This document shows, in pieces, positions 1-64,000 of a stretch of 64,000 bases of DNA. Positions within the stretch are counted from its first letter, which is position 1. Each line of letters opens with the position of its first letter. The position numbers were made by a program, and so were the translations under genes. Below the pieces are notes generated by a model that saw only the letters and a list, made by a program, of their open reading frames with translations, was not told the origin of the DNA and made no database searches. This DNA is from Gammaproteobacteria bacterium (lineage in GTDB: Bacteria; Pseudomonadota; Gammaproteobacteria; Pseudomonadales; Ketobacteraceae): positions 186,001 to 250,000 of the forward strand of contig JABLXQ010000001.1 of NCBI GenBank assembly GCA_013178375.1, in the 5' to 3' direction.

Positions 1-1659
1 TTTTCCCTTTCCAATATTGCTCAAGCAGCTATCACTATCAATGACGGTAATGAACATACTGTCGAATATCTGACAGAATCTATGGTAGTCAGCACCAACA
101 GCAGTGTGACGCTTTTAGATGGATACGTTGAGGCTATGCCGGCAGGAACGGTATTTGGCAACAGTGCCATGACCGTCAACGATTCAGAGATCACCATTCT
201 GGATGGTTACTACAAGGGCAGCGACGAAGTTGATAGCAACTGGGGTGGCCATGGCAATAAGTTTTTCAACGCAATCTATACCATCAAAGGCGGTAGCTTT
301 GTTGGAGGCAATTCTCTGAATGTTGTTAATGGCAGGGGCATTAGTAGTTATGGAGGATATGGCCTTATTGAAGGCGGCGATTTCAACGGCGGTGTGGTGA
401 GTCCTACGGCGCAATTCGGAGGCCAAGCCGCGAATTTTAACGGCGTTACTAATGGAACAACGCAGGTCACTATTACCGGTGGCCAATTTATCGCTACTGG
501 TGATCCCCAGCATAGGGCGACTGCTATCAGTGTTGCGAGTGGTCGTTATTACATAAAAGGCGGCAGCTATACGGGGGCATGGAACTCCGCATTGTACGTT
601 GGCTCACATACCGAGACTCACATCTATGGAGGACAGTTTTCTGTTCAGAACGGCATCGACAGCATTGCAATGTCGGCTCCAGATGCCAAACTATATATCT
701 ATGGCAAGAACATAACCGTCGCCCCCGACTCTGCCCGTCATGCCGTTATCAGCGGGACATTGCGTGATGGTTCCGAGTTCAATTGGGGAGTGTATTCGTA
801 CGACGGGTTTGAAGGGCATGTATTCATTGTTGACAAATATACAGATCTGAAAATTGAACAGACATCCAGTAACGCAGCCACAGCACCACATGCTGAGCTC
901 CCGGTTCAGTTTCTTCTTTCTAATGTGGGTGCGGAAGTGGCACCTGATACCCGAATGGAGCTAACGCTTCCTGCCACGCTTGACTGGAATCCTGCAACCT
1001 CCAGCCCCACATGTAAAATGATGATCCAGAACGAAGAACGCAATATTGTTTGTTCCATCGGCGCACTTGAGCCTACGAACGCTGCCAGTGTTGGCATAGC
1101 CTTGACGAGTGTTGATCAGCAGGTAGCTGCTGGTAATTTAGCTGCCAAGGTTATTGCGACGGCTGGCGAGCTCAACCAGCAAGACAATACGGTGAATGTC
1201 GCTTACGACTTCAGTCCAGAAAGTGATCTGGCAGTTCGATTGATCGGTAATAACGGTAAATGGAATAAAGAGACTGGCGAAATCCGCTACCAGATTAGTG
1301 TGGAGAACCAGGGTGATATGGCGGTAACCAATGTCTCCTTGCAGAATCTCCTGCCGTCGGCGGTTACATTCGCCAGCATGGATCAGAACGGCTCTTGCAC
1401 GTATGTGACAAGTCAAGTCACCTGTGCCTTGGGTGACATCGGCGCTGGTGAAATCTGGGTCGCAAATGTTGTAGTCACGACGAGCAATCCCAACAAGATG
1501 CTATTTACTGCAGCAGTAGCCACAGACACTCGGGATTTGGACCTAGCTAACAATAACGTTGAGAAGAAATTTGGTGGCAGTCTGGCGTTTACGTTCCTCT
1601 CCTTCTTGGCGTTTGCATTATTGCGCGTGAGAACTGAGCGTGGCCAAGCGCACCACTGA
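1..1659 (+). CDS. GlyGly-CTERM surface protein with beta-helix-like repeats and a DUF11 domain (5' partial)
   Basis: The frame is open to the window edge, so the true start is outside; 552 residues are visible. The first visible residues end in NIAQAA, which looks like the end of a signal peptide. The first ~240 residues carry short repeats of the form I-x-GG-x-F/Y (IKGGSFVGG, IEGGDFNGG, ITGGQF, IKGGSYTG, IYGGQF), as in a right-handed parallel beta-helix. Residues about 410-520 resemble a DUF11 (conserved repeat) domain, with SDLAV near its start and DLDLANNN at its end. The C-terminus is GG-S, a hydrophobic helix and basic residues (LLRVR), the layout of a GlyGly-CTERM signal processed by a rhombosortase. 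Inference: exported and surface-processed, function unknown. The stretch looks AT-richer than its neighbours. Confidence 0.75.
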   Translation, partial: FSLSNIAQAAITINDGNEHTVEYLTESMVVSTNSSVTLLDGYVEAMPAGTVFGNSAMTVNDSEITILDGYYKGSDEVDSNWGGHGNKFFNAIYTIKGGSFVGGNSLNVVNGRGISSYGGYGLIEGGDFNGGVVSPTAQFGGQAANFNGVTNGTTQVTITGGQFIATGDPQHRATAISVASGRYYIKGGSYTGAWNSALYVGSHTETHIYGGQFSVQNGIDSIAMSAPDAKLYIYGKNITVAPDSARHAVISGTLRDGSEFNWGVYSYDGFEGHVFIVDKYTDLKIEQTSSNAATAPHAELPVQFLLSNVGAEVAPDTRMELTLPATLDWNPATSSPTCKMMIQNEERNIVCSIGALEPTNAASVGIALTSVDQQVAAGNLAAKVIATAGELNQQDNTVNVAYDFSPESDLAVRLIGNNGKWNKETGEIRYQISVENQGDMAVTNVSLQNLLPSAVTFASMDQNGSCTYVTSQVTCALGDIGAGEIWVANVVVTTSNPNKMLFTAAVATDTRDLDLANNNVEKKFGGSLAFTFLSFLAFALLRVRTERGQAHH

Positions 1660-1816
1660 AGCCAAACTCGACCAGCTCGACACTCTGGATTTCTCCAGCA
1701 ATGATCCCGTTGCATTGGTTGCACTGAAGAAGGCCATATTGGATAAGAACAACCATGTGGCCGCCAAAGCTCAGGTTCCCGATCCAGGTACCTTCTCGAA
1801 GGTGCGCAATTGCTGA
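1640..1816 (+). pseudogene. Truncated HEAT-repeat protein, N-terminal fragment
   Basis: A GTG-started frame of 58 codons overlaps the end of the preceding gene by 20 bases. It reads VAKRTTEAKLDQLDTLDF and, further on, LKKAILDKNNHVAAKA, which resembles the beginning of HEAT-repeat proteins (an Ala/Leu helix followed by a D-x-N-x-V-A-A-K-A helix). After AAKA the match is lost and the frame ends with an unrelated tail (QVPDPGTFSKVRNC). This is best read as the 5' remnant of a gene cut by a deletion or rearrangement. The family assignment is from pattern recognition only. Confidence 0.45.
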
Positions 1817-2085
1817 GTTGTACTCGCTCTGTCAATTGAACGTGTACTTCCCCTTCCAGCTGGAAAAGACGATGCCCGAAGATGCTTCAATGTCTCCTTC
1901 GGCTCAAAAGCTCCCATTCAAAAATATCCCACCCAGAATACCGTCTCAATTCGCAAAGCGGATTGCTATTAAGCGACCAGCCCAATCAATTCGAATCACA
2001 GATTTTCCAAACGGATCACGACACGACAGCGACCTGCACTCCAGTGGGATGGAATATCCATTGACAGCAACCCACGTTGCAACGC
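1817..2085. other. Intergenic stretch without a recognisable gene
   Basis: About 270 bases lie between the HEAT-repeat remnant and the 3' end of the isocitrate dehydrogenase gene. Small open frames exist on the plus strand but have no protein-like composition. No hairpin followed by a T run was found for either flanking gene. It may hold degraded sequence from the same event that cut the HEAT-repeat gene. Confidence 0.4.
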
Positions 2086-3837
2086 TCACGATGCCTTCAA
2101 ATTCTTCTCGATCGCATCCAGAAAACCATACATGTCCACGATGGTTTCCTTGTCCGGATGGTAAGTCTTGCCTTTCAGGTCCGCCGTGATGATGCCCTGA
2201 TCCACGGTGGCGATCAGCGCCGCCTTGAGCTGATCGGAGTAGGCTTTGAGTTCATCATTACCTTCCCGCAAGCCCAGGGTATCCAGCGCAGTAGCCACCG
2301 CATACAGCAGCGCCGATGAATTGAAGTACGCCTCCTTGCCGCCCGACGCCTGATATTTCACAAACAGGTCGTGCGCGGTGCCGTGGGGCGCTTCGTACAG
2401 CATGGTGCCGTCCTGGCTTTCGATGATCGAGCTGGCGGTGGCCAGGCTGCCGCCCAGCGCCGCGCTGATATCGGAAAAAATGTCGCCGTCCAGATTGAGC
2501 GTCGGATACAGCGCATTGCGCGGCGGGTCGGTAATCATTTTTTTCAGCTGGCTGGACGGCCGCATGATCATGAATGACGGCGGCTGCAGATTGTCGTTCA
2601 CCACCTCCTGCCGCACTTCCTTGATCACGTCACTGAACACATCATCGTATTCCATGTATTCGCGCTTGAGGCCGAAATAGATTTCCTTGTCGTTCTTGGC
2701 CGCATCGCGGAACACCTGCCCCACCCAGTCCTTGATGGCATCGCGATCATTGGTCATGAAAATGATCGGATCACCCTTGCGCACGTCACGCGCGCATTTT
2801 TCCTCGCCGTCCAGAATGATCTTGACGATGCCGTCTTCTTCCACCGGCATGTTGAAGCTGCCGTACTGGTCGCCGCCGCCGGCGCTCATGCGGGAAATGG
2901 ACACGCTGTAATGACGCTCGGGAATGCCCCATTTTTTCAGCGCGTTCACCAGCTTGAACAGCTTGCGGCCGGTGGTATTTTCCGGCACGCCCCACAATGC
3001 CCGCTGCGGCGGAGTCGCCACGATGCGCGCCGCCTGGGCGTCGATCAACTCGTAGAAGTACTTGATTCCGGCGCGTTCGAACTCCGCCTTGTATTCATGC
3101 TTGAAAATGGTTTCGATGGCGTCACGCATCACGCCTTCATAACCGGGAATTACCGTGTCCTTCAGGCCCAGATAGGCATCGCGTTTTTCGCGAATGGCGC
3201 GCTGGAAAAAGTGATGCGCCCAGCTTTTTACCTGCTCGATGTCGTTGGACGCCAGCAGCCAGGGATCGCCCTTGTTGATCTTGCGCCGGTGCAGTTCCAC
3301 CGGATTGCCGCTGGCGCCCACGAACACAACCTTGATGACACCGGTTTGTTTGGAGATTTCGTTGTGGCTGTGCTTGTTGCCGCCGCTGTCCATGGTTTCC
3401 ACATCGATATCGCGATCGATCCAGTTGGGGGTCAACCGCTTGAGATTGCGGAAGGGAATATCCTCGCGGGTGATGTTGCCGCCAATGCCAGCGCGGATCG
3501 CGCCATTGGGAGATTTGGTGGCCAGCCCGGCCAGTTTGCCGCCGTCCACTTCCGGCATTTTCGCCAGCAGTTCTTCCAGCTGGGCCTTGTTCACGGTCAT
3601 GCCGGCGTTCTTGATACCCACGCCATATTTTTTCAGGGCTTCGATGGACTCACGCACGATCTGGCCGTTGGTGCGCAGGCGGTTTTCGGCGGACAGATCC
3701 AGTTCGATCAGCTGGATCTCCAGCCGGTTCGATACAAACTGGTCGAGCACGCGCTGAAACGACACCTGCGCCATCTCGTCACCATGCAATATCACCAGCG
3801 GGCTTTTGACTTTGATTTTCCGCATCGCGCTGCTCAT
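2086..3837 (-). CDS. Isocitrate dehydrogenase (isocitrate/isopropylmalate dehydrogenase family) with internal duplication
   Basis: Predicted to decarboxylate isocitrate to 2-oxoglutarate. The N-terminus SPLVILHGDEMAQVSF matches the start of eukaryotic-type NADP IDHs (GDEM). Near the C-terminus are NLDGDIFSDISAALGGSLA, the metal-binding Asp motif, and YEAPHGTAHDL, the family's HGT motif. At 583 residues it is far longer than a ~410-420 residue homodimeric IDH and shorter than the ~740 residue monomeric type. The excess is a duplicated middle segment: KGDPWLLASNDIEQVKSW...YLGLK recurs as KGDPIIFMTNDRDAIKDW...YFGLK. The start chosen (MSSAMRKIK) has GGGAG nine bases upstream; in-frame starts at 3870 and 3891 are possible. 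Cofactor preference is not established. Confidence 0.8.
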   Translation of the reverse strand: MSSAMRKIKVKSPLVILHGDEMAQVSFQRVLDQFVSNRLEIQLIELDLSAENRLRTNGQIVRESIEALKKYGVGIKNAGMTVNKAQLEELLAKMPEVDGGKLAGLATKSPNGAIRAGIGGNITREDIPFRNLKRLTPNWIDRDIDVETMDSGGNKHSHNEISKQTGVIKVVFVGASGNPVELHRRKINKGDPWLLASNDIEQVKSWAHHFFQRAIREKRDAYLGLKDTVIPGYEGVMRDAIETIFKHEYKAEFERAGIKYFYELIDAQAARIVATPPQRALWGVPENTTGRKLFKLVNALKKWGIPERHYSVSISRMSAGGGDQYGSFNMPVEEDGIVKIILDGEEKCARDVRKGDPIIFMTNDRDAIKDWVGQVFRDAAKNDKEIYFGLKREYMEYDDVFSDVIKEVRQEVVNDNLQPPSFMIMRPSSQLKKMITDPPRNALYPTLNLDGDIFSDISAALGGSLATASSIIESQDGTMLYEAPHGTAHDLFVKYQASGGKEAYFNSSALLYAVATALDTLGLREGNDELKAYSDQLKAALIATVDQGIITADLKGKTYHPDKETIVDMYGFLDAIEKNLKAS

Positions 3838-4044
3838 TGTGTTCGGCTCCCAAACTTTCACTGTTGCCATCTGATTCCGGTGAGGGACCATGACCCCGTC
3901 CCACCCATCAAGCCTAGTGCAGCCGGCGCCACCCCGCCCAGGGGCGGGATAACGGAACTGCCATTTTCGGGAAGCAGAAAACGCGCCAGACCGACTGGCG
4001 CGGAGCAGGGATCGTCCAACAGCGCAGGCAGGCTGTTTTTTGAA

Positions 4045-5586
4045 CTAGGTAGCGGGGTTCAGCAGCGCATCCCACAGGTCACAGGCCGGTTGTGCCAGAT
4101 GGTGTCCGGCATCCGACGCAGCCTTCAACACCATGTGCTGGTCCGACACCTCGTCATAGGGTGGCCAGAACGGCTGGTTGGCGGCAGTGGGTTCGCCCGT
4201 GGCGGCAAATGCGGTCCAGTAGGCCTGCACCGTTTCCCGCAGCGGTTCCACCAGGACGGGCGCCAGCACCGGGCTGGGATTGCCGAACACGTAGGGCAAT
4301 TCCATGGCGTGGAAGGCATAACCTTCTTCAAAGCTGTACAGCCACACCGGGCTGCCCTGGCGCTGGATCTGGCGGGCAAACGTGCGCGACGGGCAACGGA
4401 ACACCGAGTCGGTGAAAAGGCGGATCAGGGCCAGATTGGCGAGGGCATCCACCGGCGGCAGATAGGCTGCTTTCAGCGCAGGCGCAGCGGGGCCGAACTG
4501 ACTGTCGATCAGGGCGGAGAGTTGCGCCACGGTGCTCACCGGCGGCGCAATTCCGATGCTCTGAAACAGGCCCCACTCGTTCAGGTTGGTACCGATCATG
4601 ACCGGCCCGGGGTTGTACTGGCCGGCGGCGATCAGTTCCTGGGCCGGCGCCGGCAATACCGCGCTGCCTGCAATCACCGTGGGCGCCCAGCCAGCGCCGA
4701 ACAGGGTGTTGGTGGCGCCCCACTCCATCAACTGGAGCGGCTCAAGGGTGCGCAGGCAGGCGATGCGGTCGTCTGCATCAGGGCACAGGCTCGCCGCCAT
4801 GGCGCTGCTGATCCCCTGCGCCTGCTGTTGCGACAGGAATTGCAGCCCGCCGGTGCACACACCGCTTTCCAGAATGAATTGCTGCACCAGGTTCCGGCTG
4901 CCTGGCGCCACCATCTGCACGCAGACACTGGCAGACCCGGCAGACTGCCCGAACAATGTCACCTGCTTCGGATTGCCACCAAACGCACGGATATTGCGCC
5001 TCACCCAGCGCAGCGCCAGTTGCTGGTCCAGCAGGCCCGCATTGCCCGATGACACCGCTCCACCGTCCAGCTCAGGGTGACTGAAGAAACCCAGCGCACC
5101 CAGACGATAATTCAATGTCACCACCACTACGTTGCCTGTATCCGCCAGACGCCGGCCGTTGTACTGGCTGCTGCCGCCCGCAATGAAAGCGCCGCCGTGA
5201 ATGAACACCATCACCGGCGCGCCACCCACGGGAATCTGCGCCGGCGCGTACACGTTGAGGGTCAGGCAATCCTCGCTCTGCGCCCCCGGAGCCGACAGCG
5301 CGCCCTGCCGCTGTACGCAGGAAGGGCTAAACTGGTCTGCCCGTTTCACTCCCCGCCAGCGCTGTGCTGGCTGCGGTGGTGCGAAACGCAGATCACCCAC
5401 CGGCGGCGTCGCATAAGGAATGCCCAGGAAAATTCGCGTGTTGCCTTTGGTGTCGTCGGCCCACACACCCTTGAGCCAGCCGGATTCCACTTTTACGTAA
5501 AGATCCTCATGACAGCCGGCAAGCCATACGCCCAGCCACACCATTCCCAGTAGGCGGGCCAACCCCTTCCAACGTTGGTTTTTCAT
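4045..5586 (-). CDS. Type B carboxylesterase lipoprotein
   Basis: An alpha/beta hydrolase of the carboxylesterase/para-nitrobenzyl esterase family, 513 residues. The start at 5586 (MKNQRWKG) has GAGGGA upstream and gives a signal ending in the lipobox LAGC, so it is probably an outer-membrane or periplasmic lipoprotein. IFLGIPYATPPVGDLRF and SEDCLTLNVYAP are family blocks. The nucleophile elbow is GQSAGSAS, with Gln in place of the commoner Glu. MIGTNLNEWGLF probably carries the acidic residue, and FHAMELPYVFGN is the conserved His-flanking block. It likely hydrolyses carboxylic esters outside the cytoplasm; the substrate is unknown. A longer upstream frame to 5658 is probably not used. Confidence 0.85.
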   Translation of the reverse strand: MKNQRWKGLARLLGMVWLGVWLAGCHEDLYVKVESGWLKGVWADDTKGNTRIFLGIPYATPPVGDLRFAPPQPAQRWRGVKRADQFSPSCVQRQGALSAPGAQSEDCLTLNVYAPAQIPVGGAPVMVFIHGGAFIAGGSSQYNGRRLADTGNVVVVTLNYRLGALGFFSHPELDGGAVSSGNAGLLDQQLALRWVRRNIRAFGGNPKQVTLFGQSAGSASVCVQMVAPGSRNLVQQFILESGVCTGGLQFLSQQQAQGISSAMAASLCPDADDRIACLRTLEPLQLMEWGATNTLFGAGWAPTVIAGSAVLPAPAQELIAAGQYNPGPVMIGTNLNEWGLFQSIGIAPPVSTVAQLSALIDSQFGPAAPALKAAYLPPVDALANLALIRLFTDSVFRCPSRTFARQIQRQGSPVWLYSFEEGYAFHAMELPYVFGNPSPVLAPVLVEPLRETVQAYWTAFAATGEPTAANQPFWPPYDEVSDQHMVLKAASDAGHHLAQPACDLWDALLNPAT

Positions 5587-5757
5587 TATTGTTCCCTCAT
5601 CCGTTGTAATGTCACGGCATTCACCGCGCCCAGGCGCTGGTGCAATGGCCATCAACATCCTACGGGCGGGGTTGCGACAAACTCACGGAAAGCGGCCCGG
5701 ATTGGCCGTGGCCACCGGGCGCTTTGACCGCTTGGCCGGTCGGAGGGGTGTGCGACG

Positions 5758-6423
5758 TCAGCGTCCGCCACTGGCAGCGGAGCCCGTTGGCTCGCGAATA
5801 AAATCGAAGCGCTGGTCGCGGTACTGGGGCAGCTGGATCTGCTTGCGGAATTTCTTCAGGGTATGAAATGGCTGGTCCACCACGAACTGATTGGCCAGCC
5901 ATGCCGGCAGACTGCCGTTGGGATCGGCGCTGACTTCATATTCCAGCAGGATTTTGCCACCGGGTTGTGGCGTCATGTGCCAGGCGCCTTCGATATCAGA
6001 TACCCGCACACATTCATCGCGCTGGGGCGTAAGGCTGGCATCGCCCTTGAAACTGAGCGTCACTGCCAGCGTCTGCGGGTCCTGCTCCAGCTTGTAACGC
6101 AGCGCATAATCGCGATCCTTCACCGGCCAGGGTGCGTCAGTGCGGAAATACATCAGGTAACCGGCCGGATCGAATTCCGACAGGAATTTCGAATCTTCGC
6201 AATCCTTCAACCACTGCCGGGTGTCATCACCATCCTTGAGTACCGCCACGATAGCACCGAGCGAACTGCTGACCTCGACCGTACCGCGAAAGGCGCGGAA
6301 TTCCGAGCCCTTGATGTCGCGCACATAGACCCTGATGCCGTCCTCGTCCTTTTTCAGTTCCCAGTCTGCTGCGTACGACAGGCTGGCAAGGGTGAACAGA
6401 CAGGCAATAAGGAAGGTACGCAT
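5758..6423 (-). CDS. Exported START-domain lipid-binding protein
   Basis: 221 residues beginning with a Sec signal (MRTFLIACLFTLASLSYA, cleavage before ADWEL). The rest fits one START domain (StAR-related lipid transfer): WELKKDEDGIRVYVRD at the start, FRAFRGTVEV, WPVKDRDYALRY in the middle, and FVVDQPFHTLKKFRKQI in the C-terminal helix. Such domains bind a hydrophobic ligand in a helix-grip fold. It lies 45 bases downstream of the HpnE-like gene on the same strand, so co-transcription is likely. The start was chosen at the signal peptide with AGGA upstream. Ligand unknown. Confidence 0.8.
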   Translation of the reverse strand: MRTFLIACLFTLASLSYAADWELKKDEDGIRVYVRDIKGSEFRAFRGTVEVSSSLGAIVAVLKDGDDTRQWLKDCEDSKFLSEFDPAGYLMYFRTDAPWPVKDRDYALRYKLEQDPQTLAVTLSFKGDASLTPQRDECVRVSDIEGAWHMTPQPGGKILLEYEVSADPNGSLPAWLANQFVVDQPFHTLKKFRKQIQLPQYRDQRFDFIREPTGSAASGGR

Positions 6424-6468
6424 GACTCGGCCATCCTGATGATGGTTGGTTTGGCTATATGCCACTAT

Positions 6469-7803
6469 TTATGCCAGCACCGCCTCGACAGCCCGCGAGG
6501 CGCTCTGGCACGCACCTTCCATTGTCGTAGTCCAGTCAGTGCGCGTCCAGTCACCCGCAATTGCAAGACCACGCACCGACGTTTTCTGCGACGGCCGCAC
6601 GCCTGCCGTACCGGGTCGCTGCGCAAAGGTGGAATACGGCATGCGCACGATGTGGCTGTGTACCACCTGCGCGTCGCGCGCCAGCGGATAATAGCGGCGC
6701 AACATCGCCATCTGCGTGTCGATGATCGCCTGGTTGGAACCCTTGATCAGGTCATACGACGCCGACACGGTGGTGGAATAAAACCAGTTTTTTTCCGGCG
6801 CGCGACCGTGCATCTTCTGCCGGTCCCAGACCTGCTCCAGCACACCCTCGCCGTCATACAGAATTTCGCCCCAGTCCTCCATGCCGATCGAGCGGTCAAG
6901 GTACAGATTCACGCTCACAATCGGCACCGGTGTAAGATGCTCCACCGCACGATAGATCTGTTCGTGTCCCGGCACCTGATCGAGCAGGCCGCGAATTTTC
7001 CAGACTGGCACAGCGCAGATCACGCTGTCTGCCGTCAGCTGCTCTCCGTCCAGCAGCGTCACGCCTTTCACCTTGCCGTTCTCCACATCCACACTGCGGA
7101 CGGGTGCCCGCGTGCGCACCTGAACACCGCGCTGCGCGAACACCTTCAGCGCACTGGTGACGAACAGAGTGTCAAGATCAACCGTTGGATAGCCGATGGA
7201 AACCCCGGTGCGCATTTTGATGGCCTGGCGTATTCCGGTGGCAATCAGATCGGCGGGAACCTTGGCCGAGGAAATATCGGGCTTGTCGCCGGTAAGGCCG
7301 ATGACAACGCCGTCCCACTGAGCCCTGCGCGCAGATGGCGGCATGCCGATACGCTGGAACCACTCATCTGCCGTGATGCTGTCGAGGTCCGCCGGCTGCC
7401 GCAGGGACTGCATGATCAGCTTCATCTGCGCACGCGCGGTACGCAACTTGTCCAGCCCGCTGACTCCCGGCAGATCACCGAGCATCACGCGGATACCATC
7501 GAGCCCGCCGAACGATGAACGCCGCACCTCACCACCCGGCATGCGGATCGACATCTGCCCGGGGAAATTCACGTGCTGGCGGGTGCCGACACTGTCCAGA
7601 TAACGGAACAGATTCTCGTAACCGCTGGCAAAAACATGCTGCCCGTTGTCCGGTACATCGTCCACTTCCGGCTGCGGAATCGCGATGGTGCGGCCACCCA
7701 GCGCGCCACGTCGCTCCAGCAACGTCACCTGATGCCCCGCCTCCGACAGCCACACTGCCGACGCCAGCCCTGCAAGTCCGCCACCCACTACCAGACACTT
7801 CAT
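6469..7803 (-). CDS. FAD-dependent oxidoreductase, HpnE-like (hydroxysqualene dehydroxylase / amine oxidase family)
   Basis: 444 residues. The N-terminus is a dinucleotide fold (CLVVGGGLAGLASAVWLSEAG ending in an acidic residue, LLER), followed by GGRT. The motif DNGQHVFASGYENLFRYL resembles the DNGQH block of HpnE and related squalene/carotenoid desaturase-like enzymes. The C-terminal FAD block is LAIAGDWTRTDWTTTMEGA, near AIEA-type endings (SRAVEAVLA). HpnE reduces hydroxysqualene to squalene, but no hpnC or hpnD lies nearby, so the reaction here is open; a phytoene desaturase-like activity on another polyprenoid or sterol is equally possible. It appears to be the first gene of a pair with the START-domain protein. 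Confidence 0.65.
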   Translation of the reverse strand: MKCLVVGGGLAGLASAVWLSEAGHQVTLLERRGALGGRTIAIPQPEVDDVPDNGQHVFASGYENLFRYLDSVGTRQHVNFPGQMSIRMPGGEVRRSSFGGLDGIRVMLGDLPGVSGLDKLRTARAQMKLIMQSLRQPADLDSITADEWFQRIGMPPSARRAQWDGVVIGLTGDKPDISSAKVPADLIATGIRQAIKMRTGVSIGYPTVDLDTLFVTSALKVFAQRGVQVRTRAPVRSVDVENGKVKGVTLLDGEQLTADSVICAVPVWKIRGLLDQVPGHEQIYRAVEHLTPVPIVSVNLYLDRSIGMEDWGEILYDGEGVLEQVWDRQKMHGRAPEKNWFYSTTVSASYDLIKGSNQAIIDTQMAMLRRYYPLARDAQVVHSHIVRMPYSTFAQRPGTAGVRPSQKTSVRGLAIAGDWTRTDWTTTMEGACQSASRAVEAVLA

Positions 7804-7913
7804 ATCGTCAACCCCCTTGGCAAAGTTGGGGTAGGATAAGGGCTGATATCACGAAGAGCGAGGGCCATACAGCCCGCGGGTTGGCCTTTGCTGACAGAAT
7901 TTGGATGACAGAA

Positions 7914-9257
7914 TTATTGCGACAGGCTCGGCGTGCCCGCCTCCGTCCACCCCTCCAGCCGCTGCAACGATTCCCGATACGGTTTGAACGAAAGAAACAG
8001 CAACATCGCCGCCAGTGTTCCCGCGACCGCACACACGATCATCAGCGAATAACGCAACGCGGCATCATCTTGAAAGACAAAATCCGTGATCAGCGCCACC
8101 GCCGTGGGGCCCACGCCCAATCCGATCAGCGTGACCACAAACAGATACAGCGCCGACGCCTGGCCACGCATGGGATTGGGCATGATTTCCTGCAACGCGG
8201 CGGGCGCCACACCGAACGGCATGGCCAGACAGAACACGGAAATGGCGTTGGCGAACAGCGCCCAGAACGGATCGCTGGCCAGATAGCCGGGCAAAGTGGG
8301 CAGCATCAACACGGCCGCCAGGCAGCCCACCCGCATCGACGCATCCTGATAGCCTTTTGCACGCAACCAGTCCGACAGCGCGCCTCCCGTCAGAATGCCC
8401 GCCGAACCGCCGATCATGGTAATCCAGCCCAGCCATTCGCCCACCTGCACCCGGCTCAGTCCGTAGGTGCGAACAAAGAATTCCGGAATCCAGGCCGCCG
8501 CGCCGTAACCGCAAAAAGCAACGCCGGCAAAACCCAGATTGTGCAGCAGCACCGTGGTGCGATTGAGTTTCACATACGCGATCACATCGCACAGCGGCAC
8601 CCGCGCACCCGCGCCCACCCCTTTGCGTTGCGGTTCCTTCAGCAAAAACAGCAACAGTGAAAAGGCCACGCCCAGCGCGCCCAGCAGCATGAAAATCAAC
8701 TGCCAGGGTCGGATGGTTCCCAGCACCGGCAGCACGATCTCCCCCTGCGACAGCGCAAACTGGATCACTTTCGCGCCCAGCAGAAACGCCATGCCGGAAC
8801 CGATGTAAATGCCCATGGAATACGCGCTCAGCGCAGTGGCGCGCTTGGCGGGCGGGAAGCTGTCGGTAATCAGCGAATACGCCGCCGGCGACAGCGCGGC
8901 CTCGCCCACACCCACACCAATACGCGCCAGGAAAAATTGCCAGTAGCTGCGGGCCATACCGCAAGCGGCGGTCGCCATGCTCCAGAACACCACGCCCGCC
9001 GCGATCAGGCCACGCCGGCTGCGGGTATCCGCCAAGCGTCCCAGCGGGATGCCACAGATGGTGTAAAACACGGCGAAGGAAAACCCCATCAGCAGGCTCA
9101 TTTCAGTGTCGGAAATTTGCAGGTCCTGGCGAATTGGTCCCACCAGCAGATTGAGGATCTGGCGATCGACGAATGAGAGCACATACGCCAGCATCAGGAT
9201 GAAAACAGTCAGCCATGCCCGGGCGGGTGGTGGATAATTATTGGTATTAGTTTGCAA
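7914..9257 (-). CDS. Spinster-type MFS transporter
   Basis: 447 residues with about 12 hydrophobic segments, a major facilitator. LAYVLSFVDRQILNLL in TM1 and IPLGRLADTRSRR after TM2 are typical of the spinster-like branch, whose bacterial members sit in many lipid, aromatic and steroid catabolic loci. The start codon is TTG at 9257, supported by AGGAG seven bases upstream. A 110-base gap separates it from the HpnE-like gene downstream. Substrate cannot be inferred; organic acids or lipids are usual for relatives. Confidence 0.85.
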   Translation of the reverse strand: MQTNTNNYPPPARAWLTVFILMLAYVLSFVDRQILNLLVGPIRQDLQISDTEMSLLMGFSFAVFYTICGIPLGRLADTRSRRGLIAAGVVFWSMATAACGMARSYWQFFLARIGVGVGEAALSPAAYSLITDSFPPAKRATALSAYSMGIYIGSGMAFLLGAKVIQFALSQGEIVLPVLGTIRPWQLIFMLLGALGVAFSLLLFLLKEPQRKGVGAGARVPLCDVIAYVKLNRTTVLLHNLGFAGVAFCGYGAAAWIPEFFVRTYGLSRVQVGEWLGWITMIGGSAGILTGGALSDWLRAKGYQDASMRVGCLAAVLMLPTLPGYLASDPFWALFANAISVFCLAMPFGVAPAALQEIMPNPMRGQASALYLFVVTLIGLGVGPTAVALITDFVFQDDAALRYSLMIVCAVAGTLAAMLLFLSFKPYRESLQRLEGWTEAGTPSLSQ

Positions 9258-9567
9258 TTGATGTCTCCTGCGGGCTTGCAGCCTTTACTGCAGCCTAGCA
9301 GGTATTATTATTGCTCCACACAGGCAGAACGGAGCTTGGCCGCTCCAGCTTGATTTACTGCCACTAGCATCCGGTTTTGGACTTCCTGTTGATTAATGCG
9401 TCGCGCCAGTGTCGAATTTCTTAACAGATACCGTCAAGATTTCCTGGATTCGAGCGCTATGATACTGATTAATAATGCCATATGATCAGTGGAACGTGGT
9501 TTGCTTACTCAAGCGCACTTTCCTGAATTGGCTATAAAAACAAGAGCATTGCAACGGAGTGAAGAAG
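9258..9567. other. Divergent intergenic region
   Basis: About 310 bases separate the leftward transporter from the rightward PEP-CTERM-like gene, so promoters for both must lie here. The stretch is AT-richer than the genes. No convincing -35/-10 pair at the correct spacing and no perfect operator palindrome could be picked out by eye. Confidence 0.4.
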
Positions 9568-10350
9568 ATGGAAATGCGGAATCAACTGGAGACGGTGAAA
9601 GTGGAACAGATACAGGAATCATCCAGCGGGCTGGTAGCGGGAGCCAAGGGCTGGGGCCGTCGCCTGATGTTACCCGCATTGCTCGCATGCGCGGCATTTT
9701 CGACTAATTCTTACGCGCTGTTGATGAGTCAGGATTCCAGCTACGGCACGGGTTCCATTACTGTTGACACCGATACCGGATTGCAGTGGCTGGATCCGTG
9801 GTTGGGCAACGCGGGCGGCAGCTTCAGTTCCTTCAATGATGTAAAAGCGCAGCAAAGTGCCGGTGGCTATTTTGAAGGTTTTCGTTACGCAACCCGCCTG
9901 GAAGTTGAGACCCTGCTCTTTTCCTCTGTCGGCATCAACGCAGTGACTTCGCAAAGCTCCGGAACTGCCACTTCCAGTGACATCCTGGGCGTTGCCAATC
10001 TGATGTCATTCTTCGATAACACATTTTCACAGGTCTTTGGTCCTGACGCCTACATCAGCATTCTGGACGCCGTGTTTGATGACGGTGCCGGCGGTGCAGA
10101 TGAAACCGTATTGTCCTCCTCGAAGTTTGGTCCGACTCTTGGTGGCGGCACTGTGCAGTTCTACGACAGCCCCAGCCTCACCAGCAATACCAATCCCTAC
10201 GGCCACTGGCTGGTGCGCGATATCAGCATTGCAAGCAGCAGCGTAACGGTTGACGAGCCTCAGGGCCTGTTGCTGCTCGGCATCGCGCTGGCAGCAGCGT
10301 TCGGCTTTGGCAGCCGTAAGCGTTCTTCCCGTCCCTTCGTTGCCGCCTGA
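9568..10350 (+). CDS. PEP-CTERM-like exported protein
   Basis: 260 residues. The start at ATG 9568 has GGAG eight bases upstream; a GTG three codons earlier is possible. An unusually long N-terminal stretch precedes a hydrophobic export segment (LMLPALLACAAFSTNSYA). The mature part begins with VDTDTGLQWLDPW, a phrase common in exosortase substrates. The C-terminus is V-DEP-Q, a 14-residue hydrophobic helix and GSRKRSS, the tripartite PEP-CTERM layout with Asp in place of the first Pro. Such proteins are sorted by an exosortase and often linked to exopolysaccharide; no exosortase is in this window. Function unknown. Confidence 0.7.
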   Translation: MEMRNQLETVKVEQIQESSSGLVAGAKGWGRRLMLPALLACAAFSTNSYALLMSQDSSYGTGSITVDTDTGLQWLDPWLGNAGGSFSSFNDVKAQQSAGGYFEGFRYATRLEVETLLFSSVGINAVTSQSSGTATSSDILGVANLMSFFDNTFSQVFGPDAYISILDAVFDDGAGGADETVLSSSKFGPTLGGGTVQFYDSPSLTSNTNPYGHWLVRDISIASSSVTVDEPQGLLLLGIALAAAFGFGSRKRSSRPFVAA

Positions 10351-10358
10351 AACGCAAC

Positions 10359-10393
10359 GGGGGTAATGGCAGCACCTTGCCACCATTACCCCC
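10359..10393. terminator. Bidirectional hairpin terminator between the PEP-CTERM-like gene and glmS
   Basis: A perfect 11-bp stem (GGGGGTAATGG at 10359-10369 with CCATTACCCCC at 10383-10393) encloses 13 bases. It lies just after the stop at 10350 and 34 bases before the glmS stop, so it can serve both convergent genes. The plus-strand T tract is weak and delayed (CTTTCTTTT at about 10405). Confidence 0.65.
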
Positions 10394-10426
10394 GCCTTCG
10401 GAACTTTCTTTTCGTTCCCGCCTCGT

Positions 10427-12253
10427 TTATTCCACAGTCACTGACTTTGCCAAATTGCGCGGCTGATCCACATCCGTGCCCTTGATGATAGCCACGTGAT
10501 AACTCAGCAACTGCAGCGGAATGGTGTAGACGATTGGCGCCAGCTCCGGCGCCACTTTCGGCACATCCAGCACATGCACATCCTTCTGCTTTTCCACACC
10601 CGCTTCCGCGTCCTGGAAAATAAACAGTTCGCCGCCACGCGCGCGCACTTCCTGCAGATTGGATTTCAGTTTTTCCAGCAGTGAATCCGACGGCGCCACC
10701 GTCACCACCGGCATGTCCGCATCCACCAGCGCCAGCGGACCGTGTTTCAATTCTCCGGCCGGATAGGCTTCGGCGTGAATATAGGAAATTTCCTTCAGCT
10801 TAAGCGCGCCTTCCAGCGCCACCGGATACTGAATGCCACGGCCCAGAAATAGCGCGTGATGTTTTTCCGCGAACAGCTCCGCCATCTGCTCAATCGGCTT
10901 GTTCAGACGCAACGCCGACTGGATCACGTCAGGCAATTGCTGCAGTCCCAGCAGCAGGCGTTTTTCTTCCGTCGCATCGATCGCGTGGAATTTGCCGACG
11001 CCCACCACCAGCAGGTAAAGCGCGGTGAGCTGGGTGGTGAACGCCTTGGTGGACGCCACGCCGATTTCCGGGCCGGCCTTGGTCATGAACGCCATGGCGG
11101 ATTCGCGCACCAGTGAACTGGTGGGCACGTTGCACACCGTCAGCGTGGACAGGTAACCCTTGGCATCGCGCAAGGCTGCGAGAGTGTCGGCAGTTTCACC
11201 GGATTGCGAGATGGTGACGAACAACGTGTTGGGGCGCACCACGGTTTTGCGGTAGCGGAATTCGCTGGCTACTTCGACGCTGCACTGCACACCGGCAATT
11301 CCTTCAAACCAGTATTTCGCCACCAGGCCCGCATGATAGGAAGTGCCGCAGGCGACGATCTGCACCGCCTCGATTTTCGGGAAAATGTTTTTGGCATCCG
11401 GGCCAAAAATATCCACGTTTATGCCGTCAATACTGGTGCGGCCTTCCAGCGTGGCGCGAATCGCGGTGGGCTGCTCGAAAATTTCCTTCAGCATGAAGTG
11501 GCGGTATTCGCCTTTGTCGGCGGAGGTGTCGCCGCCGATGTACTGCTTGATGCCACGCTCCGCCGGACGGCCTGCGCTGTCCTCGATGCGGATATGCTCG
11601 CGGGTGATTTCAGCGATATCGCCTTCTTCCAGAAAGATGAAGCGGGTGGTCACCGGCAACAGGGCCAGCTGGTCGGACGCAATGAAATTTTCCCCCAGGC
11701 CCACGCCCAGTACCAGCGGACTGCCTTCGCGCGCCGCGATCAGACGGGTGGAATCCTTGCCGGTCATCACACCCAGCGCATAGGCACCGCGCAGTTTCGC
11801 AGTGGTGGCCTTCACCGCGCCCATCAGATCCAGGCCCTTGGTGAGTTGCTGGTGAACCAGATGGGCGACGACTTCGGTGTCGGTTTCGGACGTGAACGTG
11901 TAGCCGTCTTTTTCCAGCGACGCGCGCAGTTCTTCGTGGTTTTCGATGATGCCGTTGTGCACCACCGCCACATCCGGGCCAGACATGTGCGGATGCGCGT
12001 TGCGTTCCGCCGGCACACCGTGAGTGGCCCAGCGGGTGTGGGCGATGCCGATGGTGCCCTGCTGCTGGCTTTCCTTGATTGCCGCTTCCAGTTCCCGCAC
12101 CTTGCCGATACGGCGGATGCGATCCACCGGCTGCCCCGCATTGAAACGCGCAATGCCGGCAGAATCATAGCCACGGTATTCCAGCCGCTTCAGACCTTCC
12201 AGCAGGATGGGGGTTACATCACGAGTTGAAACTGCACCAACGATTCCGCACAT
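10427..12253 (-). CDS. glmS: Glutamine--fructose-6-phosphate aminotransferase (isomerizing)
   Basis: Makes glucosamine-6-phosphate from fructose-6-phosphate and glutamine, the first step to UDP-GlcNAc, peptidoglycan and LPS. At 608 residues it has normal length. [12 protein letters not shown] supplies the N-terminal catalytic Cys of the class II glutaminase half. Two SIS domains follow, with the sugar-phosphate motif [11 protein letters not shown] and the C-terminal [13 protein letters not shown] shared by all GlmS. It lies 19 bases (10427-side excluded) downstream of glmU on the same strand, so the two probably form an operon. No glmS ribozyme was noted in this short gap. Confidence 0.97.
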
Positions 12254-12272
12254 GAATTTCAGTCCTGTCGTT

Positions 12273-13649
12273 TCACTTCTTTTTTTCCGGCCGTTTCCAG
12301 CCAGTCACTGTGATCTGTTTGGCGCGTGCCACGGTCAGGGCATTCTGGTCCGCGTCCTTGGTAATGGTAGATCCCGCGCCAACGGTTGCGCCAGCGCCGA
12401 TTTCCACAGGCGCCACCAGCGAACTGTTGGAACCGATGAAGGCACCGTCGCCGATAATGGTTTTGTGCTTGTTGACGCCATCGTAGTTGCAGGTGATGGT
12501 GCCAGCACCCACGTTGACCTTGTCGCCAGTGACGGTGTCACCCAGATAGGTCAGGTGGTTGGCCTTGCTGCCCTTGCCCAGCACGGTATTTTTCGTTTCC
12601 ACGAAGTTACCGATCCTGGCGTGTTCTTTCATTTCGGTGCCAGGACGCAGGCGGGCGAACGGGCCTACATCGCAGTCGGCGCCGATCACGGCATTTTCGA
12701 TGTGGCAGTAGGGCTTCACAACGGAATTATCGGCAATGCTGCTGTTGATAATCACGCAGTTGGCGCCGATCTGCACATTGTCGCCCAGCGTCACGTTGCC
12801 TTCAAAGATGCAGTTGATGTCGATGCAGCAATCCTGGCCTACGCTGACACTGCCGCGAATGTCGATACGGGCCGGATCGATCAGCGTAGCGCCCGCCACC
12901 ATCAACTCGTCCGCCAGCTGCTGCTGGTACATGCGCTCCAGCCGGGCCAGTTGCCGCTTGTCGTTGACGCCTTCCACTTCCACCGGGTTATCCACCAGAC
13001 AACCGATCACCGGCACGTCGTGATCATTGGCCAGCTTCACTACATCGGTCAGGTAGTACTCGCCCTGCGCATTGTTGTTCGTGATCTTGGGCAGCCAGGC
13101 CTGCAGATCCAGCGTGTCCGCCAGCATGATGCCGGTGTTCACTTCGCAGATCTTGCGGATTTCGTCGCCGGCATCCTTTTCCTCGACGATCTCCCGTACC
13201 ACGCCGGCATGATCACGAATGATGCGACCGTAACCTTTGGGATTGGCCAGCTTCACGGTCAGCACGCCGCACTGGCCAGGCGAAACCTGATTCAGAAAAC
13301 GGTTTAACGTGTCATCGCCGGTGAGCGGCACGTCGCCGTACAGCACCAGGGTGCGGGAGTTGTCCTGCAATTGCGGCAGCGCCTGCTTAACCGCATGACC
13401 GGTGCCCAACTGCTCGCGCTGTTCCACCCATTCAATCGGGCTGCCGGGAAACTGGCTGGAAATCTGCTCTTTCACCTGCTCGCCGCCGTGGCCGTACACC
13501 ACGATGACCCGGGTGGCATTCAAGCGCAGGCTGGTTTGCAACACGTGGGACAGCAGCGGCTTTTTGGCCAGAGGCTGCAGGACTTTCGGCAGGCGGGACT
13601 TCATGCGGGTGCCTTTTCCCGCCGCAAGAATGACGACATTCAGATCCAT
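12273..13649 (-). CDS. glmU: Bifunctional UDP-N-acetylglucosamine pyrophosphorylase / glucosamine-1-phosphate N-acetyltransferase
   Basis: 458 residues. The N-terminal uridylyltransferase has [13 protein letters not shown]. The C-terminal half is a left-handed beta-helix of hexapeptide repeats ([15 protein letters not shown] and similar), the acetyltransferase. Together with GlmS it makes UDP-GlcNAc in the cytoplasm. The start at MDLNVVIL (13649) was preferred to 13721, because the upstream extension would run through the hairpin terminator of the atp operon. It sits in the usual place downstream of atpC. Confidence 0.97.
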
Positions 13650-13688
13650 GGAGAGAGGGAATCCTGTGTTGGGTCCAATCGAACCAAT

Positions 13689-13717
13689 AAAAAAGGGTAG
13701 CCAGGCTACCCTTTTTA
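13689..13717. terminator. Bidirectional rho-independent terminator after atpC
   Basis: GGGTAGCC (13695-13702) pairs with GGCTACCC (13704-13711); the effective loop is CCAGG. The stem is flanked by A6 on the left and T5 on the right, so it is a full terminator for either strand. It lies 49 bases beyond the atpC stop and ends the atp operon before glmU. Confidence 0.9.
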
Positions 13718-13765
13718 GCATGCTTTGGTGATGGTTTCACGGCAAGACCGTGCTGCCTCCACCAA

Positions 13766-14191
13766 TCACTTGCCCAGTTTTTTACGCAACTGCTGGATGG
13801 TACGGAGCTGCGCCGCCGCTTCGGCCAACTGCACTGCCGCGGTGGAGTAGTTGATTTCAGAGGACTGGTTGTGCAGGGCACGACGGGCATCTTCCACCGC
13901 TTGTTGCGCGGCGGCTTCATCCACATCGGCGGCCCGCAGAGCGGTATCCGCCAGCACCGTCACCAGCCTAGGCTGCACTTCCAGCAAACCGCCGGACACG
14001 TAAAACACCTCTTCCTCGCCACCCTGCTTGATGACCCGGACCGGGCCCGGATTAAGCTGGGTCAGCAGAGGGGCGTGACCGAAGGCTATGCCCAGGTCAC
14101 CCATCTTGCCGTGCGCCACCAGCAGTTCCACCAGACCCGAAAAGATCTTGGCCTCGGCACTCACTATGTCGCAATGTACGGTCATTGCCAT
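13766..14191 (-). CDS. atpC: F1F0 ATP synthase epsilon subunit
   Basis: 141 residues; the central-stalk subunit that couples rotation to catalysis and inhibits ATP hydrolysis. [17 protein letters not shown] and [16 protein letters not shown] are the N-terminal beta-sandwich signature; the C-terminal half is helical ([19 protein letters not shown]). Last gene of the atp operon, 33 bases after atpD. Confidence 0.96.
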
Positions 14192-14224
14192 GGTTCAAAT
14201 CCCCTCGTTAGGGTTATGGCAGAG

Positions 14225-15634
<1,410 letters not shown>

Positions 15635-15723
15635 TTAAACCAGAAATTGACGGGGCTCTTTCGCAATCACAGTTCGCAATCATTATTCGCAATCTGGGCC
15701 CAAACTGTGCAGAACCTGAATGT

Positions 15724-16584
15724 TTACACGGCTGCGGCGCCGCTGACGATCTCGGAGATTTCCTGCGTGATGGCCGCCTGACGCGCCTTGTTGTAAACCA
15801 GCTGCAGGTCCTTGATCATATTGCCGGCGTTGTCGGTAGCGGACTTCATGGCCACCATCCGGGCTGCCTGCTCGCAGGCATTGTTCTCGATCACGCCTTG
15901 ATAAACCTGGGATTCAAGGAAGCGCACCAGCAGGAAATCCAGGATTTCCTTGGCTTCCGGTTCATAGATGTAGTCCCAGCGGTGCTTGTATTCGGCTTCG
16001 TCCGAGGCTTCCAGTGGCAGCAGCTGACGCGCCACCGGCTTCTGCGTCATGGTGTTGACGAACTCGTTGGACACCAGGAACAGGCGGTCGATCTTGCCCT
16101 GTTCGAAGGAATCAAATGCAACCTTCACCGCGCCGATGAGATCCTCCACGGAAGGGTAGTCCCCCAGTCCGGTCTTGGTCGCCACCACATTACCGCCGAC
16201 AGATTTGAAAAAACTCACCGCCTTGCTGCCAATCAGGGCCAACTCCAGTTCCGCGCCCTTGTCCTTCCATTCCTTGCCCAGGGCAACCACACGCTTGAAC
16301 AGGTTGATGTTCAGGCCGCCGCACAGGCCACGGTCGGTGGATACCACAATCACGCCAATCCGCTTAACTTCACGGTCGGTCATGAACGTGTGACGGTACT
16401 CCGGATTGGAATTAGCCAAGTGATGGATTACATCGCGCATTTTTTCCGCATAAGGCTTGGACGCCGACATGCGTTCCTGCACCTTGCGCATTTTGCTGGC
16501 AGCCACCAGCTGCATCGCAGAAGTAATCTTCTGGGTGTTCTTCACACTGGCAATTTTGCTGCGTATCTCTTTTGCGCCTGCCAT
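15724..16584 (-). CDS. atpG: F1F0 ATP synthase gamma subunit
   Basis: 286 residues. The rotor shaft of F1: two long terminal helices ([20 protein letters not shown] at the start and the conserved [16 protein letters not shown] at the end) around a Rossmann-like middle with [11 protein letters not shown]. Standard length and position between atpA and atpD. Confidence 0.97.
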
Positions 16585-16638
16585 AGGTCTTACCGTATCC
16601 GGGTTACGGAGCGGACGTTACGCCGCTCCGGGGGAGGA

Positions 16639-18183
<1,545 letters not shown>

Positions 18184-18199
18184 GGTTAGGTCCTCAAAC

Positions 18200-18736
18200 T
18201 CAAGAATTCAATGATTCGGCCAGTCGGGCCAGCTTGCCCTGCACGGATCCGTCAATCACAAGGTCACCTGCCTTGATGATGGCGCCACCCAGAATCGAAC
18301 GGTCGACCGCGGTGGTGACGTTGACTTCCCGGCCAAGGCGTTTCTTCAGGGAAGCAGCCAGTTTGCCGGACTGGTCGGCGCTCAGGGCAAATGCAGAAAC
18401 GATTTCCACATCGACGCTTTGTTCCTTTTGCGATTTCAGCTCTTCGAACAGTGCTGCGATGGCCGGCAAAGCAGCCAGACGCTTGTTACGCGCCAGCAGG
18501 GAAACGAAGTTGCTTCCCGACTTATCCAGCTTGTCCGCGCACAGCTTCAAAAATCCATCCGCCTTTTGTTCGGCGGTGACCTTGGGGTTACCCAGCAGCC
18601 GGGAGACGCTGGCATCACCCGCAACAGCAGCGGCGAAGTTGAGCATCGCCGACCATTGCTTCAGGGCGCCGGATTCGTCAGCAAACTGAAAGGCTGCTTT
18701 CGCGTAGGGTCGGGCAATCGTTGTAAGTTCTGCCAT
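18200..18736 (-). CDS. atpH: F1F0 ATP synthase delta subunit
   Basis: 178 residues; caps F1 and joins it to the b-subunit stator. The N-terminal helical bundle ([15 protein letters not shown]) and the C-terminal signature [20 protein letters not shown] are typical. It lies 11 bases from atpF. Confidence 0.96.
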
Positions 18737-18747
18737 ATCCGTTACCG

Positions 18748-19218
18748 TTACAGTTCAGCTGCAAGCTGCTCAAGCATCTTGCCGTGGGCGGCCTGATCGA
18801 CCGAGGCTGCCAGGATTTTTTCCGCGCCGGCGATGGACAGAGCCGCCACCTGCGCACGCAACATATCCTTGGCCCGGTTCACTTCCCGCTCGATTTCAGT
18901 CTGGGCGGAATGCTTCAGGCGCTCACCCTCGACACGGGCCTGCTCCTTGGCTTCTTCCACCAGCTGATTGGCGCGCTTGTTGGCCTGTTCGATCAGCGCA
19001 GCGGCCTGGTGTTTGGCTTCCCGCAGGGTTTCTGCGGCTTTTTCTTTAGCCAGATCCAGATCCTTGCCTGCCTGATCGGCTGCCTGCAGACCGTGGGCGA
19101 TTTTTTCCTGCCGTTCGTGCATGGCCTTGATCAATGGCGGCCACACGAATTTCATGCAGAACCATACGAAGATGGCAAAGGCGACGACCTGTCCCAGGAT
19201 GGTAGCGTTAATATCCAT
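18748..19218 (-). CDS. atpF: F1F0 ATP synthase subunit b
   Basis: 156 residues; peripheral stator stalk. It starts [20 protein letters not shown], a single N-terminal membrane helix, followed by a long charged helix rich in Ala, Lys and Glu (coiled coil) to the C-terminus. Same length as the Escherichia coli b subunit. Confidence 0.96.
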
Positions 19219-19275
19219 ACCAAACCCTCTCGCTCGTTAAAGTAAAAAGAATGTGTTCTTTTTCTGAGCGAAGAC

Positions 19276-19536
<261 letters not shown>

Positions 19537-19566
19537 TTAAAGGTGAATGAAAAAAGGATCAGGTTA

Positions 19567-20851
<1,285 letters not shown>

Positions 20852-20944
20852 TGTTCCAGATAACCCGACATTCAGCAGAAATCCGTACCTTTTGGGCCAG
20901 CCGATCGCTGAGTGCAGGATTCAGGCCTGCGTAAGGCGGAGCCG

Positions 20945-20973
20945 ATTATAGAGACTTTCCCAGGGGCAGGCAA
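20945..20973 (-). promoter_or_regulatory. Sigma70 promoter of the atp operon
   Basis: On the minus strand, TTGCCT (20973-20968) and a perfect TATAAT (20950-20945) are separated by exactly 17 bases. Transcription would begin near 20938, roughly 87 bases before the atpI start codon, and nothing else lies between. Promoter strength and use are inferred from sequence only. Confidence 0.75.
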
Positions 20974-21020
20974 CACGCGGTCCGCGCGGTAGAGGACTGT
21001 TTTGAAGGAAAGAATGGCCG

Positions 21021-21914
21021 TTATTTTATGTGGTCGAGAATGCCGTCCAGTTCGTCCAGGCTGGAATAGCGGATGACCAGACGGCCCTTGCCTTTGGCGC
21101 TGTGCTGGATCAGCACCGGCGCACCCAGTTTGTCGGAGAGATTGTCCTGCAGCAGTTTGATGTCGGGATCCAGGCGGACTTCTCCGCTGGCGATCTGTTC
21201 CTGTTGCAGGCGGCGCACCAGCGCTTCGGTCTGGCGCACGGACAACCCCTTGGCGGCGATGGTGCGGGCGGCTTCGGTCTGCTTGAGGGTATCCAGGGTG
21301 AGAATGGCGCGGGCGTGACCCATTTCCAGATCGCCATGCTCCACCAGCTTGCGAGCCTCGGCGGACAGGCTCATCAGGCGCAGCAGGTTGGTGACGGTGG
21401 TGCGGGACTTGCCCACGGCGTCCGCCACCTGCTGGTGAGTCAGTACGAATTCGTCCTGCAGACGCTGCAACGCGGCGGCTTCCTCGATCGGGTTGAGATC
21501 CTCGCGCTGGATGTTTTCAATCAGTGCCATCGCGATGGCGGCTTCGTCCGGCACGTCGCGAATCAGGCAGGGCACTTTTTCCAGACTGGCCAGCTGGCTG
21601 GCACGCCAGCGACGCTCGCCGGCAATGATTTCATAATTCTTGCCGCCGATCGGACGCACCACGATGGGCTGCATCACGCCCTGGGCCTTGATCGAGGCGG
21701 CAAGATCTTCCAGTGCTTGCGGGTCCATGTCGCGGCGGGGTTGATAACGGCCGCGCTGGAGAAATTCAATCGGCAGGTGGCGCAATTCGCCGTCGAGATT
21801 TTCGCTGGCAGGTACCGGTTGGGCAGGATCGGTCGGCACTTCTTTTTTTGGCAGGGAGGCACTGGCCAGCAGTGCGTCGAGTCCGCGACCTAAACCTTTC
21901 TTCTTGGCACTCAT
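21021..21914 (-). CDS. parB: Chromosome partitioning protein ParB
   Basis: 297 residues. CTP-dependent clamp that loads at parS and spreads on origin-proximal DNA. The N-terminus KKKGLGRGLDALL is the ParA-stimulating segment. IVVRPIGGKNYEIIAGERRWRAS is the ParB/Sulfiredoxin-fold box with the GERR nucleotide motif, followed by the HTH (LTHQQVADAVGKSRTTVTNLL) and a C-terminal dimerisation domain. The start at 21914 has AGG six bases upstream. Its parS targets are present in recF of this window. Confidence 0.96.
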   Translation of the reverse strand: MSAKKKGLGRGLDALLASASLPKKEVPTDPAQPVPASENLDGELRHLPIEFLQRGRYQPRRDMDPQALEDLAASIKAQGVMQPIVVRPIGGKNYEIIAGERRWRASQLASLEKVPCLIRDVPDEAAIAMALIENIQREDLNPIEEAAALQRLQDEFVLTHQQVADAVGKSRTTVTNLLRLMSLSAEARKLVEHGDLEMGHARAILTLDTLKQTEAARTIAAKGLSVRQTEALVRRLQQEQIASGEVRLDPDIKLLQDNLSDKLGAPVLIQHSAKGKGRLVIRYSSLDELDGILDHIK

Positions 21915-21987
21915 GGTTCGCCTTTCTGGTGGTGTGGGGGCCGGCAGGGGGAAGCCCACATTATAAGCGCCCCCCGTAGCGGCGCAA

Positions 21988-22791
21988 TCAGGCGGACAGG
22001 GTTTCCACGACAGGATCGTGCTTTTTCTGTTCAGCGCGACGAATCAATTCGCCGGCCAATGCCAGATAGCAGACGGCGCCGCGGGATTTGGCGTCATATT
22101 CCAGCACCGGCAGGCCGTGACTGGGGGCTTCGGCCAAGCGCACGTTGCGGGGAATGATGGTACGGTAAACCTTGTCGCCGAAATGGTCGGTGAGCTGGCT
22201 CGACACCTGATTGGCCAGGGCAATGCGCGGGTCGTACATGGTGCGCAGCAGACCATCGATTTCCAGCTGCGGATTGAGCACGGCCTTGATTTTCTCGATG
22301 GTGTTGAGCAGCGCGGTGAGTCCTTCCAGCGCGTAGTATTCGCACTGCATGGGAATCAGCACGGAGTCGGATGCCACCAGTGCATTGACAGTGAGCATGT
22401 TCAGCGATGGCGGGCAGTCGATGATGATGTAGTCGTAATCGCCCTGCACTGGCGCCAGTGCGCGTTTCAGGCGCTGCTCCCTGTCATCCATATTCATCAG
22501 TTCCACTTCGGCGGCGGTGAGATCGCCGTTGGCGGCCACCAGGTCAAAACCGGGCGACGTGGTGACGCGGGCCTGTTCGATGGAAAGCTCATCCACCAGC
22601 ACATCGTAAATGGAGTTTTCCAGCGCATGCTTGTTGACGCCACTGCCCATGGTGGCGTTGCCCTGCGGATCGAGATCGATCAGCAGCACCTTGCGTTTGG
22701 TCGCCACCAGCGAAGCCGCCAAATTCACCGACGTGGTGGTTTTGCCCACGCCGCCTTTCTGGTTGGTCACTGCCAGTACCTTGCCCACCAC
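21988..22791 (-). CDS. parA: Chromosome partitioning ATPase ParA (Soj)
   Basis: 267 residues. Deviant Walker A motif NQKGGVGKTTTSVNLAASL, Walker A' LLIDLDPQGNAT, Walker B YIIIDCPPSLNML. ATP-bound ParA coats the nucleoid and, with ParB, moves the origins apart. It starts with GTG after a GAGGAG ribosome binding site. Eight bases downstream of rsmG and 73 before parB, so it belongs to an mnmG-rsmG-parA-parB transcription unit. Confidence 0.97.
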   Translation of the reverse strand: MVGKVLAVTNQKGGVGKTTTSVNLAASLVATKRKVLLIDLDPQGNATMGSGVNKHALENSIYDVLVDELSIEQARVTTSPGFDLVAANGDLTAAEVELMNMDDREQRLKRALAPVQGDYDYIIIDCPPSLNMLTVNALVASDSVLIPMQCEYYALEGLTALLNTIEKIKAVLNPQLEIDGLLRTMYDPRIALANQVSSQLTDHFGDKVYRTIIPRNVRLAEAPSHGLPVLEYDAKSRGAVCYLALAGELIRRAEQKKHDPVVETLSA

Positions 22792-22799
22792 CTTGCTCC

Positions 22800-23456
22800 T
22801 CAGGATGTCTGTGATCCTGCATTTTTCTTGCGAATGTTGATCAGGTGCCGGTCCTCGTGCAGAAAGGGCACGGCGATTTTTTCAATTGCGATGTCGAGTG
22901 TGTCCTGGTCCAGTGCCGCGATTTCTTCGGCGGGAATCTGCCCCTTCAGTGCCAGAAGATAACCACCGGGCTTGAGCAGACGCAAGCAGTGTCCGACGAA
23001 ATCCTGCAGCGACGAGAAAGCGCGACAGGTAATGCAGTCGAATTGCTGCTGTTGCGGCAGTGCTTCAATGCGATCCTTGATGACGCTCAGGTTGTCCAGC
23101 CGCAGTTCGTGTTTCATCTGCAGCAGGAACCGGGTTTTCTTGCCATTGCTGTCCAGCAGGGTCCAATGCTGGTGCGGCCGGCAGATCGCCATGGGAATGC
23201 CGGGCAGCCCCGGGCCGGTGCCGACGTCGAGAATGTCGTTACCCTGCACCGCGCGATGGATGGCCAGGCTGTCCAGCAGATGCTTCACCACCATTTCCCC
23301 CGGATCGCGGATGGCAGTGAGATTATAGGCCTGGTTCCATTTCACCAGACTGTCGAGATAGGCGTTGAGTGTTTGTTGTTGCTGTTCACTCAATGCCAGC
23401 CCCAGTTCGCCGCAGCCTTGCGCCAGTAATTCGCGCTGTTGATTCGTTACTGCCAA
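22800..23456 (-). CDS. rsmG: 16S rRNA (guanine-527-N7)-methyltransferase
   Basis: 218 residues. Methylates N7 of G527 in 16S rRNA using SAM. ILDVGTGPGLPGIPMAI is the SAM-binding motif I, and WNQAYNLTAIRDP is the conserved RsmG N-terminal block. The frame begins with TTG (MAVTNQQRELL), so the start is less certain than the rest. Formerly gidB; lies 11 bases after mnmG. Confidence 0.96.
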   Translation of the reverse strand: MAVTNQQRELLAQGCGELGLALSEQQQQTLNAYLDSLVKWNQAYNLTAIRDPGEMVVKHLLDSLAIHRAVQGNDILDVGTGPGLPGIPMAICRPHQHWTLLDSNGKKTRFLLQMKHELRLDNLSVIKDRIEALPQQQQFDCITCRAFSSLQDFVGHCLRLLKPGGYLLALKGQIPAEEIAALDQDTLDIAIEKIAVPFLHEDRHLINIRKKNAGSQTS

Positions 23457-23467
23457 TGCCGTCTCGC

Positions 23468-25354
23468 TCAGGCTGATTTTTGTTGTTGTCCGTTACGCTT
23501 TTTAAGATGAATCAGCAGCAGGGAAATCGCCGCCGGTGTCACTCCAGGAATGCGACTGGCCTGACCCAACGTTTCCGGACGGCTCTGCTTGAGTTTGTTG
23601 CGCACTTCGTGGGACAGGCTTTTCACTGCGTCGTAATCAAAATCCGCCGGCACCCGGGTTTCCTCGCTGCGGCGCAGTTTTTCCACTTCTTCCTGCTGGC
23701 GGACGATGTAGCCGGAATATTTGGCTGCAATTTCAATCTGCTCGGCCACCACCGGATGCACCGGTTCGCTGTTACTCAATTCTGCCAGCTGCGCGTAACT
23801 GATTTCCGGCCGGCGCAGCAGATCCATCAATGAATATTCATGCGACAGCGGATTGTCCAGCTGCGGATTGAGTTTCTGCGCCAGTTCCGATTGCGGCAAA
23901 ATCCAGGTGCTGCGCAGACGCTGTTCCTCGCGCACGATGGCTTCGCGTTTTTCGCAGAAGGCTTCCCAGCGTGCGTCGCACACCATGCCCAGTTCGCGGC
24001 CTTTTTCGGTAAGGCGCATGTCGGCGTTGTCTTCGCGCAACAGCAGGCGATGTTCGGCACGGCTGGTGAACATGCGGTACGGTTCTTTGGTGCCGAGGCT
24101 GATCAGGTCGTCCACCAGCACACCCAGGTAAGCTTCGTCGCGGTTCGGATACCAGCCGTCTTTTTCCTGTGCGCGCAAGCCGGCGTTCAATCCTGCCAGC
24201 AATCCCTGCGCGCCGGCTTCTTCATAACCGGTGGTGCCGTTGATTTGTCCCGCGAAAAACAGGCCGCCGATGAATTTGGTTTCCAGCGTGTATTTCAGAT
24301 CGCGCGGATCGAAGAAATCGTACTCGATGGCGTAACCGGGACGCGTGATGTGCGCGTGCTCCATGCCGCGAATGGAATGCACCAGTTCCAGCTGCACGTC
24401 GAAGGGCAGGCTGGTGGAAATGCCGTTGGGATAGAGTTCGTGAGTGGTGAGACCTTCCGGCTCGATGAACACCTGGTGTGAATTTTTTTCCGCGAACCGG
24501 TGGATCTTGTCTTCAATCGACGGACAGTAGCGCGGGCCGATGCCTTCGATCACGCCGGTGTACATGGGCGAACGGTCGAGACCGCCACGGATGATGTCGT
24601 GGGTTTTTTCGTTGGTGTGGGTGATGTAGCAGTTCACCTGCTGCGGATGTTCCGCCACGGAACCCATGAAGGACATCACCGGCGTCGGGGTGTCGCCGGG
24701 CTGTGGCGTCATTACCGAGAAATCCACAGTCTTGCCGTCGATGCGCGGTGGCGTGCCGGTTTTCAGGCGGCTGACATTGAACGGCAGTTCGCGCAGGCGC
24801 TGGGCCAGCGCAATCGACGGTGGATCGCCAGCGCGACCACCACTGGTGTTGTCCAGGCCGATGTGGATTTTGCCGCCGAGAAATGTGCCGGCGGTGAGCA
24901 CCACGGAGCGGGCAAAGAAACGCACGCCCATGTTGGTAACGACGCCTTTGACGGTGTCGCCTTCGATCACCAGATCATCCGCCGCCTGCTGGTAGATATC
25001 GAGGTTGGGCTGGTTTTCCAGCAAATCGCGGATCGCAGCTTTATATAAAATGCGGTCGGCCTGGGCGCGGGTGGCGCGCACGGCGGGGCCTTTGCGGGAA
25101 TTCAGAATGCGCCACTGGATGCCGGCCTTGTCGGCGCCGCGGGCCATGACACCGTCGAGGGCGTCGATTTCTTTCACCAGATGGCTCTTGCCAATACCTC
25201 CGATGGCAGGGTTGCAGGACATCTGGCCGAGGGTTTCGACGTTGTGGGTCAGCAGCAGGGTGGGCACGCCCATGCGGGCGCTGGCCAGCGCGGCTTCGGT
25301 GCCGGCATGGCCGCCACCAATGACGATGACGCCGTACTGTTTCGGGTAATCCAC
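23468..25354 (-). CDS. mnmG: tRNA uridine 5-carboxymethylaminomethyl modification enzyme MnmG
   Basis: 628 residues. With MnmE it modifies the wobble uridine U34 of several tRNAs. The FAD-binding fold is [19 protein letters not shown]. The GidA signatures [16 protein letters not shown] and [16 protein letters not shown] are present, and the C-terminal helical MnmE-binding part ends [12 protein letters not shown]. It starts with GTG, GAGGG nine bases upstream. Normally next to mnmE near oriC; here 3.4 kb of other genes separate them. Confidence 0.97.
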
Positions 25355-25520
25355 GGTTACGAGCCCTCAGGAAATACGGGGGATGCGGTGCAAAAAGGGT
25401 AGACAAGTATACGGGAGGCAGGGGGAAAAGAGAAAAAGATTACTGGTTGAAAAATGATCTATTCTGGTGGCGGTCCATTTTCCGTGGCGGGTTAAGGGGT
25501 TAGGCAGATTTCCGGAGGCG

Positions 25521-26519
25521 TCAGGACTTGTCCCGGGGCATCATCGGCAGCTCGCGTACGTCCTTCACCTCGATCACCTGGGGTTGTGCCTGGTCCGGCA
25601 GCTGCCATTCCACCCGATACAGCGGGCCACCGGCATCCGGCAGGGTCATTTCCATATTCCAGGTGACGCCGAAGCCAAGCTGGCCCCAGTCGGGAGGACA
25701 GGCTTCGAAATCTTTTCCCCTGACCTTGCCCGGATGGTAGTGGGTAACGGTCTTGCTGCCGGGATAGGTGGCTGTCACCCGGACGCAAACCGGCTGCTGG
25801 TAGTAATTGATCATGCGGGTGGCGACGCGGGTGCCGTGGTTCACCCACCAGTAACGGCGCAGTTCGAAGCTCTGCTGGCGCACCAGTTCTTCATCCGCGC
25901 CGGGTGGCCGTGCGGGCCAGCGGTACCAGCGTGTTTCGTCGGCGGTTCCCACCTTGATACCAGGGCTGTCGCCCCAGCCGATGCTCTGGTCCTGATTGAT
26001 GGTGGCGCCGGCGATCAGCGCGCCGGATTTGTCTTTGCCCACCTGCAGGGTTTTCTGCTGCCAGCCGTGTTTGCGTTCCGACTGGGGGAAATGAATGTTG
26101 TAGAGCCAGCCGCCGGAGCACTCGTAATCGCGGCCTTTTTCAAGCGTGAAGGAACGGCCGGTGTGTCTGAGTGCTTCGCCACCCAGGTTATAGCGCAGCA
26201 TGTGAGTGCGGAAATCCGGAAGGCCGCGTTCGTTGAGTGCGAGGTCGACGTGGAGGGAGTCGCCGTCGTCGGACAACGTGAGGATAGCGCGGTGTTCGAA
26301 CCAGGCGGTGCGCGGTGTGTTGCTGAGGAAATCAGGACTGTCGCCCAGCAGCCAGGACAGTTCGGATTTGACGCCGTCGTAGGCGCCGGACAGATCGGGA
26401 CAGCCGCCTTTGCGGGAGAAGAATGAAGACGTGGGGCCGGGCCAGTCGGAAGGGTAGTCCGGTGGCGTGCAGGCGGTGAGGAGCAGTAATAACAGGGACA
26501 ATGTCAGGATTTGGCGCAC
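25521..26519 (-). CDS. Uncharacterised lipoprotein
   Basis: About 332 residues from the GTG at 26519, which gives a compact lipoprotein signal (VRQILTLSLLLLLLTAC, lipobox LTAC). The open frame continues to a TTG at 26552, but the Cys-rich extension is unlike a signal peptide. The mature protein has few basic patches, many Trp and Tyr (SGGWLYNIHFPQSERKHGW, ETRWYRWPARPPG, YWWVNHGTRVATRMINYYQQ) and no motif I can assign. Possibly all-beta and outer-membrane attached. It is the first gene of the insertion between mnmG and mnmE. Confidence 0.7.
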   Translation of the reverse strand: MRQILTLSLLLLLLTACTPPDYPSDWPGPTSSFFSRKGGCPDLSGAYDGVKSELSWLLGDSPDFLSNTPRTAWFEHRAILTLSDDGDSLHVDLALNERGLPDFRTHMLRYNLGGEALRHTGRSFTLEKGRDYECSGGWLYNIHFPQSERKHGWQQKTLQVGKDKSGALIAGATINQDQSIGWGDSPGIKVGTADETRWYRWPARPPGADEELVRQQSFELRRYWWVNHGTRVATRMINYYQQPVCVRVTATYPGSKTVTHYHPGKVRGKDFEACPPDWGQLGFGVTWNMEMTLPDAGGPLYRVEWQLPDQAQPQVIEVKDVRELPMMPRDKS

Positions 26520-26592
26520 AGAATCAGCCCTGCAGGGACAATATGCTTTCAAGCATAGTTCGCTTCGCGCCGATCAACCTGCTTGCACACAT

Positions 26593-26773
26593 TCAAAATT
26601 TGTAAGCTAACAACTTCATGAAATTCCGTTTGGCTTTGACATCTGTTCGCAACCGCTGCAGCTGAGCGTCAAATGCTGCCTGATAGGACGGCACTAAAAT
26701 ATTCGCGTCTACGTTCGAATGCGGGTTTGCCGACGAGCTTGCTAAGTGTGGTATCGAAGAGATCAGTGGTCAT
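26593..26773 (-). pseudogene. Possible small gene, frameshifted
   Basis: A minus-strand ATG at 26773 with AGGG seven bases upstream begins MTTDLFDTTLSKLVGKPAFE but stops at 26669. In another frame the sequence continues as SYQAAFDAQLQRLRTDVKAK to a stop at 26593. The two pieces join into a plausible ~60-residue helical protein if one frameshift is allowed. No family recognised; this may be debris or chance. Confidence 0.25.
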
Positions 26774-26860
26774 GCAATCGCCCTGCTTTTTGCGCACCGT
26801 CTTCGCACAGATTCCAGCGTTTTTGAACGATATCGTTATTGGTCATTGAAATTCAGGATT

Positions 26861-27541
26861 TCAATCCTTGATGCCAGGATAAGGTACAAACCGGTCCTCG
26901 CGGATAAGCAGTTCGATCAGTTTGGAATGCATGAACAGTTTTTCCTTGCCGAGTGCGATTTCCACCAGCACGCCAATGTCGCAGAGTCTTTTCAGGTAGG
27001 TGGACGCGGTCTGACGCTTGGCGATGTTGGCATCCACCAGATTCTGGATGCGGCAATAGGGTTGCTGGAAAATCATGTCCACCAGTTCATGGCTGTATAT
27101 CTTGGGTAGCTGCTGTTTGACGTAGTCGGTGGTGTGCGCGATCAGTTCACGCACGGCGGCAATTTTGTCGGTGGTCCAGCGGGCGGTTTGCTCGACAGCA
27201 CGCAGCATGTAGAGCACCCATGCCTGCCAGTTCTCTTCCCGCTTCACCGAGATAAGCAGGCGGTAGTAGTCAGTGCGGTTCTGCATGATGAAGCGGCTGA
27301 GATACAAGATGGGCAAATGCAGCAGGCCGGCGTCGATCAGGTAAAGGATATTGAGCACGCGCCCGGTGCGACCATTGCCGTCCAGAAACGGGTGGATAGC
27401 TTCGAACTCCGCCATTTTGATCAGCGGGTCGGTGCCGTCGGCGGCGTGGAGGTATTTTTCCCAGTTTGCCAGCAGGGCGCGAATCTGATCTTCGCCAATG
27501 GGCGGGGTGTAGATGGTTTCCCCGGTGGCAGCGTCGGTAAG
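26861..27541 (-). pseudogene. Fic-family protein, N-terminally truncated
   Basis: Fic proteins transfer AMP or other nucleotide moieties to target proteins. The catalytic motif HPFLDGNGRTGR is intact (His and the phosphate-binding loop), preceded by TGETIYTPPIGEDQIRALL and followed by a winged-helix-like C-terminus (QNLVDANIAKRQTASTYLKR). The frame is open only to 27541, where a stop cuts off the usual N-terminal half including the inhibitory-helix and flap regions. The first ATG in frame (27415) would leave just 184 residues. The stretch before the motif (LIKMAEFEAIHPF) also looks about four residues shorter than relatives (where H-x-Q/E precedes FEAIHPF). Probably inactive. Confidence 0.75.
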
Positions 27542-27544
27542 TCA

Positions 27545-27690
27545 TTGAAAAATTTGGCAGAGCTAAACATTGCGTTTAAGAAATTCATTATTTCGACACG
27601 AGTGCAGGATCATGTCGATGGCGTGGAGGTATCGGCAGAACGTGGAGCATTGATGCGAAACACGCGCAGCCCTGGTTGGGCCCACCACCC
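27545..27690 (+). pseudogene. Unidentified coding-like fragment next to the Fic break
   Basis: The plus-strand frame beginning at 27545 reads LKNLAELNIAFKKFIISTRV and, further on, GVEVSAERGALMRNTRSPGW, a protein-like composition, but has no start, no recognisable family and runs into the end of the J-domain gene. It begins exactly where the Fic reading frame breaks off. It may be the remnant of another gene joined there; chance is not excluded. Confidence 0.2.
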
Positions 27691-27691
27691 T

Positions 27692-28762
27692 TTACAAGCT
27701 CATATCAAAGTCATCAAAGTGGCTCAACCGGACTTCCAGTGCCATTTTCAAATCCTTCAGCGTCCGCAGTGCCGCAATGCCTTCCATCTGCGCCTGAACA
27801 TCTTCATCGATCTGGGCCAGATAGGCCTTTATTTTCCGTTCCCGCGCTGCCTTCTGTTTTGAATACAGACGCCGGTACAGGAAGTGATGGAAAGGCGTGG
27901 CATTGACAATGTCATCGCTCTCCTCATCCAGCCGTTGCAATTGATCTTCCAGCATGGTGAGGATGTCCTGATATTCCGCATCAGTGAATTCGGCCTGCGC
28001 GTCGGCAACATGCGTGGTGTACAACTCGATCATGGCCATGACGTCACCCGCGTCACGTGCCGTCAGTAATTGCGACATCAGAACGTGCTTCTCATTGCGG
28101 CGCTGTTCATCCTGCTCACGATCAGGATGCAGGATTTTGGCGGTGCGACGAAACAGGGATTTGATCCAGTCCTCGCCAAAAGCTGGGGTCGGTTTTTGCG
28201 ATGTAACTGGCTTTTGATTTTCTTTTGATTCAAGTGCCGGTTCTGGTTCATCAAAACCGAACAGATCATCCTGAAGATCGGCACCTTCATCGTCGGCATC
28301 CGGATTCATTTCGCGAAACAGCTGTTCGACGATGGCCTCGATGTCGTCCTCTTCAGCCTGAATCTTGTCTAATTGCTCAACCGAAACATTGAAGTAATCT
28401 GCCAGTTGCTGGTTGAAGGCTTTGCCCATCGTCTGCGCGGCTTCACTGTCGAGACGACCCAGCAACTCAAGCGTCTCGTGAATCCAGGCCACCAGCTCAT
28501 CCCGTTGCCACCGGGTCAGACTTTTCATGGCGAAAAAATCAATCAGCCGTTGCAACAGCGCCGACATCGGCTGCACCAGCTGCCTTTCGTGGGGCAGGAT
28601 ACGGTTTTGGTATTCCGCCAGTAGCGCATCGATATCCACCCGCAGGGATTCGTTGCGCTGGCGCTTCTTGCGGATGTCATCCTGCAGCTGCACAAAGCGT
28701 CCTGCCATACCACTATTCTGTCTGGCGTTCTGCTTTGACTTTTTGTCCTTGGTGATTTTCAT
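27692..28762 (-). CDS. J-domain-like (DnaJ) protein of unknown role
   Basis: 356 residues, cytoplasmic, strongly charged and helical. The middle holds WIKSLFRRTAKILHPDREQD, a J-domain-like helix ending in the HPD tripeptide that stimulates DnaK; the helix after it (NEKHVLMSQLLTARDAGDV) fits helix III. The N-terminus is basic (MKITKDKKSKQNARQ), a very acidic linker lies before the J region (EEDDIEAIVEQLF, DADDEGADLQDDLF), and the C-terminal ~100 residues are coiled-coil-like. Probably a specialised co-chaperone. It lies 24 bases downstream of mnmE, so it may be the tail gene of that transcript. Confidence 0.6.
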   Translation of the reverse strand: MKITKDKKSKQNARQNSGMAGRFVQLQDDIRKKRQRNESLRVDIDALLAEYQNRILPHERQLVQPMSALLQRLIDFFAMKSLTRWQRDELVAWIHETLELLGRLDSEAAQTMGKAFNQQLADYFNVSVEQLDKIQAEEDDIEAIVEQLFREMNPDADDEGADLQDDLFGFDEPEPALESKENQKPVTSQKPTPAFGEDWIKSLFRRTAKILHPDREQDEQRRNEKHVLMSQLLTARDAGDVMAMIELYTTHVADAQAEFTDAEYQDILTMLEDQLQRLDEESDDIVNATPFHHFLYRRLYSKQKAARERKIKAYLAQIDEDVQAQMEGIAALRTLKDLKMALEVRLSHFDDFDMSL

Positions 28763-28786
28763 AACTGATTTCCGTGCGCACCAACG

Positions 28787-30181
28787 TCACTTGCCAATAC
28801 AGAAACTGGAAAAGATCCGCCCCAGCAGATCATCCGGCGTGAACCGGCCGGTGATTTCGCCCAGGTATTCCTGCGCAAGGCGCAAGTCCTCCGCCAGCAA
28901 TTCACCCGCACCAGACTGCACCAGTTGCGTCCTGCCCTGCTCGATCGCCTCGCCCGCCTTTTTCAGCGCATCGATATGGCGTTGGCGGGCGGTGAAACTG
29001 CTATCGCCTTCCCCACCATAACCCATCACGGTTTTCAAATGCTCGCGCAGCAACTCGACACCATTGCCAATTTTGGCTGAAAGAAAAATCACCTGTGTCA
29101 TTCCCGCCGCCAGCGCGCGCGGTGACTGGCTCACCAGATCGATCTTGTTGATCACCAGCGTCAGCCGCGCGCGATCCGGTAATTCACGCACTAACTCCGG
29201 CCAGATTTTTTCCGGTTCCATTTCAATTTCGCCGGCACCGGAAAACAGATCACGCGCATCCACCAGCATCAGCACCCGGTCAGCCGCGCGGATTTCGGCC
29301 CAGGCCCGGCGGATACCTTCCTGCTCGACTTCATCCGGGCTTTCGCGCAAGCCTGCCGTGTCGGTGATATGCAACGGCATGCCGTCCAGATGAATATGCT
29401 CGCGCAACACATCACGGGTGGTGCCGGCAATGGCGGTGACAATCGCGGAATCGCGCCCCGACAATGCATTCAGCAGACTGGATTTGCCGGCGTTGGGTTT
29501 TCCAGCCAGTACCACTTTCATGCCTTCCTTCAGCAACACACCGCGACTGGCTTCCTGCAGTACCTGCTGCAATTGCGATCGGATGGCATCGAGATCCTGC
29601 AGCACCTTGCCATCGCCAAGAAAATCAATTTCCTCTTCGGGAAAATCAATGGCAGCTTCCACATAGATGCGCAGCGCGATCAATTGCTCCAGCAGCACAT
29701 TGATGCGATCGGAAAACGCACCCTGCAGAGAACGCAAGGCACTGCGGGCAGCCTGTTCCGATGCCGAATCAATCAGGTCTGCAATCGCTTCTGCCTGGGC
29801 CAGATCGATTTTGTCATTCAGAAAAGCGCGCTCGGAAAACTCGCCTGGGCGTGCCACCCGCGCACCCAGTTCCACCACCCGGTTGAGCAGGCTGGCCATC
29901 ACCACCGGTCCGCCGTGACCCTGGATTTCCACCACATCCTCACCGGTAAAGGAATTCGGCGCGGGAAAATACAGCAGCAAACCTTCGTCCAGCACTTGCA
30001 GCTGTGCATTATGGAAACGGCAGAAATGTGCGAAACGGGGTGTGAAGAGTTGCGTACGCTGGCTGAGTGTCTGGGCAATCACCACAGCGCGAGGACCCGA
30101 GATGCGGACAATGCCTACACCGCCGCGGCCGGAAGGCGTGGCTTGTGCGGCGATAGTGTCGTTGACTGTTAGCAGGTTCAT
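28787..30181 (-). CDS. mnmE: tRNA modification GTPase MnmE
   Basis: 464 residues. N-terminal tetrahydrofolate-binding domain ([20 protein letters not shown]), a helical domain, and an inserted G domain with the P-loop [21 protein letters not shown] and NKID. The C-terminus is the invariant CIGK, whose Cys is needed for activity. Partner of MnmG in U34 modification. Confidence 0.98.
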
Positions 30182-30210
30182 GGCAATAACGATATGAGGC
30201 TGGCAAAACG

Positions 30211-30237
30211 AAAACCGGCGCCAACGGCGCCGGAAAT
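30211..30237 (-). terminator. Hairpin terminator after yidC
   Basis: CCGGCGCC (30215-30222) and GGCGCCGG (30226-30233) form an 8-bp GC stem with a 3-base loop. On the minus strand it is followed by TTTTCGTTTTG. It lies 6 bases beyond the yidC stop, between yidC and mnmE. Confidence 0.75.
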
Positions 30238-30238
30238 T

Positions 30239-31930
30239 TTATTTTTTGTCGCCCGCCTCGATGCTGCGGGTGATCAACCATTGCTGCAGAATCGACAGCG
30301 TGTTGTTGGTCACCCAGTACAACACCAGTCCGGCGGGGAAGAACAGGAACATCACGGTGAAAATCACCGGCATGAATTTCATCACCCGCGCCTGCATAGG
30401 ATCGGTGGGTGCCGGATTCAGCGTCTGCTGGATAAACATGGTGCCGCCCATGATCAACGGCAGCACGAACCAGGGATCCATGACCGACAGATCCTTGATC
30501 CAGAAAAAGAACGGCGCCTGCCGCAATTCCACGCTTTCCTGCAGCGCCCAGTACAGCGCCAGGAACACCGGCATCTGGATCAGGATCGGCAGACAGCCAC
30601 CCAGCGGGTTGATTTTTTCCCGCTTGTAAATGTTCATCATTTCCACGGACATTTTCTGGCGGTCATCGCCAAACTGTTCCTTCAGCCGCGCCAGCATGGG
30701 CTGCACTTTGCGCATCTTGGCCATGGAACGGTAACTGATGGCCGACGGATACAGGAAAAGCAGCTTTACTACGAAAGTCAGCAGAATAATCGCCACACCC
30801 CAGTTGGCGGTCAGGCCATGGAAGAACGACAACAGCCAGAACAGCAGCTTGGATATGAAAAACAGCGGACCGTAATCGATGGCAAGATCCAGCCCCTTGT
30901 CCGGCAGGATCGCTTCCAGATTCTTCTGGATCTTGGGACCGGCATAGAACTTCGCACTGAATGTATGGCTGGCACCGGGTGCAACACTGACCGCGGGTGT
31001 AGTGAAACTGATGATGTAGTTGTCACGGCCCTGGGTCTTGCGCGTGTTGTAATGATGCGTGGCATTCTGATCGGGAATCCAGGCACTGAGGAAATAATGC
31101 TGGATCATTGCCAGCCAGCCGCCGGGAATGGGCTTGTCGAGCGCAGTGCTGCCGATGTCGTCCAGCGAAATCTTGTTATAGGGCTGTTCCTGATCCCAGT
31201 AAGCAGCGCCGAGGAACGTAATCATACCCAGCGCAGCGCCGGTGTTGGTACCTGGGTCGGGGCTGCCGTCGCGCTGGATCTGCCCATACATGCCACCTTG
31301 CCAGGGCGCCGCACCACGGTTATCGACGCGGGTACTCACCTCGATCAGGTAACTGCCACGCTGGAAGGTGAAGGTCTTGGTGATCTGGGCGCCGGTGTCC
31401 TGATTGAAAGTCAGATCCACCACCAGGTTGTCACCCTCCATGCGGTACTGACTTTTGCTGCTGACATAACGTGGGCGACCGGCAGCACTGTCTGTGCCCT
31501 GCGCACCCACCAGTCCGCTTTGTGCAATATAAAGCTGCGTGCCATCCTGACGCAGCAATTGAAACGGCTGATCCGGCTGGGCAATGCTGACCGGATAGGC
31601 CTTCAGCGCCAGACCGACAATATCGCCACCAACGGGATCGATGCGCACTTGCAGCAGATCCGTTTCCACCTCAATCAGCTGTGATTGTGCGGCGGCCTGT
31701 CCGGCGGGTACCACGGGAGCCTGTGCTGCCGGAGCCGGCTGAGGCACATCGGCGGAGTCTGTGGCTACTGTACCCGGTGCAGGAACCTGATCCGCTGAAG
31801 CGGCAGTCTGCGCGGACGTTTCGGCCTGGACGCTGGCTGGAGTGTCGATGTAATCCTTCTGATACTGAAGAATCATCAAATATGAAACAACCGCCAGGGC
31901 GGCAATAATCAGAGTGCGTTGCCAGTCCAT
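30239..31930 (-). CDS. yidC: Membrane protein insertase YidC
   Basis: 563 residues. Inserts and folds inner-membrane proteins alone or with SecYEG. It has an N-terminal membrane anchor (MDWQRTLIIAALAVVSYLMI), a Pro/Ala-rich linker, the large periplasmic beta domain of Gram-negative YidC, and five C-terminal membrane segments. The conserved groove Arg region (FLYPSAISYRSMAKMRKVQP) and the block GGCLPILIQMPVFLALYWAL are clear. Ends in a basic tail. Confidence 0.97.
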   Translation of the reverse strand: MDWQRTLIIAALAVVSYLMILQYQKDYIDTPASVQAETSAQTAASADQVPAPGTVATDSADVPQPAPAAQAPVVPAGQAAAQSQLIEVETDLLQVRIDPVGGDIVGLALKAYPVSIAQPDQPFQLLRQDGTQLYIAQSGLVGAQGTDSAAGRPRYVSSKSQYRMEGDNLVVDLTFNQDTGAQITKTFTFQRGSYLIEVSTRVDNRGAAPWQGGMYGQIQRDGSPDPGTNTGAALGMITFLGAAYWDQEQPYNKISLDDIGSTALDKPIPGGWLAMIQHYFLSAWIPDQNATHHYNTRKTQGRDNYIISFTTPAVSVAPGASHTFSAKFYAGPKIQKNLEAILPDKGLDLAIDYGPLFFISKLLFWLLSFFHGLTANWGVAIILLTFVVKLLFLYPSAISYRSMAKMRKVQPMLARLKEQFGDDRQKMSVEMMNIYKREKINPLGGCLPILIQMPVFLALYWALQESVELRQAPFFFWIKDLSVMDPWFVLPLIMGGTMFIQQTLNPAPTDPMQARVMKFMPVIFTVMFLFFPAGLVLYWVTNNTLSILQQWLITRSIEAGDKK

Positions 31931-31935
31931 CTTGA

Positions 31936-32190
31936 TTACTTACTGTTGGGGGGAAGTTGTTCGGAATCGGAGCCGACCGTGCCCGGAACCGGGTCATAAC
32001 CGCCTTCGTGCCAGTGATGGCACTTCGACAGCCGCCGCAAGGTTAACAGGCCCCCGCGTGTTACGCCATAGCGGGTGATGGCTTCCTGCGCATAACACGA
32101 ACAGGACGGATGAAAGCGGCAGCTGGGTGGCAGCAGAGGACTGATGGCATAGCGGTAGCAGCGGAGCAGGAACAGAAGCAGGCTTTTCAC
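31936..32190 (-). CDS. yidD: Membrane protein insertion efficiency factor YidD
   Basis: 84 residues. RYAISPLLPPSCRFHPSCS and HHWHEGGYDPVPG are the signature Cys/His-rich blocks, with an amphipathic N-terminal helix. It begins with GTG, overlapping the rnpA stop by four bases (GTGA), and ends five bases before yidC, so it is translationally coupled. Confidence 0.95.
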   Translation of the reverse strand: MKSLLLFLLRCYRYAISPLLPPSCRFHPSCSCYAQEAITRYGVTRGGLLTLRRLSKCHHWHEGGYDPVPGTVGSDSEQLPPNSK

Positions 32191-32603
32191 GGTTCAGCCC
32201 TCTTTTCCTCCAGCTTCCCCTCATTGGGTGTTTTCTGGGAGGAGGTCATAGCGCGACGAATGACACGATTCAAACACTGATCAAGGCCATCCCTCAACTG
32301 CTCGGCAGAAAGATTGCGAATTCCCGGACGTGTCATGACGATAAGTTCAAATCCCACCAATTGTTGCTGGTGGTGGCGGAAAGCTTCGCGGGCTTGGCGT
32401 TTGAAATGGTTACGGTCAACGGCGCGCTTGAGGTGTTTCTTGGCGGCGATCAATCCGAGGCGGGCACTGGCGGTCGGTTCGATGCGGTGCGCCAGCAGCA
32501 GCATGGCGTCATTACCGATCTTGATGTCGACCTGATCGAAAACCTGCTTAAAGTCATGGGCGTTAAGCAGGCGCTGATGGCGCCGGAAGGCAAATGCGTT
32601 CAA
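32187..32603 (-). CDS. rnpA: Ribonuclease P protein component
   Basis: 138 residues. Basic cofactor of RNase P for 5' maturation of tRNA. The RNR-type signature appears as AVDRNHFKRQAREAFR. It begins MNAFAFRRHQRLLNAHDF from a TTG codon, 14 bases after rpmH. The C-terminal tail (EGKLEEKRAEP) is a little longer than usual. Confidence 0.95.
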   Translation of the reverse strand: MNAFAFRRHQRLLNAHDFKQVFDQVDIKIGNDAMLLLAHRIEPTASARLGLIAAKKHLKRAVDRNHFKRQAREAFRHHQQQLVGFELIVMTRPGIRNLSAEQLRDGLDQCLNRVIRRAMTSSQKTPNEGKLEEKRAEP

Positions 32604-32617
32604 GCGCCGTCAGAATT

Positions 32618-32752
32618 CTAGACGGTCAGGCGTTTGCGGCCTTTCGCACGACGACGGGCCAGAACCTGGCGGCCGTTTTTGGTAGCCATGCGGGCACGGA
32701 AGCCATGGACGCGCTTGCGCTTGAGGTTTGTCGGCTGGAAGGTTCTTTTCAT
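32618..32752 (-). CDS. rpmH: 50S ribosomal protein L34
   Basis: 44 residues, [18 protein letters not shown] to [11 protein letters not shown], the standard L34 sequence. The open frame continues upstream but L34 starts at MKRTF (32752). First gene of the leftward rpmH-rnpA-yidD-yidC unit that starts at oriC. Confidence 0.98.
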
Positions 32753-32832
32753 GGCAGGTTCACTTTCGTCAGAAGATTGTGGTCGGTCAGACTCCGGCGG
32801 AGTCCGCAGAAGCCTTGGAAAAAAGAGGCGCA

Positions 32833-32861
32833 ATTCTATGGGTGCGAGCGGGTAAAGTCAA
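32833..32861 (-). promoter_or_regulatory. Sigma70 promoter of rpmH
   Basis: On the minus strand TTGACT (32861-32856) and TAGAAT (32838-32833) are separated by 17 bases. Transcription would begin near 32826, about 75 bases before the rpmH start. A DnaA box-like TTATTCACA lies just upstream at 32881, so DnaA could influence it. Confidence 0.75.
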
Positions 32862-32864
32862 ATG

Positions 32865-33296
32865 CGGTTGACAGAGGAGTTTATTCACAATGTTGTTCTT
32901 CTCCACAGGACCAATAACATAAGAATGAATTTAAAAAAGAAATACTGATGTGATTGTAATAATGTTGATAATTTCTGTGGATAAGTTGAAAAATATTAAT
33001 AAAATCATTGAGTTATAGTACTAATAACTATGTGTTATAAAAATGTATAGGCTGATGATTGGAGGTACGTTTGAATGTGGATAAATCGAGGTCTCTGGAT
33101 TTTCGCAATTTCATGACCAGTTTGTTGTAGTGGTTGTACAGGATTTTTCCACACGGGATTGAGAGCAGGAATGTCTGAAAAGAAAAGGCAAATCGACAAA
33201 AATATTCTTCTGATGGCCTGTGGATAAGTCACTGGGTGGGGTATATCATCTCCACCTCGCTCATCTAACCATATTGTCCATTTTGGGGTCATCCAG
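32865..33296. other. oriC: Chromosomal replication origin oriC
   Basis: The 400+ bases between rpmH and dnaA are AT-rich and carry DnaA boxes. TTATTCACA (32881-32889) is on the plus strand. TGTGGATAA, the complement of the perfect box TTATCCACA, occurs at 32976-32984, 33076-33084 and 33219-33227. One-mismatch boxes occur at 32899 (TTCTCCACA) and 33145 (TTTTCCACA). The stretch 32985-33045 is almost only A and T and could be the unwinding element. The position between rpmH and dnaA is that of the Pseudomonas-type origin. The dnaA promoter must also be here but was not resolved. Confidence 0.85.
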
Positions 33297-34733
33297 GTGG
33301 GAAGTTCCCTTTGGCACCAGTGCCTTAACCGACTGCAGGAAGAACTGCCCTCGCAGCAATTCAACATGTGGATCCGGCCCTTGCAGGCCGAGGTGAATGG
33401 GGGACAGTTGCGCCTGTTGGCGCCCAATCGCTTTGTGCTGGATTGGGTGAATGAAAAATTCCTAGGGCGTATTTCCGAGTTGATGAAGGAGCTCTCAATT
33501 ACCGAAGAGCCCTTTCAGGTGGTGCTGGCGATTGGTTCCCGTCAGGTCGCCAAGCCTGCAGTGGCCGTACCCGTTGTTGAATCTTCCACAGGCCGTTCGG
33601 GGCGCACCGTGACGGTGGTGGAACAGAAGGCCGAGGAAGTGCCGGAAGTCCGCGTTACCGCCAACAAGCCGCCTGCGGGACGGGAAGTGGACGTGGTTGG
33701 CAGTATCAAGCACAAAACCAATCTCAATCCCCAGTTCACTTTTGACAGTTTCGTTGAAGGTAAATCCAACCAGCTGGCACGCGCCGCAGCCACTCAGGTC
33801 GCAGAAAATCCCGGTCAGGCCTATAACCCGCTCTTCCTCTATGGTGGCGTCGGCTTGGGTAAGACGCACCTGATGCACGCTGTTGGCAATTTCATGATGA
33901 CGCAGAATCCTAATGCCAAGGTGGTGTACCTGCATTCGGAGCGGTTCGTGGCTGACATGGTAAAGGCCCTACAGATCAACGCGATCAACGAGTTCAAACG
34001 CTTCTATCGCTCGGTGGACGCGCTGTTGATAGACGATATCCAGTTTTTTGCCGGCAAGGAGCGTTCCCAGGAAGAGTTCTTCCACACCTTCAATGCCCTG
34101 CTGGAAGGCGGACAGCAGATGATTCTGACCTCTGACCGTTATCCGAAAGAGATCAGTGGCGTTGAGGAGCGTCTGAAAAGCCGGTTTGGCTGGGGCCTGA
34201 CGGTTGCCGTTGAACCACCGGAGCTGGAAACCCGGGTCGCCATTCTGATGAAGAAGGCGGAGGAATCCCGGATCATCCTGCCGGATGAAGCCGCGTTCTT
34301 TGTGGCGCAACGGGTCCGTTCCAACGTGCGTGAGCTGGAAGGCGCGTTGAAGCGGTTGATTGCCAACGCCCATTTCACTGGCAAGCCCATTACGCTTGAA
34401 TTTGTTAAAGAGTCGCTCAAGGATCTGCTGGCGCTGCAGGACAAGCAGGTCAGCGTTGATAACATTCAGAAAACCGTCGCCGAGTATTTCAAAATCAAGC
34501 TGTCCGATATATTGTCAAAGCGGCGCAGTCGCTCGGTTGCCAGGCCGCGTCAGATCGCGATGGCATTGGCCAAAGAACTGACGAACCATAGCCTGCCGGA
34601 GATCGGGGAAGCCTTTGGCGGTCGCGATCACACCACGGTGCTGCATGCTTGTCGCAAGGTGAAGGAACTCCGGGAAAGCAGTTCCGACGTGCGTGAGGAT
34701 TACACCAATCTGCTGCGCTCCCTCACTTCATGA
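33297..34733 (+). CDS. dnaA: Chromosomal replication initiator protein DnaA
   Basis: 478 residues. Domain I starts [20 protein letters not shown], very like the Pseudomonas protein. Domain III has Walker [14 protein letters not shown] and Walker [10 protein letters not shown]. Domain IV ends with the DNA-binding signature [16 protein letters not shown]. The start is GTG at 33297, with GGGG about eight bases upstream. Binds the boxes listed in oriC and opens the origin. Confidence 0.97.
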
Positions 34734-34763
34734 GTTAGTGCTTACTTACAACGAGAGTTCGTT

Positions 34764-35867
34764 ATGAATTTCAGCATTGAAAGGGAAAAGTTGTTAAAGC
34801 CGCTGCAGCAGGTGGTGGGTGTGGTGGAGCGGCGTCAGACCCTTCCCGTTTTGTCCAATGTCTTGATGGTGGTGGATGGGGATACGCTGGCGCTTACTGG
34901 TACCGATATGGAAGTGGAACTCGTTGCCCGGGTGGCGCTGGAACAGAGCTATCCGCACGGCGAGATTACCGTGCCAGCAAAAAAACTGTTGGATATCTGC
35001 AAGTCGTTGCCGGATGAAAGCCGCATCCAGTTTTCTCTGGACGATCAGAAATTGCTGATCAAGGCCGGCCGCAGCAAGTTCAGCCTGGTTACCCTGCCCG
35101 CCAACGAATTTCCCAATCTGGAAGATGCCTCCGGCCTGGTTAATTTCAGTATCAATCAAGGTTATCTGAAGGCTGTTATCGATCGCACTGGTTTTGCCAT
35201 GGCGCAGCAGGACGTCCGGTTCTATCTGAACGGCATGTTGTTCGAAGTGTCGACCAATCTGTTGCGCGCCGTTGCTACGGATGGTCACCGGTTGGCGCTG
35301 TGCAAGGCCGATATTCAGTGTGAAGTGGAAAAGCCATTCCAGGCAATCGTGCCGCGCAAGGGCGTGCTGGAGTTGGCCAAGCTGTTCAATGACGTAGATG
35401 CAGAAATTGCAGTAGCCCTGAGCAACAACCACATCCGGGTCGAGAGCGCTGATTTGCGGTTCACTTCCAAACTGATAGACGGCAAGTTCCCTGATTACGA
35501 GCGTGTGTTGCCCAAACTGGGCGACAAAACGGTGCTGTGCAACAAGGCAGAGGCGCGCCAGTGTTTCGGTCGGGTCGCTATTCTTTCCAACGAGAAATAC
35601 CGGGGTGTACGTCTGCGCCTGGAGAGTGGCAGCGTGACGACTGTGGCGAATAACCCCGAGCAGGAAGAGGCGGAAGAGACCTTCAACGTCGATTACCAGG
35701 GCGCTGAATTGGAAATCGGTTTCAATGTGAATTATTTGATGGACGTGTTCAATGTCATTCGCAGCGATACAGTCAAGGTGCAGCTGGCAGATTCCAATAG
35801 TAGCGCCCTGATTACAGATGCCGAGGATGACAGTGCTTCGTATGTCGTCATGCCCATGCGGTTGTAA
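34764..35867 (+). CDS. dnaN: DNA polymerase III beta subunit (sliding clamp)
   Basis: 367 residues, three repeated clamp domains. MNFSIEREKLLKPLQQVVGV at the start and the C-terminal VVMPMRL that forms part of the partner-binding pocket are standard. 30 bases after dnaA, same transcript expected. Confidence 0.98.
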   Translation: MNFSIEREKLLKPLQQVVGVVERRQTLPVLSNVLMVVDGDTLALTGTDMEVELVARVALEQSYPHGEITVPAKKLLDICKSLPDESRIQFSLDDQKLLIKAGRSKFSLVTLPANEFPNLEDASGLVNFSINQGYLKAVIDRTGFAMAQQDVRFYLNGMLFEVSTNLLRAVATDGHRLALCKADIQCEVEKPFQAIVPRKGVLELAKLFNDVDAEIAVALSNNHIRVESADLRFTSKLIDGKFPDYERVLPKLGDKTVLCNKAEARQCFGRVAILSNEKYRGVRLRLESGSVTTVANNPEQEEAEETFNVDYQGAELEIGFNVNYLMDVFNVIRSDTVKVQLADSNSSALITDAEDDSASYVVMPMRL

Positions 35868-35903
35868 TCGGACTATCGTTTTCCTGCTTTCGTGTTCCTC
35901 TGA

Positions 35904-39460
<3,557 letters not shown>

Positions 39461-39491
39461 ACACGCCTTCTGGATACCAGCGTATTTACCC

Positions 39492-39543
39492 AAAAACCCC
39501 TGGCCTCAATCCTTCCACAAGGATCCCGAAGCCAGGGGTTTTT
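39492..39543 (+). terminator. Rho-independent terminator after gyrB
   Basis: AAAAACCCCTGGC (39492-39504) pairs with GCCAGGGGTTTTT (39531-39543), a 13-bp stem, with a small inner hairpin (ATCCTT/AAGGAT) in the loop. It lies 31 bases after the gyrB stop and closes the dnaA-dnaN-recF-gyrB unit. Symmetric enough to act on the other strand too. Confidence 0.85.
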
Positions 39544-39546
39544 GCT

Positions 39547-39605
39547 TGTGGATAAAACTGGGGACAGTCCAAGTATGAAAGAAATGTCTGGCAGAGTTAT
39601 CCACA
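39547..39605. promoter_or_regulatory. Pair of inverted DnaA boxes behind gyrB
   Basis: TGTGGATAA at 39547-39555 and TTATCCACA at 39597-39605 are perfect DnaA boxes facing each other 41 bases apart, 6 kb from oriC, in the 317-base gap between gyrB and plsC. The rest of the gap (to 39777) shows no gene. Confidence 0.6.
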
Positions 39606-39777
39606 AGCAAAGCAATACCAAATCCAGTTGGATTGGGTGACGGGAATAAACGGACAGACGCTGGAGTGGACTGCATTCAAGAGAGAGGAAACTGAAGGGA
39701 AGTGAGTACTAACACGCTTTTTGAATGACTGTCGCCCTGCCTAACCTATTGAATAAATAGAGATTTAAGACAGACGG

Positions 39778-40488
39778 TCAGCGTGGCAGCAATTGCTTCT
39801 GCTCGTTGATCCACTGTTCAAGCTGCTGATTGAGTTCCTTGGCGGAACGTCCTTCGGTGGGAATCGGTGAACCGATACGGATGGTGATCTGGCCGGGATT
39901 CTTGCCCAGTCGGTGGGCGGGCCAGAACAGACCCGCATTGTGGACAACTGGCAGCACGGGAACGCCCGCCTTGCAGGCCAGCATCGCGCCTCCCGGCAGA
40001 TGAGGACGGGTTTCCGCAACCGGAACCCGGGTGCCTTCCGGGAAGATCACAACGGAGACACCATCACTCAGCCGCTGCTGCCCCTGGCGCAGGATTTCCT
40101 TGAGGGCACTCTGCTTGCGCTTGCGGTCAATGACAATGGGGCGACCCAGATTCAAAACCCAGCCAAAAAAAGGAATGTAGGTGAGCTCTTTCTTCGCCAC
40201 TGCTGTAATGGGTGTGAACAGGTAGGAAAGGACGAGGGTTTCCCAGGTGCTCTGGTGGTTGCTGATCAGCACAAAGGGAGTGGGCGGAATGTTTTCCCTG
40301 CCCTCGATCCGGAAGGTGATTCCACAAGTGAGTGCCAACAAACCCTGGATTCCGCGTGGTAATGCGGTGAGATACCGTAGCCTGGCCTGATAGTTGAGCA
40401 GAGGAGCAATCAGCAGGGCCGGCAGACTGAACAGGATCACGCTGGTGGCGTAGAGAACGTTGAACAGCAATCCGCGCAGTATATTCAT
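39778..40488 (-). CDS. plsC: 1-acyl-sn-glycerol-3-phosphate acyltransferase
   Basis: 236 residues from MNILRGLLF (40488), with GGGA upstream. Converts lysophosphatidic acid to phosphatidic acid at the inner membrane. An N-terminal membrane helix (LYATSVILFSLPALLIAPLL) precedes the acyltransferase block NHQSTWETL, i.e. HX4E rather than HX4D, a variant common in bacterial PlsC. The second block is VVIFPEGTR. In pseudomonads gmhB lies between glyS and this gene; here only ~118 bases separate them. Confidence 0.92.
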   Translation of the reverse strand: MNILRGLLFNVLYATSVILFSLPALLIAPLLNYQARLRYLTALPRGIQGLLALTCGITFRIEGRENIPPTPFVLISNHQSTWETLVLSYLFTPITAVAKKELTYIPFFGWVLNLGRPIVIDRKRKQSALKEILRQGQQRLSDGVSVVIFPEGTRVPVAETRPHLPGGAMLACKAGVPVLPVVHNAGLFWPAHRLGKNPGQITIRIGSPIPTEGRSAKELNQQLEQWINEQKQLLPR

Positions 40489-40606
40489 CGAGTCCCACTT
40501 AGTGCGCGAACCTGCTGATCGCGCGCGATTAATCCAAGGTTCCGAGCAGTGTGCGGGCATCCCGGGACGAGGTCAAACAACCCGCCGGTAATGCCCACGA
40601 CAAAAC

Positions 40607-42652
40607 TCACTGCAGCTCGCCAATGTCGGCAATGGCGAGGAACAGCTGCTGCAACTGCGCCAGCAGCGCGAGCCGGTTGTTGCGCACAGCCACATCATCC
40701 ACGTTCACCATGACCTTGTCGAAGAAGGCGTCAACGGGTTCCTTGAGGGCGGCCAGCGCCAGCAGGCGGCTTTCGTAGTCGCCACTGACGGCGGACAACT
40801 GCGCCGTGCTTACGGCCTGTGCCAGCGCCTGTTCTTCGCCTTGTTGCAGCAAGGCCGGATTCAGGGACGGCAACGGGTCCTTGCTTTCGCGCTTGGCGAG
40901 GATGTTCCCCACCCGCTTGTTGGCGGCGGCCAGGGCGGCAGATTCGGGCTGGGCCTTGAAGGTGCGCACGGCCTCGGCGCGGCGCCAGAAATCCAGGGGT
41001 CGGGTGGGGTTCACTGCCTGCACCGCTTTCACGATATCGACACTGATCCCCTCTTCCTGGAACCAGGCCTGGTAACGACCGTTCATGAAGGAGAGGAAGT
41101 CGGCTTCGACGTTGGGGTTGGTGAGCTTGGTACCGAACAACGCACTAGCGTGTTGGGCCAGTTGCACCAGATCCAGATCCAGTTCGCGGCCAACGATGAT
41201 GCGCAGTACGCCGAGGGCGGCACGCCGCAGGCCGAAGGGATCACGGTCGCCGGTGGGATGTTTGCCGATACCGAGGATGCCCACGAGGGAGTCGATCTTG
41301 TCGGCAATCGCCACCGCCTGACCAGTCTTGGTTTGCGGCAATACGTCGCCGGAAAAACGCGGCTGGTATTGTTCGTTCAGGGCCAGCGCTACTTCGTCGT
41401 GCTCGCCATCGTGGCGGGCGTAGTAGGTGCCCATGATGCCCTGCAGTTCGGGGAATTCACCGACCATCTCAGTGGCGAGATCGCATTTGCACAGTAGACC
41501 GGCGCGTTCAGCGTTTTTAATGTCGCCGCCGATTTGTTGGGCGATGAAGCCGGCCAGTTTGGAAGTGCGCTCGGCTTTTTCAAACTGGGTACCCAGTTCG
41601 GCCTGGAACACCACGGTTTTCAGCCGCTCATTGCGATTTTCCAGTTTAGATTTTTTGTCCTGATTGAAAAAGAACTCGGCGTCGGTGAGGCGCGGGCGCA
41701 CGACTTTTTCGTTGCCAGCCACAATGTGCTGCGGCGCGGAACTTTCGATATTGGCGACGGTGATGAAACGGTTTTTCAGCTTGCCTTTGGCATCCAGCAG
41801 ACAGAAATATTTCTGGTTGTCCTGCATGGTGGAGATCAGGGCTTCCTGCGGTACGGCGAGGAAACGCTCTTCGAACGAACACACCAGCGGTACCGGCCAT
41901 TCCACCAGCGCGGTCACTTCGTCCAGCAGCGCTTCGGGTACGATGGCGCGGCCGTTCTCCGCATTGGCGAGTTCGTTCACCTTTTGCAGGATCTGCGCGC
42001 GGCGTTCAGAAAAATCGGCGATCACCCAGCCGGCACGGAGGTCTTCCGGATAGGCGGCGGGAGAGGAAATGCGCACGGACTCGGGATGGTGGAAGCGGTG
42101 GCCGCGGGATTCACGACCGGCTTTCTGGGCCAGGATTTCGCAGTCGACCACTTCATCGCCCAGCAGCATGACGAGCCATTGGGTGGGCCGCACGAACTCG
42201 ACGCGAGAGGCACCCCAGCGCATGCGTTTGGGAATCGGCAGTTGATCCAGAGAACTGGACACAATCGCCGGCAGCAATTGTTTCGCATCGCTGCCCTTCA
42301 CTTCTTTCACGTAACGCAGACGCTCGCCGCTGGTGTCGATGTCGCTGAGTTCGACGCCGTTCTTTTTCGCGAAACCGAGTGCGGCGGGCGTGGGATTGCC
42401 GGACGCATCAAAGGCAGCTTTTTTTGGCGGGCCATCGATGGCAACAGTGCGATCCGGCTGGCGGGTGGCCAGCGACTTCACGCGCACGGCCAGACGGCGC
42501 GGTGCGGCAAAAAACTGTGCACCGGTGTGGGACAGGCCAGCGGCGTCCAGACCTTTCACGATGCCGTCGCGGAAACTTTCGGCGAGGGTTTTCAGCGCTT
42601 TCGGTGGCAGTTCTTCGGTGCCCAGTTCCACCAGAAAATCCAGATGGTTCAT
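40607..42652 (-). CDS. glyS: Glycine--tRNA ligase beta subunit
   Basis: 681 residues, the larger subunit of the heterotetrameric bacterial GlyRS. It begins [36 protein letters not shown] and the C-terminal anticodon-binding region ([19 protein letters not shown]) are conserved. Its ATG overlaps the glyQ stop by four bases. Confidence 0.97.
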
Positions 42653-43611
42653 GCTGCGCTCTCCTGTGCCAGTTTTGCCAGGACTTCATCGCGCAGATTC
42701 GCCGGTGCCATGGGGAAGCCTAAACGGGCGCGGGCCTGCAGATAACTTTGCGCAATGTTCCGCGCGAGTGTGCGCACGCGCAGGATGTAGCGCTGGCGCT
42801 CGGTGACGGAGATGGCGCGGCGGGCATCGAGCAAATTGAAGGTGTGGGAGGCTTTCACCACCATTTCATAGGCGGGCAGCGGCAGATTTTTTTCCATCAG
42901 GGAATTGGATTCGCTTTCGTAGAAATCGAACAGCTCGAACAGCTTGGGCACATTGGCGTGTTCGAAGTTGAAGGTGGACATCTCCACTTCGTTCTGGTGG
43001 AACACGTCGCCGTAGGTGACTTTGCCGAAGGGGCCGTCGGTCCACACCAGATCGTAGACGGAATCGACGCCCTGCAGATACATGCACAGGCGTTCGAGGC
43101 CGTAGGTGATTTCGCCGGTGACGGGATAGCATTCGATACCGCCTACCTGCTGGAAATAGGTGAACTGGGTGACTTCCATGCCGTTGAGCCAGACTTCCCA
43201 GCCCAGGCCCCAGGCGCCCAGGGTCGGCGATTCCCAGTTGTCTTCCACGAAACGCACGTCGTGCACGCTGGTGTCGATGCCGAGCAGGCGCAGTGACTGC
43301 AGGTACAGCTCCTGGATGTTGGACGGCGAGGGTTTCAGTACCACCTGGAATTGATAGTAGTGCTGCAGACGATTGGGGTTTTCACCGTAGCGGCCATCGG
43401 CGGGACGGCGGCTGGGCTGCACGTAGGCGGCGTTCCAGGTTTCGGGGCCGAGGGCGCGCAGGAAGGTGGCGGTGTGGAACGTGCCGGCGCCCATTTCCAT
43501 GTCGTAGGGTTGGACGACGACGCAGCCCTGGGCGGCCCAGAAATTCTGCAGCGTGAGGATCAGTTCCTGAAAGGTCAGGCCCTTGCCGATGGGTGTGGAT
43601 GCTTGGCTCAT
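42649..43611 (-). CDS. glyQ: Glycine--tRNA ligase alpha subunit
   Basis: 320 residues from [18 protein letters not shown] (43611), with AAGG eight bases upstream; the open frame to 43731 runs into the palindrome element and is rejected. Class II catalytic core with [18 protein letters not shown] and [19 protein letters not shown]. Translationally coupled to glyS. Confidence 0.97.
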
Positions 43612-43663
43612 GGAAAACCTTTTGTGATTAAAGGCAGCGGGGCAATCGTTTACCGCAGGACGA

Positions 43664-43779
43664 GGTGCAGAGGGCGGGGAATCCGGTTCCGGACCGTTTG
43701 CGGCCATGGATGGCCGCGGACGAGCGCACATGGATGTGCTTGTAGCGTGTCTGGAACCGGATTCCCCGCCCTCTGCACC
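43664..43779. repeat. 116-bp nested palindrome element upstream of glyQ
   Basis: Perfect 27-bp arms (43664-43690, starting GGTGCAGAGGGCGGGG; 43753-43779, ending CCCCGCCCTCTGCACC) flank a core with two small hairpins of the same design: GCGGCCAT-GG-ATGGCCGC at 43701-43718 and GCACAT-GG-ATGTGC near 43727-43740. It lies between the histidine kinase stop and glyQ start. It could be a terminator or leader structure, or a mobile hairpin element. Similar hairpins with ATGGAT loops occur in intergenic regions of other gammaproteobacteria, from memory only. Confidence 0.75.
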
Positions 43780-43861
43780 GGTAAGACCGGAAGGTACAAA
43801 GGCCCAAAACCCGGCATTATAGCCTGAAGTCTTTACCGATTGGGGATTGAAACGCGCCGCG

Positions 43862-44569
43862 TTACTGCGGCAGATGCAGGCTGACGCAGGCGCCGCCGAG
43901 ACGGTCGCTGCGGCCCAGGGTCAGGGTGCCGCAGCGGGGAGAATCGCCCGCTTCCCGGTGCAGTGCCAGCAGGCGGCGGGCGAAATGCAGGCCCAGGCCG
44001 GTGGAGCCGGATTCGGCCTTGATGGTGCCGGGCCCGGATGCGGCCGCGTCCAGCATGGCCGGTGGAAAACCCGGGCCGTTGTCGTGCACCTGGATCGTCA
44101 GTTCGCCGCTGCCCTGCTCGTGTTCCGCCGTGATCAGAATGGTTTTGGCACCTTCTTTTGCCGCGTTGTAGATGGCGGTGTCCAGCACGATGCTGATGAT
44201 CCCGGCATCGAAAAAAGCCGCCAGATCCTCGTCACATTCGAAGTCGATTTGCAGACCCCGCGCACGGGCGGTGCTCGCATGGCGGGCAACTTTTTCTTCC
44301 AGGAAATCCAGCAGAAATTGCTGGTCGAGGTTGGCGCTGGCACCGCTGTCGAGGGACTTGTAGCTGGCCAGGATACGCACCAGCTCGCTGCCGATGTATT
44401 GCGCCTCGTCCTGGATCAGATCGGCGTTATGGCTGTGGCTTTCATCCAGCGGCAGGGCCTGCAGCAGTTGTTCGAGCTGGGCAAACAGCAGTCCGAAGCG
44501 GTTTTTGATTTCGTGGATCGAGGCGGCCAGCAGATCGTTCGCCAGCTGCTGTTCCACCGGATCGGTCAT
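43862..44569 (-). CDS. Soluble sensor histidine kinase
   Basis: 235 residues without membrane segment or sensor domain. The phospho-acceptor box near residue 30 is [13 protein letters not shown] (HEIKN). The HATPase part has a weak N box ([10 protein letters not shown]), a G1 box VHDNGPGFP, and a G2 box [14 protein letters not shown]. The ATG (44569) overlaps the stop of the REC-TPR gene by four bases, so the pair is a two-component system with the input presumably through the partner or another protein. A longer start at 44599 is less likely. Confidence 0.8.
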
Positions 44570-46206
44570 CGTGCGGCTCCATTGTTCTGTTGCGACCATT
44601 GCAGGCGTAGTTTTTCCAGGGCCGGGTAGCGCGGATCGCTGGTGTTGAGATTCTCCAGCGCCTTGAACAGGTTGTTCACATCCTCCAGCAGCTCGGTGTT
44701 GCGGGTGCCCTGCCGGTACAGGTTGACCCCGGCGGTGAGGGCCGACACCTGGCTGTCGGTGTCGGTGTTGGGCGCGCGTGCTGCCCGCTGCAGTACATCG
44801 AAGGCTTCCTCGAAATCATTGCGCTCCATCAGTTCCTGCCCACGCTTTTTCAGCAGAGCCAGACGTTCGTCGGGCTGCTTCGACAGGTGGAAGTCCATCA
44901 CCCGGTAATAGTTGGCCTGCAGCCGCCGGTTATTGCCGATCTGTGCCAGCAGTTTTGCACCGTAGGCCATGGCGTCGCTGCTGGCTTCGAATTGCAGCTT
45001 GGCGGCGAATATATCCAGGCGGTCGTCCAGCGACAGCAGTTCTTCGTTATTCAGCATCGACAGCGCGGCCTTGTAGGCCAGCCTGCCTTCGATTTCCTTG
45101 CCGCTGTTGAAGAGGGTCTGGGCTTCCACCAGCGCGCATTTGAGGGTTTGCCCAATGTTGAGCTGGAATTCGGTTTTGGCGGTTTGCAGCAATGTCATGG
45201 CTTCGCTGAGAGCCTGCTTCTGGTCGCGCGAGCTGCCATGCTTGATTTTGGGCTGCATGGATTTGGCATAGCGGATCAGCAGGTCGGCATTCTTGAATAC
45301 GGAATTCTTGGCCAGGGCGTTGGCCTTGCGGCAGGCCTTGTGCAGGGTTTCGTAGTCGCCATTCAATTCGGCTATGCGGGCCAGTTCCTGCTGCCGCTGC
45401 ACGGCCTTGGGGGATTGCTCCACGGCTTTTTCCAGCACCGCCTGCGCCGATTTCAGTTTGCCCTGCGCTTCCAGCACCTTGGCCAGCCAGTCAAAGGCTT
45501 CCACGTATTTGACGTTGGTGTTGGCCAGCCCTTCCAGCAGTTTTTGCGCATCATCCAGCTGGTCCTGCAGGTAGTGCACCTTTGCCATGCCGAGCATGGC
45601 CCAGGCCACCCGCTTGATGCCGAGCACGGTGTCGTAAATGTCGCGGGCTTCCTCGATGCGGTTTTCGTTCAGCAGCAGCTTGCCCTTGATGCGGTAGGCC
45701 GGCAGCGCGAATTTGGGATTTTCCACCGCCAGCCGGTTGCAGGCTTCCAGGGCGCCGTTGATGTCCTTGTGGTCGATGGCGCGGTTGATCTCCTGATACA
45801 CGTCCTTGGTGCGGATGATACGGTTGAGCCGGGTGCGCAGGATTTCCAGTGTCACCGGTTTGGTGATGTAGCCATCGGGTTCGAACTCCAGCGCGCCCAT
45901 GACCATCTCCATGGTCTGCGCGGCGGTAACCATGATGTACACGGTGGAGGCTGGAATCAGGCCGGAATGGCGTACTTCCTCCAGGATCTGCTGGCCGTCC
46001 TTGCCCCGGCCCAGTTCGTAGTCGGAGAAAATGATGTCGAACTGGTTGAACGCGAGTTTGGCCAGTGCTTCTTCGCCGTTGGTGACGGTTTCCATGACCT
46101 GCACGCCCATGTTGGCGAGCATGGATTTCAGGGTGGAACGCATCTCCGCCAGATCTTCGATGATCAGCACTTTTTTCTTGTGGTATGGAATCAGGTCCAT
46201 CTTCAT
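44566..46206 (-). CDS. Response regulator with C-terminal TPR repeats
   Basis: 546 residues from MKMDLIPYHKKK (46206). The receiver domain (about residues 10-135) has VLIIEDLAEM (acidic pair), IIFSDYELG (phospho-Asp), VTAAQT and TKPVT (Lys). The remaining ~400 residues are TPR-like helices (e.g. AYRIKGKLLLNENRIEEARD, WAMLGMAKVHYLQDQLDDAQ) with no DNA-binding domain, so output is probably through protein-protein contact. Co-translated with the soluble kinase. Confidence 0.85.
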   Translation of the reverse strand: MKMDLIPYHKKKVLIIEDLAEMRSTLKSMLANMGVQVMETVTNGEEALAKLAFNQFDIIFSDYELGRGKDGQQILEEVRHSGLIPASTVYIMVTAAQTMEMVMGALEFEPDGYITKPVTLEILRTRLNRIIRTKDVYQEINRAIDHKDINGALEACNRLAVENPKFALPAYRIKGKLLLNENRIEEARDIYDTVLGIKRVAWAMLGMAKVHYLQDQLDDAQKLLEGLANTNVKYVEAFDWLAKVLEAQGKLKSAQAVLEKAVEQSPKAVQRQQELARIAELNGDYETLHKACRKANALAKNSVFKNADLLIRYAKSMQPKIKHGSSRDQKQALSEAMTLLQTAKTEFQLNIGQTLKCALVEAQTLFNSGKEIEGRLAYKAALSMLNNEELLSLDDRLDIFAAKLQFEASSDAMAYGAKLLAQIGNNRRLQANYYRVMDFHLSKQPDERLALLKKRGQELMERNDFEEAFDVLQRAARAPNTDTDSQVSALTAGVNLYRQGTRNTELLEDVNNLFKALENLNTSDPRYPALEKLRLQWSQQNNGAAR

Positions 46207-46302
46207 GGCGGTGACACGGTGTCCTGCGCAGATAGCTACATACCTGATAAGTGTAGGAGAAGTGGCCGGGTGTGCCAGTGCGATGCAGGCGCGCACGGAG
46301 TT

Positions 46303-46887
46303 TCAGAGGGGTCGCTGGGCCACCAGGCAGGCACGGTCGCGATCGCCCAGGGCGAGATCGCCAGCCCGGGAGAAATGCTGGTAGAAGCGGATTTCAAGGT
46401 CGGCGAAAAGTCTGGGCAGTTCGTTGGTTTGGAGCAGGAAATCCGGATTGGAAGGACCGGCGGTGGAGCGCTTGTCGGCGCACCAGGTTTGATAGAACAG
46501 CAGGCCGCCGGGGCGCAGGGCGACGCTGAGGTCGTTGCAAAGCGGACGGTGCAGGAAATCGCTGACGATGATGACGTCGAAACTGGCGGGTGCGGGAGGT
46601 TCGGCTTCCACGTCGCGCAGCTGGGTGTGGACTTGTGCGCCGTTGTCGCTGCGCCAGCGCGCGAGCTGGTCGAGGGCCACCTGGCTGATGTCCCAGCCTG
46701 TGCAGTGCAGGCCCCGTTGCGTCAGGAAACGGGCGTTGGCGCCAAGGCCGCAGGCCAGATCGAGGGCGTTGCCCCGGGCAGGCAGCAGATGGGCACAGTG
46801 GAGCAGCACCGCCGCTGGTGTGCCGGCGTCAGGGCTTTCTGCGTAACGCTGGTTCCACTTCCGGGCGAGCGGATGTTCCTGTGTCAT
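46303..46887 (-). CDS. SAM-dependent methyltransferase
   Basis: 194 residues, class I Rossmann methyltransferase. Motif I is ALDLACGLGANARFL; GWDISQVALDQL and FDVIIVSDFLHRPL follow as motifs II to IV. Resembles TehB-like small methyltransferases; substrate unknown. Leftward, 39 bases after the next gene upstream. Confidence 0.85.
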   Translation of the reverse strand: MTQEHPLARKWNQRYAESPDAGTPAAVLLHCAHLLPARGNALDLACGLGANARFLTQRGLHCTGWDISQVALDQLARWRSDNGAQVHTQLRDVEAEPPAPASFDVIIVSDFLHRPLCNDLSVALRPGGLLFYQTWCADKRSTAGPSNPDFLLQTNELPRLFADLEIRFYQHFSRAGDLALGDRDRACLVAQRPL

Positions 46888-46926
46888 GGTGCAGGCCGTT
46901 TCTGGCAGACGCGGCCGGGGCTCATG

Positions 46927-47556
46927 TCAGAAATCCAGTTCGGCCGCCAGCCGTTCAGCCTGGGTGGCCATGAAGCGGTCGATTTCCTGCTGGCGCTGGG
47001 ACGTGGGGGTTTCGCCTTCCTGGTAGCGGCACATTTCCATCGCCAGGCGCTTGGCCCGTTCCGCCATGCGACCCGGTGGCAGATCGGCGGCCAGGGCAAA
47101 CAGTTGCAGCGCGCAGAGTTCGAACTGGGAGCGGGTGTCTTCGGTGTTGATGCCTTCGTCCCACAGCTTGTTCTTTAACACGGTCATGGGATGGCTGCGG
47201 CGTTCCGCGCGGGCCTGCGTAAAACCCTGTTCCCAGGCGGCGCGCAGGGGGGCTTCCTCGAACGGATTGGTACGGGGCTGGTCGGGATCGTAATCGAATT
47301 CGCCCAGATCCCGCGCAATCTGCTCGGCGCGCTTGCGGGCGCACAACATGTTATCGACGGTGTGGGTCTGGTACTGGGCCAACATCAGCTGGGCCTGGGC
47401 GTTGCACACCTGCAGGGCACGGTGGGCTGAGTCGGCAATTGCCCGGTCGATGCGGCCGGTGTTGAAGGTCTTGGTGTTCAGTGGTTCGAACAGATCTTCC
47501 TGCGGGGAGAACAGGTCGAGATCGCTGGCGTCGACCCGCATGAGTGTTGCTTCCAT
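46927..47556 (-). CDS. Conserved protein of unknown function
   Basis: 209 residues from ATG 47556, AGGGA nine bases upstream. Soluble, charged and mostly helical, no signal peptide. Blocks such as RIDRAIADSAHRALQVCNAQ and PLRAAWEQGFTQARAERRSH have no family I can name. Possibly co-transcribed with the methyltransferase. Confidence 0.75.
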   Translation of the reverse strand: MEATLMRVDASDLDLFSPQEDLFEPLNTKTFNTGRIDRAIADSAHRALQVCNAQAQLMLAQYQTHTVDNMLCARKRAEQIARDLGEFDYDPDQPRTNPFEEAPLRAAWEQGFTQARAERRSHPMTVLKNKLWDEGINTEDTRSQFELCALQLFALAADLPPGRMAERAKRLAMEMCRYQEGETPTSQRQQEIDRFMATQAERLAAELDF

Positions 47557-47657
47557 CACCTGGGTTCCCTGTGTAGCTCGCTGCGGTATTGTTATGTTGA
47601 GTGGATGATCAGTCTAATTCAACCCGGTGCCGGGCGTATTGATCAACATTGTCTCGT

Positions 47658-48629
47658 TCAGGTTACAGACAATACAACTTTACCGATGGTTGCGTTACTG
47701 GCCACCTCTGCGAAGGCGGCGTCAGCCTGCTGGATCGGGTACAGCTTGTGAATTATGGGCTTGAGGGTGCCGTTTTCAAAGCCGGGCCAGACCTTTTCCC
47801 GCAGTTGGGCGATGAGCAGGGCTTTGTCAGCATTGCTGCGGCTACGCAGGGTGGAGCCGATCACCCGGATACGTTTGATCAACAGGCGGCCGATGTCCAG
47901 CGGCGCGCTGCGGCCCCCCATCAGGCCGATGATGACCAGGCTGCCGTCGGTGGCCAGCAAGCGTACGTTCTGCTCCAGGTAGTTGCCGCCCACCGGATCG
48001 AGAATGGCGTGCACGCCTTCCCCGCCGCTCCATTCCTTCACGGCGGCTTCGAAATCGCCCTGGGTGCGGACGTGGCCGGCACTGGCGCCCAGCTGACGGC
48101 AGAATTCGAGTTTGGCCGGGTCGCCCACGGTGACGAACACCGGATTGCCCTGTTGTTTGCACAGCTGGATGGCGGCGGTACCGACGCCGCTGGCACCGGC
48201 GTGGAGCAGCACTTTCTGGCCGGATTCTACGCCGGCTTCCATGAAGATGTTGAGCCAGGCGGTGGCGAACACTTCCGGCAGGGCGGCCGCTTCCGCCCAG
48301 GAAAAACCGGTTGGCACTGGCAGCAGGTGATCTGCCGGGCAGACCAGGGTTTCGGCATAACCGCCGCCGGCCAGCAGGGCACAGACGCGGTCGCCAATTT
48401 TCCAGGTGGTAACGCCGCTGCCAAGGGCGCTGATTTCGCCGGCACATTCCAGGCCGAGGATGGGACTGGCACCCGGTGGTGGCGGATAGAGTCCGGCCCG
48501 TTGCATCAGGTCGGCGCGGTTGATGGCGGTGGCGTGGACGCGGATGGCGACTTCGCCTGGAGCGGGTGTCGGTGCGGCGGTGTCCTGCCAGAGCAGGCTT
48601 TTATCCGGCTGGATCTGGATGGCTTTCAT
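47658..48629 (-). CDS. NAD(P)H:quinone oxidoreductase, zeta-crystallin family
   Basis: 323 residues, zinc-free medium-chain reductase. MKAIQIQPDKSLLW at the start, GDRVCALLAGGGYAE in the catalytic half, and the NADPH-binding block LLHAGASGVGTAAIQLCKQQ. Closest in style to PIG3/TP53I3-type quinone oxidoreductases. Its ATG overlaps the stop of the TPR gene by four bases, which ties it to the Ton operon upstream. Confidence 0.88.
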   Translation of the reverse strand: MKAIQIQPDKSLLWQDTAAPTPAPGEVAIRVHATAINRADLMQRAGLYPPPPGASPILGLECAGEISALGSGVTTWKIGDRVCALLAGGGYAETLVCPADHLLPVPTGFSWAEAAALPEVFATAWLNIFMEAGVESGQKVLLHAGASGVGTAAIQLCKQQGNPVFVTVGDPAKLEFCRQLGASAGHVRTQGDFEAAVKEWSGGEGVHAILDPVGGNYLEQNVRLLATDGSLVIIGLMGGRSAPLDIGRLLIKRIRVIGSTLRSRSNADKALLIAQLREKVWPGFENGTLKPIIHKLYPIQQADAAFAEVASNATIGKVVLSVT

Positions 48630-49912
48630 GAGGACGATTCCTTGCTTGCGGCTGCCGGGGACTTTATCAGACCCAGTTCCTCATGGCGTTTTTTTTCATA
48701 TTCCGCGTACTGTATCCACTGCTGGGCCTGGTTGGCCCGCTCCTCATCCTGGCTGGCCTGGCGGAAGGCGTACACGGCCCGCTCGTACTGTTGCTGGTTG
48801 AGATAGGCCTGACCCAGCAGCAGCCAGACGGTGGTGAGTTGCTTGAGCTGGCCCTTCTGGATTGCGGTTTCCAGCGCGTCGGCCGATTCCTGCCAGCGTG
48901 CCAGCTGGAAATAGGCGTTGCCGAGCATGGCATCGGTTTCGCCGCCTTCGGTTTTGCCGGCGGCCTGCTGCAGCGGCACCAGTGCCTTTTCGAATTCCTG
49001 CGCCTGGGTATAGCAGGCGGCGAGGAAACGCAGGTTTTTGGCATTGGCTGAAATGATGTTGCGGCGCAGGCCCTCCTCCATCACGGCGGCGGCCTGGATC
49101 GGTACGTCGCGGGAAAAGAACACGCTGGCCAGGGACAGGTACTGGGATTCGCTCTGCAGCAGATCCTTTTGCCGGGCCAGGGACAGGGTGGCCAGGTAGT
49201 TGTCCATCTTGTCCATCTGGCCGTAAGCGCTGGCCAGCGCCAGCCAGTACTCTGCCTTGGGATACCAGACCAGCAGCCGCTTGATGGTGTTGACCCGTTC
49301 CTGCACGGCGTCCATCTGCGCCAGACTGGCCTGCAGCAGTGACAGCCATTCCTCCCGTGGCTGGCGGTTTTCGGCTTCGTACTGACGGATGATGGCGGTG
49401 AGCTGGACCACCACCTTCTGGTATTGCTTCAACTGGTAGTAGCACTGGGCCAGCCACAGGCGCACGTCCTCGGCGCCGGCCTGCTGTTCCGCTGTCGCGC
49501 TGTCGAACCAGCGGCTCAGGTGCTGCGCGGCTTTCTGATACTGGCCATCGCTCAGGTACACCTGCCCCAGCAGCTTGCGGACGTCTTGCGCCAGCACGGC
49601 GGGAATGTCGAATTGCAGCGCTTTTTCAAATGCCTGAATCGCCTGCTTGTAATCGCCGTTCTGGTAGTGCAGATAGCCCAGTGCTTTCCAGACCAGGCCA
49701 TTTTCGTAGGCGCTGTTGTTGGCCTGCTCGGTGAGTTTCTGCAAAATCGCGCGGGAATTTTCGGTGTGCTTTTTCTGCAGCCAGTTTTGGGCTTCGCTCA
49801 GCTTTTTGTAGAAGGACACGGACAGGCTGGGTGCTTCGTCGGCCCAGGCCGGGTGCAGTGGCAGCGCCAGCAAAAAACTCATGAGTAGACGCGCGATCGT
49901 GGATGTTTTCAT
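48626..49912 (-). CDS. Periplasmic TPR protein of the TonB2-type operon
   Basis: 428 residues. Signal peptide MKTSTIARLLMSFLLALPLHPAWA, then TPR-like repeats throughout (GLVWKALGYLHYQNGDYKQA; KLLGQVYLSDGQYQKAAQHL; LLGQAYLNQQQYERAVYAFR). Genes of this kind follow tonB in DUF3450-ExbB-ExbD-TonB clusters. Overlaps tonB and the quinone reductase gene by four bases each. Confidence 0.85.
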   Translation of the reverse strand: MKTSTIARLLMSFLLALPLHPAWADEAPSLSVSFYKKLSEAQNWLQKKHTENSRAILQKLTEQANNSAYENGLVWKALGYLHYQNGDYKQAIQAFEKALQFDIPAVLAQDVRKLLGQVYLSDGQYQKAAQHLSRWFDSATAEQQAGAEDVRLWLAQCYYQLKQYQKVVVQLTAIIRQYEAENRQPREEWLSLLQASLAQMDAVQERVNTIKRLLVWYPKAEYWLALASAYGQMDKMDNYLATLSLARQKDLLQSESQYLSLASVFFSRDVPIQAAAVMEEGLRRNIISANAKNLRFLAACYTQAQEFEKALVPLQQAAGKTEGGETDAMLGNAYFQLARWQESADALETAIQKGQLKQLTTVWLLLGQAYLNQQQYERAVYAFRQASQDEERANQAQQWIQYAEYEKKRHEELGLIKSPAAASKESSS

Positions 49913-50559
49913 CGCTGCTGCAACCGGAAACGAATGCGGTTCTGCACGCCGGTGACTTCCACTGCCATCGAACCCAGCATGCGCGGACGAAAACGGAAAC
50001 GCTGCACGGCGTCCAGTGCCGACTGGTCGAAAATGCCTGCCGGTTCCGCCTGCACCACCCGTGCATTTTTCACCTGGCCCTCGGTGCCGATGGTGAATTC
50101 CAACAGCACCCAGCCTTCGATGCCCTGTTTGAGCGCCGACGGCGGATACTGCGGCGGCACCTGCACGACCGGCAGATAATCGCCACCGCCCACCACGCCG
50201 CCGCCAAACCCGGCACCGACGCCACCGTCGCCCGGCGTAAAACCGGAGTCGATAGAAAAGCCTTCAGTGATCGGGCCGCTGCTGAGGTTGAACCGCTGGG
50301 TGGCCACATCCATGGCACTCATCTGCAGGTTCACCTGTTGCGGCGGCGCCAGCGGCTGTGGCGGCGGCTCCGGTTTCAGCTGATCCAGATTGAGGGAACG
50401 GTCCCGCTCCACCCGGATGAAATTCACCATGTCGAAGCGGCCCTCGCCAGACAACGGCTGTGCGCTGATCTTGATCAGACCGATCATCACCGCGAACAGC
50501 AGGAAGGTGACAAACCCTGCTGACACAAATGCGGTGCAATAGCGCGACCAGATGCTCAT
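49909..50559 (-). CDS. tonB: TonB-family energy transducer
   Basis: 216 residues. One N-terminal membrane helix (AGFVTFLLFAVMIGLIKI), a short Pro-rich linker (KPEPPPQPLAPPQQ) followed by an unusual Gly-rich stretch (GVGAGFGGGVVGGGDY), and the TonB C-terminal domain (VPPQYPPSALKQGIEGWVLL, then FDQSALDAVQRFRFRP). Transmits proton-motive energy from ExbB/ExbD to outer-membrane receptors. The short linker is typical of TonB2-like proteins. Confidence 0.92.
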   Translation of the reverse strand: MSIWSRYCTAFVSAGFVTFLLFAVMIGLIKISAQPLSGEGRFDMVNFIRVERDRSLNLDQLKPEPPPQPLAPPQQVNLQMSAMDVATQRFNLSSGPITEGFSIDSGFTPGDGGVGAGFGGGVVGGGDYLPVVQVPPQYPPSALKQGIEGWVLLEFTIGTEGQVKNARVVQAEPAGIFDQSALDAVQRFRFRPRMLGSMAVEVTGVQNRIRFRLQQR

Positions 50560-50560
50560 G

Positions 50561-50968
50561 TCACTGCTCGACAGCGGCGATGGAGACGGAATCTATGCCC
50601 ACCTCGCGGGCGGCATCCATCACCTGCACCAGCCGGTTGTTGGTGGATTTCTTGTCGGCGTGGATGATCAGTGCGCTTTGCGGATTTTCGATGTGCATGC
50701 GTTCCAGCAGCGGCTGCAGCGCGCGCACGTCCACCCGGCGCTTGTCCACCCAGATCTCGTCGTATTCGCTGATGACCACTTTCAGATTGACGCTGTCCTT
50801 GGTCACCGCCGTACGCGCGGTAGGCCGGTTGATGTCGATGCCGGTTTCTTTCACCGATGATGCGGTGACAACGAAAAAAATCAGCATGATGAACACGATG
50901 TCGAGCATCGGCGTCAGGTCGATGACGGTGTCATCGTCTTCGGTGACCCGGTAAAACGGACGGCGCAT
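50561..50968 (-). CDS. exbD: ExbD/TolR-family biopolymer transport protein
   Basis: 135 residues from MRRPFYRV (50968). Single N-terminal membrane helix with the essential Asp in DLTPMLDIVFIMLIFFVVTA, then a periplasmic domain (VNLKVVISEYDEIWVD). Starts at the exbB2 stop (one-base overlap) and ends one base before tonB. Confidence 0.94.
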   Translation of the reverse strand: MRRPFYRVTEDDDTVIDLTPMLDIVFIMLIFFVVTASSVKETGIDINRPTARTAVTKDSVNLKVVISEYDEIWVDKRRVDVRALQPLLERMHIENPQSALIIHADKKSTNNRLVQVMDAAREVGIDSVSIAAVEQ

Positions 50969-51510
50969 CAGGCAGCCCTCTGCGGTGATGAAAGCGTGAG
51001 TCGGTCGGCGAACAGTTCCACCTGCTTCACCGCATGCCGGCACAGCAGGCGGGTGGCGAACAGGCCGTAAATGGCGGCGCCCATGCCCGCCATGGTGGGC
51101 AGCGTGGCGCGGGAAATGCCGGATGCCATGGAGCGCGAATTGGTGGTGCCGAAGGTGTTCATGACATCAAACACCTCGATCATGCCGGTGACGGTGCCGA
51201 GCAGGCCGAACAGCGGGCACAGCGCCACCAGCATGCGCAGCACCGGCAGCGAAAAATCCGCGCTGGCGGTGATCTGTGCGATCAGCATGCGGCGGATCTG
51301 GCGTGCGTGCCAGGAATGGCGTTCCGTCCGCGCATTCCATTGCTCCACGATCTGGTCCATCTGGCGCGGAAAACTGATGCGGTAATGCAGGGTGCGTTCG
51401 ATGATCAGGGTCCACATGATGACGGTGTTGAAGCCGATCACCCACAGCACCACACCACCAGCGACGTGAAAATCGCGGATGGTTTCCAGTGCCTCGACCA
51501 GCGCCCACAT
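50968..51510 (-). CDS. exbB: ExbB2-like MotA/TolQ/ExbB proton channel protein
   Basis: 180 residues with three membrane segments. MWALVEALETIRDFHVAGGV is the first, and LLGTVTGMIEVFDVMNTFGT plus SRATLPTMAGMGAAIYGL are the MotA/TolQ/ExbB signature. The short form that pairs with the long ExbB1 encoded upstream. One base after that gene. Confidence 0.93.
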   Translation of the reverse strand: MWALVEALETIRDFHVAGGVVLWVIGFNTVIMWTLIIERTLHYRISFPRQMDQIVEQWNARTERHSWHARQIRRMLIAQITASADFSLPVLRMLVALCPLFGLLGTVTGMIEVFDVMNTFGTTNSRSMASGISRATLPTMAGMGAAIYGLFATRLLCRHAVKQVELFADRLTLSSPQRAA

Positions 51511-51511
51511 C

Positions 51512-52915
51512 TCAGGCGGCTCCCTGCTCGGCGCGCTGCGCGATCAGGCCGGTGCTTTCTTCTTCCAGTACCATCAGCACGGCCTTGCTGCGGGTGCTGG
51601 CCAGGTTGTGGAAGAACACCACCGGAATCGCCACCACCAGACCCAGCACGGTGGTGACCAGCGCTTCGGAAATGCCGCCCGCCAGCAGTTTGGGATCGCT
51701 GGTGCCGAACAGCGTGATCACCTGGAAGGTGTTGATCATGCCGGTGACGGTGCCGAGCAGACCCAGCAGCGGCGCGATGACGGAAATGATCTTGATCAGG
51801 GTGAGGTATTTTTCCAGCGGCGCCCGTTCGCGCAGGATCGCCTCGCCCAGTTTGAGTTCCAGCGATTCCAGGTCCAGGTGGCGATTGTCGCGGTAGGCCA
51901 GCAGTACGCGACCGAGGGGGTTGTTGGCACTGGGCTGGACCATGCGCTTCTGGTCGCTGACCTTGCGGGTGGTGATGATCATCACGCAGATGCGTTCCAG
52001 CGCCAGCAGTATGCCAAGTATGCCGATGGCAATGGTGAAATAGCCGATCACGCCGCCCTGGTCGATGCGCTCGCGGATGTCCGGCGTTTCCAGCAGCATG
52101 TTCAGCAGCACGCCGCGGGTGGGATCGATCGCGATCGGCAACAAGCCGTCACTGCCCTGGCTTTGGGTGAATTCTTCGACATTGCCCAGCATGAAGCGCG
52201 GTGGCTGCTTGGGCAGTTCCACCACCTTGCCGGTTTCCGGAATGTATTGCAGGTAATGATTGCCGGAGACGAGGTTGAAACTGCCGATGCGCACTACGTC
52301 GGCTTCCACCCGCTCTCCGTCCAGGCTGATCACCGGCAGCGTCAGGTGTTTCACTTTGCCGGATTCCACCATTTCCCGCTGTTGCTGGTACCAGAGTTGT
52401 TCCAGTTCCTCGATGCGTGGCAGCGTGCGGTCCTGGCTGAGGCGGTCTGCCAGTTGCTCCAGGGCATGGCGGCGCTCCGGGGTGTCGGTGGAGGTGATGG
52501 AACCTTGCAGCATCACGCCGGTTTCCGTGCTGGCAGACTGCAGGTGGCCGAACAGCTCCTTCAGCGATCCCATGCGCGTTTCCAGCCGCCGCGACAGTTC
52601 GTCGAGCTGTTCCTTGTGGCGGGCGTAGGTTTCTTCCAGCTGCATGCTGCGCGCTTCCAGCTGTTTGCGCTGCGCCACGGCCTGTTCCAGCAATTGCTGC
52701 TGCTGGTTTTTGTTGCGCAGGAATTGTTGCTCGCGCTGCTGGTTCTGTTGCGACTGCTCGATGCGGCCCTGGCGCACCAGTTCCACCAGTTCGTCGAGAG
52801 ACTGGATTTCAGCCTTGTTGCTGGGGGCGGCGACCGCCAGCGGACCGATGCCCAGCAGCAGGGCGAAGACGGCGGCAGACCATGTGCAGAAATATTTCGC
52901 GGACAGAATTTTCAT
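51512..52915 (-). CDS. ExbB1/TtpC-like protein with long periplasmic extension
   Basis: 467 residues from MKILSAKYFCTW (52915). A signal peptide precedes ~200 residues of coiled coil (IEQSQQNQQREQQFLRNKNQ and following), then a soluble stretch, and the C-terminal MotA/TolQ/ExbB channel domain (LIKIISVIAPLLGLLGTVTG). The size and layout match TtpC of vibrio TonB2 systems. Start overlaps the DUF3450 stop by four bases. Confidence 0.9.
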   Translation of the reverse strand: MKILSAKYFCTWSAAVFALLLGIGPLAVAAPSNKAEIQSLDELVELVRQGRIEQSQQNQQREQQFLRNKNQQQQLLEQAVAQRKQLEARSMQLEETYARHKEQLDELSRRLETRMGSLKELFGHLQSASTETGVMLQGSITSTDTPERRHALEQLADRLSQDRTLPRIEELEQLWYQQQREMVESGKVKHLTLPVISLDGERVEADVVRIGSFNLVSGNHYLQYIPETGKVVELPKQPPRFMLGNVEEFTQSQGSDGLLPIAIDPTRGVLLNMLLETPDIRERIDQGGVIGYFTIAIGILGILLALERICVMIITTRKVSDQKRMVQPSANNPLGRVLLAYRDNRHLDLESLELKLGEAILRERAPLEKYLTLIKIISVIAPLLGLLGTVTGMINTFQVITLFGTSDPKLLAGGISEALVTTVLGLVVAIPVVFFHNLASTRSKAVLMVLEEESTGLIAQRAEQGAA

Positions 52916-53685
52916 TGTGCAGCCTCCGGCGCCAGGATCGGCAGCGTCAGCAATTCGGGCGCGGCCTGCTTGCGCGCGATTTTCAGGCCCAGACGGAAAT
53001 CCTTGCGATAGCGGCCGTCCAGTTCCTCCCAGCCGTGCTGGCGGGCATTCCACACACCCAGACCGGCGCCGTCCAGGGTCTGGTACATCAGCGCGATGCG
53101 GCCGATGCGCAGGAATTCCACTTCGCGCGGTTTGTCTGCCAGTGTCAACGTGCCGCGCCAGGCTTCGATGGTATTGCCGTATTCCACTTCGATGGCGTAG
53201 GCGTCCAGCACCTGACGGAATTTTTCTGCTGCTGACACGTCGCTGCGCTCCAGGGTGTTTTTCAGGAACTGCACGCGCTCGGCACGTTCTTCCTGCTGGA
53301 ATGGCAGGTCCAGTTTGATGAAGGCGTCGAGGGAATCGATCATCCGGGCCAGCAGCGGCGACACCTGACGTTCGATGATGGCGACATCCTGGATCGACTG
53401 TTCGGTGGTGATGATGGATTCCTGCTGGCGCTCGATCTGCTTTTCCATTTGCAGGTTGTACACCTGCAGATCCTCGATGCGTTTCAGCTCCAGCTGGTAA
53501 TCGGCGAACGCCTGTTGGGTGGCGTCGCTGATGCTGTTGATACGCTGCTGGCTCTGGGCCGCTTGCTGGATGGTGGCCTTCTCGCCGCTGAGGATGTCAT
53601 CCACCGGGTCGGCGCTGGCGTTGAAACACCAGCACAGCAGTGGAATCAGCAGCAGGGGTTTCCTGGTCTTGATATGGCGATGCAT
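52912..53685 (-). CDS. DUF3450 family periplasmic protein
   Basis: 257 residues. Signal peptide ending NASA, then a long coiled coil (QRINSISDATQQAFADYQLE; KQIERQQESIITTEQSIQDV) and a conserved C-terminal part (PREVEFLRIGRIALMYQTLD). DUF3450 proteins head TonB2-type operons and probably form a periplasmic part of the ExbB1 complex. First gene of the operon; its promoter must lie in 53686-53804. Confidence 0.88.
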   Translation of the reverse strand: MHRHIKTRKPLLLIPLLCWCFNASADPVDDILSGEKATIQQAAQSQQRINSISDATQQAFADYQLELKRIEDLQVYNLQMEKQIERQQESIITTEQSIQDVAIIERQVSPLLARMIDSLDAFIKLDLPFQQEERAERVQFLKNTLERSDVSAAEKFRQVLDAYAIEVEYGNTIEAWRGTLTLADKPREVEFLRIGRIALMYQTLDGAGLGVWNARQHGWEELDGRYRKDFRLGLKIARKQAAPELLTLPILAPEAAQ

Positions 53686-53804
53686 CGCATTACTACCGTT
53701 CTTGTTGTGATTGTCGAATAGCAGTTGTTGTTCTGGGTATTGTGTGCGTGTTTCCTTTATACGATTGCGGCCATTCCTTGCCTTGCCGGTCCATTAAAAG
53801 CCCG

Positions 53805-54734
53805 CTATACGCAGGCTTCGCGTTTCTGTGCCGCACGGATCGCCTGCGACTGCATCCATTTCAGAATGCGTCCGCCCAAGTGCTGGCCGGTGGCGACTTC
53901 GGCTACCTGAACGGCGTCGCGCAGGGCGTTGATGTCGATGCCGGTGTCGAAGCCGGATTCTTCCAGCATGTAGACCAGATCTTCCGTCGCTACGTTCCCC
54001 GAAGCACCCGGCGCGAACGGGCAACCGCCCAGGCCGCCGATGGAACTGTCGAAACGGCGCACGCCTTCCATCACGCCGGCCCAGGCCATGGCCAGCGCCA
54101 AACCGCGGGTGTCGTGCAGATGCAGGTTGAAACGGTCGGCGCCGAACTGCTGCACCAGCGGCCGCAGGATGTCACTGATCTGTTGCGGATTGCCGGCACC
54201 GATAGTATCGGCGATGGAAATTTCGTGGGCACCGGCCTGGATCATGTCGGCGGTAAGTTTGTGCACCACGTCCACCGGCGTCTTGCCGTCGTAAGGGCAG
54301 GCGATGGCACCGGAAATGTAGGCGCGCACGAACACGCCGTCGGCGCGGGCCTGGGCGATCACCTGCTGGCAGGTCTCGCGGGTCTGTGCCAGGGTCATGT
54401 TCAGGTTGCGCTGGTTGAAGGTGTCGGTGGAAGCCAGCACCACGCCGATGGAGGTGACGCCCTGTTCCCGCGCGCGCTCGTAGCCTTTCATGTTGGGTAC
54501 CAGCGCGGCGATATTCAATTGGTTGAATTCACGCAGGCCGGCCAGTACATCAACGGCGTCTGCCATCTGCGGCACCAGCTTGGGATGGACGAAACTGACG
54601 GCCTCGAACTGGCGCACGCCGGCGGCCACCAGAGCGGCCGCCATCTTGAGTTTGGACTCGGTTGAAACGGGATTGGGCTGGTTTTGCAGGCCGTCGCGCA
54701 GGCCTACTTCGTTGATATAAATGATGTCGCGCAT
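53805..54734 (-). CDS. Hydroxymethylglutaryl-CoA lyase
   Basis: 309 residues from MRDIIYINEVGLRDGLQNQ (54734). Cleaves HMG-CoA to acetyl-CoA and acetoacetate. The HMGL-like TIM barrel shows the metal/substrate motif EVGLRDGLQ, HLHDTRGLALA, and the lyase signature GGLGGCPFAPGASGNVATED with the catalytic Cys. Normal length. Adjacent (213 bases) to a class III CoA-transferase on the same strand. Confidence 0.9.
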   Translation of the reverse strand: MRDIIYINEVGLRDGLQNQPNPVSTESKLKMAAALVAAGVRQFEAVSFVHPKLVPQMADAVDVLAGLREFNQLNIAALVPNMKGYERAREQGVTSIGVVLASTDTFNQRNLNMTLAQTRETCQQVIAQARADGVFVRAYISGAIACPYDGKTPVDVVHKLTADMIQAGAHEISIADTIGAGNPQQISDILRPLVQQFGADRFNLHLHDTRGLALAMAWAGVMEGVRRFDSSIGGLGGCPFAPGASGNVATEDLVYMLEESGFDTGIDINALRDAVQVAEVATGQHLGGRILKWMQSQAIRAAQKREACV

Positions 54735-54947
54735 GGGGTGTCTGGACCGGTGAGTCAAGGAAGATGGGTCCGATTATAAGCGAAAGCGTCTGTGGCGCTA
54801 CCTTACCGGCATTTACAGTGCCGGCAGGTGATTGAAGAAGTTCCGGATTTTGCTCGAAAAGACCGGTGGTGATGGGGGCCACCGGCAGGTTCAAGCAGCA
54901 GATTTGTCTGTTCTGGCGGGATACTGGGGCAACAATTCGGGAAGCGG

Positions 54948-56147
54948 TTATCCGATGATTCCCGCCTGATGCAGCTGCCTGATCCGCTCCTCCGTCAGTC
55001 CCAGCACTTCCGCCAGCACGGTATTCGTGTTTTCGCCCAGCAATGGCGGCGCTGTGAAATGTTGTTCGTTTGTATCCGACAGTTTCACCGGATTGCCCGG
55101 CTGCGGCACGGTTTTTCCGTTGGGCAGCGGCACATCCACCACCATGTCCCGCGCCTGGATTTGCGGATCGTTCAGTGCAAAGGCGAAATCATTCACCGGT
55201 GCGGCGGGAATGCGGTATTCCTTCAATTGTTCCAGCCAGAATTCGCAGGTGTTTTTTTCCAGATACTCCTGAACTCTAGCGTTGATGGCATGGCGATATT
55301 CCCAGCGCTCGGGCTGCTTTTCAAAGCGTTTTTCCAGTAGAAACGGATCGTTCAGCATCGCTGCCAGCTTGAGATAAAAGGCGTCGCCCATGCAGGCCAG
55401 GATGATGTAGCGCGATTGCGTACGAAAAGTCCCGTAGGGCACATGCACGAAATGGCCGTTGCCCACCGCCGGTGGTTGCACGCCGCTCATCAGGTACATG
55501 GTGGCCATGTAATTCAGCAGCGACACCTGGCAATCCTGCATGGAAATATCCACGTGCTGGCCGCGTCCGGTGAGCGTGCGGGCGTGTAGCGCCGACAGTA
55601 TTCCGATGGTCGCGAACAGGCCGCCACCCAGATCGCCGATGGGAATCCCCGCCCGCAACGGCGGACCGTTTTCCTCGCCAGTGATCGACATGCCGCCGCC
55701 CATGCCCTGCGCCACCAGATCGAACGCGGGGCGGTCCCGCTCCGGCCCGGTTTCACCAAAGCCGGTGATCGAGCAGGTGATGATGCGTGGGTTGTGCTGT
55801 TTCAACCTATCGAAATCAATGCCCAGGCGTTTCGGCACGCCCTCGCCGAAATTGTTGATCACCACGTCGGCTTTTTTCACCAGTTGGTAAAACAGTTCCA
55901 GCCCGGCCTGTTCCTTCAGATTCAGGCACACACTTTCCTTGTTGCGCGACAGGGTGAGGAAATAGGCCCCCATGCCGTCGATGGAATAGCGCGGATCGTC
56001 TGCCAGCAGCTTGCGGGTGCCCTCGCCGGTTTGGGGTGGTTCGATCTTGATGCAGCGGGCGCCCATGTCCGCCAGCAACTGGCTGGCATAGGGGCCGGAC
56101 AGCATGTGGGTCAGGTCCAGAATGGTGAGGTCGTGCAGTGGCGTCAT
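54948..56147 (-). CDS. CaiB/BaiF class III CoA-transferase
   Basis: 399 residues from MTPLHDLTILDLTHML (56147), with GAGG five bases upstream. LSGPYASQLLADMGA and KIEPPQTGEGTR are family blocks. The catalytic Asp is probably the one in ISMQDCQVSLL. With the neighbouring HMG-CoA lyase, the likely job is to activate a branched dicarboxylate such as 3-hydroxy-3-methylglutarate with succinyl-CoA, as in meglutol loci; this is inference. The promoter region holds two GTATAC palindromes. Confidence 0.87.
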   Translation of the reverse strand: MTPLHDLTILDLTHMLSGPYASQLLADMGARCIKIEPPQTGEGTRKLLADDPRYSIDGMGAYFLTLSRNKESVCLNLKEQAGLELFYQLVKKADVVINNFGEGVPKRLGIDFDRLKQHNPRIITCSITGFGETGPERDRPAFDLVAQGMGGGMSITGEENGPPLRAGIPIGDLGGGLFATIGILSALHARTLTGRGQHVDISMQDCQVSLLNYMATMYLMSGVQPPAVGNGHFVHVPYGTFRTQSRYIILACMGDAFYLKLAAMLNDPFLLEKRFEKQPERWEYRHAINARVQEYLEKNTCEFWLEQLKEYRIPAAPVNDFAFALNDPQIQARDMVVDVPLPNGKTVPQPGNPVKLSDTNEQHFTAPPLLGENTNTVLAEVLGLTEERIRQLHQAGIIG

Positions 56148-56166
56148 GGGGGCCTCGGGTTGGCGC

Positions 56167-56180
56167 TTATGTATACATAA
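56167..56180. promoter_or_regulatory. Operator-like palindrome 1 in the divergent promoter
   Basis: TTATGTATACATAA, a perfect 14-bp palindrome 20 bases before the CoA-transferase start and on the other side of the divergent promoter for the VOC gene. TGTATACA cores are typical of GntR (FCD/VanR-type) operators; the regulator is not in this window. Confidence 0.6.
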
Positions 56181-56230
56181 ATGGGTCTGCATCCCCTTCC
56201 TGTGACATACGAAGCCGATGGATGCTTGAA

Positions 56231-56242
56231 ATTGTATACAAT
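56231..56242. promoter_or_regulatory. Operator-like palindrome 2 in the divergent promoter
   Basis: ATTGTATACAAT, a perfect 12-bp palindrome, with the same TGTATACA core as the site 64 bases (centre to centre about 63) to the left. It probably overlaps the promoter of the VOC gene. Confidence 0.6.
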
Positions 56243-56304
56243 CTATGAAAATATCGACCCATCAGTCAACCCAAATCTTGCCTGGCACCGCCGAGGGAAT
56301 CGCC

Positions 56305-56850
56305 ATGACCGAAACCGCCCCATCTGCCGACACCCGCCCCGCTGTCGTATTGAAGCCGGTGCACAACATGCACCACACCGCCTACCGTTGTCGCGATGCC
56401 GAACAGACGCGTTGGTTTTACGAAGATGTGCTGGGTTTCAAGCTGATTGCCGCGCTGGCGTTCGACGAGGAACCGGGTCGCGCCGTGCAGCGGGAATTCA
56501 TGCATCTGTTTTTCGAAACCACTGACGGCAATTGCATCGCATTTTTTGACGCGCCCGACGACGCGGACGAAAGCATGTTCGTCGCCCGCCCCTGCTTCGG
56601 CCCCATCAATCACCACTTCGTGCACTCCATCTACATGTACGATCCCAACGGCCTGCAGGTGGAGCTCACGGTGAAGGATGCGGATTACCAGGGCATCATG
56701 ACCCGGGAAACCGCCAAGGCCCACGCTGACATACAGCAGTGGACCGAGCGCACCCGCGCCATCAAGGAAGCACGCCTGGACAAAAACATGCTCGACCTGC
56801 GCGGCATCGATACCAGCAAGGTCGATCTGAGCGGCCTGAAAAAATCCTGA
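56305..56850 (+). CDS. VOC (glyoxalase/extradiol dioxygenase fold) family protein
   Basis: 181 residues from MTETAPSADTRP (56305), with GAGGGA upstream. Paired beta-alpha-beta-beta-beta modules: HNMHHTAYRCRDAEQTRWFY and FVHSIYMYDPNGLQVELTVK. The His and Glu positions (HHTAY, HFVHS, QVEL) suit a metal centre. Possibly a ring-cleavage or lactoylglutathione-type enzyme; substrate unknown. First of the rightward catabolic genes; 26 bases before the hydrolase. Confidence 0.82.
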   Translation: MTETAPSADTRPAVVLKPVHNMHHTAYRCRDAEQTRWFYEDVLGFKLIAALAFDEEPGRAVQREFMHLFFETTDGNCIAFFDAPDDADESMFVARPCFGPINHHFVHSIYMYDPNGLQVELTVKDADYQGIMTRETAKAHADIQQWTERTRAIKEARLDKNMLDLRGIDTSKVDLSGLKKS

Positions 56851-56876
56851 CACTTTTTTACCGGGGAACTGAATAC

Positions 56877-58052
56877 ATGAACGCAGCCACCAAACACGAA
56901 TACGACCGCATTCCGTACATGATCGTGTTCCAGGAAAAAGCCGGCTTCAAGGACACCTACGCCGGGCGGATGGATTTCGTCGGCCTGGAAGCGCATCTGC
57001 TGAAACCGAAGGAAGTCGACAGCAAAACCGTCATCGTCTTCATGCACCCGATTGGCGGTGGCGCTTATCTGCCGATGGTGTCATCGCTGGCGAAAAAAGG
57101 TTTCCACGTGATTTATTGCAACAGCCGTTATCGCGGTGTGGACAGTGCGCTGGCCATGGAAAAAGTGGCGCTGGATCTGGGCGCCTGTATTCGCGATGCA
57201 AAAGAGCGGCTGGGTTATGAAAAAGTCGTGCTGGCCGGCTGGAGCGGCGGCGGTTCCCTGAGCCTGTTCTATCAAAGCCAGGCCGAACATCCTACCATCA
57301 CGCACACACCGGCCGGAGATCCGGTAAATCTGGTGGAAGCGAAACTGATTCCCGCCGATGCCATGATGCTGCTGGCCGCGCATATTTCCCGTGCCGGCAC
57401 GCTGACCGAATGGCTGGATGCGGCGATCCTGGATGAAACCGATCCCACCAAACGCGATCCCGAGCTGGATATTTACGACAGTAATAATCCCAACCAGCCG
57501 CCCTATTCCGCCGCGTTCGTGGAGAAATACCGCGCCGCGCAGATTGCCCGCAACCGTCGCATCACCAAATGGGTGAAGGACAAACTGGCCGCATTCAAGC
57601 GGGATGGACTGGAGAATGAGGAATTTGCGTTTGTGACACACGGCACCATGGCTGATCCGCGTTTCGTTGATCCGACGCTGGACCCGAACGATCGCAAACC
57701 CAACTGGTGTTTTCTCGGCGATCCGCGTGTGGTGAATAACGGACCGGTGGGCATTGCGCGTTTCAATACTCTGCGCAGCTGGCTGTCGCAGTGGAGTTAT
57801 GACGATTCCAACGCGGATGGCCTGAAGTGCGCGCAGAAAATTTCAGTGCCGACGCTGGTGATCGGCAATTCCGCCGATGACGCCTGCACACCGAGTCACA
57901 CTCATCGCCTGTTCGAATCCGTGGCAGTGAAGGACAAGGAACTGTATGAGGTCAAAGGCGCCAATCACTACTACTTCGGTCAGCCCAAGGAAATGGAAGA
58001 AGCGGTAAGCCAGTGCGCGCAGTGGCTTACCAAAAAAGGTTTCGCGGCTTGA
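56877..58052 (+). CDS. Alpha/beta hydrolase
   Basis: 391 residues from MNAATKHEYDRIPYM (56877), with GGGGA upstream. VIVFMHPIGGGAYLPM is the oxyanion region, VLAGWSGGGSLSLFY the nucleophile elbow (Ser), with a probable acid in LVIGNSADDACTP and His in VKGANHYYFG. Cytoplasmic. A long lid-like insertion lies between residues about 155 and 290. Reaction unknown; ester, lactone or C-C hydrolysis are all possible. Confidence 0.85.
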   Translation: MNAATKHEYDRIPYMIVFQEKAGFKDTYAGRMDFVGLEAHLLKPKEVDSKTVIVFMHPIGGGAYLPMVSSLAKKGFHVIYCNSRYRGVDSALAMEKVALDLGACIRDAKERLGYEKVVLAGWSGGGSLSLFYQSQAEHPTITHTPAGDPVNLVEAKLIPADAMMLLAAHISRAGTLTEWLDAAILDETDPTKRDPELDIYDSNNPNQPPYSAAFVEKYRAAQIARNRRITKWVKDKLAAFKRDGLENEEFAFVTHGTMADPRFVDPTLDPNDRKPNWCFLGDPRVVNNGPVGIARFNTLRSWLSQWSYDDSNADGLKCAQKISVPTLVIGNSADDACTPSHTHRLFESVAVKDKELYEVKGANHYYFGQPKEMEEAVSQCAQWLTKKGFAA

Positions 58053-58133
58053 GTAGAAACTAGATTTGAGGAAGGGCGGGAAAGTTGACCGGATTGGGAA
58101 ACCGGAAGGAAGACTGAAACAGCCGTAAAGTTT

Positions 58134-58173
58134 AGCCCCGATGCATTGCTAACTGTGCCGGGGCTTTTTTTTT
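58134..58173 (+). terminator. Rho-independent terminator after the alpha/beta hydrolase gene
   Basis: AGCCCCG (58134-58140) pairs with CGGGGCT (58159-58165), followed by nine T. It lies 82 bases after the stop and separates the VOC/hydrolase unit from the MDR oxidoreductase gene. The loop is 18 bases. Confidence 0.85.
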
Positions 58174-58270
58174 GCCCGCAGCCGCGTATTTCGGCGGAAT
58201 AAGGCATTGCATACTTCGGCAAATTCATGCGTGAATTGGGCAGGATTTTACTGCGGACAAGGGAACTGGA

Positions 58271-59284
58271 ATGAAACAAAATCTGCGCGTAATAATCGAC
58301 CGGCACGGGCCACCCGACATAATGAAACTGGTGGAAGAAACGCTGCCGGAGCCCGGGCCCGGCCAGGTGCGACTCAGAATTCGTGCAGCAGGGGTAGGCT
58401 ATTCCGATGTGATGGCGCAGCGCGGCGGTTATCCACTGGCGCCGCGTTTGCCCTTTACGCCCGGTTACGACCTGGCTGGTGTGGTGGATAAAGTCGGCGT
58501 TGGTGTTGAGGGTATGGCAGAGGGTCAGACGGTGGCTGCACTGCATCCGGACTTCGGCTGCTATGCGCGTTACCTGTGTGTGCCGGCGTCCATTCTGGTG
58601 CCGTATCCCGCTCATCTGGAAGCAGCTGAAGTGGCGAGCCTGGTGCTCAATTACCTGACGGCGCACTGCATTCTGCACAAAAAGGCGAAGGTCCGGCGCG
58701 GTGATAGTGCGCTGGTGCATTCTGCTGCTGGTGGTGTCGGCACGGCACTGATCCAGCTGGGTGTGCTGGCAGGTTTGACGCTGTATGGCACGGCATCCCG
58801 CGCCAAGACGGATCTGGTGCGGCAACTCGGTGCAATTCCGATTGATTATCAGACCGAGGATTTTGTTGCCGTGTTGCGCGATGCCGTGCCCGGCGGAGTA
58901 GACGCGGCTTTTGATCCCATGGGCGGCGCCAACCTGCGCCGCAGTTATCGTGCGGTGAAGCCGGGCGGCCGCGTCGTCTGCTACGGATTTGCCGGCAATC
59001 ATTTTGGCGGGTTGCTGCCCATGGCCAGCGGCGTGCTGCAAATGACGGCGCTGAATCTGCTTCCCGATGGCAAGCGCGTGAGTTTGTGTGCCACGCCGAC
59101 GGAATGCCGCAAGGATGCGTGCTGGTACAGGGACACGCTGGCGCTGTTGATCGATCTGCTGGCGAAAGACGTTATCAAACCCGTGGTGGGTGCGAGCTTT
59201 CCGTTAGCTGAAGTGAGCAGGGCCCACGCGTTGCTGGAAAGTGGCAAGGCGGTGGGAAAGGTGGTGCTGGTGTGCGCTGAGTAG
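58271..59284 (+). CDS. Zinc-free medium-chain quinone oxidoreductase-like protein
   Basis: 337 residues; GGGA before the start. ESLPEPGPGQV-type N-terminal block (ETLPEPGPGQVRLRI), PFTPGYDLAGVVDKVG, and the NADPH fold SALVHSAAGGVGTALIQLG. No structural zinc loop. Probably reduces an enone or quinone with NADPH. Its own transcription unit, between two promoter-sized gaps. Confidence 0.88.
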   Translation: MKQNLRVIIDRHGPPDIMKLVEETLPEPGPGQVRLRIRAAGVGYSDVMAQRGGYPLAPRLPFTPGYDLAGVVDKVGVGVEGMAEGQTVAALHPDFGCYARYLCVPASILVPYPAHLEAAEVASLVLNYLTAHCILHKKAKVRRGDSALVHSAAGGVGTALIQLGVLAGLTLYGTASRAKTDLVRQLGAIPIDYQTEDFVAVLRDAVPGGVDAAFDPMGGANLRRSYRAVKPGGRVVCYGFAGNHFGGLLPMASGVLQMTALNLLPDGKRVSLCATPTECRKDACWYRDTLALLIDLLAKDVIKPVVGASFPLAEVSRAHALLESGKAVGKVVLVCAE

Positions 59285-59386
59285 CCCACGCCGATATAAC
59301 GACGCCGCCCATCACGCTTTTTCAACAAACCCTTCCTACAAGCATGGTTTTCTTCCGATTCCTGATCCAGCTCAATGAATCAGCAG

Positions 59387-59401
59387 GTATACGCCGTATA
59401 C
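59387..59401. promoter_or_regulatory. GTATAC inverted repeat upstream of the P450 gene
   Basis: GTATAC-GCC-GTATAC, a repeat of the palindromic hexamer with a 3-base spacer, 61 bases before the P450 start. The same hexamer forms the core of both palindromes at 56.2 kb, so it may be a site for the same regulator. Confidence 0.4.
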
Positions 59402-59461
59402 TGACGCAGCAGTCATCCCTTCTATCCAAACGAACTGTCCATAACAAAAAAGGAGTTCCCC

Positions 59462-60949
59462 ATGACGTCGCGTCCCCAACTGCCGCCGCAACCCAACGAC
59501 AGCCAGCTTAAACAGGCCCTGGGCCTGGGTATCGGCATCTGGGATTACATGGAGAAGAACCAGCGCGAACTGGGGGACACCTTCACCCTGAAGCTGCCGG
59601 GCCAGGGGCCCATGGTGTGGACCGCCGAGCAGGACGTGATCCGCGATGTGCTCAAGCTGCGCGAGGACCAGTACGACGCGTCGCTGGTGCAGTTGCCGGT
59701 GGATGTGGGTGAGCAGAACACCGTGTTTCTCAACGAGAAGGAACATCAGGACGCGCGCAAGCTGATCATTCCGTCGTTCACCACCAATCTGCTGAAGAAC
59801 CGCGCCGGGGTGATGCAGGAAATCGTCGAGGCGCATATCGACCGGCTGCAACTGGGCGAGCGCATCAACCTGCCGCGCTTTGTCGGTGACATCACGCTGG
59901 ACATCATCTGCTACACGCTGCTGGGCCTGCGGGAAGGTGCGCGCAAGGAACGCTACAAGGAGCTGATGCTGAACTGGCTGCTGGAAGCCACCAGTGATGT
60001 CAATTTCACATTGGGCGCGACGGTGGGTGCGCGGCGTTATCGCCACTTTTTGAATAAGCAGTATTTGCGGCGCACGGAAAAGGGCCAGATGGGCAATGGC
60101 AGGAAAGGCCTGCTGCCGTGGAAGCGCGCGGTGGATCTGAAAGTGCAGCTGGCGGCGCTGCTGCGGGAAGACATCCGTGGCATCCGCGCGCGCAATGCGG
60201 CCGATCCAGCGGGTTGCGCCAATGAAAGTCACGTGCTGTCGCTGCTGGCCCGCGCCACCGATGCGGATGGTCAGCCGCTGGGCGAGGAACGGCTGATTTC
60301 CGAAAGCATCGGCCTGCTGATTGCGGGCCACGAAACCAGTGCCGCCACCGCTGCCTGGTTCATGGTGTGGCTGCAACAGAAACCGGCGGTGTACCGCAAG
60401 ATCCGCGAGGAAGTGGTGGCGTCGATTGAACACGAAGGCGAACTCAACGCGGTTAAAATTGCGGAGCTACCCTACCTCACCGCCTGCCTGAACGAATCGC
60501 AACGGCTGACACCTTCCGCCATCGGTTTTATCCGCTGGCTGCGGCAGGACACACAGCTGGGCCACCTGTTTTTGCCGGCGGGCACGGCTGTGCTACCGAA
60601 TATTTACCTCACCCAGCGCGACAAAAAAATCTACGGCCCCGATGCGCTGGAATACCGCCCGGAGCGCTGGCTGGAGGACGGCAAAAAATTCGGCCCATCG
60701 GAGTTTCTGCCGTTTGGTGGTGGCCGGCGTGCCTGCGTGGGCATGAACCAGGGCCGTCAGCAACTGCGCATCATTTTTGCGGAACTGGCGCGGCGGGTGG
60801 AATTTTCCTCGGAATTTCAGAGTACGAACAAACTGCCACGCTCGCGCATGATTGGTGGTCAGACGGAGCCGGAAAAAGGCGTCTGGCTCACGGTGCAGGA
60901 AGTGCGGCCGGCGCAGTATGGTTTTGCAGTGCTGGCGAAGACGGCGTGA
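59462..60949 (+). CDS. Cytochrome P450
   Basis: 495 residues, no membrane anchor. I-helix oxygen-binding motif AGHETSAATAAW, ExxR in NESQRL, PERW meander, and heme loop FLPFGGGRRACVGM with the Cys ligand. Soluble bacterial monooxygenase, longer than typical ~410-residue class I enzymes and closer in style to fatty-acid or terpenoid-type P450s. No ferredoxin or reductase gene is adjacent. 48 bases before the Rieske oxygenase, likely co-transcribed. Confidence 0.93.
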   Translation: MTSRPQLPPQPNDSQLKQALGLGIGIWDYMEKNQRELGDTFTLKLPGQGPMVWTAEQDVIRDVLKLREDQYDASLVQLPVDVGEQNTVFLNEKEHQDARKLIIPSFTTNLLKNRAGVMQEIVEAHIDRLQLGERINLPRFVGDITLDIICYTLLGLREGARKERYKELMLNWLLEATSDVNFTLGATVGARRYRHFLNKQYLRRTEKGQMGNGRKGLLPWKRAVDLKVQLAALLREDIRGIRARNAADPAGCANESHVLSLLARATDADGQPLGEERLISESIGLLIAGHETSAATAAWFMVWLQQKPAVYRKIREEVVASIEHEGELNAVKIAELPYLTACLNESQRLTPSAIGFIRWLRQDTQLGHLFLPAGTAVLPNIYLTQRDKKIYGPDALEYRPERWLEDGKKFGPSEFLPFGGGRRACVGMNQGRQQLRIIFAELARRVEFSSEFQSTNKLPRSRMIGGQTEPEKGVWLTVQEVRPAQYGFAVLAKTA

Positions 60950-60996
60950 TTTTTAGTGGCACATTCTCCCGACAATAAAAAAACGAGACCACCTTC

Positions 60997-62064
60997 ATGA
61001 ATGCACCTGCCAACAACAAACTCGACACACCGGTCTACATCATCAAGTCTGAAAAAGTGGAAGAACGCTACGCCCGTGGCTGGCACTGCCTGGGCCTGGC
61101 GAAGGACTACACCGAAAAACCGGTGCGCCTGGATTATTTCGGCACCCGCCTGGTGGCGTTTCGCGGCCTTGAAGATGGCGTCGTGCATATCCTCGACGCC
61201 TTCTGCCCCCACATGGGCGCCGACCTGTCGCGCGGCTGCGTGAAAGGCGATTCCATCGTCTGCCCTTTCCACGGCTGGACCTGGGGCGGCGACGGCTTCT
61301 GCAACGACATCCCCTACGCCAAACGCATTCCACCGAAAGCGCGCATGAAATCCTGGCCCACCACCGAGCAGAACGGACTGCTGTTCGTGTGGAATGATCC
61401 GGAAGGCAATCCGCCCATTCCCGAACAGCATCCCCAGCGCAAAGAGGACTACTACTCCGGTGAATGGAGCGACTGGAGCATGGCCAAACTCACCATCCAT
61501 TCCAACTGCCGCGAACTGGTGGACAACATGGCGGACATGGCCCATTTCGGCCCGGTGCACTATTCCACCGTGAAAAGTTTCCGCAACATCCAGGACGGCC
61601 ACTGCTTCACCCAGCACATGAGCGGCGGCCATGAAATCCTCACCGAGGAAGGCCAGATTTTTACTTCGGTGGCCACCTACGAAGGCCCCGCTTACATGAC
61701 CACCACCATGACCGGCATGCTGCACGGCCAGGAAGTGGTGACGCATCTGCTGGTGACCCACGTACCGGTGAACACCGAGCAGTTCGACATCCGTTTCGGC
61801 GTGATGATGAAGAAAATCCCCGGCCTGTCGGAAGCCGACAACGCCGCCGCCGTGGCCCAGTACACCCAGATGTGCATGGATTCCTTCATCCAGGACGTGG
61901 ACATCTGGAACAACAAGATCCGCGTCGACAACCCGCTGCTGTGCGACGGCGACGGCCCGCTGCACCTGCTGCGCAAATGGTACAGCCAGTTCTATATGGA
62001 CCTGGCCAGCATCCCCGACAGCCTGAAAGTCCATAAGGAACATGTGACCTTGCCGCGCAGCTGA
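60997..62064 (+). CDS. Rieske [2Fe-2S] oxygenase, KshA-like
   Basis: 355 residues. The Rieske cluster is bound by C-P-H (AFCPHMGADLSRGCVKGD) and C-x2-H (CPFHGWTWGGDG). The mononuclear iron triad lies in DNMADMAHFGPVHYSTVK (Asp, His, His). IPYAKRIPPKARMKSWPT and GLLFVWNDPEGNPPIPEQH match the oxygenase component of 3-ketosteroid 9-alpha-hydroxylase. Needs a reductase not found here. Steroid or a related polycyclic substrate is an inference. Confidence 0.88.
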   Translation: MNAPANNKLDTPVYIIKSEKVEERYARGWHCLGLAKDYTEKPVRLDYFGTRLVAFRGLEDGVVHILDAFCPHMGADLSRGCVKGDSIVCPFHGWTWGGDGFCNDIPYAKRIPPKARMKSWPTTEQNGLLFVWNDPEGNPPIPEQHPQRKEDYYSGEWSDWSMAKLTIHSNCRELVDNMADMAHFGPVHYSTVKSFRNIQDGHCFTQHMSGGHEILTEEGQIFTSVATYEGPAYMTTTMTGMLHGQEVVTHLLVTHVPVNTEQFDIRFGVMMKKIPGLSEADNAAAVAQYTQMCMDSFIQDVDIWNNKIRVDNPLLCDGDGPLHLLRKWYSQFYMDLASIPDSLKVHKEHVTLPRS

Positions 62065-62213
62065 TGGGCCCTGTTGGCATGGCCATCTAATCAATTTGGA
62101 TGATGTGGGGCCGGTTTGAAGGGGGCTATGATCCTTTGCAACCCGTTTTCCTGGGCACAGCCGCAATCACATTCACAATCAAGGCAAAACAAAAAACACG
62201 AGGGGAACCAACC

Positions 62214-62843
62214 ATGTGGGTAGGACGCATACTGCCGGAACGGCACATTGACATGAAAGACTTCAACCAGCGCGCCATTTCCGACACCGCGCGGGAAGTG
62301 CTGAAAACCATCAAGGAACCCCAGCGCCGGGCGATCCTGGAGAACTTCATCGAGCACGCGGAATCCGAGTGCACCGGCGATTACGACCGCCTGATCGCCA
62401 GCTGCTCGTCCAAGAGCCAGACTTACGCGGTGTACGGCGCGTCGGAAGCCATTGCCGAAATGCAGCCGAAATCCGTCGAGGAAATGAAGGATTTCTACCG
62501 CGTGTTGGTGGAAAGCAACGTCTACATGATTCACGGTGAAATCGAAAAACTGATCGTGGGCGATCACGACCTGTATGTGGAAATCATTCTGCACCAGCTG
62601 TATCCGGGTGAAGTGCTGCCGATGGCGTTCGGTGTGGAATTCGGCGAGGAAGGCGAGGTATGGCAGCTGACCCAGCGCGTGGCCACCGTGTTCTGCTTCG
62701 ACGATGAAAACAAGGGTTGCGCCGAGCATTCCTGGACCGACGGCCCCACCAAGCCCGAGTGGCTGCGCAAGGAAGATCCGCGCTCGGTGCCGGCGCAGTT
62801 CTGGAACAATCCGGTGACTGGTCCGCGTAAAAAACCATTCTGA
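62214..62843 (+). CDS. SnoaL-like / nuclear transport factor 2 family protein
   Basis: 209 residues from MWVGRILPERHIDMKDF (62214), GAGGGGA upstream. Cone-shaped NTF2-like fold suggested by EPQRRAILENFIEHAESECT, SVEEMKDFYRVLVESNVYMI and WQLTQRVATVFCFDDE. Members act as isomerases, hydrolases or binding proteins in aromatic and steroid pathways. Follows the Rieske gene by 149 bases. Confidence 0.75.
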   Translation: MWVGRILPERHIDMKDFNQRAISDTAREVLKTIKEPQRRAILENFIEHAESECTGDYDRLIASCSSKSQTYAVYGASEAIAEMQPKSVEEMKDFYRVLVESNVYMIHGEIEKLIVGDHDLYVEIILHQLYPGEVLPMAFGVEFGEEGEVWQLTQRVATVFCFDDENKGCAEHSWTDGPTKPEWLRKEDPRSVPAQFWNNPVTGPRKKPF

Positions 62844-62867
62844 TCCCGCCGTTTCCATTGTTTCCAG

Positions 62868-62898
62868 CACCCGCCATCGTTCCGGTGGCGGGTGTTTT
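62868..62898 (+). terminator. Rho-independent terminator after the SnoaL-like gene
   Basis: CACCCGCCA (62868-62876) pairs with TGGCGGGTG (62886-62894), 9-base loop, followed by TTTT. It lies 25 bases after the stop and ends the P450-Rieske-SnoaL unit. The remaining gap to 63085 shows no gene. Confidence 0.85.
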
Positions 62899-63085
62899 CC
62901 TGCTTTCCTGAAAAAGCTTTTTTAATTTCTGTCTCCGTCCGCGTTCTATCCGCCACACCTGTGTCGGGTTTGACCATGGCGATGCCGTTTCCAAATCCAG
63001 ACAATACAATATGAAAATTTTGTGTCACCGGGTTGATTGGGTTTGATTCCGGCGTATTGCTGTTTTTGATCAATGGGAGAAGGGT

Positions 63086-63706
63086 ATGAAAAAGGCTTTT
63101 CGCTTGGCGGCCACGCTGGCGCCTTTGCTGCTGGCGTCCTGCCAGTCCGATCCGCCGCCTGCCGCCACTGCGCCGGCGCCGGGCAGTGGCACAATCACCT
63201 CGGCACCGATCCAGGTGGACGAAAAAAGCTTCAAGTGCGTTCGCGACATGACACCGGTGCGCGGCTTCTTCGTCGACAACATTGCCGGCAATCTGGATGG
63301 CACGTTGGCCGTCGCAAAATCCACAACCGGTGGCGTTTATCCACCCGGCTCGGTGGTGCAGCTGTTTCCCAACGAAGTCATGGTGAAGCGCGAAAACGGA
63401 TTCAATCCCATCACCAAAGACTGGGAATTTTTCGAACTGGATGTGGATGAAAACGGCAGCACCATTCGCAAGCGCGGATTTCAGGATGTGAACAACCGTT
63501 TCGGCGGCAACTGTTTTGCCTGTCACGTGCAGGCGAAGCCGGAGTGGGACATGATCTGCGAAGACAGCCACGGTTGCGAGGCACTGCCCATCTCCCGCCA
63601 CACCATCAATTCCCTGCAGAACACCGATCCGCGCTGTGAGGACATCGACATTCCGTTCTCGCAACGGGTCAGCGCCTGGTTCATCAAGGCATTCACGTCG
63701 TTCTGA
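63086..63706 (+). CDS. Lipoprotein with a c-type heme motif
   Basis: 206 residues. Lipoprotein signal MKKAFRLAATLAPLLLASC with lipobox LASC; a short Ala/Pro linker follows. A single CxxCH occurs in GGNCFACHVQAKPEWDMICE, with two more Cys soon after (ICEDSHGC). This looks like a cytochrome P460-type or other monoheme domain (FVDNIAGNLDGTLAVAKSTT, GGVYPPGSVVQLFPNEVMVK). Likely a periplasmic electron carrier or sensor; role unknown. Starts after GGGAGAAGGG. Confidence 0.78.
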   Translation: MKKAFRLAATLAPLLLASCQSDPPPAATAPAPGSGTITSAPIQVDEKSFKCVRDMTPVRGFFVDNIAGNLDGTLAVAKSTTGGVYPPGSVVQLFPNEVMVKRENGFNPITKDWEFFELDVDENGSTIRKRGFQDVNNRFGGNCFACHVQAKPEWDMICEDSHGCEALPISRHTINSLQNTDPRCEDIDIPFSQRVSAWFIKAFTSF

Positions 63707-63877
63707 TCTACGCCGGCCTGTGGCAAATCCCTCAGGCCGGTGTTAACGCTGTCGGCTTGATGACAAGCTTGGCTACCCGACCACAGCAAAATCCCGCTGG
63801 ATTCAGTGTTTTTGGTCTTTACCCGCAAGGGCCTGAATCTTGCTGCAAAGCGAGGGGCGGATTATTGGGGAACAGAC

Positions 63878-64000
63878 ATGACGGGTGGACGACAACTATC
63901 GGCGGCGGTACAGGCAGGGGCGTTGCAGGCGCAGGTGGAATGCCTGCCGGTGACGAATGGTTCGCCGTTAATGCCGGTCCAGTGCGGGTGCCCGCATCTG
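63878..64000 (+). CDS. Start of an unidentified gene (3' partial)
   Basis: ATG at 63878 preceded by GGGG seven bases upstream; 41 codons are open to the window edge (MTGGRQLSAAVQAGALQAQV...). Too short to assign. Upstream, 63713-63740 holds an 8-bp inverted repeat CCGGCCTG/CAGGCCGG without a T tract. Confidence 0.35.
   Translation, partial: MTGGRQLSAAVQAGALQAQVECLPVTNGSPLMPVQCGCPHL

Follow-up and report, generated by a model that had tools for sequence, protein, structure and literature searches.

Three of the seven genes that lie consecutively on one strand at positions 56305-63706 of the window, encoding a cytochrome P450, KshA and a SnoaL-like protein, look like a second steroid-attacking operon, and the other four (VOC, alpha/beta hydrolase, MDR dehydrogenase and lipoprotein) look like neighbours with different roles. 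The window comprises 64,000 nt (positions 186,001-250,000 of JABLXQ010000001.1, assembly GCA_013178375.1, Ketobacteraceae), and all coordinates given here are relative to it. The gene identities, the conserved linkage, the KshA clade, the common palindrome and the presence of the other pathway genes were obtained by computation; together they make it likely that the window carries a second steroid-oxidising operon, with a P450 for the side chain and KshA for ring B, in an aerobic sterol regulon of the HdN1 family. All seven open reading frames described in the initial annotation are present, and family matches bear out its P450, KshA-like oxygenase, VOC and alpha/beta hydrolase labels, as well as its enone reductase, which matches a zinc-type MDR dehydrogenase. 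Gene names that do not come from a family search were assigned by reading protein starts.

On the evidence of its motifs, PDB relatives and tree position, the Rieske protein encoded at 60997-62064 (plus strand) is KshA. A Pfam search places KshA_C (PF19298) at 234 bits against a cut-off of 23.3 (E 2.5e-69) and Rieske (PF00355) above its cut-off. The Rieske [2Fe-2S] ligand motifs CxH and CxxH are satisfied by CPH (70-72) and CPFH (89-92), and the iron ligands His183, His188 and Asp300 and the bridging Asp180 are kept in alignments with 4qdc and 2zyl; these correspond to His181, His186, Asp304 and Asp178 of M. tuberculosis KshA, the roles of which are described in an excerpt of PMC4064121. Three KshA sequences head the PDB matches (E 1.3e-102 to 1.8e-90), and the next match follows at 4.3e-15. 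The protein resembles KshA of Rhodococcus (4QDC/4QDF) and Mycobacterium (2ZYL) in its Rieske and KshA_C domains, iron ligands, bridging Asp and near full-length alignment, but it belongs to a gammaproteobacterial clade, adjoins a P450 instead of HsaA/HsaC and has no reductase nearby. In a tree of 43 rows, the clade contains 19 members (support 98/97), 17 of which have HsaA and/or HsaC within ~1.5 kb; only the window copy and that of its genus-mate lack them, and there the P450 takes their place. This tree combines 20 earlier loci, carried over from the 24 of 60 matches used in a previous tree, with 23 new ones, 6 of the 41 matches of the second search being without a locus. A second KshA in the same genome (contig C64) is 59% identical to the window copy and falls in a different clade, and relatives in a plasmid collection are at most 53% identical among the matches listed. 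No KshB-type reductase is encoded within the window stretch studied; the genome holds six FAD_binding_6 matches as candidates, two of which (L150 and L153) display a C-terminal 2Fe-2S motif by eye.

The cytochrome P450 (59462-60949, plus strand; PF00067, E 7.6e-60) contains the haem Cys loop (Cys425), the ExxR motif (ESQR, 345-348) and the I-helix (AGHETS, 288-293). Matches at E 1e-215 or better are confined to the HdN1 family (13 of 390 genomes of the order), and a paralogue of 71% identity is located in the side-chain region of contig C67. Among 259 PDB matches, the best 60 are CYP102 (BM3) sequences with E values of 3e-29 to 1e-27, and CYP125 and CYP142 are absent among these 60; a profile built from the P450 alignment returned nothing from the PDB at 1e-40. 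The likeness to CYP125/CYP142, the actinobacterial steroid C26 monooxygenases, lies only in the proposed job, side-chain oxidation before Ltp2-type cleavage; by sequence the window enzyme appears, as far as the PDB matches tell, to be another P450. Plasmid-borne relatives are at most 29.8% identical, and all five records are cyanobacterial.

The P450, KshA and SnoaL-like genes are the only flagged genes that recur together in relatives, which agrees with the initial proposal of an oxidative cluster as far as these three are concerned. KshA is linked to a window-type P450 in three relatives. Two of these are represented by short contigs, of which one stops 221 bp beyond the P450. With the window included, two lineages show the linkage: the own genus, with 2 genomes, and a pair of MAGs from one sample. 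In two other HdN1-family genomes the order is KshA-HsaA-SnoaL-P450. The P450 tree, built like the palindrome counts from the 30 of 35 matches that have loci (two with less than 400 bp upstream), groups the four KshA-linked P450s weakly (support 74/72).

The SnoaL-like gene (62214-62843, plus strand), whose start was set by alignment with seven relatives, encodes an apparent partner of the window-type P450 family and is 38-44% identical to seven other copies. The initial SnoaL-like label holds for the fold, as an AlphaFold model (mean pLDDT 86) adopts the NTF2/SnoaL/ketosteroid-isomerase fold, and fails at the family level, where the Pfam search gave it no support. The protein thus shares its fold with ketosteroid isomerase, SnoaL, limonene epoxide hydrolase and bile-acid 7-alpha-dehydratase but differs from them in its low identity (5-16% among the matches listed, at Z 10.5-12), an extra N-terminal part and the lack of a Pfam family. 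A SnoaL gene is found within ~1.5 kb of 12 of the 30 related P450 genes; none lies beside the P450 of the genus-mate in the locus examined. In ketosteroid isomerase, the catalytic Asp sits in a VEDPVG-like loop. Such a loop is seen in the KSI-like proteins of loci L175 and L043 and is not seen by eye in the SnoaL-like alignment rows; separate KSI-like genes also occur in the HdN1 family.

The remainder of a steroid pathway is encoded elsewhere in the genome, with KstD on C64 near the second KshA and HsaA, HsaB, HsaC and HsaD on C67, which completes the 9,10-seco set together with KshA. In NCBIfam searches, a steroid model is the top match for KstD, HsaA, HsaC and HsaD and the third for HsaB, with all of these matches below the curated cut-offs. 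C67 additionally carries a side-chain cassette with an Ltp2-type aldolase. The initial statement that this is not the known steroid pathway, made from the window, is accordingly overturned by genes on other contigs, and the polycyclic substrate that it thought plausible is likely to be a steroid. All seven of the stretches checked around P450 paralogues contain a ferredoxin and a ferredoxin reductase with the GTATAC-N3-GTATAC palindrome described below before the reductase, and five, including that of C67, contain a ChsH2-like, ChsH1-like and Ltp2-like set with PDB matches to 6ok1 and 4wnb; the set was not seen in the HdN1 stretch. The features that define the Ltp2 type in an excerpt of PMC12329534, namely YDHF, an equivalent of Tyr344 and a C4 zinc finger (here in the DUF35 protein), are present in locus L123 by alignment and in the C67 copy by motif words. 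The same features and the hydratase/DUF35/aldolase set are shared with ChsH1-ChsH2-Ltp2 of the actinobacterial igr operon and ORF40-44 of Comamonas testosteroni TA441, but in the HdN1 family a P450, a ferredoxin and a ferredoxin reductase precede the set within a single region.

A palindrome, GTATACGCCGTATAC, occupies 59387-59401; it begins 75 bp ahead of the start codon of the P450 gene, matches GTATAC-N3-GTATAC exactly and represents a putative operator. At up to two mismatches, the window contains three matches versus 0.21 expected, and the 6.3 Mb genome contains four exact sites. With at most one mismatch, the palindrome occurs less than 1 kb upstream of 23 of the 30 related P450 genes, against 0 of 30 in the control, and 1500 random palindromes of the same shape reach at most 4. 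At this threshold the genome holds eight sites in seven places, compared with three for a control pattern, all ~50-125 bp before start codons as called; the genes that follow are the window P450, another P450, an SDR, a SnoaL-P450 pair, a ferredoxin reductase, a lipase-like hydrolase and a TetR gene, and the SnoaL-P450 and ferredoxin-reductase genes are both preceded by it on C67. At up to two mismatches, sites are fewer than those of the control pattern (47 versus 72), and judging from the counts, 11 of 15 HdN1-family genomes have no clear excess over the control at one mismatch. In the two KshA-P450 MAGs from one sample, the palindrome before KshA has two mismatches in one and one in the other; no copy was found in the 1.5 kb preceding the KshA gene on C64, or in the promoter stretches scanned for KstD (C64) and for the Hsa genes (C67). 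The TetR gene (contig C43) is a candidate regulator, with the palindrome (one mismatch) at its promoter in the own genus only, 2 of 13 orthologues having it within 400 bp. Genes that we take to be of the AraC type, named from protein starts, lie near some P450 clusters and are another candidate. The KstR regulon of mycobacteria and rhodococci likewise has a short palindrome before steroid genes, similar in placing but different in sequence.

The single row and common strand of the seven genes favour the original suggestion of one undescribed non-steroid cluster acting on a polycyclic or terpenoid compound, a reading that now appears very improbable because the row breaks up into two units conserved independently of each other, plus two genes for which no linkage was seen. 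The VOC gene (56305-56850, plus strand; glyoxalase/VOC family) and the hydrolase gene (56877-58052, plus strand) belong to a separate unit: hydrolase orthologues of 65-94% identity occur in 10 other genomes among 57 searched, with a VOC gene near in 11 of 11 including the own. This unit has a different palindrome, ATTGTATACAAT (56231-56242), in the divergent CaiB/VOC promoter and in 5 of the 6 CaiB/VOC intergenic regions examined, and also includes, on the minus strand, a CaiB-type CoA-transferase gene (54951-56147, inferred ATG start; PF02515) and an HMG-CoA-lyase-like gene (53805-54758, start uncertain; PRK05692 at 340 bits, cut-off 246). The VOC protein and hydrolase were rejected as a meta-cleavage pair, and with this the ring-cleavage role first suggested for them, since the VOC protein is a single domain of 181 aa, whereas HsaC-type proteins have two domains and ~300 aa; no HsaC model appears among its matches at E 0.01; and it lacks a central segment of ~29 residues, present in the seven relatives compared, that includes a conserved His, presumably a metal ligand given the VOC fold. 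The PIG3-like MDR gene (58271-59284, plus strand) and the lipoprotein gene (63086-63706, plus strand) are bystanders as far as tested; for the former, only its own locus among those examined scores above 70 bits, and no relative of the latter was seen in the loci examined. The lipoprotein has a lipobox and a CFACH haem motif (CXXCH) by eye, but its cytochrome P460 match is below the cut-off (21.7 versus 27 bits, Pfam). None of these four genes was found in the stretches examined from the three relatives with KshA-P450 linkage, two of them short contigs. Lack of co-regulation or of joint conservation, which the annotation named as its refuting condition, leaves P450-KshA-SnoaL standing as far as sequence shows and speaks against the VOC, hydrolase, MDR and lipoprotein genes as members. 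The Rieske protein, moreover, is tied to steroid genes by its PDB relatives, tree and genome.

Two other readings keep the three-gene unit and differ in its purpose. The operon may serve another steroid class, with an acid side chain of the bile-acid type or unusual sterols, its KshA and P450 being isoenzymes of altered specificity and not spares. We regard this as possible but lean against it: KshA isoenzymes of Rhodococcus are each tied to particular steroids (excerpts of PMC4064121 and PMC6153880), and the two KshA copies of the genome differ in clade and sequence as described above, but the side-chain cassette with which the palindrome is shared is of the Ltp2 type, not the Sal type, which argues for flat sterol rings. 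This argument is tempered by the ChsH/Ltp2-type removal of propionyl that is also known for cholate (excerpt of PMC12502768). It is unlikely that the palindrome marks a P450 regulon directed broadly at hydrophobic compounds such as alkanes and isoprenoids, with KshA captured beside a P450 promoter. The palindrome does precede P450s of several subclades, some of which have no recognised steroid neighbour (L079-L082 and L086-L090, for which gene lists are partly open frames and a reading of protein starts), and the regulon may therefore exceed sterols. However, the site (at most one mismatch) stands before KshA itself in 5 of 14 family rows versus 0 of 29 outside the HdN1 family. One genome has it separating a KSI-like gene from KshA, HdN1 has it ahead of a run of SDR and KshA genes, and in the seven side-chain-type stretches checked it is always present before the ferredoxin reductase.

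For the steroid-oxidising operon that we favour, we infer an operon structure, a substrate, a side-chain position and an order of steps. The P450 and KshA genes, probably joined by the SnoaL-fold gene, would be transcribed together, and GTATAC-N3-GTATAC would govern this operon as well as the SnoaL-P450 pair and the ferredoxin-reductase gene on C67. The P450 may be reduced by a ferredoxin and a ferredoxin reductase of the kind encoded beside the C67 paralogue, and would oxidise the terminus of the sterol side chain before activation to a CoA thioester; beta-oxidation and the Ltp2-type aldolase of C67 would then shorten the activated chain. KstD would produce the 1,4-dien-3-one, and 9-alpha hydroxylation by KshA, with electrons from a KshB-type reductase encoded elsewhere, would open ring B, after which HsaA-D may degrade ring A. 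The SnoaL-fold protein may bind, isomerise or dehydrate a steroid intermediate of its P450.

The kinds of enzyme at this locus are already known, and no description of the P450 family, its SnoaL partner or the putative operator was found in the open-access literature searched. An excerpt of a 2016 survey reports no evidence of 9,10-seco cholesterol breakdown in Proteobacteria, with CYP125/CYP142 lacking (PMC4810484), and an excerpt of a 2018 study describes the isolation of cholesterol-growing Gammaproteobacteria with genomic analysis deferred (PMC5790920). A 2024 paper, also in excerpt, counts Comamonas among the aerobic sterol-breakdown models (PMC11061730), and set beside the survey this suggests that opinion is not uniform. 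We tentatively propose, as a reading that may well hold but that we stop short of favouring outright, that the HdN1 family possesses an aerobic sterol pathway with a side-chain P450 other than CYP125/CYP142 and a steroid protein of the NTF2 fold dedicated to it, both under a GTATAC-N3-GTATAC regulon that senses sterols, in which the window operon would be a second module uniting side-chain and ring oxygenases in one transcription unit. The analysis corrects a reading that counted four neighbours into a new pathway, and the locus and its paralogous cluster on C67 supply candidate genes and a DNA site with which the question of proteobacterial sterol degradation becomes directly testable.

The seven genes that the initial annotation joined into one putative oxidative catabolic cluster (56305-63706) are all present in the window, and their domain labels are upheld, except that the haem lipoprotein (63086-63706) falls below the Pfam cut-off and the SnoaL-like label depends on a structure model. 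Alignment with seven relatives shifts the start of the SnoaL-like gene to 62214 (62214-62843). Searches with the KshA protein (60997-62064) return matches in 26 of 57 genomes at 1e-20 and in 36 of 390 genomes of the order at 1e-130. KshA of the window clade is located in four of the 15 genomes of the family, some of which are incomplete: the own genome, its genus-mate G001, G009 and G013. A P450 of the same group as the window P450 (59462-60949) lies in the same gene run in all four, with the order P450-KshA in the own genome and G001 and KshA-HsaA-SnoaL-P450 in G009 and G013; a SnoaL gene is present in three. Because G009 and G013 derive from a single sample, this linkage represents two lineages rather than four. 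The conserved neighbourhood therefore holds for P450, KshA and largely SnoaL, but the VOC, hydrolase, MDR (58271-59284) and lipoprotein genes were not found in the KshA-P450 stretch of any of the three relatives (two of which are short contigs), which argues against a single seven-gene cluster.

The strong PDB relatives of the window Rieske protein are KshA chains only. Alignments show that the protein retains the Rieske ligands, the two histidines and one aspartate that bind the iron, and the bridging aspartate; residue roles follow PMC4064121. A tree of 43 rows places it in a clade of 19 (support 98/97), of which 17 members have HsaA and/or HsaC within approximately 1.5 kb; the two exceptions are the window and G001, where a P450 is found instead. 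A second KshA of the own genome, on contig C64, shares 59% identity with the window KshA, belongs to another clade and lies approximately 3 kb from a KstD.

The window P450 is 71% identical to a P450 on contig C67. At an E value of 1e-215, a search of 390 genomes of the order finds its group in 13, every one a member of the family, and the four KshA-linked copies cluster in the tree with weak support (74/72). No close relative is found in the plasmid collection searched or in the PDB (best 60 of 259 sequence matches, and a profile search). Approximately 19 kb past the window, an MpaB/rubber-oxygenase-type protein (PF09995; locus L004:8767-11355, own-genome contig C1:268767-271355) directly precedes another P450; a divergent TetR-like gene is also present, and SDR-like genes follow. 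A SnoaL gene lies within approximately 1.5 kb of 12 of 30 P450s. The structure model of the SnoaL-like protein, built from eight sequences, is confident (pLDDT 86, pTM 0.84), and its top Foldseek matches are ketosteroid isomerase, limonene epoxide hydrolase and SnoaL-type proteins. The best 50 VIA-align rows listed (Z 12.0 to 10.5) include an epoxide hydrolase, bile-acid 7-alpha-dehydratases and ketosteroid isomerases. The shared fold does not prove a reaction, and the protein may act in binding, isomerisation, dehydration or epoxide opening.

The HsaC, HsaB, HsaA and HsaD genes are grouped on C67, where HsaC is 43% identical to the HsaC of a relative and HsaA matches at 49%. They are adjoined by beta-oxidation-type genes and by a CoA-transferase subunit that we take to be IpdA. 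NCBIfam steroid models match KstD (C64) and HsaA-D (C67) below their curated cut-offs. Approximately 85 kb beyond the Hsa genes, C67 carries a SnoaL-P450 pair, a RoxA-like protein, ferredoxin, ferredoxin reductase, ChsH2-like (dehydratase plus DUF35), ChsH1-like, Ltp2-like aldolase, thioesterase-like and SDR-like genes. The RoxA-like cytochrome c domain protein (PF21419; L117:9999-12071) directly follows the SnoaL-P450 pair, and a similar N-terminal protein sequence is found at the matching position in G001. The closest match of a relative's aldolase is Ltp2 (6ok1_A, E 1.6e-150), and the YDHF motif, Tyr344 equivalent and C4 zinc finger, by which PMC12329534 separates Ltp2 from the bile-acid aldolase Sal, are present in the relative's aldolase and in the own C67 copy. 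Propionyl removal by such a ChsH/Ltp2-type set is also known from the cholate pathway of Comamonas (PMC12502768), and the set alone is therefore no proof of sterol use.

Comparison of the promoters of own-genome steroid genes with the window yields a palindrome, GTATAC-N3-GTATAC, a putative operator found as GTATACGCCGTATAC before the window P450 and as GTATACACCGTATAC before the C67 ferredoxin reductase. When up to two mismatches are allowed, the window has three sites versus 0.21 expected, and the single exact one is that before the P450. The whole genome has four exact and four one-mismatch sites, two of which overlap, compared with 3 control sites at the same tolerance; all of the palindrome sites lie approximately 50-125 bp before a start codon called by hand. 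They precede the window P450, another P450 and an SDR on C9, the SnoaL-P450 pair and ferredoxin reductase on C67, a lipase-like hydrolase on C13 and, with one mismatch, a TetR gene on C43 (L173:2335-3057), whose promoter carries the palindrome in the own genome and its genus-mate, whereas the 11 other orthologues lack it. Of the related P450 genes, 30 have loci, and the palindrome with no more than one mismatch lies in the 1 kb before 23 of these; the control pattern lies before none. Neither 1500 randomly drawn palindromes of this shape nor permutations of the arm reach more than 4 of these genes, and alternative spacers (0-8) reach at most 2. It also precedes ferredoxin reductase in all seven side-chain-type stretches. 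At up to two mismatches, the 47 sites of the own genome are fewer than the control's 72, and 11 of 15 family genomes give no clear excess over control at up to one mismatch; the evidence is therefore one of position, not number.

Within 1.5 kb upstream of KshA, the palindrome is present in five of 14 family rows and in none of 29 rows outside. It precedes the P450 before KshA in the own genome and G001, the SDR before KshA in the family member HdN1, and KshA itself in G013 (one mismatch) and G009 (two mismatches). A KSI-like gene is divergent from the SDR-KshA run in HdN1 (L175:7644-9829) and from KshA in G010 (L043:9238-10898), with the palindrome between in both cases.

The VOC (56305-56850) and hydrolase (56877-58052) genes form a separate unit. 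Of the 57 genomes searched, 10 besides the own one have a hydrolase relative at 65-94%, and a VOC gene is nearby in all 11, own copy included. Seven such stretches were inspected visually: four have CaiB-like and HMG-CoA-lyase-like genes divergent from this unit, and the others show CaiB alone, a different arrangement and an unclear case. A separate palindrome, ATTGTATACAAT, likely a second operator, occurs in five of six CaiB/VOC gaps of this unit (the own and four of five relatives examined). The own gap (56148-56304) contains two TGTATACA-centred palindromes, of which ATTGTATACAAT is the one common to relatives. Compared with seven relatives, the VOC gene lacks approximately 29 residues in frame, a conserved histidine among them, which is either a real loss or an error in the assembly (95 contigs, 6.32 Mb).

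The open-access literature searched yielded no description of this P450 group and its SnoaL partner, or of the palindrome. The best reading of P450-KshA(-SnoaL) is that it forms a second steroid-oxidising operon within an aerobic sterol/steroid regulon; as the enzymes belong to known kinds, the locus is a variant and not a system of a new kind.
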